Origin: Chromatiaceae bacterium
Lineage (GTDB): Bacteria; Pseudomonadota; Gammaproteobacteria; SZUA-140
NCBI GenBank assembly: GCA_003232725.1
Contig: QIJH01000043.1
Location: forward strand, 1 to 32,163
Direction: 5' to 3'
Length of the DNA: 32,163 nucleotides
In this document: piece after piece, positions 1 through 32,163 of the stretch
How the letters are laid out: the number at the start of each line of letters is the position of its first letter
Position numbering within the stretch: position 1 is the first letter of the stretch
The notes under the pieces: generated by a model
Told to the model about the DNA's origin: nothing
Databases searched by the model: none
Seen by the model: only the letters and a program-made list of their open reading frames with translations
Program-made: the position numbers and the translations under genes

Positions 1-1538
1 CCACGGTCCTGCCAGAAACGACGGCGCGCTTCAGGCGTCACGGCGATAAAGCCTTCCGCCTCACGCTCATTGGCAATACGCACCACGGCGGATGCAGTAC
101 GCGCGACATCATCTTCGTTATGACCGCCAATATCGATTAACAACAACATCTTTGGCAGCTCGGAACGCAATGCCTTGGTCGAGTAACTGACCGCACGCAG
201 GTAACGCTCATCAAGGTGCTCCATGCCCGCCAGCAAGGTCTCAGTCTGCTGCTCAATATGGTCTTTAATCGATACAATCGCAGAGACGGCTGGCTTCATG
301 TCCGCGCCAAAGAACTCCAGGCAAACTGTGCGGGTAAATGCTGGCTTCTGATGCAAAATAAAGACAGCGGAGGTGATGAAGCCATCACACCCCTCTTTTT
401 GAATGCCAGGCAGGCCACCAAGGAATTTATCGGTCACATCTTTGCCCAGACCGCGACGGCGAAATGCATGCCCAGGAAATAGTAGCGTCTCGCTGGGCCT
501 GGTGGGTGTCTCGCCATCGGCAGCAAAATAACTAACGCGAAACTCAACCTCATCCTGGTCATGAATTTTGCCCAGGTTATGGTTGATGCGCTCTACTTCG
601 AGCCACTGTGCATCCGGCGTTACCATGCGCCACGACACCAGATTATCTAGCGTTGTGCCCCATAAAACGGCTTTTTTACCGCCAGCATTCATCGCTACGT
701 TGCCACCGATAGTGGAAGCATCCTGCGAAGTAGGGTCAACCGCGAAGACATAACATTGTGACTCGGCACGTTCAGCAACACGACGAGTCACCACACCACA
801 TTCAGCACGCACAATAGCGACCGCTGCAGGCACTCCTTCCAGTTGGCGCTGCTCAACCAACCCTAGCCCTTCCAGTTTTTCGGTATTGATCACCGCAGTT
901 TCGGCGATCAGTGGCACCGCGCCACCGGTATAACCGGTACCGCCGCCACGTGGAATAATGGTTAGATTAAGGTCAATGCAGGCCTCGACCAGCGCGCGTA
1001 TTTCTTCTTCTGTATCCGGCGTGAGTACCACAAAGGGCAGTTCAACACGCCAGTCGGTCGCGTCTGTCACGTGTGACACACGTGCGATGGCACTGAAATC
1101 AATGTTGTCTGCACGGGTTACTTTAAGTAGGCGCGCTTCGGCTTCGCTGCGTAACACCTTCTGTTTTGGCAGCCACGCTTCAAACCGGTGTACTGCGCGT
1201 CGTGTCGCTTCCAATAGACTTAAGGCGGTATCGTTGCTGTCCGCGCGCTCAATGGTTTGATCAAGACGATGATGCAACGCCTTCACCAATGCACGCCAGC
1301 GCTTGTCACTGCTGATCAAATCATCCTGAATATAAGGGTTACGCGTCACTACCCACATGTCACCCAGTACTTCGAACAGCATGCGTGCCGAGCGTCCGGT
1401 GCGACGAGAGCCGCGCAGGTTGTTGAGTTGATGCCAGCTCGCTTCGCCAAGAAAGCGGATCACTATTTCACGATCGGAAAAAGAAGTGTAGTTATAGGGG
1501 ATCTCGCGAATCCGCGATGTGGTGGTGGTTTTTTGCAT
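1..1538 (-). CDS. DUF3683 / FAD-binding oxidoreductase, N-terminal part (runs off left edge)
   Basis: The reading frame starts at an ATG (1538-1536) preceded by a GAGCGAG purine stretch and stays open for 512 codons to the left edge. The N-terminus ([18 protein letters not shown], followed by [15 protein letters not shown]) matches the DUF3683 domain. This domain heads large (about 1,250-1,300 aa) proteins that continue with a PCMH-type FAD domain, an FAD-oxidase C domain and Fe-S cluster motifs. The FAD domain is visible here as [17 protein letters not shown] and, further on, [17 protein letters not shown]. The family is related to D-lactate and glycolate dehydrogenases (cytosolic or membrane-peripheral flavin oxidation of a hydroxyacid); the substrate cannot be read from the sequence. 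The C-terminal 750 or so residues, including any 4Fe-4S motifs, lie outside the window. No frameshift was seen in this part. Confidence 0.88.
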
Positions 1539-1714
1539 TCTCGCTCTGATTTTATAAAGATTTATTGTTGAAGGCCGATGGTATTTTCAATGGCATCAGG
1601 GGGTGCAGTTTAACACGCATTGTTGCTGCTGAGCAGCATATCCAAAGATGTTATTGATAATGAATAAAAAAATAAAAACCCTATAAATTAGCAGATTACG
1701 ATTCATGGACGACA

Positions 1715-2836
1715 ATGCTAGAAGCTGATAATAAACGGGTGATTTCACCTGAAGAGCTTAATTGCGACAAACTTGCCGCTCAACTCTATCGCTGTTCGCC
1801 GCTATCAACTATGAATGAAGCGCAAATTGCTGTGCTAATTTCGCTTTCAGTGGTTGAAAGATACCCTTCTGGTACACAGCTTTACAGTGATGGCATCCCT
1901 AATGACGTGGTACTTTATCTGTTGAAAGGTGGCCTTGAGATCACTCAAGCGGGTAACCAGTCAACTATTCAGGCTGATTCGGATAAGGCATTAAAACCTT
2001 TTTCCAGTAAACATTTTGCGACAGCCGCCATCACCACCTCGGGCGAAGTGGATCTGATTCGTATCGAAAAAGAACTCATAGAGACGCTCACTGCCTGGGG
2101 ACAGATCTCTGCACCAGAGACTGAAGTTGTGATGAGTGAAGAGGGCATTGTTACCATTGATCGTGCAAGCTGGCTTAATTCTATGATCAAATCACCGACA
2201 TTTAGAAAACTGCCCGCTGCCAACATTGAAGAGCTGCTCAATAAATTGGAGCCGATACGCGTTAATGCCGGCGATCTAATCATCAGGCAGGGCGATCAGG
2301 GTGACTATTTTTATATGATCAATAACGGCACCGCACTAGTCACCATCAATCCTGAAAATGATGAAGATTCTGTCATCATGGCAGAACTAAATGAAGGCGC
2401 CAGCTTTGGTGAGGCGGCACTGATTTCAGATAAACCACGCAATGCCACCATCACGATGATGGAAGATGGGGTGTTACTGCGTCTTTCTAAAGATAACTTT
2501 ATAAATCTGCTCAAGCAACCAACCCTTCGCTGGGTCGAGTTTGATAAGACTGCAGGCATTATTAAGCGCGGCGCCAAATGGATTGACGTACGTATGACAG
2601 AAGAGTATGAACGAGGGCATATTCCTGGCGCGATCAACATTCCAATGCGTGAGCTGCATAAACGCGCACGTGAACTGAATAAAAACACCCCCTACATCTG
2701 TTATTGCGAGACCAGCACGCGTAGTTCTGCTGCCGCTTTTGTCCTGTCACAATACGAGATTCGCACAGCTGTTTTAAAGGGCGGTATTGAAACACTGCCT
2801 GAAGATTGCCTTGAAGTCAGTAATGCTGCTGCTTAA
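1715..2836 (+). CDS. Tandem cyclic-nucleotide-binding domains fused to a rhodanese domain
   Basis: This 373-aa soluble protein has three domains. Residues about 28-130 form a diverged cyclic-nucleotide-binding (cNMP) fold (YPSGTQLYSDG, then LYLLKGGLEIT). Residues about 165-270 form a well-preserved cNMP domain, with GDLIIRQGDQGDYFYMI and a phosphate-binding cassette FGEAALISDKPRNATI that keeps the Glu and Arg needed for cyclic nucleotide. Residues about 280-365 form a rhodanese domain (WIDVRMTEEYERGHIPGAIN) with an active-site loop CETSTRS that keeps the catalytic Cys. The architecture resembles a PKA regulatory subunit attached to a sulfurtransferase rather than a DNA-binding CRP, since no helix-turn-helix is visible. 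The inference is that cyclic nucleotide binding gates a persulfide or sulfur-transfer activity. The gene is divergent from the FAD oxidoreductase across an AT-rich 176-bp gap and lies 123 bp upstream of the ClC gene. The ribosome-binding site is weak. Confidence 0.85.
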   Translation: MLEADNKRVISPEELNCDKLAAQLYRCSPLSTMNEAQIAVLISLSVVERYPSGTQLYSDGIPNDVVLYLLKGGLEITQAGNQSTIQADSDKALKPFSSKHFATAAITTSGEVDLIRIEKELIETLTAWGQISAPETEVVMSEEGIVTIDRASWLNSMIKSPTFRKLPAANIEELLNKLEPIRVNAGDLIIRQGDQGDYFYMINNGTALVTINPENDEDSVIMAELNEGASFGEAALISDKPRNATITMMEDGVLLRLSKDNFINLLKQPTLRWVEFDKTAGIIKRGAKWIDVRMTEEYERGHIPGAINIPMRELHKRARELNKNTPYICYCETSTRSSAAAFVLSQYEIRTAVLKGGIETLPEDCLEVSNAAA

Positions 2837-2959
2837 TCCTCACTACTAAAAGTTCCTGAATCAATATCACCATAGCAGGCGATTTGCTAGAATGCACGAA
2901 AACGGCTATCTCCACCTACTTTAAAGCCCCAAAATACTACCAACAAATACCATCATAAA

Positions 2960-4714
2960 ATGGCTAATTTGAAGTCACACCTTAATCGTTGTTTCGCGAA
3001 ATTTCGCTTATCAATGGCGATGGTTGAAAGCGTGCCACAGCTTGCACTGCTGGGTGCGATCAGCGGCATCATTGCCGGGCTTGTCATTGTCGCCTTCCGC
3101 ATTCTGATCGAATACACCCAGATGAGTTTTTTGCCTGGTGCTGATGCGGAAAACTATGAGGGACTATCGCCCGTCATGCGTCTGCTACTCGCCACCGTCG
3201 GCGGGCTTGTGGTGGGGCTTTTGTTTCAATACATCGCAAAAAGCGCCGCTCAAGTGGGTGTCGTTCATACCATGGAACGTCTTGCCTATCATCAAGGGCG
3301 ACTACCCCTGCGAAATGCCATTTGGCAATTCATCGGTGGTGCTATCACGATCATCAGTGGTCATTCAGTCGGTCGAGAAGGGCCCAGTGTTCACCTTGGC
3401 GCTGCCAGTGGTAGCTTGTTAGGGCAGTGGCTTCAACTATCCAACAGCAGTACCCGCACCCTGGTTGCCTGTGGTATTGCAGCCGCCATTGCCGCTTCAT
3501 TTAATACGCCGCTGGCAGGTGTTATTTTTGCGATGGAAGTGGTGTTAATGGAATACACCATTGCCGGTTTTATTCCCGTGATCGTTGCAGCAGTGCTGGC
3601 AACCATCGTGTGTCATTGGTTCTTTGGTAACGAAACTGCCTTTCTGATTCCTGATATAGGCATCAGTACAATCGCAGAGCTGCCATTTGTTTTAGTGCTC
3701 GGCCTGGTCATTGGCGTGCTTGCTGCCACCTTTATAGAGCTACTGCAACGCTTTGTACGCATCAGCGCCACTTATCCCTTATGGCAACGCACCACATTAG
3801 CGGGCTTTATCATTGGCATCTTGGCCCTTGGTGTTCCGCAAATAATGAGCATTGGCTACGATACCGTGAATGCCGCTATGCTAGGTGAATTCGCTCTCGG
3901 CATGTTGATTGCGATTACCCTGATCAAGATCCTGGCCACCACCATTGGGCTTGGTTTAGGGCTTCCCGGCGGCCTGATCGGGCCAACACTCGTTATCGGT
4001 GCTACCGCCGGTGGTGCGATTGGGGTCATCGCAGACGCACTCTTTCCCGGTAGCATTTCATCACCCGGTTTTTACGCCATTATTGGTATGGGTGCGATGA
4101 TGGGTGCAACATTGCACGCGCCACTGGCCGCTTTAATCGCCATGCTTGAATTAACGGCTAACCCTAATATTATCTTGCCAGGGATGCTCGCGATCGTGAC
4201 GGCGGCACTGATCAATAACCATCTCTTTGGTAAACCATCGGTTTTTATCATGCTCATCAAAGAACGCGGCCTCGATTTTCACGACTCCGCACTGGCACAA
4301 TCACTGCGCCGGATTGCGGTTGCCAATGTGATGGATCGAGGCCTGATTCAGGTTGATCAGTTTGTAACCTTTACCACAGCCCAAACACTACTCGATCAAA
4401 ACCCCAGCTGGATCATCATTACCCGCGGCGACAAACAATACTCACTGCTGCCACCGGCTGACCTTGCGCAACACCTGCTTGCCAGTGCAACAACCCAAAC
4501 TCATTTGGATGATACGGTGATTGATCTACTCGAAATTCCGGCGAAGCGACTCGATGCCGCAACGATTCATCTTCAGGCTTCACTGCAGGAAGCACATGAA
4601 GCGCTCTCTGGTTCAGCGTTCGAGGCACTATGTGTCATCCGCAGGGATAACGAAAAGCAGCAGATTGAGGGCGTATTGACACGCAACGAAATCGAGCGTC
4701 ATTACCAATCTTAA
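2960..4714 (+). CDS. ClC-family chloride channel/transporter with C-terminal CBS-like region
   Basis: This 584-aa polytopic inner-membrane protein has the ClC fold over residues about 25-430. The second ClC motif is clear (GREGPSVHLG, with gating Glu at residue 140), as is the third (GLPGGLIGPT, about 334-342). The usual GSGIP motif is not recognisable; the equivalent stretch reads HQGRLP (about 111-116). At the internal proton-glutamate site the protein reads FAMEVV (Glu193, Val194). Valine at the second position is the state found in ClC channels, whereas H+/Cl- antiporters have Glu there. The central Tyr position of E. coli ClcA appears to be Val427. Residues about 450-580 (VANVMDR onward) look like a degenerate CBS pair. 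The family moves chloride or other anions; uncoupled channel-like transport is an inference. The start lacks a good Shine-Dalgarno, and ATG 3014 is an alternative. Confidence 0.9.
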   Translation: MANLKSHLNRCFAKFRLSMAMVESVPQLALLGAISGIIAGLVIVAFRILIEYTQMSFLPGADAENYEGLSPVMRLLLATVGGLVVGLLFQYIAKSAAQVGVVHTMERLAYHQGRLPLRNAIWQFIGGAITIISGHSVGREGPSVHLGAASGSLLGQWLQLSNSSTRTLVACGIAAAIAASFNTPLAGVIFAMEVVLMEYTIAGFIPVIVAAVLATIVCHWFFGNETAFLIPDIGISTIAELPFVLVLGLVIGVLAATFIELLQRFVRISATYPLWQRTTLAGFIIGILALGVPQIMSIGYDTVNAAMLGEFALGMLIAITLIKILATTIGLGLGLPGGLIGPTLVIGATAGGAIGVIADALFPGSISSPGFYAIIGMGAMMGATLHAPLAALIAMLELTANPNIILPGMLAIVTAALINNHLFGKPSVFIMLIKERGLDFHDSALAQSLRRIAVANVMDRGLIQVDQFVTFTTAQTLLDQNPSWIIITRGDKQYSLLPPADLAQHLLASATTQTHLDDTVIDLLEIPAKRLDAATIHLQASLQEAHEALSGSAFEALCVIRRDNEKQQIEGVLTRNEIERHYQS

Positions 4715-4786
4715 AATACTACTGGCCTGCAGCGGATAACTAACAAGCTACGTAACTATTCAACCTAGCAAAAGATGGGTATGTCA

Positions 4787-4917
4787 CTGTTCAGATTGCT
4801 TCTGAAATTTGTCAGTTTCTTTATGCCCTAGGGTGCAAGGCAAAAAATATGAGTTTACAAATGTAAATGATCATTTTTCAACGTAGAAATGGCAGATTTC
4901 AGGAGTAAGCTGTATAG
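4787..4917. repeat. MITE-like imperfect inverted repeat (about 131 bp)
   Basis: The two ends pair over roughly 30 bp at about 75% identity: CTGTTCAG...CTTCTGAAATTTGTCA on the left against the complement of the right end, CTATACAG...CTCCTGAAATCTGCCA. The middle contains a small TTTACA-AA-TGTAAA palindrome. It fills the gap between the convergent ClC gene and the polysaccharide operon. It has no coding capacity and no clear target duplication, so its exact ends are uncertain. Confidence 0.5.
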
Positions 4918-4925
4918 TTACCAAA

Positions 4926-5906
4926 CTACTTTGGAAAAAAAGACTGACACGCCTCAAACGCCTCTTGCGGGGTAATATCCGCAACCTCTTTTGAGGCCGC
5001 CACGATATTCACATTCTGCCCCTCAGCGACGTAGGCCGCGCTATCCGACGGTGGTACATCACCAAAAAAAGCCACTACATGCGTCCCCACCGCGCCACCA
5101 AGATGCATCGGGCCGGTGTTCGAAACAACCAACACATCCATTCGTTCAAGCGTTGCCTTATAACGTTCAAAATCAAGCGGAGGTACCAGCATTGTTGCCG
5201 CACCATTGCTCATGCGCACAATATTTTCACCTGTTTCCACTTCATCCGGCATTAAATCCATAACGATACGAATGTTGATACCTCGTTCTTTACCATATGC
5301 CGCGATCAATTTGGCCAACTCTGCAAACGACTCTGCCGGCCACAGGCGGCCAGCACTGTTTGTACGACGCCACGTCATCTTTTTTAAGCCACTATAAGTT
5401 GGGTGAAGACCCACTACAAACGTCTCATCCGTGATGCCTTCTTCTGCAAGAATGGCTCGCGCCTTAATGCGCGACTCATCATGTACCGGCAAGGTAATCC
5501 AATAATCTTTTAATTCGCCTGCTACGGAACGAGCAACCGCATCAAGACAACGACGTGAATAGTGCGCTGACTCATTACTGTCATCGATGCAGAAATTGTT
5601 ATCTGTCAGTCGTTTTGATAGATCACTAAAACGAGGGTTTAATTCAAAACAGAACACTTTGTCGTAATTTTCATGGTGCAGCGCCTCTTCAGTTTTTTTC
5701 ACATGATAAAAGGCGAGTGGCGATTTACGATCATGAACAATCAACTTTGAAACCTGCGGTGCATATCCTTTCAATACACGTTGTCCATCAGGACTGGTTA
5801 AAACATGTACTTCAGCATCAGAATATGTTTCGATAATCGCCTGTAGCGCGGGGGTGACCATTACAATATCGCCAACGCGGCCAATTCGAATGACTAATAT
5901 TTTCAT
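4926..5906 (-). CDS. Glycosyltransferase family 9 (heptosyltransferase-like)
   Basis: This 326-aa protein begins MKILVIRIGRVGDIVMVTP, the nucleotide-binding N-terminus typical of GT9 ADP-heptose:LPS heptosyltransferases. The C-terminal Rossmann half carries the conserved donor-site stretch NTGPMHLGGAVG and a VVAFFG strand. Both GT-B halves are present and the length is normal. The family transfers heptose or a related sugar onto LPS core or a surface glycan at the cytoplasmic face of the inner membrane; the donor and acceptor cannot be assigned from sequence. It is the last gene of a four-gene minus-strand operon and starts 2 nt after the preceding stop, so it is probably translationally coupled. 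No strong terminator follows; a MITE-like repeat begins within 10 bp of the stop. Confidence 0.87.
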   Translation of the reverse strand: MKILVIRIGRVGDIVMVTPALQAIIETYSDAEVHVLTSPDGQRVLKGYAPQVSKLIVHDRKSPLAFYHVKKTEEALHHENYDKVFCFELNPRFSDLSKRLTDNNFCIDDSNESAHYSRRCLDAVARSVAGELKDYWITLPVHDESRIKARAILAEEGITDETFVVGLHPTYSGLKKMTWRRTNSAGRLWPAESFAELAKLIAAYGKERGINIRIVMDLMPDEVETGENIVRMSNGAATMLVPPLDFERYKATLERMDVLVVSNTGPMHLGGAVGTHVVAFFGDVPPSDSAAYVAEGQNVNIVAASKEVADITPQEAFEACQSFFPK

Positions 5907-5908
5907 TG

Positions 5909-6694
5909 CTACTTACGAAGGATCGCGACAAAGTTGCCATCAGCATGTTCAAAAGGCTCGCCATAGCCCTCTACATTGCTAAAGCCAATCCGTTTTGCCA
6001 ATGTCGTCAGGTTATCAATATTAAAAAGATGCAGATGCTCTAGTGGCTTTAGCGCGCCCCATTTACCGCCAAGATCTTTCGCTTCCTGGCAGGCAACATC
6101 CGGCGTCTGTATCACAAAAGCACCACCAGGCTTTAATATTTCAAAAATTCCATTGAGATCCGTAATCACATCTTCAAAATGCTCAATCACATCAATTGCG
6201 CTAATCAGATCAAAGGTTTCATTATCAAACTGAGGTCGCATATCCATAAAGCGCCCTTGATGCACATTCCCCTGACACTGCGGATAACTATTAAGAAATG
6301 GTGCTGTTAATTCTGGCACCAGCTCGCACCCATGAACATTCCACCCCTTCTCTAGCCCTTGTGCTAGCAGGTAGCACTTATTACAGCCCACATCGAGATA
6401 TTTATCTTTATTAGTCACCTGCTGTTCAGCAAATGTAAAAATCTCCTTAGCTCTGGCAACCGACTCATGGTAACCGCCATCATGGTGATGTTTTCTAAAT
6501 GGGGCCATCAAACGGCGGCGCAGTGATTTCACCCCGCCACCGCTATAGGCCTTATAAATTTTTTCGGTCTTCTCCAGTTGATCAACGTAGATCAAGCCGC
6601 ACTCTCCACAGAGCAGATAATCATAACCATCTATCCTACAATAGTGACTCGCGCGTGCGCTAGTTTCACAAACCACACAACTACGTAGTGCCAT
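5909..6694 (-). CDS. Class I SAM-dependent methyltransferase with N-terminal zinc-ribbon-like motif
   Basis: The protein has about 261 aa. The N-terminus holds two CxxC pairs (CVVC and, about 22 residues later, CGEC), suggesting a zinc knuckle like those on sugar methyltransferases of surface-polysaccharide clusters. A class I SAM fold follows: motif I YLDVGCNKCYLL, an acidic ribose-binding residue in HGCELVPE, motif II around LISAIDVIEHFEDV and LKPGGAFVIQTPD. Motif I is unusual because the expected glycine pair of GCGxG is replaced by NKC. The ATG at 6694 is preferred; a GTG at 6709 overlapping the upstream stop is possible. The context, between another methyltransferase and a GT9 gene, suggests modification of an LPS core or O-antigen sugar or lipid precursor. 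The substrate is unknown. Confidence 0.82.
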   Translation of the reverse strand: MALRSCVVCETSARASHYCRIDGYDYLLCGECGLIYVDQLEKTEKIYKAYSGGGVKSLRRRLMAPFRKHHHDGGYHESVARAKEIFTFAEQQVTNKDKYLDVGCNKCYLLAQGLEKGWNVHGCELVPELTAPFLNSYPQCQGNVHQGRFMDMRPQFDNETFDLISAIDVIEHFEDVITDLNGIFEILKPGGAFVIQTPDVACQEAKDLGGKWGALKPLEHLHLFNIDNLTTLAKRIGFSNVEGYGEPFEHADGNFVAILRK

Positions 6695-6701
6695 TGATAA
6701 A

Positions 6702-7391
6702 TCACCCACCCTTTTTCAATACCAGTTCAATCGAAAACTCGCCCTCACTCGGCAAATCATCGCCAGGGTTCACGTAATCTTCATCGCATGTTCGACAATA
6801 AATCAACTCGTGTTTCGGGAATTTTGTATTAACAAGCTGCTCTAACCCAAGCGTATCTGGTGCTTCATCATACTGAGGTAGGAAATACCGCACATGGTCA
6901 TGATTAAAATGTGATGGCAATGTCGTCTTTTTCTCATAAAGGTCACGATGAGGTAAATATAACAGCAGAAAACCGCCAGGCTTAAGCACTCGATTCCAGT
7001 TAGTTAATGCGGCATCGATATCAGGGAGATGCTCCAGTAAGTGACTTGAATAGACAAAATCAAAACTCTCATCATCCAGTCCATTCATATACTGTGCATC
7101 ACCATGTTCAAAGTCCCATCCTTGAACACCCGGCACCACAGGATCCCCCCCATACCCAATATCCAGCCCTTTACCCTGGCAGTATGCTTCAAAATAACCT
7201 TCTCGCAAGCGCCGATCATGCGACTTGGCAGTTTCACCTGCTGAGGATTTTCGCCCTAAAAAAGGGATTTCACCAAAAAGATTATAACGAACTTTACGGA
7301 TATGATCTTTTATTTTGTGCTCAGACACTCGAGATGCAGGCATCGCAGCGAAAAAATTATATCGGATTTTTCTGTAAATTTTATTGATCAT
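6702..7391 (-). CDS. Class I SAM-dependent methyltransferase
   Basis: The protein has about 229 aa. The N-terminal 55 residues are basic (KIYRKIRYNFF) and may contact membrane or an acidic glycan. The SAM domain has motif I GLDIGYGGDPVVPG, motif II GLDDESFDFVYSSHLLEHL and motif III RVLKPGGFLLLYLPH, as in Methyltransf_11 proteins found in polysaccharide loci. An HFNHDHVRYFL segment follows. I prefer the ATG at 7391; a GTG at 7400 would add three residues. The gene ends 7 nt before the next methyltransferase start and lies about 20 nt after the first GT9 gene, so the four genes look co-transcribed. The methylated substrate is unknown; a glycan or its lipid carrier is inferred from context. Confidence 0.82.
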   Translation of the reverse strand: MINKIYRKIRYNFFAAMPASRVSEHKIKDHIRKVRYNLFGEIPFLGRKSSAGETAKSHDRRLREGYFEAYCQGKGLDIGYGGDPVVPGVQGWDFEHGDAQYMNGLDDESFDFVYSSHLLEHLPDIDAALTNWNRVLKPGGFLLLYLPHRDLYEKKTTLPSHFNHDHVRYFLPQYDEAPDTLGLEQLVNTKFPKHELIYCRTCDEDYVNPGDDLPSEGEFSIELVLKKGG

Positions 7392-7412
7392 TTTCCACAC
7401 CCAAAATAATAA

Positions 7413-8474
7413 TTAACCACCCACAGTCTCATTTGAGACCAGTTTCACCAAATCACAGAAGCCATGATATACCTTATCCAAAGGGATATCGGTTGTTCCC
7501 TTCAGATTACCACAAGCATCTTTATCTTTCTTGCCTGGCACAAAGCAGCTTACATAGCGTGTATCCTCAGGCCCAACAGTCTCTGGTCTCGTATAGGTAA
7601 ACAGCGCGAGCGTTGGCCGCTTCAGGGCAAATGCGAGGTGCATCAATGCGGTATCACCTGTCACTACATAATCACACTGCAGCATCAACCCTGCGACATG
7701 ATCAATAGACATCAAAGGAGCATGTATCGCCTCACCGTGGCGATGGTAAGCACTGATAAATTCATCAGCCAAGTGTTCCATTCCTGGATTAGTAAATACC
7801 AGTGGTTTAAGGCCATATTCACGGTTAAGTTTAACGGCTAGCTCAACAAAACATTCAACTGGCCAGCGCTTCTCATCAGCACCAGCACCAAGATTGATTG
7901 CCACTATCTGCGAATCATTTTTCGCTAAAAATTGTGTTGAAAATTGCTTCGCGCCTTCACTGCAGTAGTAGCTAGTGCCTCGCCGAATGCTATTTAGCGG
8001 GATTCCCAGGGGTATTAACATCCGGGCTAAATCAAGCGTCCAGTTACCGCAAAATAACGGCAGAGGCGTCAGGACATTATTAGCTCGACACAATGCCGGA
8101 GTATGGTCAAAGCAAACCCGAATACGCGCATTTATCACTCGCGTAAGAAACACACTGCTACCTCCAAAATACAGATTTATGCACAGGTCAAAGCGTTGGC
8201 GACGCAATGCTACGGCCTGAGAGATATAATTCTTTAAATATTTCTTTAGTGGGTGTTTGTCTCGGCTAAAAGGAATAACATGATCACATGCAGGATGATT
8301 CTTCAGTACCATCACGCATACAGGGTCAACAACAACGGTTATCTCTGAATTTGGAAAATGCTTTTTAATTGCTTCGATTAGTGGTACGCGAATAAAAAGG
8401 TCACCTATCAACCCCCAACCAAGTATCAAAATTCGATTAATCTGCTCTGTCGCGGGAGAGTCTATTATGCTCAC
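7413..8474 (-). CDS. Glycosyltransferase family 9 (heptosyltransferase-like), first gene of the operon
   Basis: The protein has about 353 aa from a GTG at 8474, chosen because AAGGA lies 7 nt upstream; an ATG at 8516 would add 14 residues and lacks such a site. The N-terminus RILILGWGLIGDLFIRVPLI is the GT9 nucleotide-binding start, followed by a FPNSEITVVVDP strand. In the C-terminal half, NLGAGADEKRWP and VVTGDTALMHLAFAL are the family's donor-binding segments. It differs from the other GT9 in this operon, so the two probably add successive sugars. It faces a 353-bp divergent gap shared with the receiver-TPR gene. Confidence 0.85.
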   Translation of the reverse strand: MSIIDSPATEQINRILILGWGLIGDLFIRVPLIEAIKKHFPNSEITVVVDPVCVMVLKNHPACDHVIPFSRDKHPLKKYLKNYISQAVALRRQRFDLCINLYFGGSSVFLTRVINARIRVCFDHTPALCRANNVLTPLPLFCGNWTLDLARMLIPLGIPLNSIRRGTSYYCSEGAKQFSTQFLAKNDSQIVAINLGAGADEKRWPVECFVELAVKLNREYGLKPLVFTNPGMEHLADEFISAYHRHGEAIHAPLMSIDHVAGLMLQCDYVVTGDTALMHLAFALKRPTLALFTYTRPETVGPEDTRYVSCFVPGKKDKDACGNLKGTTDIPLDKVYHGFCDLVKLVSNETVGG

Positions 8475-8593
8475 AATAAGTCCTTCAATTTTAAAAAATA
8501 TTAGCACATTAATCATGCCTGTTCGACAACTGCTATTAGTGATGCGCCACGATCACTACAGATAACCCGCCATGATTGCGAGGAAAAACCATT

Positions 8594-8622
8594 TTGATCA
8601 AAAGACCGCAGCTAACTATAAG
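8594..8622 (+). promoter_or_regulatory. Candidate sigma-70 promoter
   Basis: TTGATC and TATAAG are separated by exactly 17 bp, a near-consensus -35/-10 pair reading toward the receiver-TPR gene about 205 bp downstream. The match is by eye only. The long leader would place the 8650-8671 hairpin and the 8717-8739 palindrome in the transcript. Confidence 0.35.
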
Positions 8623-8649
8623 AGATCACTTTCAATTGAAAATGCCCCC

Positions 8650-8671
8650 AAATTATGCACGCCCATAATTT
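8650..8671. other. Small inverted repeat in divergent intergenic region
   Basis: AAATTATG and CATAATTT form perfect 8-bp arms around a 6-nt spacer (CACGCC). It could be an operator or a weak stem-loop in the leader. The rest of the 8475-8827 gap holds no coding sequence that I can support. Confidence 0.35.
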
Positions 8672-8716
8672 AAAACCCCTCAAGAATTCAACCGAATGGG
8701 CGTTATTTGTAATGAA

Positions 8717-8739
8717 AACATTACTCTTAGAGTAATGTT
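8717..8739. promoter_or_regulatory. Perfect 23-bp palindrome, candidate operator
   Basis: AACATTACTCT and AGAGTAATGTT are perfect 11-bp arms around a single central T. There is no downstream T-tract, and the site lies about 90 bp before the receiver-TPR start, so a regulator-binding site is more likely than a terminator. The binding protein is unknown. Confidence 0.5.
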
Positions 8740-8827
8740 AGCCAGCCACCACAGTCAAAGTGATGATACTGCGCGCTAGTAATGGGCAATGACGCCTCGA
8801 TAAGTAGCAAGGATATCGTGATAACGC

Positions 8828-10447
8828 ATGCCGCTATGGACGCTTAAAAACAGCAAGATTCTGGTCGTCGATGACTACGCCGAAATGCGCTCGATGCTGC
8901 GCAGCATGCTAATCGCCTATGGGGCGGAAGATATCAAGCAATCCTCCAACGGCGAAGATGCGATTGAGAAAATTGCCAATAATAAATTCGATATCATTCT
9001 ATGTGACTACAATCTTGGCGAAGGCAAAGATGGCCAGCAGGTATTAGAAGAGGCCAAGCATCGCGAGATTTTGCCATTAGCAACCACCTTTATTATGGTG
9101 ACCGCAGAAAATACCTCGATGATGGTGATGGGTGCAATCGACTATCAACCCGATGCCTATCTCGCCAAGCCTGTGACTAAAGTTACCTTGCAAACACGCC
9201 TTAGAAAAATTATCGAGAAAAAAGAGTTTACTAAAAAAATATCAATCGAAATCGATAAAAAAGAGTATGGCAAAGCCAGTAAACTATGCGATGAGGCGAT
9301 GAGCGATCACCCCGCACTGTGCCTGGAACTGCAAAGCCTGAAATACACGCTACTTACCACCATTGGCGATCACGATGCTGCTGAAGTGCTCTGCAAAGAG
9401 ATGCTTGCCGATCGAGATATACCGTGGGCACAACTAGGACTTGCCAGCGTTTACTTCTCACAACAAAAGTATAGCGAAACAAAAGAACTACTCGAAGAGA
9501 TCATTGCCGGCAACAATGATTTTATCGCCGCCTACGACCTGCTCAGTAGAACACAGAAAAAACTCGGCGATTCGCACGCCGCTGAAGAGACTTTAGCTAA
9601 AGCCATTCAAAAATCACCGAAGTCACTCGTGCGTCAACGCGAGTTAGGTGAACTTGCCGTCCTCAATGAAAACCACACCGTTGCTGAGCGGGCCTGTCGT
9701 GATGCCATGCTGATTGGAAAGCACTCAGTATTGAGAAAGGCGAATGATTACGTAAACTATTCTCAAGCGTTGGTCAAAAACAATAAAGGCAAAGAAGCGC
9801 TGAAGATAGCGGATAGAATAAAAGGCGCATTCAAAGGGGACCAAGATGCACGGCTACAGGCCGAGATATGCAAAAGCACTGTACACCAAGCACTAGGTGA
9901 TGATACCAAGGCTGAAGCGTCCGTCGATGCAGCACTGGTGCTCTATGAAAAATATGGCCCAAATTTCTCTAGCGGTGCCGGTATTGCGCTCGCCAAGAGC
10001 TGCTTAAAATATAATAAAGAGGAAGAGGCAGATACCATCATCAAAGATGTCGCCAAAAATAACCATGAAGACAAAGCCGTGTTAGAAGAGATCAATCAGA
10101 CCTACGAAGAGGCCGGGTTTTCAGGGAAAGCTGATGTGGCAATTGCAGCAGCAGTCGGTGAGATTGCTGAGATCAATAATGAAGGTGTCAGGCTTATTAA
10201 TGAAGGAAAAATCGCTGAATCGATTGAGCTGTTCAAAAAAGCAGCCAAAGCATTACCATTAAACCATACTATTAGCCTTAACGCGGCCCAGTCATACCTC
10301 TTACTGATGAAAAAAGAGGGCGCCAACAAACAATACATCAATGAAACAATGCTTTATCTGGACACCGTCAAAGATGTCGACTCCATAAAGAAAAAATACA
10401 ATGAGCTAATGGCAAGCTGTCGTGAGATCGCGCTCCAGACCGATTAA
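8828..10447 (+). CDS. Response regulator: CheY-like receiver with C-terminal TPR repeats
   Basis: This 539-aa soluble protein starts with a receiver domain (residues about 8-130) that has the full phosphorylation apparatus: acidic pair Asp15/Asp16, phospho-acceptor Asp60 (LCDYNLGEGKDG), Thr92 and Lys114 (AKPVT). From about 140 to the end it is helical and built from tetratricopeptide-like repeats, for example WAQLGLASVYFSQQKYSETK and GVRLINEGKIAESIELFKKA. There is no DNA-binding or enzymatic output domain, so the output is probably protein-protein interaction controlled by phosphorylation. The histidine kinase gene begins 7 nt after its stop, and the two very likely form a cognate pair. The signal and downstream target are not evident. 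Confidence 0.88.
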   Translation: MPLWTLKNSKILVVDDYAEMRSMLRSMLIAYGAEDIKQSSNGEDAIEKIANNKFDIILCDYNLGEGKDGQQVLEEAKHREILPLATTFIMVTAENTSMMVMGAIDYQPDAYLAKPVTKVTLQTRLRKIIEKKEFTKKISIEIDKKEYGKASKLCDEAMSDHPALCLELQSLKYTLLTTIGDHDAAEVLCKEMLADRDIPWAQLGLASVYFSQQKYSETKELLEEIIAGNNDFIAAYDLLSRTQKKLGDSHAAEETLAKAIQKSPKSLVRQRELGELAVLNENHTVAERACRDAMLIGKHSVLRKANDYVNYSQALVKNNKGKEALKIADRIKGAFKGDQDARLQAEICKSTVHQALGDDTKAEASVDAALVLYEKYGPNFSSGAGIALAKSCLKYNKEEEADTIIKDVAKNNHEDKAVLEEINQTYEEAGFSGKADVAIAAAVGEIAEINNEGVRLINEGKIAESIELFKKAAKALPLNHTISLNAAQSYLLLMKKEGANKQYINETMLYLDTVKDVDSIKKKYNELMASCREIALQTD

Positions 10448-10454
10448 TAAAGTA

Positions 10455-11162
10455 ATGAGCAATGCAGAACCGCCAATAAAGCTCGATTTCTCAGCCATCA
10501 TGGCAAGTTCAGTGCATGACATGAAAAACTCGATTCAGCTACTCCTAGGCACGCTTGATGAGGTAGTCGATGAACTTCCTGCGGAAGCAAAATCTCATGC
10601 CAAAATTCTGCGTGCAGAAGCTGAAGGTCGACGTATTAATGACCAGTTAATCCAGTTGCTCACACTCTATAAGGCAGGTAACACAAAACAGAGCCTGCGC
10701 CTCAGCGAACATAGCGTGAATGAATTCCTCGAAGAGCTGCACATCGAAAACCATGAGCTATTATCACTGCGAGGCATTGAGTTAAGTATTACATGTGATG
10801 AAGAGCTAGCATGGTTTTTTGACCGCGAACTGCTCAAAGGAGTCATCAACAACCTGATCACCAATGCCCAGCAGTACACCAAAAACAAAATCGAGCTCAA
10901 TGCCTCTCTTTGCGATAAGAAATTACTGTTCTCTGTCGATGATAATGGCCCTGGTTACCCTGACGCGATGTTAAAATGCTATGGCACACCGCATGAAATT
11001 ATACCTGACAAGAATAGCACCGAGACCGGCGGTACTGGCCTGGGGCTGTTTTTTTCGGCCACCATCGCCCACCTGCACAGGAACCGCAAAGAATGTGGCT
11101 ACCTGCAAACCAGCAACAACGGCATCGACGGCGGCGCACGCTGCACCATCTCGCTACCCTAA
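10455..11162 (+). CDS. Small soluble sensor histidine kinase
   Basis: The protein has about 235 aa from the ATG at 10455; a GTG at 10422 overlapping the previous gene would add 11 residues. The dimerisation region carries the phospho-acceptor His21 in the motif SSVHDMKNSI. The HATPase domain follows with N-box NNLITNAQQYTKN, G1 box DNGPGYPD and G2 box GGTGLGLF. There is no membrane segment and no recognisable sensor domain, so input must come from a partner protein. It is adjacent to the receiver-TPR protein, whose Asp60 is its likely phosphotransfer target. Confidence 0.85.
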   Translation: MSNAEPPIKLDFSAIMASSVHDMKNSIQLLLGTLDEVVDELPAEAKSHAKILRAEAEGRRINDQLIQLLTLYKAGNTKQSLRLSEHSVNEFLEELHIENHELLSLRGIELSITCDEELAWFFDRELLKGVINNLITNAQQYTKNKIELNASLCDKKLLFSVDDNGPGYPDAMLKCYGTPHEIIPDKNSTETGGTGLGLFFSATIAHLHRNRKECGYLQTSNNGIDGGARCTISLP

Positions 11163-11226
11163 CCTCGTTGGCGCAGGGTGTTATAATCCCAAGCTGATAC
11201 CATTTTGAGCCTTTAAACACCTTCGC

Positions 11227-14200
11227 ATGAGTAAAATTCCCGCAGACCTCAATAACTCGATTAATCGATGTATGGCCGTCGATCGCCACCGCTTGCGCCA
11301 AAAACTAAATCAATTAACAAAGAGGCCTGATGAAACGGCCCTGCAGGAGCTTACTGCCGGTATTACCCGCTCATACCAACAGTGCAGGCAGCGTCGTACC
11401 AACATGCCTATGCCAGACTATCCAGAAGAACTGCCGGTTAGTGAGCGACGTGCTGAGATCGCCGCGGCGATACAAAAACACCAGGTAGTGATCGTTGCCG
11501 GCGAGACCGGCTCGGGAAAAACCACTCAACTACCCAAGATCTGCCTTGATGTTGGACGTGGCATAAGCGGGATGATTGGCCATACCCAGCCGCGTCGTAT
11601 CGCCGCGCGCAGTGTCGCAACACGTATCGCAGAAGAACTGAAATCAGAGGTTGGCCATCACGTCGGTTACAAAGTCCGTTTTAGTGACCGTATTAGCCCC
11701 GCAAGTTACATCAAGCTGATGACCGACGGCATCCTGTTGGCCGAAAGCCAGAAAGACCGCTTTCTCAATCAATACGACACATTGATTATTGATGAAGCAC
11801 ATGAGCGTAGCCTTAATATCGATTTTTTGCTCGGCTACCTAAAACAACTGCTGCCTAAACGCCCCGACCTAAAAGTGATCATCACCTCCGCGACGATTGA
11901 TACCTCACGCTTTTCAAAACATTTCAGTGATGCCCCAATCATTGAAGTGAGCGGACGAAATTATCCAGTCGAAATGCGTTACCGACCATTACAAAATGAT
12001 CACGACGATGAAGAAGATCGCGACATCCTGCAGGGCATTCGTGATGCGGTTGATGAACTGGCACAGGATGGCCTTGGCGATGTATTAATCTTTCTGCCTG
12101 GCGAGCGCGAGATCCGCGAGGCCGCTGAGAGCCTGCGTAAACACCACCCGCCGCATACCGAAATCCTGCCGCTCTACGCCAGACTATCGGCCAGCGATCA
12201 AAATCGTATCTTTCAGCCACACAAGGGCAGACGCATCGTACTGGCAACCAATGTTGCGGAAACCTCACTCACGGTGCCGGGCATACGCTATGTGATCGAT
12301 CCTGGCGTTGCGCGCGTGAGCCGCTATAGTCATCGTACCAAAGTACAGCGATTGCCGATTGAAAAAGTCTCACAGGCATCTGCCAATCAACGTGCCGGGC
12401 GCTGTGGCCGTATCGCACCCGGTATCTGTATTCGCCTCTATAGCGAAGAGAACTTTAGCCTGCGCCCTGAATTTAGTGAGCCCGAAATAAAGCGCAGCAA
12501 TCTAGCTGCTGTCATTTTGAAGATGAAATCGCTCGGCCTGGGCGACATCGATCACTTTCCATTTGTTGAAACACCTGAACCCAAGATGATCAGTGATGGC
12601 TATAAACTACTCGAAGAACTTAGTGCGATTGAGCCAAACAAACAACTCACCGAAATAGGCAAGCAACTTGCGCGACTACCGATTGATCCCAAAGTAGGGC
12701 GCATGGTGCTGGCAGCAAATCAATTGGGCAGCCTGACGGAACTGCTTATTATCGCCAGTGCACTTAGTGTACAGGAGCCACGTGAACGACCGCATGAAAA
12801 GCAGCAGGCTGCTGACGAAAGGCACAAGGTATTTAGTGATGAGCGGTCTGATTTTATTGCCTACCTGAAACTATGGCGAGAATATCATCGCCAGGCAGCT
12901 AAACTCACCAACAACAAACTTCGCCGCTGGTGTCGTGACAATTTTATTTCATACCTGCGCATGCGTGAATGGCACGATGTCCATGTGCAACTCAAAAACC
13001 AGGTGCGAGAGCTCGGCTGGAAACTCAACGACACGCAATTACTCAACAGTAAAGAGGATGAAGCAGCAGAAATCGGTAGCGATTACTATGCCGCCATTCA
13101 CCAGGCACTATTAACCGGTTTATTAGGTAACATCGCTTTCAAAGGAGACAAGCAGGAATTCACTGGCGCACGTGGCATCAAACTACATATCTTTCCTGGT
13201 TCAACTCTTTTTAAGAAACCACCCAAATGGATCATGGCCTCTGAACTCGTCGAAACAACCCGTATGTATGCTCGCAACTGCGCACGGATAGAACCAGAGT
13301 GGATAGAGCTGGTTGCCGGTGAGCGTTGTAAACGCACCATCTTTGAACCGCACTGGGAGAAGCGCCCTGCCGCAGTGATGGCATTTGAACGGCTCTCACT
13401 GTATGGTCTGATGATCAATCCACGCCGCAAGATTCATTTTGGCAAGATCAATCCAGTCGAAGCACGCGAGATTTTTATTCGCGGAGCACTAGTCGAAAAA
13501 GAGTTCAATACACACGCACCATTTTTCAAACATAATATCGAACTGATCGACGAGATCGAGTCATTGGAAGCCAAGTCTCGCCGCCGCGATGTACTGGTTG
13601 ATGATGAGGTTCTTTATCAATTTTATGATCAACGCCTGCCAAATGATAGTTACGATGGGCGGCGCTTTGAGGCGTGGCGTAAAAAGGCAGAGAAAGAAGA
13701 ATCCAAACTATTATTTCTTAAGCGCAATGATCTGATGCAGCATGAAGCCGATGCCGTTACCGATGCACAGTTTCCAGACGCCATTAACATCGTCGGCATG
13801 ACGCTTAAATTGAATTACCACTTTGACCCCACTCATGCACAGGATGGCGTCACCGTTACGGTACCGTTACCTGCCTTGAATCTATTAAGCCCACCACGTT
13901 TTGAATGGCTCGTGCCGGGGTTGATGCATGAAAAAATTCGCCAACTGTTGAAATCACTACCCAAGGTATTACGCCGTAATTTTGTACCGATGCCAAATTA
14001 TGCCGATGCTTGCCTGCGTGTACTGTCTACTAGTGAAGAACCGCTATTACCAGCATTGCAACATCAACTGCTTCGTATGACCGGCACCAAAATCACCATT
14101 GAAGACTGGCAATTAGATAAGCTGCCACCACACATGTTTATGAATTTTAATGTGATTGATGACCATGAAAAGAGCATCGCAATGGGGCGCGACCTACGTC

Positions 14201-15126
14201 AGTTGCAGCAGAAATTAAAAGACGAGGCCCAACAAAGCTTTGCCGAGATACCATCATGGGATGGTGAGTGCGATGGAATCACTGCATGGGATTTTGGCGA
14301 TCTGGAAACTGATGTGGAGTTCACTCGCAATGGTATTTTAATGCGCGGTTATCCTGCACTGGTGGATAAAGTAGAAAGTGTTGCCATTGAACTACGCGAT
14401 AACCTTCAACAAGCTGAAAATAAAACGCGCATCGCACTGCGCCGCCTGGTTGGCTTTGGAGTGCCCGATAAACTCAAATACCTTTCACGTCAACTGCCGC
14501 ATCAAAAAGAGATTAATCTTTACTATGCACCCGTCGGTCGCTGTGATGAACTGAAGCAGGACTTGATTGACACCATTATTGACCAGGCATTTTTTAGTGG
14601 TGAACTGCCACGCACAGCGAACGCCTTTAACCAATGTATCGATGCGGGCAAGAAAAACATGTTGCTGATCAGCAAAGAAATCTGCTGCCTTATATTGGAA
14701 ACATTAAAACAACATCACCAGCTTAATAAAAAACTCAAAGGCTCGCTATCACCCGCATGGCTACACGCCGCTGGAGATATTAAGGCGCAGCTTAGCTATC
14801 TTATCTATTCTGGCTTTATCAAAAAGACGCCCATCGAGTGGCTGCGTGAATATCCACGTTATTTTAAATCGATAAACCTTCGGCTGGATAAATTAACAGG
14901 CAATGTCAGCCGTGATCGCGCACTGATGATGGAAGTTAAACCCTTATGGGAAGAGTATCTTGTACGCCTTGAAAAACAGCAGCAACAAGGGATCATCGAT
15001 GCTGAACTCAGCACCTATCGCTGGATGATAGAAGAACTGCGTGTTTCGTTATTTTCACAGGAACTCAAAACGAAGATGCCAGTATCCGCCAAGCGCCTGA
15101 AGAAGCGGTGGTCAAAGGTTCAATAA
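11227..15126 (+). CDS. hrpA: ATP-dependent RNA helicase HrpA (DEAH box)
   Basis: At 1,299 aa this matches the length of E. coli HrpA (1,300). The motor motifs are Walker A GETGSGKT (92-99), DEAH (189-192) followed by ERSLNIDF, SAT (221-223), and the QRAGRCGR motif VI (388-395). The helicase-associated region and OB-fold follow, and then the long HrpA-specific C-terminal part (DUF3418 type). The family unwinds RNA 3'-to-5' in the cytoplasm and has been linked to mRNA processing and rescue of stalled ribosomes. It is read through cleanly, with no frameshift. It starts 64 bp after the histidine kinase and may be co-transcribed or have its own promoter. Confidence 0.96.
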   Translation: MSKIPADLNNSINRCMAVDRHRLRQKLNQLTKRPDETALQELTAGITRSYQQCRQRRTNMPMPDYPEELPVSERRAEIAAAIQKHQVVIVAGETGSGKTTQLPKICLDVGRGISGMIGHTQPRRIAARSVATRIAEELKSEVGHHVGYKVRFSDRISPASYIKLMTDGILLAESQKDRFLNQYDTLIIDEAHERSLNIDFLLGYLKQLLPKRPDLKVIITSATIDTSRFSKHFSDAPIIEVSGRNYPVEMRYRPLQNDHDDEEDRDILQGIRDAVDELAQDGLGDVLIFLPGEREIREAAESLRKHHPPHTEILPLYARLSASDQNRIFQPHKGRRIVLATNVAETSLTVPGIRYVIDPGVARVSRYSHRTKVQRLPIEKVSQASANQRAGRCGRIAPGICIRLYSEENFSLRPEFSEPEIKRSNLAAVILKMKSLGLGDIDHFPFVETPEPKMISDGYKLLEELSAIEPNKQLTEIGKQLARLPIDPKVGRMVLAANQLGSLTELLIIASALSVQEPRERPHEKQQAADERHKVFSDERSDFIAYLKLWREYHRQAAKLTNNKLRRWCRDNFISYLRMREWHDVHVQLKNQVRELGWKLNDTQLLNSKEDEAAEIGSDYYAAIHQALLTGLLGNIAFKGDKQEFTGARGIKLHIFPGSTLFKKPPKWIMASELVETTRMYARNCARIEPEWIELVAGERCKRTIFEPHWEKRPAAVMAFERLSLYGLMINPRRKIHFGKINPVEAREIFIRGALVEKEFNTHAPFFKHNIELIDEIESLEAKSRRRDVLVDDEVLYQFYDQRLPNDSYDGRRFEAWRKKAEKEESKLLFLKRNDLMQHEADAVTDAQFPDAINIVGMTLKLNYHFDPTHAQDGVTVTVPLPALNLLSPPRFEWLVPGLMHEKIRQLLKSLPKVLRRNFVPMPNYADACLRVLSTSEEPLLPALQHQLLRMTGTKITIEDWQLDKLPPHMFMNFNVIDDHEKSIAMGRDLRQLQQKLKDEAQQSFAEIPSWDGECDGITAWDFGDLETDVEFTRNGILMRGYPALVDKVESVAIELRDNLQQAENKTRIALRRLVGFGVPDKLKYLSRQLPHQKEINLYYAPVGRCDELKQDLIDTIIDQAFFSGELPRTANAFNQCIDAGKKNMLLISKEICCLILETLKQHHQLNKKLKGSLSPAWLHAAGDIKAQLSYLIYSGFIKKTPIEWLREYPRYFKSINLRLDKLTGNVSRDRALMMEVKPLWEEYLVRLEKQQQQGIIDAELSTYRWMIEELRVSLFSQELKTKMPVSAKRLKKRWSKVQ

Positions 15127-15196
15127 ATAACGCCTGCTTGTTCTGAAAATCACAAATACATAACACTAACAAAAATACTACCACGGAATCCTCATC

Positions 15197-15499
15197 ATGA
15201 ATAAAGCCGCCTTTCCCATCATCGCACTGTTTATCGGTATCTTTATTCAGGTCGTCCTGACAATTACCATTTCAGAAAATGGCGAAACAGCGATGCCGCT
15301 GCTCACATTATTGTTGATGACAGAGTTCGGTATGATTGTCTGCATTGTTGGCGTCATAATGGGCGGAAAACGACTGCTCAACAAAGCAGGATTTGATATT
15401 AAACTGGCACTCGTAGTAGCAGGCTGTGCCGCCCTGGCCATTATGCTTGGCATAGATGGGCTTGAGTTGTGGAATTACGTTAATAGCATCGGAGAGTAG
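15197..15499 (+). CDS. Small membrane protein, unknown function
   Basis: This 100-aa protein is almost entirely hydrophobic, with three predicted transmembrane segments: about residues 4-24 (IIALFIGIFIQVVLTI), 33-57 (LLTLLLMTEFGMIVCIVG) and 69-87 (LALVVAGCAALAIMLG). It ends with a short acidic tail. It lies 70 bp after hrpA in the same direction. I do not recognise the family. Codon usage and a GGA purine patch 10 nt before the ATG support it as a real gene, but no role can be given. Confidence 0.65.
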   Translation: MNKAAFPIIALFIGIFIQVVLTITISENGETAMPLLTLLLMTEFGMIVCIVGVIMGGKRLLNKAGFDIKLALVVAGCAALAIMLGIDGLELWNYVNSIGE

Positions 15500-15523
15500 G
15501 TCGCGGATTATAACATCGCTTTA

Positions 15524-15677
15524 GGGCACCTCTATTAATTCTGGGCGTAGCAGATTGAATTCAAAATTCGTTACATCAAGGCGTCAATAGCAGGTAATAC
15601 CCAAGGGGGCACATGACAACGCTGATGGTGCGAATTTGGAATTTAAGCTGCCCGTTCATGAATTAATAGAGGTGCCC
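15524..15677. repeat. MITE-like element with 18-bp perfect terminal inverted repeats
   Basis: GGGCACCTCTATTAATTC at 15524-15541 is exactly the reverse complement of 15660-15677, and the interior is also imperfectly self-complementary. TTTA flanks both ends (15520-15523 and 15678-15681), as expected for a 4-bp target duplication. No ORF is inside. This is a non-autonomous, transposase-mobilised element by structure; the parent IS is not in the window. Confidence 0.7.
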
Positions 15678-15735
15678 TTTAGTAGGGTACTGCATGCAAT
15701 CGACTTGTTTTTGGTTGAACATTAAGCCTACCTGA

Positions 15736-15768
15736 ATAGAGAAGGTGGTTATTAACCGCCTTCTCTAT
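15736..15768 (-). terminator. Stem-loop terminator after pirin operon
   Basis: ATAGAGAAGG...GGTTA and TAACC...CCTTCTCTAT form a long stem with one mismatch and a very small loop. It begins 7 bp after the pirin stop codon. The U-tract is weak on both strands, so it may also act for transcription from the hrpA side. Confidence 0.6.
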
Positions 15769-15774
15769 TTCAAC

Positions 15775-16500
15775 CTAATCAACATATGGCCCATGTTGAA
15801 TAATCGGTTCACCATGCGGTGCACCATAAGCCAACATCACACGTGTCTTTTGCTCTGCACCAATCAACAGCTCTTTTTCACCGTCAAAAAAAGCACTCTC
15901 CCCTGCTCGATAGGGCTGCTGGTTAATCGTTGCAATACCATCCGCTACATAAATAAAACCACGCATGCCTTCAGGTACAGGCTCAAGATGCGAACCCTCA
16001 CCATCCAGTTCAATGTCTAAGTAGCGTATCGTGCTCTTAATCTTCAATGGAGAATGATCACCAACCAGTACTTTTATTTTCACACCATATTTTTCATGAA
16101 CCGGAAAGTCTTCATCATCAACCTGCTGATACTCAGGATCAACCTGCTTTAAGTAACCAGGAAGATTGATCCAACACTGAATTCCACGCGTTGGCGACTC
16201 TTCATTCGGCATCTCGGAGTGGACGATGCCTTTACCGGCGGTAAAACGCTGCGCACCACCACTGGTGACCGTTGAGCTGTTACCAAGATTATCGGTGTGT
16301 TTAATCGAGCCATTATAGAGATAGGTGATCGCCTCAAAACCACGATGTGGGTGATCAGGAAAACCATTACCCGGTGTGATCGTAAAATCATCCCAGAATA
16401 CAAACGGGTCATAATTACGAAAGCCTGCAATGGGCATTAAGCGTTTCACGTTAACACCATCGCCTTCTTTCATCTCCAATGCACGATGTCGCTTGATCAT
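15775..16500 (-). CDS. Pirin family protein (YhaK/YhhW-like)
   Basis: This 241-aa bicupin has the N-terminal pirin signature FPDHPHRGFEAITYLY and a metal site visible as His50, His52, His94 and Glu96 (GIVHSEMP). The C-terminal cupin (FIYVADGIATIN, then AFFDGEKELLIGA) is the more diverged half. Bacterial pirins with this metal set can act as quercetin 2,3-dioxygenases or redox sensors; which applies here is unknown. AGGAG lies 7 nt before the ATG. It is the last gene of the three-gene operon that also encodes a glutathionyl-hydroquinone reductase and a CDGSH protein, and it is followed at once by a stem-loop terminator. The context points to quinone or electrophile handling. Confidence 0.92.
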   Translation of the reverse strand: MIKRHRALEMKEGDGVNVKRLMPIAGFRNYDPFVFWDDFTITPGNGFPDHPHRGFEAITYLYNGSIKHTDNLGNSSTVTSGGAQRFTAGKGIVHSEMPNEESPTRGIQCWINLPGYLKQVDPEYQQVDDEDFPVHEKYGVKIKVLVGDHSPLKIKSTIRYLDIELDGEGSHLEPVPEGMRGFIYVADGIATINQQPYRAGESAFFDGEKELLIGAEQKTRVMLAYGAPHGEPIIQHGPYVD

Positions 16501-16526
16501 TTTATTCTCCTGTTAGGTCAATGCTG

Positions 16527-16760
16527 TTATCGGTTATGACTCCCATCGCACATCGGTGCATTATCTGTTTTACCACAACCGCAAACGTATAGTGTTTCGT
16601 CATTTTTTGCTGCGTAATTGAGTGGTTCACCCACAGAATGCGCGCTATGTGAGCCATCGCAATAAGGTGGGTTTTGACTATGGCCACATTGGCAGATATG
16701 TACTGTCTCATCCTTTTTAACTTTCACCATGAACGGAAAGCCCTTTTCATACATATTCAT
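16527..16760 (-). CDS. Double CDGSH iron-sulfur domain protein
   Basis: This 77-aa protein consists of two consecutive CDGSH motifs, CQCGHSQNPPYCDGSH and CGCGKTDNAPMCDGSH. Each supplies three Cys and one His for a redox-active, pH-labile 2Fe-2S cluster. The N-terminus is short with no signal peptide or membrane anchor, unlike mitochondrial mitoNEET, so it is cytosolic. AAGGAA precedes the ATG. It sits 17 bp after the glutathionyl-hydroquinone reductase and 26 bp before pirin. The likely role is electron transfer or redox sensing within this operon; a partner is not known. Confidence 0.92.
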   Translation of the reverse strand: MNMYEKGFPFMVKVKKDETVHICQCGHSQNPPYCDGSHSAHSVGEPLNYAAKNDETLYVCGCGKTDNAPMCDGSHNR

Positions 16761-16777
16761 TTACGGTTCCTTTTTAG

Positions 16778-17758
16778 TTATTCAAAGCGGTTGCGATTAT
16801 GCGGCGCATTGAAATTCTGTAACGGTCCTACGGGCACTATACGCGTTGGATTAATCGTATCGTGACTATAATAATAATGCTGCTTAATGTGCGTCATATT
16901 AACCGTCTCTGCAACACCCGTTTGTTGATACAACTCGCGCAGATAGTGGCTAAGATTGGGGTAATCCTCGATGCGTTGACGATTACATTTAAAGTGTCCC
17001 AGATAAACCGCATCGAACCGTACCAGCGTGGTAAAGAGCCGCCAGTCTGCTTCCGTCATTTGATTACCCACTAAATATCGCTGCTGACTCAAACGTCGCT
17101 CTATTTTATCCAGCGCACTAAACAACTGTCCAAATGCCTTTTCATATGCTGCCTGCGTGGTCGCAAAACCACATCGGTAGACTCCATTATTGATGTTGTC
17201 ATAAACAAACGCGTTTATCTCATCAATCTCTTCACGTAACGATTCCGGGTAATAATCATCCTTAACCTCAGTAAACGAATTAAAGGCGCTATTAAACATG
17301 CGGATGATCTCTGATGACTCATTGCTCACAATCGTCTGTGTCTGCTTATCCCATAACACTGGCACAGTGACTCGGCCGTTGAAACCTGGCTGCGCCTGCA
17401 GATAGAGTTGATAGAGGTAACGATGTCCGTTCACCTCATCCAGTGTACTCTCAAAATTACCGCTAAAGAGCCATCCATGTTGTAGCATATCTGGATCCAC
17501 CACCGACACACTGACCAGATCTTCCAGCCGTTTTAACTTGCGAAAGATCATGGTGCGATGCGCCCAGGGGCAAGCAAGTGATACATATAAATGATACCGT
17601 CCGGGTTCGGCAACAAAACCACCGCTACCACTTGGGCCAGCACTGCCATCTGCTGTCACCCAGCTTCTGAACGGTGCGTCGTTGCGTATAAATACGCCAT
17701 CACTGTCAGTGGTGTCATACCACTGATCATGCCATTCACCCTTTACTAATAAACCCAT
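16778..17758 (-). CDS. yqjG: Glutathionyl-hydroquinone reductase (Xi-class GST, YqjG/ECM4 family)
   Basis: The protein has 326 aa. The start at 17758 is set by a perfect AGGAGG 6 nt upstream; an earlier in-frame ATG at 17782 would place that ribosome site inside the gene. The catalytic motif is ACPWAHR with Cys63, diagnostic of Xi-class enzymes. These use glutathione to reduce glutathionyl-hydroquinones back to hydroquinones in the cytosol. The thioredoxin-like half also has the conserved VPVLWDKQTQTIVSNESSEI segment, and the helical C-terminal domain follows (LVGNQMTEADWRLF). It is the first gene of the yqjG-CDGSH-pirin operon and is divergent from a LysR regulator. Confidence 0.94.
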   Translation of the reverse strand: MGLLVKGEWHDQWYDTTDSDGVFIRNDAPFRSWVTADGSAGPSGSGGFVAEPGRYHLYVSLACPWAHRTMIFRKLKRLEDLVSVSVVDPDMLQHGWLFSGNFESTLDEVNGHRYLYQLYLQAQPGFNGRVTVPVLWDKQTQTIVSNESSEIIRMFNSAFNSFTEVKDDYYPESLREEIDEINAFVYDNINNGVYRCGFATTQAAYEKAFGQLFSALDKIERRLSQQRYLVGNQMTEADWRLFTTLVRFDAVYLGHFKCNRQRIEDYPNLSHYLRELYQQTGVAETVNMTHIKQHYYYSHDTINPTRIVPVGPLQNFNAPHNRNRFE

Positions 17759-17832
17759 GATATACCTCCTAGCCTTTTCCATAAGTTTGCGCCTGCCTGG
17801 AGTAGTAGGCTTGAAGCAGATGATCTACTTCA

Positions 17833-17913
17833 TTATTCGATGTGAACCATTATCCCCAAATTAATTTGATTAAAAAGCGCAAATATTTGCTAAAAACGAT
17901 CTAATTATTCGAT
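17833..17913. promoter_or_regulatory. Divergent regulatory region: two perfect 12-bp palindromes flanked by a 9-bp direct repeat
   Basis: CAAATTAATTTG (17857-17868) and GCAAATATTTGC (17879-17890) are both perfect palindromes built from the half-site CAAAT/ATTTG. Their centres are 22 bp apart, about two helical turns. TTATTCGAT occurs directly at 17833-17841 and 17905-17913, bracketing them. The position between a LysR gene and its divergent operon is where LysR tetramers normally bind. Confidence 0.5.
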
Positions 17914-17922
17914 AATAGAGCG

Positions 17923-18840
17923 ATGAAGCATCCACGAGTGACACTTGAACAATGGCGAACGCTACAGGCAGTCATCGATCACGGCGGCTACGCTCAGGCA
18001 GCTGAAATACTGCATCGCAGCCAGTCATCGCTCAGCTATACCGTTGCCAAACTACAGCAGCAACTGGGCATACCGCTGCTGCGGATCGAAGGGCGCAAAG
18101 CGGTATTAACCCCAGCCGGAAAGGTGCTGCTACGCCGTTCGCGCCAGCTGGTCGATGATGCCGTTGAGCTGGAAGCGGTCGCGCACAATCTCGACCAGGG
18201 GTGGGAGCCAGAGATTCGTGTGGTGGTGGATGCGGCCTTTCCTAGCGCGTACCTGATGGCCGCACTAAAGGCATTCATTCCACTTAGCCGCGGCACCCGT
18301 GTGCAATTAAACGAAGTTGTACTCTCCGGTGCCGACGAAGCACTGCTTGACGACAAGGCCGATCTGGTGATTTGTGGCCATGTGCCTCAGGGGTTTCTTG
18401 GCAATCAATTAATCGAGGTTGAGTTTGTAGCTGTCGCACATCGAGACCATCCGCTGCATCGACTGGGCCGCGAACTTACTGATGAAGACCTACGCCGCGA
18501 AATTCAGGTCGTGATTCGAGACTCCGGTGTGCAATTAAAACGTGATGTCGGCTGGTTAGGTTCATCTCACCGCTGGACGGTAACCAGCATCGATAAAGCA
18601 ACTGATGCACTGGTCGGCGGTCTTGGCTTTGGCTGGATACCTATCCATCATGCCAAACAGTATATAAGCTCAGGTGAGTTGCAGGTATTGCCTCTGCGTG
18701 CAGGCCAGCGCAAAAACGTGTATCTATTTATGGTCTTTGGCCAGCCAGAAAGGGCAGGGCCAGCCACCCATAAACTGGCTGAGATACTGCGCGAAAACTG
18801 CAATATAACAAACACAAAAATGACGAGAGAAGAAACATGA
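17923..18840 (+). CDS. LysR-family transcriptional regulator (YhaJ-like)
   Basis: This 305-aa protein has an N-terminal winged helix-turn-helix (residues about 5-65, with YAQAAEILHRSQSSLSYTVA as the recognition region). It is followed by a linker and a LysR substrate-binding domain (about 90-295). The stretch after the linker (AHNLDQGWEPEIRVVVDAAF) resembles E. coli YhaJ. In E. coli yhaJ lies near yqjG and the pirin gene yhaK, and YhaJ responds to hydroquinone-type aromatics; assigning that signal here is inference. It is divergent from the GHR-CDGSH-pirin operon and probably regulates it through the palindromes in the shared 164-bp gap. Confidence 0.88.
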   Translation: MKHPRVTLEQWRTLQAVIDHGGYAQAAEILHRSQSSLSYTVAKLQQQLGIPLLRIEGRKAVLTPAGKVLLRRSRQLVDDAVELEAVAHNLDQGWEPEIRVVVDAAFPSAYLMAALKAFIPLSRGTRVQLNEVVLSGADEALLDDKADLVICGHVPQGFLGNQLIEVEFVAVAHRDHPLHRLGRELTDEDLRREIQVVIRDSGVQLKRDVGWLGSSHRWTVTSIDKATDALVGGLGFGWIPIHHAKQYISSGELQVLPLRAGQRKNVYLFMVFGQPERAGPATHKLAEILRENCNITNTKMTREET

Positions 18841-18936
18841 GTCACTTGAAGCTGTAACAGTCGCATCGATAGATCCTATACCCTCTTTTTTCAGCTGCAA
18901 TCGCCACACCTGCAGAACCGTTTTCTTATCCTGAGT

Positions 18937-19105
18937 GCTAGGAGCCTGTCGGACTTAGGATGAATCTACTGTGAAAAATCCATTTTGGCCCCTTTTCTCG
19001 ATCATTTTTGTTAAATATGAGCAATATTCGCCTCAAATGATCAAAAAAATGGACTCAAAATGGCTTTCTCTCGTGGCGATCACCTAAACCCGACAGGCTC
19101 CTAGC
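18937..19105. repeat. MITE-like element with 16-bp perfect terminal inverted repeats
   Basis: GCTAGGAGCCTGTCGG (18937-18952) is the exact reverse complement of 19090-19105, and the interior folds back imperfectly (CCATTTTG and GATCATTT on both arms). If the element proper starts at GAGCCTGTCGG, it is flanked by CTAG on each side, a 4-bp palindromic target of the YTAR type used by IS5-like transposases. No ORF is present. It occupies most of the gap between the LysR and PilZ genes. Confidence 0.7.
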
Positions 19106-19178
19106 GTAAACGGGCAAGCTGAAATGGAACTGAATAGCACAAGATGATTAGCGGACAACAGAAGAGGATGGCCGAGAA

Positions 19179-19227
19179 GTAGCTCTCAGGTGAATCAGGG
19201 GCATGAAATGACTCATCTGGGAGCTAC
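19179..19227. other. Long stem-loop downstream of the PilZ gene
   Basis: GTAGCTCTCAGGTGA and TCATCTGGGAGCTAC pair over 15 bp with two mismatches (G-U possible in RNA) around a 19-nt loop. It starts 6 bp after the PilZ stop. No U-tract follows on the minus strand, so a terminator role is only possible. Confidence 0.4.
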
Positions 19228-19233
19228 AGGGGC

Positions 19234-19872
19234 TTACCCGGCTGAACGGTGCTCGATGTAGCGCCCGATAAAATCTCTAGCAAGACTATCGACATCGATA
19301 AATTCTACTCCATGGTGATATATACAAGCTTCACCTTGGCGTTGCGTTGCAATATGCCTTACCACACAGGGCAGGGTAACGGTCTTTTTATTGTCTGGCG
19401 ACATGGTTGGCATATCGATACTAAAGCACTCACCCAAACCACCCAGCTTTACGGGCGCAACCAGGCTTGCACCACCAAGACTCATATTCTTCATTTCTAC
19501 CGGCAATTTATGACCATCATCGTCCATCGCCAGTCTGATCACCGACTCTTTCACTGGCATACGTACTGCACGACGCGTCATGGTTGCCTCAATACCACCC
19601 GGATATTCAAGATGCACATGCAGATAGGGGCTCGTTGAGATATGTGAAACCTGTGTTTTAAAGGCATACTGGCTTACGCCGCCCAGGTAGCGCACTGTCA
19701 CCTCATCACCTGTTACTAACGACAATCGATTATCATGCTCCAAAGGTGCGGAGATAATCACGCCTTCGCCCACGCTATACCCCAATAATTCGACAAAATA
19801 ACGTGCGCCACTGTCATTTTTCTCTAATTGAAGCCCTACACCAACCATTAGATTCAAATCACGATTTGTCAT
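19234..19872 (-). CDS. PilZ-domain c-di-GMP-binding protein, YcgR-like
   Basis: The protein has 212 aa. The ATG at 19872 is chosen because GGATGAGG lies just upstream; a GTG at 19914 would add 14 residues. Residues about 5-95 resemble the YcgR N-terminal domain. The PilZ domain begins at the RRAVR motif (Arg100/Arg104) and has the second c-di-GMP motif NMSLGG (129-134), so both ligand-contact motifs are intact. Such proteins bind cyclic di-GMP and slow or redirect flagellar motors, or act in other c-di-GMP outputs. It is divergent from a chemoreceptor gene, consistent with a motility role, but no flagellar genes are in the window. Confidence 0.86.
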   Translation of the reverse strand: MTNRDLNLMVGVGLQLEKNDSGARYFVELLGYSVGEGVIISAPLEHDNRLSLVTGDEVTVRYLGGVSQYAFKTQVSHISTSPYLHVHLEYPGGIEATMTRRAVRMPVKESVIRLAMDDDGHKLPVEMKNMSLGGASLVAPVKLGGLGECFSIDMPTMSPDNKKTVTLPCVVRHIATQRQGEACIYHHGVEFIDVDSLARDFIGRYIEHRSAG

Positions 19873-20051
19873 GTCACAAGCCTCATCCGTTGAAGTAATT
19901 AATCCCAACAACACTACATATAGTTTCTTAATTGATGTTTGGAGACTACATATTGTTATTTTAAATTTCGGCTGGATTTGCTAAATCTTAAATACTATTT
20001 ATTTAACATTAAGTACGCAGTGCTGGCGATTAGATCGACTCTTCACTGATA

Positions 20052-20194
20052 TATACCCAAAGCGTTTAAGATTTAGGTGTTTCTATCACGCCCCTATTCG
20101 CCCTCAGCTTCGTTGTTCCGCCTGACATAGAATGGCTATGTTGAGCAAATATTGGCGCACTATTAACACCTAAATCCCAAACGCTTTGGGTATA
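20052..20194. repeat. MITE-like element with about 30-bp terminal inverted repeats
   Basis: Both ends begin TATACCCAAAGCGTTT. The two 30-bp termini (20052-20081 and the complement of 20165-20194) differ at only two positions. The interior is also partly self-complementary and includes a CATAG...CTATG hairpin. No ORF is present. It sits in the 534-bp divergent gap between the PilZ and chemoreceptor genes. No unambiguous target duplication is seen. Confidence 0.7.
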
Positions 20195-20232
20195 AATAGA
20201 GACCGTTCATTTCTCCGATTAAATCACCACGA

Positions 20233-20269
20233 GTGCTAATGCCCTACTGCCAAGCAGTGATATTAGCAC
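20233..20269 (+). other. Two-tier stem-loop upstream of the chemoreceptor gene
   Basis: The outer arms are GTGCTAAT/ATTAGCAC and the inner arms ACTGC/GCAGT with a CAA loop, nested with short internal bulges. It is 138 bp before the chemoreceptor start. It could be an operator or a leader structure. Apart from the MITE-like element, nothing else coding is seen in 19873-20406. Confidence 0.35.
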
Positions 20270-20406
20270 GCATAACCTACGCACAATTATTTAAGCTCAG
20301 CGCGTACAGGCCGACTTAATGGGAAGATACTAATATCTAAGTATGTGGCATGGCTGATATCGGATGTCATGACATAGGCCATAAAAATTGAATAAAGGAA
20401 ACAATT

Positions 20407-22593
20407 ATGAATTCAGCAAATACTGCTGCTGCAAGCAGTGACGAAGCCCTGGAACTGATACAAATGCGCTCAGCTATCGAGAGTGCAATCACAGCAATTA
20501 TGATGGTCGATAGGGATTTAGTGGTGACGTATGCTAATCAATCTGCTTTATCACTGCTTAAAAAAAATGAAGCGGTATTACAATCGCTCTTTCCTAGCTT
20601 TAATGCAGATGACATTATCGGAACCTGTATCGATACATTTCACAAAGAGCCATCTCACCAGCGAAAAATCCTGGATAACCCAGCCAACCTTCCTTATTCA
20701 ACTAACATCAACGTCGGACCATTGATCTTTAATCTCAATATCTCAGCACAGATTGATGATCATGGCAGCTATATTGGTACCACATTAGAGTGGCAAGATG
20801 TTACTAAACAGCGCGAGCTAGATAATCTTAATGTCGACTACAAGGGGAAAATCAGTGCTATCGAAAAGTCTCAGGCAGTCATCGAATTTAATATGGATGG
20901 TACGATTATCACTGCCAATGAGAACTTCCTGCAGACAGTCGGCTATACGCTAGATGAAATTCAGGGAAAACATCATCGTATGTTTACCGAAGCCGACTAT
21001 GCAAATTCGCCGGAATATCGCCTGTTTTGGGAGAAACTTAATCTAGGTGAATACCACTCGGGTGAATACAAGCGTATTGGTAAAAATGGGAAGGAAGTCT
21101 GGATTCAGGCATCCTATAACCCGATTAACGATATTAATGATGTACCGTGCAAGGTTGTTAAATATGCTATTGACGTGACAGCCGATAAATTATTAAGTGC
21201 CGATTATAGCGGCCAAATTGATGCCATCGGAAAGTCTCAGGCGGTTATCGAATTTAATATGGATGGTACGATTATCACTGCCAATGAGAACTTTTTAAAT
21301 ACAGTCGGTTACTCACTGGCAGACATACAGGGTCAGCACCATAGCATGTTTGCAGATTCTAATTACGCCAAGAGCCAGGAGTACAGGCAGTTCTGGGAAA
21401 GGCTCAACCGAGGCATGTATGACTCAGGCGAATATAAACGGATTGGAAAGGGCGGTAAAGAGATCTGGATACAGGCTTCTTACAACCCGATTATGGATCA
21501 AAATGGCAAACCATTTAAAGTGGTTAAATATGCGACTGATATCACTGCTCAAAAAGATGCGCTCACTCAAATTGGCCAATTAATTAATTCAGTCAAACAC
21601 GGTGACCTTGAGCCGCGTATTAATGCCAAACACTACGAAGGATTTGTCAAACAATTGAGTGATGATATCAATTCAATGATGGATGTCATTGCTGAACCAC
21701 TGCGTGAAACCTCCAGGGTTATAAAAAAATTAGCGGACGGAGATTTAACAGATCGTGCCAATGAAGCGTTCGAAGGTGAATTTGCTGAGCTCAGCATCTC
21801 GGTTAATGCCTGTCTGGATAACCTCTCCAAAATGGCAACCCAAATACTTGATGGCTCAGCATCACTCAGTGGTTCAGCCGGAGAAATTGCAAAAGGAAAT
21901 GAAGACTTAAGCCAGCGCACAGAAGAACAAGCCTCATCGCTTGAAGAGACAGCGTCATCCATGGAAGAACTGACCGGCACAGTCAAACAAACGGCTGACA
22001 ATGCACGCGAAGCGGATCAACTTGCAAACGATGCTCATGCTGAAGCAGAAAAAGGCGGTATCGTTGTCACCGATGCCATCACTGCTATGAGTGGAATTAA
22101 TACCTCTAGCAAAAAAATTGCGGACATCATCAGTGTCATCGATGAAATCGCCTTTCAAACAAACTTACTCGCATTGAATGCCGCAGTAGAAGCCGCTCGC
22201 GCAGGCGAGCAAGGCCGTGGATTTGCAGTGGTTGCCAGTGAGGTGCGTAACCTGGCCCAACGTAGCGCAGGTGCAGCTAAAGAGATTAAAACATTGATTA
22301 ACGATAGTGTTCAGAAAGTTGAAGAGGGTTCACGTCTGGTCGACAAATCAGGTGAAACACTCACCTCAATCGTGACGGCAGTACAAAAAGTGAGCACCAT
22401 TATTGCGGAAATATCCAGCGCCTCTCAGGAACAATCAGCGGGTATCGATCAAATTAACCAGGCCATTGTTCAAATGGATGAAGTCACTCAGCAAAATGCA
22501 GCACTAGTTGAGCAAGCATCTGCCGTTAGTGAATCGATGAATGATGAATCTAATGCGCTCGCTGAATTAATGTCATTTTTTAAAGTAAAGTAA
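20407..22593 (+). CDS. Soluble methyl-accepting chemotaxis protein with three PAS domains
   Basis: This 728-aa protein has no transmembrane segment or signal peptide. PAS1 covers about residues 15-130. PAS2 (140-261) and PAS3 (262-383) are near copies of each other, each with VIEFNMDGTIITANENF and a PAC end (KEVWIQASYNPI or KEIWIQASYNPI). A HAMP-like region follows (about 385-465, REPSR-type helices around KLADGDLTDR), then the MCP signalling domain. The conserved hairpin tip, IAFQTNLLALNAAVEAARAG, contacts CheA/CheW. The layout resembles cytosolic redox or gas sensors such as Aer-2 and BdlA; the PAS ligand (FAD, haem or other) cannot be read from sequence. No C-terminal CheR/CheB tether pentapeptide is seen. 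AAAGGAAAC precedes the ATG. Confidence 0.92.
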   Translation: MNSANTAAASSDEALELIQMRSAIESAITAIMMVDRDLVVTYANQSALSLLKKNEAVLQSLFPSFNADDIIGTCIDTFHKEPSHQRKILDNPANLPYSTNINVGPLIFNLNISAQIDDHGSYIGTTLEWQDVTKQRELDNLNVDYKGKISAIEKSQAVIEFNMDGTIITANENFLQTVGYTLDEIQGKHHRMFTEADYANSPEYRLFWEKLNLGEYHSGEYKRIGKNGKEVWIQASYNPINDINDVPCKVVKYAIDVTADKLLSADYSGQIDAIGKSQAVIEFNMDGTIITANENFLNTVGYSLADIQGQHHSMFADSNYAKSQEYRQFWERLNRGMYDSGEYKRIGKGGKEIWIQASYNPIMDQNGKPFKVVKYATDITAQKDALTQIGQLINSVKHGDLEPRINAKHYEGFVKQLSDDINSMMDVIAEPLRETSRVIKKLADGDLTDRANEAFEGEFAELSISVNACLDNLSKMATQILDGSASLSGSAGEIAKGNEDLSQRTEEQASSLEETASSMEELTGTVKQTADNAREADQLANDAHAEAEKGGIVVTDAITAMSGINTSSKKIADIISVIDEIAFQTNLLALNAAVEAARAGEQGRGFAVVASEVRNLAQRSAGAAKEIKTLINDSVQKVEEGSRLVDKSGETLTSIVTAVQKVSTIIAEISSASQEQSAGIDQINQAIVQMDEVTQQNAALVEQASAVSESMNDESNALAELMSFFKVK
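20824..21555 (+). repeat. Tandem 366-bp in-frame duplication encoding PAS2 and PAS3
   Basis: Two consecutive 122-codon units are offset by exactly 366 bp. Positions 20881-20927 and 21247-21293 are identical over 47 nt, including synonymous sites, while the flanks have diverged. This indicates a duplication followed by divergence, with possible local gene conversion. Confidence 0.85.
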
Positions 22594-22595
22594 CT

Positions 22596-22700
22596 GAGGT
22601 GCGTATAACGTTTCAGCATCGCCAAATCCTTGTGCCCGGTGATGGCTGAAACTCTCATGGTCTCCAATCCCAATTCAAAAAAACGACTGGTGGCCTCGTG
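22596..22700 (-). pseudogene. C-terminal relic of a tyrosine recombinase (phage-type integrase)
   Basis: Thirty-five codons match the end of a site-specific integrase: HEATSRFFELGLE, then AITGHKDLAMLKRYTHL with the third-box His and the catalytic Tyr. Upstream, where the HxLRHE box should be, the sequence reads HIIEHE, so the catalytic Arg is absent, and an in-frame TGA lies two codons before that. The match stops within 3 bp of the chemoreceptor stop codon. It is not functional and marks an old integration or rearrangement junction at the left side of the defence island. Confidence 0.75.
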
Positions 22701-23013
22701 TTCAATAATGTGGCGTCAGGCAATACCTCAAACAGCTTTCTCTTATGCAGTGTAAAGGTGAAATCCCCCTCTACCTTAGGCAGCCAATTCGGCAACGCGG
22801 TGGGGCAGTAAGCTGTATGGCATTTTTATCACTCAAAGCCAGATAGTGACTCAAGCCCTGCTGCTGCAAAGCGCTGAGACCACGCGCCACCGCCTGTAAA
22901 ACCCCGCTGCGGACAAAAGCATCCACCCGAGGCCTGGAAAAGCCTTTTTTCAACAACCAGGCACGGTCGACCACTTGGCCTTCTGGCAGTTGGCTGACAA
23001 GATCAGAAGCGGA
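22701..23013 (-). pseudogene. AbiEi-family (type IV) antitoxin relic with deletion and frameshift
   Basis: The first piece reads LVSQLPEGQVVDRAWLL and RPRVDAFVRSGVLQAVARG, the winged-helix N-terminus of AbiEi antitoxins. It then jumps straight to LSALQQQGLSHYLALSD; the usual 35-45 intervening residues (around the GVYRRP region) are deleted. At about 22803 a one-base loss shifts the frame, and the next frame continues with ALPNWLPKVEGDFTFTLHKR until homology meets the integrase relic. No start codon remains, since a TAA precedes it, and no AbiEii toxin gene is present. It abuts the jetD stop codon by a few bases. It is clearly a decayed toxin-antitoxin gene from an earlier island. Confidence 0.7.
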
Positions 23014-23018
23014 TTACC

Positions 23019-24191
23019 TTACCAAGACAAGAGCCGATCCAATATATAATCAGCCGATAGTCGTTCTTGCTCCAAACGGGTATTACCATGAACCCCATCT
23101 CTGATTTCCTCGAACACCATTCGCTCGGTCTCAGTCAGATACTCCGGCAAGCCTGAATAAGAATCAGGCTCTTCCACCATACGCTTACTATGACTTAAGA
23201 GCGTATCCCGATCCATCAGCAGGCTTTCAACGTGAGACTGATGTTGCCTCGCTTGCGACAGAAACAGAAAACCCCAGCTGTCCAGATCCCCCCAATAACC
23301 AACCCGTTTTTGGCGTAACCAGTGCGCTGCCATCCAGGCCAAATTTCGGCCACCGCCAATGACAGCCATCGTGTTGGGCAACGCAGGCAAGGCATAACCC
23401 GATTGATCATTTTCCACCACAATAAGACGCTCTCCAGGTAACGGGATTGAAAGCAACGTCTCGGTAGGAATCCGCAAAATGGAAACGCCGCCCATCGCTT
23501 GTGTTGTTGTAGGACAAAGCGGCCTGACCAAGAGCCAGTCGCGAGGAACCTCAATACAGTCCAGCCATGCCATTAAGCCGCCATGCTCACTGATTGCGCC
23601 ATCATGCAAAACATCCAGCAACGGAGTAATAAATGACTGATGAGTCTCCATAAACTTGGTATCCACACCGATAATCGGCATGGCGCGCAGGTAACCACCG
23701 CGTCCCATCCCTTGGGATAATTGAGGCAAGAGTTGAGCGATCATCTGCGCCTCATCCAAGCTCAAAGACTCTAGCTTTTTGAGTTGTTTAATCAGCACAG
23801 AGTAAAGTTCCTGGCTTACATCCAAAATAGGGGAGATACGTTGTTGCCACTGCTGGCTGCGCTTTTCAGCATCACCACCGATGAATTCGATCAACACCTG
23901 GATCGCGCCAAGAGTTAACTGTGATGGCACACGTTTCTCACCCAATTGGGAATATTGAATCTGTTGCCAAGTCAGTTGACCTTGCTTAGGCCATGCCTGC
24001 CAGGCATCGATAAACGCGTGGAATCCGGCCAGATCATCCAGCGCCTGCCTGCCTGAAGGGGGTCGAAGATTGATGGTAATGGGGAACGGGCGCTCACCCA
24101 AAAGCCGTTTTCTCAGATGCTGAGCATGATCCCACTCTGATGTTCTCAGCCGGGCTCTCACTTCGTCCGGCAATAAACCCCAGTTTTTCAT
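23019..24191 (-). CDS. jetD: Wadjet protein JetD (Toprim nuclease)
   Basis: This 390-aa protein is of the DUF3322/DUF2220 family. The N-terminal part (about 1-200) is the DUF3322 arm region. The C-terminal Toprim domain has its acidic residues in place: Glu260 (LIVVENDQSG) and Asp302/Asp304 (YWGDLDSWGF). In Wadjet systems JetD cleaves plasmid DNA after the JetABC motor has extruded it into a loop. The gene overlaps the jetC reading frame by 4 nt (ATGA), as is typical of coupled translation. It looks full-length and intact. It is the last gene of the Wadjet operon, and relic DNA begins immediately after the stop. Confidence 0.93.
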   Translation of the reverse strand: MKNWGLLPDEVRARLRTSEWDHAQHLRKRLLGERPFPITINLRPPSGRQALDDLAGFHAFIDAWQAWPKQGQLTWQQIQYSQLGEKRVPSQLTLGAIQVLIEFIGGDAEKRSQQWQQRISPILDVSQELYSVLIKQLKKLESLSLDEAQMIAQLLPQLSQGMGRGGYLRAMPIIGVDTKFMETHQSFITPLLDVLHDGAISEHGGLMAWLDCIEVPRDWLLVRPLCPTTTQAMGGVSILRIPTETLLSIPLPGERLIVVENDQSGYALPALPNTMAVIGGGRNLAWMAAHWLRQKRVGYWGDLDSWGFLFLSQARQHQSHVESLLMDRDTLLSHSKRMVEEPDSYSGLPEYLTETERMVFEEIRDGVHGNTRLEQERLSADYILDRLLSW

Positions 24192-26542
24192 GCGACGGTG
24201 TCCAACGCGACCCCCATCGATTGTGCCTCGTTCTTGATCTTATGCTGACGATGCTGTGCTAACTGGCGATCAATCTCTTCCCAGGTGACTTCACAGAGAT
24301 GGCTCTCATGGGTGCTGCTATTGCGCTCGGCAATCAATAACGAACGGGCAGACTCGCGAGCCAGATTAAGGTTTTTGTAGGGGGTGATCAGGTTGACATG
24401 AATCTTTAACTCCTGGAATACCCGCAACACCCGCCGACTCACCGCCTCCGCCGTATTGGAGAAAGCCTCATCTAAAAACACCGTACTATAGACAGGACGG
24501 TCGTATCCATCCGGCGTCAACACATAAGCCAAACTTGCCGCCACGATGGTGCCGGCAAACGACTCTTTCTCGCCGCCAGACTTACCACTGGAAGAGTGCA
24601 ACACATCCCGTACGGCACCATTTTGGGAATCCAGTTCCTCGGCAAAAAAGGAGAGCTGAAAGCGGGGGTCGAGCAGTCGCTGGCTCTCCAGTGTATTTGC
24701 CGTCGCTGGATTGCTGGCTTTATCCAGCAGTTCAATCACCAATTTAAGCTGCTGAAAACGAGCCTCATCATCGTCGCTATCCTGGCCCAGTACACGCGTT
24801 AATTGGCGATTGAATTCATCCACATGGGGATATCTATCCCTATTAGTGCGAAGCTTCAAGTGACTTCCCTGACGAAATTCGGTGCGCTTCAGCACCCGGT
24901 TGATCGTATCGATACGGTCGTTAATCTCTTCCCGCTCTGAATCCATACTGGCGCGTATTCCTGCCAGGGATTGCAGCGCGCACTTGGTCAAACGTGCCTG
25001 AAACTGCTCCACCAACATAGGCAGCCCTTCCTGCTCAAGCTGCAACAGATGTTCAAGATACTGGGGCAGGCTTCTCATGTCGGCCCCCCACTCTGCGGCG
25101 ACCACCTCCCATCCGGTGCGGAACGAGGACATGATGCCGGTGGCGCGGTTTTGCGCAGACTGATGTTTGCTGTTTACCTTCTCTAATTCACTCGCAATAG
25201 CGTGCCGCTGCTGCTGTTCAACGGCAGCCATGCGATCAATATCCTGCACATCCAGTTTAGCCACTCTTTTTTGTAGTGCTGCGCGGACACCATCCGCTAA
25301 TCCGGCTGCTGCCACACGATTGGCCTTTGCCAGTTGCAGCTGCACTTCTGCCTGCCTGTTTTCAATCCTCCCTTCTGATTTTTGCGCTACATCTTTATCA
25401 CCCTGAATCGCCTTAAGCTTTTCCTTTGCCTCATCCCATGCCTGCTGTGCCTTTTCTAAATCACTGCCAGCGCGAGTCAGTCTATCAAGCACCGCCTGAG
25501 TCTGTTCGGCCTGGTGCTGCCAACGGGGCACATCGATTTCATCCCACTGAACCTCAGCAAGTTTTTGCCATAAACGAACACTAGACTGACAATGATCATG
25601 GTTTTTCCGGGCAACGCTTACCGCTTTATCAAGCAGACCTATATGAGTTTTTAATGCCCGTTCATCTTGTTTAAGAATTGCTAATCTGGACTTGTTCGAA
25701 AAACCTAATTGCCAGCTACGCCGGTTATCAACCGGTGTCCTGTCATTTTTATTAAAGCGCCCCTTTTCATATTGAAACAAACCTTCTCGCGTCATTGAAA
25801 AAGGGGTTTCATTCAGCGTTTTTGCTGAGTCAACACAGTGAAGGTCTGACCGTGCGAGATAATGCTTGAGCCATTCTCGATAGGGGTGATCCAGCCACGC
25901 TAACTTTTTAAGATAACCATCGGCTTTAAATTGCGCCTGTCCCGATACTTCTGATGCGACCTGAACGGTGACATTCAATCCGGTATGTTGATCATTCAAC
26001 CAGTGAGTCACCAGCCGATAACAATCCTCGGGCACAATTAACGCGGTTCGACGCCCGCCAAGCGCCCTTTCGATTGTCCCATGCCATGCGTGCTGATCTT
26101 GTTTTACATCGACTAACTCACCAACAAACATCAAGCTGTCTCTATCAAGCGCCAGGCTCTCAACAATATCGTTTCTTAGCTTTTGGTAATTAAAGTCTAT
26201 GTTTGATCCTGGGTGCGCCTCTATTCCTAAAATCTGTTTCTGTAAAATCTCAAGCTTTTCTTTTACCTCATACAACTTGCGCCCCGCCTCTGTCAGCGCA
26301 TCGATAACAGTATCCGCCTGGTCTTTAAAAGAGAGCTGCATACTCTGTACTTGCTTTTGATTTTCCACAAACGCGCTTTCACTCAGCGCATCATCGAGGC
26401 CGGCCTCTCTTGCATCTTTCTGGTATTTTCCCGCCGCGCTACTCACCTCACCTAAACGGCGTTTCGCCTGTTCCCATTTATCCTTAGCCACTTCGACTCG
26501 GTCACCACCTGCCTGAACATAATCAGCATGGCGCTGTTGCAT
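24188..26542 (-). CDS. jetC: Wadjet protein JetC, C-terminal fragment (SMC-like ATPase, coiled coil and Walker B head)
   Basis: The fragment has about 784 aa from ATG 26542. Residues about 1-60 and 270-620 are long charged coiled coil (for example KDKWEQAKRRLGEV) around a hinge-like middle. The ABC head half follows: signature SGKSGGEKESF (Ser656-Glu659) and Walker B STVFLDEAF (Asp692, Glu693). It lacks Walker A, which is on the upstream fragment in the other frame. The two fragments together make about 1,120 aa, a normal JetC length, so this is one gene interrupted by a +1 frame change at about 26,523-26,560. AGG lies 8 nt before ATG 26542, so re-initiation as a separate chain is possible but unproven. 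Confidence 0.85.
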   Translation of the reverse strand: MQQRHADYVQAGGDRVEVAKDKWEQAKRRLGEVSSAAGKYQKDAREAGLDDALSESAFVENQKQVQSMQLSFKDQADTVIDALTEAGRKLYEVKEKLEILQKQILGIEAHPGSNIDFNYQKLRNDIVESLALDRDSLMFVGELVDVKQDQHAWHGTIERALGGRRTALIVPEDCYRLVTHWLNDQHTGLNVTVQVASEVSGQAQFKADGYLKKLAWLDHPYREWLKHYLARSDLHCVDSAKTLNETPFSMTREGLFQYEKGRFNKNDRTPVDNRRSWQLGFSNKSRLAILKQDERALKTHIGLLDKAVSVARKNHDHCQSSVRLWQKLAEVQWDEIDVPRWQHQAEQTQAVLDRLTRAGSDLEKAQQAWDEAKEKLKAIQGDKDVAQKSEGRIENRQAEVQLQLAKANRVAAAGLADGVRAALQKRVAKLDVQDIDRMAAVEQQQRHAIASELEKVNSKHQSAQNRATGIMSSFRTGWEVVAAEWGADMRSLPQYLEHLLQLEQEGLPMLVEQFQARLTKCALQSLAGIRASMDSEREEINDRIDTINRVLKRTEFRQGSHLKLRTNRDRYPHVDEFNRQLTRVLGQDSDDDEARFQQLKLVIELLDKASNPATANTLESQRLLDPRFQLSFFAEELDSQNGAVRDVLHSSSGKSGGEKESFAGTIVAASLAYVLTPDGYDRPVYSTVFLDEAFSNTAEAVSRRVLRVFQELKIHVNLITPYKNLNLARESARSLLIAERNSSTHESHLCEVTWEEIDRQLAQHRQHKIKNEAQSMGVALDTVA

Positions 26543-27536
26543 CACCTGCCTGGCGACTCAGCTCAGCCAGCTTGTGACGAACAGCCGCCAATTCCTGTTC
26601 AATTTTCACAATCCGTTGCTGCCACAAGCCGGCATAAATCTCACCAAAATAGATCGAGAGTCCATCACGCTCTGCACTCAATGATTCAATCTGTCGTTGA
26701 CACTCATTCAGCGTATTCTCAATGTCAGGCAGGCCATTAAGCTTCTCATGCTGACTGCGCGCATCCAATAACTGTTGATGCGTCGCCACCAAATCATCAA
26801 ATTCACGCACGGCACTTCGTGCATCTTCACGAATGTTATTGGGTTCAAGCACAAGATCACGAATCAGCGTGGTCAGGTCATCAATCTTCTTTAATCCCAA
26901 TGCACGTGACAGTAAATTGGGCGCATTACGGTTATCCATGTGCAGACAGACACGATAATAAGCCTGGTAGTCATTGAAGGCGTCAAACGGTGCGATTAGC
27001 GGGTCATCACGCAACACCTTTTTCAGCTGCCTGGCCTCTCCCTCACCAAACACCTTCAATAGCTCTTCCAGACTCAGATTGCGCTTTGCCACGAGATAGA
27101 TGCGCTTAAAATCAGCCGCCACACTAGTCGGTTTGGTATTCCAGAACATGGCCGCGAGGGTGATCACTGAACCATCATCGGCCTGGTACATGGCGCGCAA
27201 CCCGGAGACCACGGCACCTTCACGCTTGTAGTTGGTTTTTGTCTGGGCACCGTCATGGCTGGTACCATGACTGCCGCGAATATATGAGACGAGGGAACGA
27301 TCACTACGATCTCCCTGAGCGGCCGCCATATTGAAGGAGGCCTTGCTGCTCAACAGCAGCGCCATCAGGCCATCAATCAATGTCGACTTGCCTGCGCCGT
27401 TATCGCCGGTAATGAGGGTGCCTTCAGGATCGATACGCGCCGTATGCAGCCCGTGAAACGAGCCCCAATTACAGACGGATAGTTCCGCCAGACGAATCTG
27501 ACCACAGCTAAAGAGTTCAGAGGTCATATTGCTCAC
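26523..27536 (-). CDS. jetC: Wadjet protein JetC, N-terminal fragment (Walker A head and start of coiled coil)
   Basis: The fragment has 337 aa from a GTG that overlaps the jetB stop by 4 nt (GTGA). It has the SMC/Rad50-type Walker A GDNGAGKS (44-51) preceded by NWGSFHG, as in SbcC-like ATPases, and a coiled coil starts at about residue 245. It ends out of frame (DATAPC, then stop). Skipping one base in AGTCGCCAGG would continue the coil as LSRRQVMQQRHADY in the frame of the next fragment. This half binds ATP; the composite ATPase needs the signature and Walker B from the other fragment. If the lesion is real, the system may be inactive unless the two chains reassociate. Confidence 0.88.
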   Translation of the reverse strand: MSNMTSELFSCGQIRLAELSVCNWGSFHGLHTARIDPEGTLITGDNGAGKSTLIDGLMALLLSSKASFNMAAAQGDRSDRSLVSYIRGSHGTSHDGAQTKTNYKREGAVVSGLRAMYQADDGSVITLAAMFWNTKPTSVAADFKRIYLVAKRNLSLEELLKVFGEGEARQLKKVLRDDPLIAPFDAFNDYQAYYRVCLHMDNRNAPNLLSRALGLKKIDDLTTLIRDLVLEPNNIREDARSAVREFDDLVATHQQLLDARSQHEKLNGLPDIENTLNECQRQIESLSAERDGLSIYFGEIYAGLWQQRIVKIEQELAAVRHKLAELSRQAGDATAPC

Positions 27537-28300
27537 AGTGTCACATCCTCAAGCTCTCCCGCTAGCGACTGGTATTCCGCCAATATCCGCTCCAGGAACT
27601 CGGCACTCACCACATAGCGAATCACCGGCGTAATCTCCAGGCGCTCATCATCACCTCTCACCGGACTCAACAGTTTTTTCTCTTTCATCTTGGCAATGGC
27701 ACCGCTCAACTTGCGGCGGTCACTGCGATTGCTATTGGTCAGCGGTAAAAAAGGAGCCAGCTGAGATTCGATTCGCTCAATATCGATAATCACCTGCTGC
27801 TCACCGACACTTTGACGCTCCTGATAATGTTTTCTTAACACCAGCAACAGCAGGGTATCGTATAGGGAGAGCGTCCGGCGGCTAATCAGTGCTGAGTGCT
27901 CTTCTTCGTCCTCGAAGTCGGCTTCGTCCTGCTGTTGAAGCAGAAGCGCGACACCTGCAGTCGGCTCTATCAGCAAGCGCAGATACATATCAGCCAGATG
28001 ATCTTCAATCAAGGCGCGGTGCTGACATAACAATTCATATATCTGTGGTTTGGCACGAGCCAACACCACGCCGCTGCGCATGAGTTCAACCAGCGCACGG
28101 CGAAGCGCCGGGGAAAAACGGCCGTTGTCTGCAGCAGAGCTTGTCGCATTATCATCAACGCCGCCTGGCAACAGGGACTCATCAACGGCGATCTCACCCT
28201 CTGCATCAGCAACTAATTCACTCTGCTGCTCTCCGCTCGTCGCCGCCAATCGATCAAAAAAACTTGGCCCAGTGTCTTCAATATCTGGGGAATTGCTCAT
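27533..28300 (-). CDS. jetB: Wadjet protein JetB (DUF4194, KITE-like)
   Basis: This 255-aa protein is of the DUF4194 family. The first 75 residues are acidic and low in structure (TSGEQQSELVADAEGEIAVD). The winged-helix part follows (LRRALVELMRSGVVLARAKP, then LYDTLLLLVLRKHYQER) with the late segment IAKMKEKKLLSPVRGDDERLEI. JetB proteins are the KITE-like accessory subunits that bridge the kleisin (JetA) and the SMC-like JetC, comparable to MukE. The start overlaps the jetA stop by 4 nt and its stop overlaps the jetC start by 4 nt, so all are translated from one message. No defect is seen. Confidence 0.92.
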   Translation of the reverse strand: MSNSPDIEDTGPSFFDRLAATSGEQQSELVADAEGEIAVDESLLPGGVDDNATSSAADNGRFSPALRRALVELMRSGVVLARAKPQIYELLCQHRALIEDHLADMYLRLLIEPTAGVALLLQQQDEADFEDEEEHSALISRRTLSLYDTLLLLVLRKHYQERQSVGEQQVIIDIERIESQLAPFLPLTNSNRSDRRKLSGAIAKMKEKKLLSPVRGDDERLEITPVIRYVVSAEFLERILAEYQSLAGELEDVTL

Positions 28301-29754
28301 ACTGCCACCTCGGTAAGATCCTCCGGGAACATCTCGACACTTAACTGGTAACAGGGAATTGCCGCCTGAATATGGATTCCGCTTCGGTCTTTCACCGTTA
28401 CCTGTTCTTTCTCTTCCAGCAGCGCCGCGCCAACATTTTTTGCCACCCGCAGATAGGCCACCAACTCTTCCAGCCCTGCTTCAACCGCGTGTTGTTGAAT
28501 CATACCCGCCACCGTCAACGGGCCATTGTGATGCAAGGTATCGCGCATCCGTGCCGCGACTTCAATCATTTTAACACTCTGCAAACAATCCAGCATCGCA
28601 CTACTCGGATCCGAACTGTTTCCCTGTACCTGAATATTGTGAATATCCAGCTGCTCTTCAGGCACCCGCAAACAGATACTATCGATAGAGCCAATTTTGA
28701 CACTGCCACTGCTCAGCGTCAAAGGAATCGCTCTGTCGAATGACAGATCACTCTCATTGAATCGAACCGCTATCTGCTCCAGCTGGCGCAACAGATTCTC
28801 CACCGCAAGGTTTTCCATATGGGCGCCACTTTCAATATAAGACCTTAAACTCTCTTCCGTGCGACGACGCACCTGAAAGACCCGCTGACTCTCCCGCGTC
28901 AACTCACGCACCAAATGGCCAAGAAAACGCGCCTCTTCCGTAGAGAGGTGTTCCGCAGCCGAGCGGCCTAATATCGAACGCAGCTGCTCGCGGAATTCCA
29001 CACTGCGGTTTTGATCGCACAGTAGCTGAAAGAAGCTATCAAATGCCCGCCCGGCATCCGAATCCGCTAACATTTGCTCTTGCTCAAGCAGCGCCAGAAT
29101 CACATCGCCCCGGCGCCCACCAGACTCGATCATCTGCACCCTGAGGCGCTGGTCAAGGCCGCGAATATCATCCTCGACACGGCGAAAATCACCGGTCAGC
29201 ACCGATGCCAATTGATACACCTCCCGAATACGCTCCCGTTCCTCTACAGCGGAAAGCTCATGCATCACACCACCCAATAGCTGATCGATTTCACGCTGCA
29301 AGGCTGCTTTTTTATGCTCCAGCAACGTAATACGTTCTTGAGGGTTGGGGCTTAAATCGACGGCAAGCTGAGTCACCGCATCTTGCACAATGCGCAGATG
29401 GGAGGCGGAGGCATTGACCTCGCGCTGTTCCAGGTTTTGGCAAAAACGCAAAGCCACATCACAGGCATCGGTGGCGGTCAGCTGGTCATCCAGTTCACGC
29501 AGCCAGCCAGCCTGACTCCATTCACGCAGATAGGCACCCGCCCCTTTTTCCACCTCCCGTCCATCGTCCGCGAGGCGATCCAGCTCGGATTGCAACACCA
29601 CCCGCGCACGCCCAAAGGGAACTTCATTCTCCTCCCGAAACAACTCTGTGATAAACGCCATAATCAATGGAGCATTCGCTGCCCGCAGCAGGCGCCAGGC
29701 GGCATGCTCGGATTGCAGACGATGATAACGGGAGTGGAAGGCTGGCAGGCTCAT
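28297..29754 (-). CDS. jetA: Wadjet protein JetA (DUF3375, kleisin)
   Basis: This 485-aa protein begins in the DUF3375 style (FHSRYHRLQSEHAAWRLLRA, then PLIMAFITELF). The central part is long helix (ITLLEHKKAALQREIDQLL, RTEESLRSYIES) and the C-terminal part has the conserved domain around TVAGMIQQH and ELVAYLRVA. JetA is the MukF-like kleisin that closes the JetC ring and helps load DNA in the anti-plasmid machine. The ATG follows the stop of a 51-codon upstream ORF by only 3 bp, and the gene overlaps jetB by 4 nt. It is intact and of normal length. Confidence 0.93.
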   Translation of the reverse strand: MSLPAFHSRYHRLQSEHAAWRLLRAANAPLIMAFITELFREENEVPFGRARVVLQSELDRLADDGREVEKGAGAYLREWSQAGWLRELDDQLTATDACDVALRFCQNLEQREVNASASHLRIVQDAVTQLAVDLSPNPQERITLLEHKKAALQREIDQLLGGVMHELSAVEERERIREVYQLASVLTGDFRRVEDDIRGLDQRLRVQMIESGGRRGDVILALLEQEQMLADSDAGRAFDSFFQLLCDQNRSVEFREQLRSILGRSAAEHLSTEEARFLGHLVRELTRESQRVFQVRRRTEESLRSYIESGAHMENLAVENLLRQLEQIAVRFNESDLSFDRAIPLTLSSGSVKIGSIDSICLRVPEEQLDIHNIQVQGNSSDPSSAMLDCLQSVKMIEVAARMRDTLHHNGPLTVAGMIQQHAVEAGLEELVAYLRVAKNVGAALLEEKEQVTVKDRSGIHIQAAIPCYQLSVEMFPEDLTEVAV

Positions 29755-29757
29755 TGA

Positions 29758-29913
29758 CTAAATGTACTTCAACCACGTCCGCTCGGTAATGATCACCACC
29801 GGCATACCTTTTTCTTTTAGCTTTATGGCTTTTTCGATTTTTCTGCCGTGACTGGAAAAGCGCCCATCACGACTAAAGCCACGAGTAAGAGGTTGATTGC
29901 AGGAATCTAACAT
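29758..29913 (-). CDS. Small 51-aa protein resembling the C-terminal half of a BRCT domain
   Basis: A short frame has a strong ribosome site (AAGGAT, about 7 nt before ATG 29913). It ends with GRKIEKAIKLKEKG, then MPVVIITERTWLKYI. That pattern (Gly-x-Lys...Lys-Ala...Gly-x-x-Val-x-Ile-Ile-x-Glu-x-x-Trp) is like the last helix and strand of BRCT domains, including those fused behind DnaQ-type exonucleases. The N-terminal half of a BRCT fold is missing. It lies 13 bp after the exonuclease stop and 3 bp before jetA, so it is co-transcribed with both. It could be a leftover of an exonuclease-BRCT fusion or a small accessory peptide. The assignment is by eye. Confidence 0.6.
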   Translation of the reverse strand: MLDSCNQPLTRGFSRDGRFSSHGRKIEKAIKLKEKGMPVVIITERTWLKYI

Positions 29914-29926
29914 CGACAAATCCTTT

Positions 29927-30577
29927 TTAACAATTGACAGGTTGTTTGGAGATGTAATTTTGTAAAAATCGTTTCACCGCATTTTTCGGCGTCGCGGAGA
30001 GCTTCTGCATGAGTGAAAACGGTACATACTCAATCCGGTGCTCATCCCTAAGATGATCAACCATCTTAAGCCATAACTGCGCCGTCATCTGCGCGTCGGC
30101 CAGAGCACGATGAAACGTGCCATCATTGGGGATATTGGCATACTCCACCAAGGTGCCAAGCTTGTGATTCTCCGCCTGCTGATAAATTCGCCGTGCCACC
30201 AACATGGAACAAGCAAATTCCCCACGGCACTTGCGCTTAACTCTTTTCAGTTCGGCATGAAGAAAACGCCTATCAAAAGAAGCATTATGTGCCACTAAAG
30301 CTGCACCACCGGCAAAGTCAGCAAAAGCGGTCATCACTTCACCGCAGGACGCTGCTCTCTTCAGCATGGTGTTGGTGATACCGGTGTAATCCTCAATAAA
30401 AGCACTGATGCGCCTATCCGGATTCATCAAGCCCTGAAACTGGTCAACCACCGCACCCTGCTCAATCTTCACCGCGCCAATCTCAATAACGCGATCACCG
30501 TAATCGGGAGAGAGGCCCGTGGTCTCAAAGTCGAGAACGATGACGGTATTGGCGGAGTTAATGATACTGTGTGACAT
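29927..30577 (-). CDS. DEDDh 3'-5' exonuclease, DnaQ-like, at head of Wadjet operon
   Basis: This 216-aa protein has all DEDDh residues: Asp16/Glu18 (VLDFETTG), Asp102 (HNASFD), His156 and Asp161 (FHRALADA). The family degrades DNA or RNA 3'-to-5' with two metals; it resembles the epsilon-type exonucleases found alone or fused to BRCT, UvrC or DinG parts. Here the catalytic domain (about 10-180) is followed by a short basic tail (ATPKNAVKRFLQNY). A GGAAAGG stretch lies about 12 nt before the ATG. It is in the same direction as jetABCD with no room for a separate terminator, so it may work with or be co-regulated with Wadjet. A housekeeping repair role is the alternative. Confidence 0.88.
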   Translation of the reverse strand: MSHSIINSANTVIVLDFETTGLSPDYGDRVIEIGAVKIEQGAVVDQFQGLMNPDRRISAFIEDYTGITNTMLKRAASCGEVMTAFADFAGGAALVAHNASFDRRFLHAELKRVKRKCRGEFACSMLVARRIYQQAENHKLGTLVEYANIPNDGTFHRALADAQMTAQLWLKMVDHLRDEHRIEYVPFSLMQKLSATPKNAVKRFLQNYISKQPVNC

Positions 30578-30803
30578 ATCAATTTTATACCTTTCCGGCT
30601 AGCCTATGCATCACTAATCGTATCAAGGTTTCTTTCTGCCTTGGCCCGGATTTATAAATTAGAATTTCGCCGTTCATCGCTCTTTTTTCATCATCTTTAC
30701 TCTGGTTGCCACGTTGAAGCACGGGAATGAAATCCTATTGCGGGGTGTCTGGTATCGGCCATAAGCGGACGCTCATATGACAAAAACTATAGAAAAAATA
30801 TCA

Positions 30804-31220
30804 TTATTTGAAAGGGTTTAAAACGTTAACGCCAGTTCTTATAAAGTCTTTTTCATTTCGAGTGACCACAACCAAATCGTGAATAATGGCTGTTGCTGCA
30901 ATTTGTTTGTCAAGTGCGTGCTCATGGTGAGGGGAGCGTAACTTTCCCCATAACTGAGCAACGTCCTCATCAATGTCCAAAATATTATCGCTGTAATCGT
31001 TCAAAATTACGCGTATCCATTTCTCCAGTAAATTCGCCTGTTTTGTATCACCTCTATATCGAATTAATTCAATACCACGGCGAAGTTCACCTATCGTTAT
31101 TACGGACAAAAATAAGCTTTCATTGTTTTTTATTGCCGCTTTAAAAAAAGCTAAAACGCCTGCATTCGCTTTTTTCTTTTTACGAATTTCACTAAGTACA
31201 TTGGTGTCAATTAAATACAT
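30804..31220 (-). CDS. PIN-domain toxin (FitB/VapC family)
   Basis: The protein has 138 aa from ATG 31220 (MYLIDTNVLSEIRKK), the standard PIN start; an upstream in-frame start at 31271 would add a non-homologous leader. The acidic metal-binding residues are Asp5, Glu45 (TIGELRRGI) and Asp104 (ALDKQIAATA), with TRNEKDF (Asp125) completing the site. VapC/FitB toxins are Mg-dependent RNases. The frame overlaps the end of the antitoxin gene by 14 nt, the usual antitoxin-toxin arrangement. It appears intact. A 226-bp gap without a supported gene separates it from the exonuclease. Confidence 0.92.
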   Translation of the reverse strand: MYLIDTNVLSEIRKKKKANAGVLAFFKAAIKNNESLFLSVITIGELRRGIELIRYRGDTKQANLLEKWIRVILNDYSDNILDIDEDVAQLWGKLRSPHHEHALDKQIAATAIIHDLVVVTRNEKDFIRTGVNVLNPFK

Positions 31221-31440
31221 CAACGTTGCCAGAATCATCGACACGTTTAAAATCGTTATCTTCACCACCATTTGGCATTGCTGCTAATACCTGGGCAAAT
31301 GATTTTTTCTTCGTCCCGAGAAGCGCTTGTTTAAGGATTTCTCTATGCTCAGCTTCTGCACTACGCCCATGTTTGGCAGCGCGTAACTTTAAAGCCTTAA
31401 CAACCTCCGGGTCGAGGTCTCTCACTAAAAGCCTGGTCAC
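31207..31440 (-). CDS. Ribbon-helix-helix antitoxin (FitA-like)
   Basis: This 77-aa protein begins with a GTG preceded by GAGGTG. The N-terminus (TRLLVRDLDPEVVKALKLRA, then AAKHGRSAEAEHREILKQAL) is the FitA/Arc-type ribbon-helix-helix DNA-binding domain. The C-terminal 30 residues (FAQVLAAMPNGGEDNDF) are the toxin-wrapping tail. It would neutralise the adjacent PIN toxin and repress its own promoter. The palindrome at 31459-31470, 19 bp upstream, is a candidate operator. Confidence 0.9.
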   Translation of the reverse strand: MTRLLVRDLDPEVVKALKLRAAKHGRSAEAEHREILKQALLGTKKKSFAQVLAAMPNGGEDNDFKRVDDSGNVDVFN

Positions 31441-31458
31441 TATTACACCTCAAATCAT

Positions 31459-31496
31459 ATTGATATCAATGATAGCACAGGCTGATAATGAAGCAA
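31459..31496 (-). promoter_or_regulatory. Candidate promoter and operator of the FitAB-like pair
   Basis: On the minus strand TTGCTT (31496-31491) and TATCAT (31474-31469) form a -35/-10 pair with 16-bp spacing. The perfect 12-bp palindrome ATTGATATCAAT (31459-31470) overlaps the -10 edge. This fits autorepression by the ribbon-helix-helix antitoxin. Confidence 0.45.
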
Positions 31497-31619
31497 GCAT
31501 AAATAGCTAAAATCATACGCTTTCGCTGGCAAAAACCTATATGTTATTAGAACTTAACCGAACATCCATCTCAAGAAACCCAAAAATATACATTTAATTC
31601 AACAAGTTAGTGTCTCTTA

Positions 31620-31769
31620 CTAAGATGGGTGTCTTGATAGGCTTTGGTTGAGTTGCTCTTGGAGAAGAGAGACTTTGACTTCAAGTTCTTTGTTTTGTTG
31701 AGCTTGCTGAGTGACCAATGCCTTGAGGACATCAACATCATTTGGCAACGTATTTAGCGCTTTCAACAT
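31620..31769 (-). pseudogene. tnpC: IS66 transposase TnpC, N-terminal remnant
   Basis: The remnant has 49 codons from ATG 31769. The sequence (LPNDVDVLKALVTQQAQQNK, then LEVKVSLLQEQLNQSLSRH) is the leucine-zipper-like start of IS66 TnpC. It stops at TAG just where RxFGxxSE should follow. The DDE catalytic domain (about 450 aa) is absent. Confidence 0.75.
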
Positions 31770-31804
31770 GCATTGAATTATACCTCAATGAACAGTGAAA
31801 AAGG

Positions 31805-32163
31805 CTATAAAACACTACTATAATGCAGTGTTTTATGAGGTGTCATGCGCATCACATCAAGACCATCCAGCAACCAGCACCCAAAGCGCTTGGCGGGGCA
31901 GGCTCTTGAGTTGCTGACCCGTCAGCGTCACCACCTCGTCTTCAGCCTTGCGAGGCCATTTGAAACGAGCCTTTTCCAAGCGCTTTTGCCACAGACAAAA
32001 TCCATTGCGCTCCCAGTACAATATTTTCACCCTATCACGGTGACGATTGCAGAAGACAAACAACTGCGCTGAAAAAGAATCCTGTTGCAGCACCGTCTCC
32101 ACTAACCCATTGATCCCTTTTCTGAAATCAACAAACTCCCGACAGAGGTAAACACAAGGTAGC
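31805..32163 (-). pseudogene. tnpB: IS66 accessory protein TnpB, frameshifted (5' end beyond right edge)
   Basis: The main frame reads VYLCREFVDFRKGINGL, then LFVFCNRHRDRVKILYWERN and GFCLWQKRLEKARFKWP, the clear signature of IS66 TnpB. After LTGQQL it departs from the family and stops at 31857. The expected C-terminus (WLLDGLDVMRMTPHKTLHY) is found in another frame from 31876 down to TAG at 31805. A segment of about 30 bp appears inserted between the two. The protein would be non-functional. Confidence 0.8.

Follow-up and report, generated by a model that had tools for sequence, protein, structure and literature searches.

Does the exonuclease gene that stands directly ahead of a Wadjet operon in a Chromatiaceae genome belong to that system as a further component, or does its position have some other origin? 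We addressed this question on a stretch of 32,163 nucleotides (contig QIJH01000043.1, hereafter the window), in which an initial annotation had placed a complete 3'-5' exonuclease and a 51-residue BRCT-like mini-ORF upstream of jetA. The annotation had suggested that the exonuclease could degrade the ends made by JetD as a logical fifth component and that the mini-ORF probably sets jetA translation or, alternatively, that an exonuclease-BRCT gene had decayed next to the operon.

The Wadjet operon and its upstream exonuclease

PADLOC type I models match jetA, jetB, jetC and jetD in order within one operon (Table 1). As in other type I Wadjet systems (JetABCD), the four genes follow the usual order with overlapping ends, and their best PADLOC matches are to type I. 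The window departs from these systems in that a 14-bp deletion splits jetC and the operon is preceded by a foreign gene and a scar. The deletion, defined by blastn against seven close orthologues (L025, L032, L034, L036, L037, L067 and L075) and absent from all of them, shifts the jetC frame, such that an intact frame is not found in every Wadjet subunit; the GTG/ATG restart of the second part overlaps the first stop (24188-27536, minus strand). A homopolymer sequencing error was rejected as the cause of the break, since 14 bp are missing. The deletion may inactivate the Wadjet system of the window; alternatively, the two JetC half-proteins could still assemble, because the coiled coil is the probable site of the break.

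Table 1. Features of the window around the Wadjet operon, in order of transcription
Feature	Coordinates	Strand	Evidence
FitA-like antitoxin gene (77 aa), first gene of a VapBC/FitAB toxin-antitoxin pair	31207..31440	-	Pfam FitA-like_RHH 5.5e-17
PIN-domain (VapC-like) toxin gene, 155 aa	30804..31271	-	Pfam PIN 5.5e-14; NCBIfam VapC 2.8e-12
45-aa RhuM-Fic relic: ~26 N-terminal and ~25 C-terminal aa kept, middle (~290 codons) deleted	30585..30722	-	tblastn/blastn vs G323 RhuM
Stand-alone DEDDh (DnaQ-like) 3'-5' exonuclease gene, intact, 216 aa	29927..30577	-	RNase_T 4.2e-36 (Pfam)
51-aa mini-ORF, read as a TerB-BRCT family scar: ~15 probable N-terminal residues joined in frame to 38 C-terminal residues	29758..29913	-	PHROG 3989, family HMM, tblastn
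Last ~50 bp before jetA, common to relatives with other DNA further upstream; 3' end of the old BRCT gene	29755..29804	-	Sequence identity to relatives
jetA (DUF3375), 485 aa, intact	28297..29754	-	PADLOC JetA 2.8e-211
jetB (DUF4194), 255 aa	27533..28300	-	PADLOC JetB 5.6e-95
jetC 5' part (Walker A half), early end by frameshift	26523..27536	-	PADLOC JetC 8.9e-136, profile positions 5-333
14-bp deletion site in jetC	26533..26534	-	blastn vs seven close orthologues
jetC 3' part (Walker B half), other frame	24188..26545	-	PADLOC JetC 2.9e-280, profile positions 338-1104
jetD (DUF3322 + JetD_C), 390 aa	23019..24191	-	PADLOC JetD 2.1e-167

The exonuclease gene is complete, as first annotated, and the coordinates and gaps given for the two genes upstream of jetA (13 and 3 bp) are right. 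Besides its RNase_T match, the product matches the PolC exonuclease structure 2p1j (1e-30) and retains all five DEDDh residues (D16/E18, D102, H156 and D161) within the motifs DFETTG at 16, HNASFD at 97 and HRALAD at 156. It shares with other stand-alone DnaQ-like DEDDh exonucleases (RNase_T, PF00929) a single catalytic domain of ~210 residues bearing these five residues, and differs from them only in its unusual neighbourhood; orthologues on Vibrio and Azoarcus plasmids carry the annotation '3'-5' exonuclease'. Its dN/dS is about 0.13-0.18 in comparisons with relatives and, judged from sequence, both the exonuclease and jetA are under purifying selection. An origin as one fused exonuclease-BRCT gene was rejected, since the orthologues of ~60% identity stand alone with no BRCT gene nearby; a search of IMG/VR contigs returned no close relative of the exonuclease. 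Family membership and intact motifs predict that the protein is most likely an independent 3'-5' DNA-trimming enzyme and, by analogy, in acting alone it would most likely resemble its many relatives without Wadjet. Further upstream, an IS66-like ORF or fragment, recognised by eye, lies at the window edge (31857-32162); together with the FitAB/VapBC-type pair it fits a mobile defence region.

Part of the text of a review of Wadjet was consulted, and there no exonuclease is named as a part of the system (PMC10586767). The titles and abstract openings listed in literature searches describe no exonuclease partner of Wadjet, which is no proof of absence.

Two gene remnants on either side of the exonuclease

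The mini-ORF begins with an ATG at 29913, 13 bp past the exonuclease stop and behind a plausible ribosome site (AAGGA), and runs for 51 codons to a TAG (29760-29758) lying 3 bp ahead of the jetA ATG (29754), with which it shares its frame (TAG TCA ATG). Shuffling the 169 bases gives an ORF of this length ~3% of the time, which is not rare by itself, and the mini-ORF was judged real because of its homology to a BRCT family and not because of its length. Residues 14-51 match PHROG 3989 over positions 255-292 of 296 (E=1.1e-10). In tblastn the same stretch is found in proteins of phages K139 and Kappa annotated as BRCT (47%) and in a BRCT protein of a Hymenobacter plasmid (50%, 7e-6). An HMM of the TerB-BRCT family, built from 28 members, matches the mini-ORF at 2.9e-13 over positions 177-214 of 216. 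Once the PHROGs and tblastn results had given this family, we dropped the idea that the interval is a non-coding exonuclease flank plus jetA leader. The term BRCT-like is thus correct as to descent, though Pfam misses the match: Pfam, NCBIfam and PADLOC gave no useful match to the mini-ORF, and there was no Pfam BRCT hit.

The opposite end of the mini-ORF likely comes from the same family as well, although this is not certain, as it rests on about 15 residues. Over its first 16 residues (MLDSCNQPLTRGFSRD) the mini-ORF resembles the N-terminal end of one TerB-BRCT member (MFDDDGQPLNRLYGRK), and two of 3183 background N-termini score as high. Over its last 38 residues the alignment to the C-terminal end of this family is free of gaps. 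The family, TerB-like/BRCT, is one of temperate phages and plasmids (PHROG 3989; phage K139 orf2), and 'TerB-like' is a label that we take to refer to its N-terminal part. A complete BRCT domain (roughly 80-90 residues) is not present, the homology being confined to those 38 residues. Because family members measure 181-301 residues and the BRCT core is missing between the two ends that the mini-ORF keeps, the best reading of the mini-ORF is a BRCT gene whose middle was deleted in frame, and not a working BRCT protein; its product would be at most a 51-residue scrap. An AlphaFold2 model gave one helix and no sheet at a pLDDT of 60, which, for a single-sequence prediction made without an alignment, is weak evidence either way.

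In phage K139 the gene of the BRCT family is found just downstream of the cI repressor gene (L182:1718-2623), and members are present in 31 viral contigs (L187-L217). These viral relatives have no exonuclease, RhuM or jetA nearby. When the family HMM was run on the ORFs of the Wadjet loci, no ORF besides the mini-ORF reached E=1, and thus an intact BRCT gene was found near none of the other Wadjet loci examined.

A second remnant lies on the other side of the exonuclease. In the related genome G323 an intact RhuM-Fic gene of 341 residues, matching the PADLOC candidate PDC-S23 at 4e-132 as well as Pfam RhuM and Fic, stands 6 bp upstream of the orthologous exonuclease. The window has a RhuM-Fic sequence in the corresponding place, but retains 45 of ~341 residues: tblastn with the intact protein gives 65% identity over residues 1-26 and 76% over residues 316-340, and blastn across the deletion gives 80% and 87% on its two sides. 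The locus therefore holds three genes with an internal deletion, i.e. the RhuM-Fic relic, the BRCT scar and jetC. The earlier alternative of an exonuclease-BRCT gene decayed beside the operon holds for the BRCT part; the two are separate genes, the exonuclease is intact and RhuM-Fic upstream has likewise decayed.

Distribution of the exonuclease among Wadjet loci

With a DEDDh profile we searched 76 loci with jetA, 66 of them with at least 1 kb upstream, and found no exonuclease on the flanks of Wadjet loci outside the clade of the window. Because this profile failed to detect one divergent RNase_T protein close to a plasmid-borne Wadjet, PF00929 matches were also located in 72 Wadjet genomes. 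Among the matches listed, comparison of coordinates by eye places one directly upstream of jetA in the window alone, and one within ~6 kb in the window, G008 and NORP100 but in no other genome; random placement over the 72 genomes would yield 0.09 and 1.04, respectively. Of 397 other Pseudomonadota genomes, 22 contain orthologues of the exonuclease (56-64% identity); four of these 22 carry Wadjet on another contig, and in 29 exonuclease neighbourhoods RhuM is found at the G323 locus only and jet genes at none. Across the independent Wadjet loci covered, the exonuclease thus does not recur next to jetA. Since the other loci examined have no DEDDh gene directly upstream of jetA, and intact jetABCD operons exist with no adjoining exonuclease, its proposal as a general fifth component of Wadjet is not supported. 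On the P. aeruginosa plasmid pBJ86 (L129) a 3'-5' exonuclease lies ~7 kb from jetA; it was set aside as a Wadjet neighbour, since it is inside a CBASS-like cluster adjoining Wadjet.

Within the clade, the association is true but clade-limited. Four exonucleases of at least 87% identity were found, all in genomes with the window's Wadjet clade, and three of them are no more than ~6 kb away from jet genes. The window and G323 come from different families; identity between them is 72% for DnaQ but reaches 90% for JetA and 88% for the exonuclease. Synonymous divergence of the exonuclease and jetA agrees (0.336 vs 0.362 in one comparison, 0.455 vs 0.482 in the other). Because DnaQ differs more between families than do the exonuclease and the jet genes, and the latter match in synonymous divergence, the exonuclease and jet genes probably moved horizontally, and together.

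JetA of at least 78% identity is present in seven genomes, i.e. the window's own, G008 (SZUA-128), G323, NORP100 (G386), L032 (G385), L034 (G387) and G221 (81%, partial). These relatives are draft assemblies of many contigs, mostly metagenome-derived, and some of the rearrangements described here (that of G008 above all) could be artefacts. In G323 the intact RhuM-Fic/exonuclease pair is on a contig other than that of jetA, and jetA itself is preceded by ~48 bp of exonuclease 3' DNA and MLDSHKLLAERIRLKYI with its stop. In NORP100 a relic made up of the final 29 codons of the exonuclease and the start of BRCT persists upstream of jetA, and ~5 kb beyond jetD there are a degraded RhuM and an intact exonuclease. 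In G008 jetA is preceded by an N-terminal RhuM relic together with the final 15 residues of BRCT, and the exonuclease, with the RhuM C-terminus, is convergent with jetD; an inversion of jetABCD would explain this arrangement, which spans two contigs that are not joined. NORP100 and G323 have the junction of the exonuclease with the BRCT start upstream of jetA, and G008 and NORP100 have it next to the exonuclease gene. L032 retains only ~20 bp of the common jetA leader, and the assemblies of L032, L034 and G221 contain no close exonuclease anywhere. The exonuclease-carrying genomes of the clade thus show four different arrangements, no single one being conserved together with intact jetABCD across the clade, and in G323 and L032 jetABCD is intact with no adjoining exonuclease. 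Downstream of jetD in NORP100 (L132:6320-11467) we also noted three ABC three-component-like genes (recognised by eye), followed by the degraded RhuM and the exonuclease and, after these, a bioA-like gene. Two NORP100 contigs (L036 and L037) both start with the jetA end, as if there were two Wadjet copies or strain variants.

Given these arrangements, we consider it quite unlikely that the exonuclease is a working accessory of Wadjet in this clade, co-transcribed with jetABCD and degrading JetD-made ends. Such a role would suit the tight spacing upstream of jetA, the presence in genomes of the clade of all four exonucleases found at 87% identity or more, the matching synonymous divergence and the low chance that even one genome would have RNase_T directly ahead of jetA (the 0.09 above). 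However, orientation and distance vary among the carriers (upstream of jetA, convergent beyond jetD, 5 kb beyond jetD or on another contig), orthologues of ~60% identity live without an adjoining Wadjet, and outside the clade no Wadjet locus examined has such an exonuclease neighbour. The window combines an intact exonuclease with a broken jetC, and in L032 and L067 the jet operons are intact with no exonuclease alongside, which argues against an obligatory partnership. The linear ends could also be cleared by general host nucleases.

Probable erosion of a mobile cluster, and the jetA leader

We regard it as likely that the window holds the partly decayed remnant of a cluster of RhuM-Fic, DEDDh exonuclease, TerB-BRCT and jetABCD that was passed horizontally, as a single stretch, among a small number of gammaproteobacterial families. 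The order given would be the ancestral one, reconstructed as the simplest reading because the relatives keep different pieces of it; the full intact cluster was found in no genome. After its transfer as a unit, the cluster would have eroded differently in each lineage: in the window genome RhuM-Fic and BRCT would have lost their middles and jetC its frame, with the exonuclease surviving in a mobile defence neighbourhood that is otherwise in decay. At the sequence level this decay is supported by the BRCT scar, which appears to match both ends of one family, and by the 45-residue ORF, which matches both ends of RhuM-Fic. An assembly accident, or one recent insertion of genes that lack a shared history, could also bring these genes together, and the genome is indeed a draft of 257 contigs with the IS66-like fragment close by; we regard this as highly improbable, as the exonuclease-BRCT-start junction recurs in independent assemblies of different species (NORP100, G323 and G008). 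A further reading, in which RhuM-Fic, exonuclease and TerB-BRCT once served one Wadjet lineage as working accessories, seems unlikely to us; it would make the cluster an anti-plasmid operon of seven genes in which translation of jetA was coupled to that of BRCT, and would have the exonuclease continue to aid Wadjet in trans where it is left. The decayed cluster offers a concrete gene order to seek in intact form, and illustrates that a gene placed suggestively beside a defence operon can be left over from a shared mobile neighbourhood and not be a new component.

The relatives also bear on the sequence just before jetA. Identity to the window in this leader is 45/50 for G008, and over the last 20 bp 18/20 for G323 and 17/20 for L032, falling to chance level further upstream. 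Since these last 20-50 bp are kept while the DNA upstream differs, the start signals of jetA probably lie within them. A scan of the minus strand for consensus promoters (29600-31600) reported no site, a result that says little.

Whether the mini-ORF now serves as a leader, such that ribosomes finishing it would re-start at jetA 3 bp on and so set jetA expression in the window genome, can be answered only tentatively, and we lean against it. The proposal is plausible for the window, where the mini-ORF has a good ribosome site ahead of it, the frame of jetA and a stop 3 bp before its ATG, and jetA itself has no clear ribosome site. It is not conserved, however: in L032 the stop is missing and the frame reads on into jetA, and in NORP100 the ORF is broken before reaching jetA. 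TACATT in the shared leader could instead serve as the -10 element for a leaderless start, although it was not called in the consensus scan. The BRCT stop codon, with its 3-bp spacing, seems ancestral, as it is also present in G008 and G323, and coupling of jetA translation to this stop may likewise be an ancestral trait.
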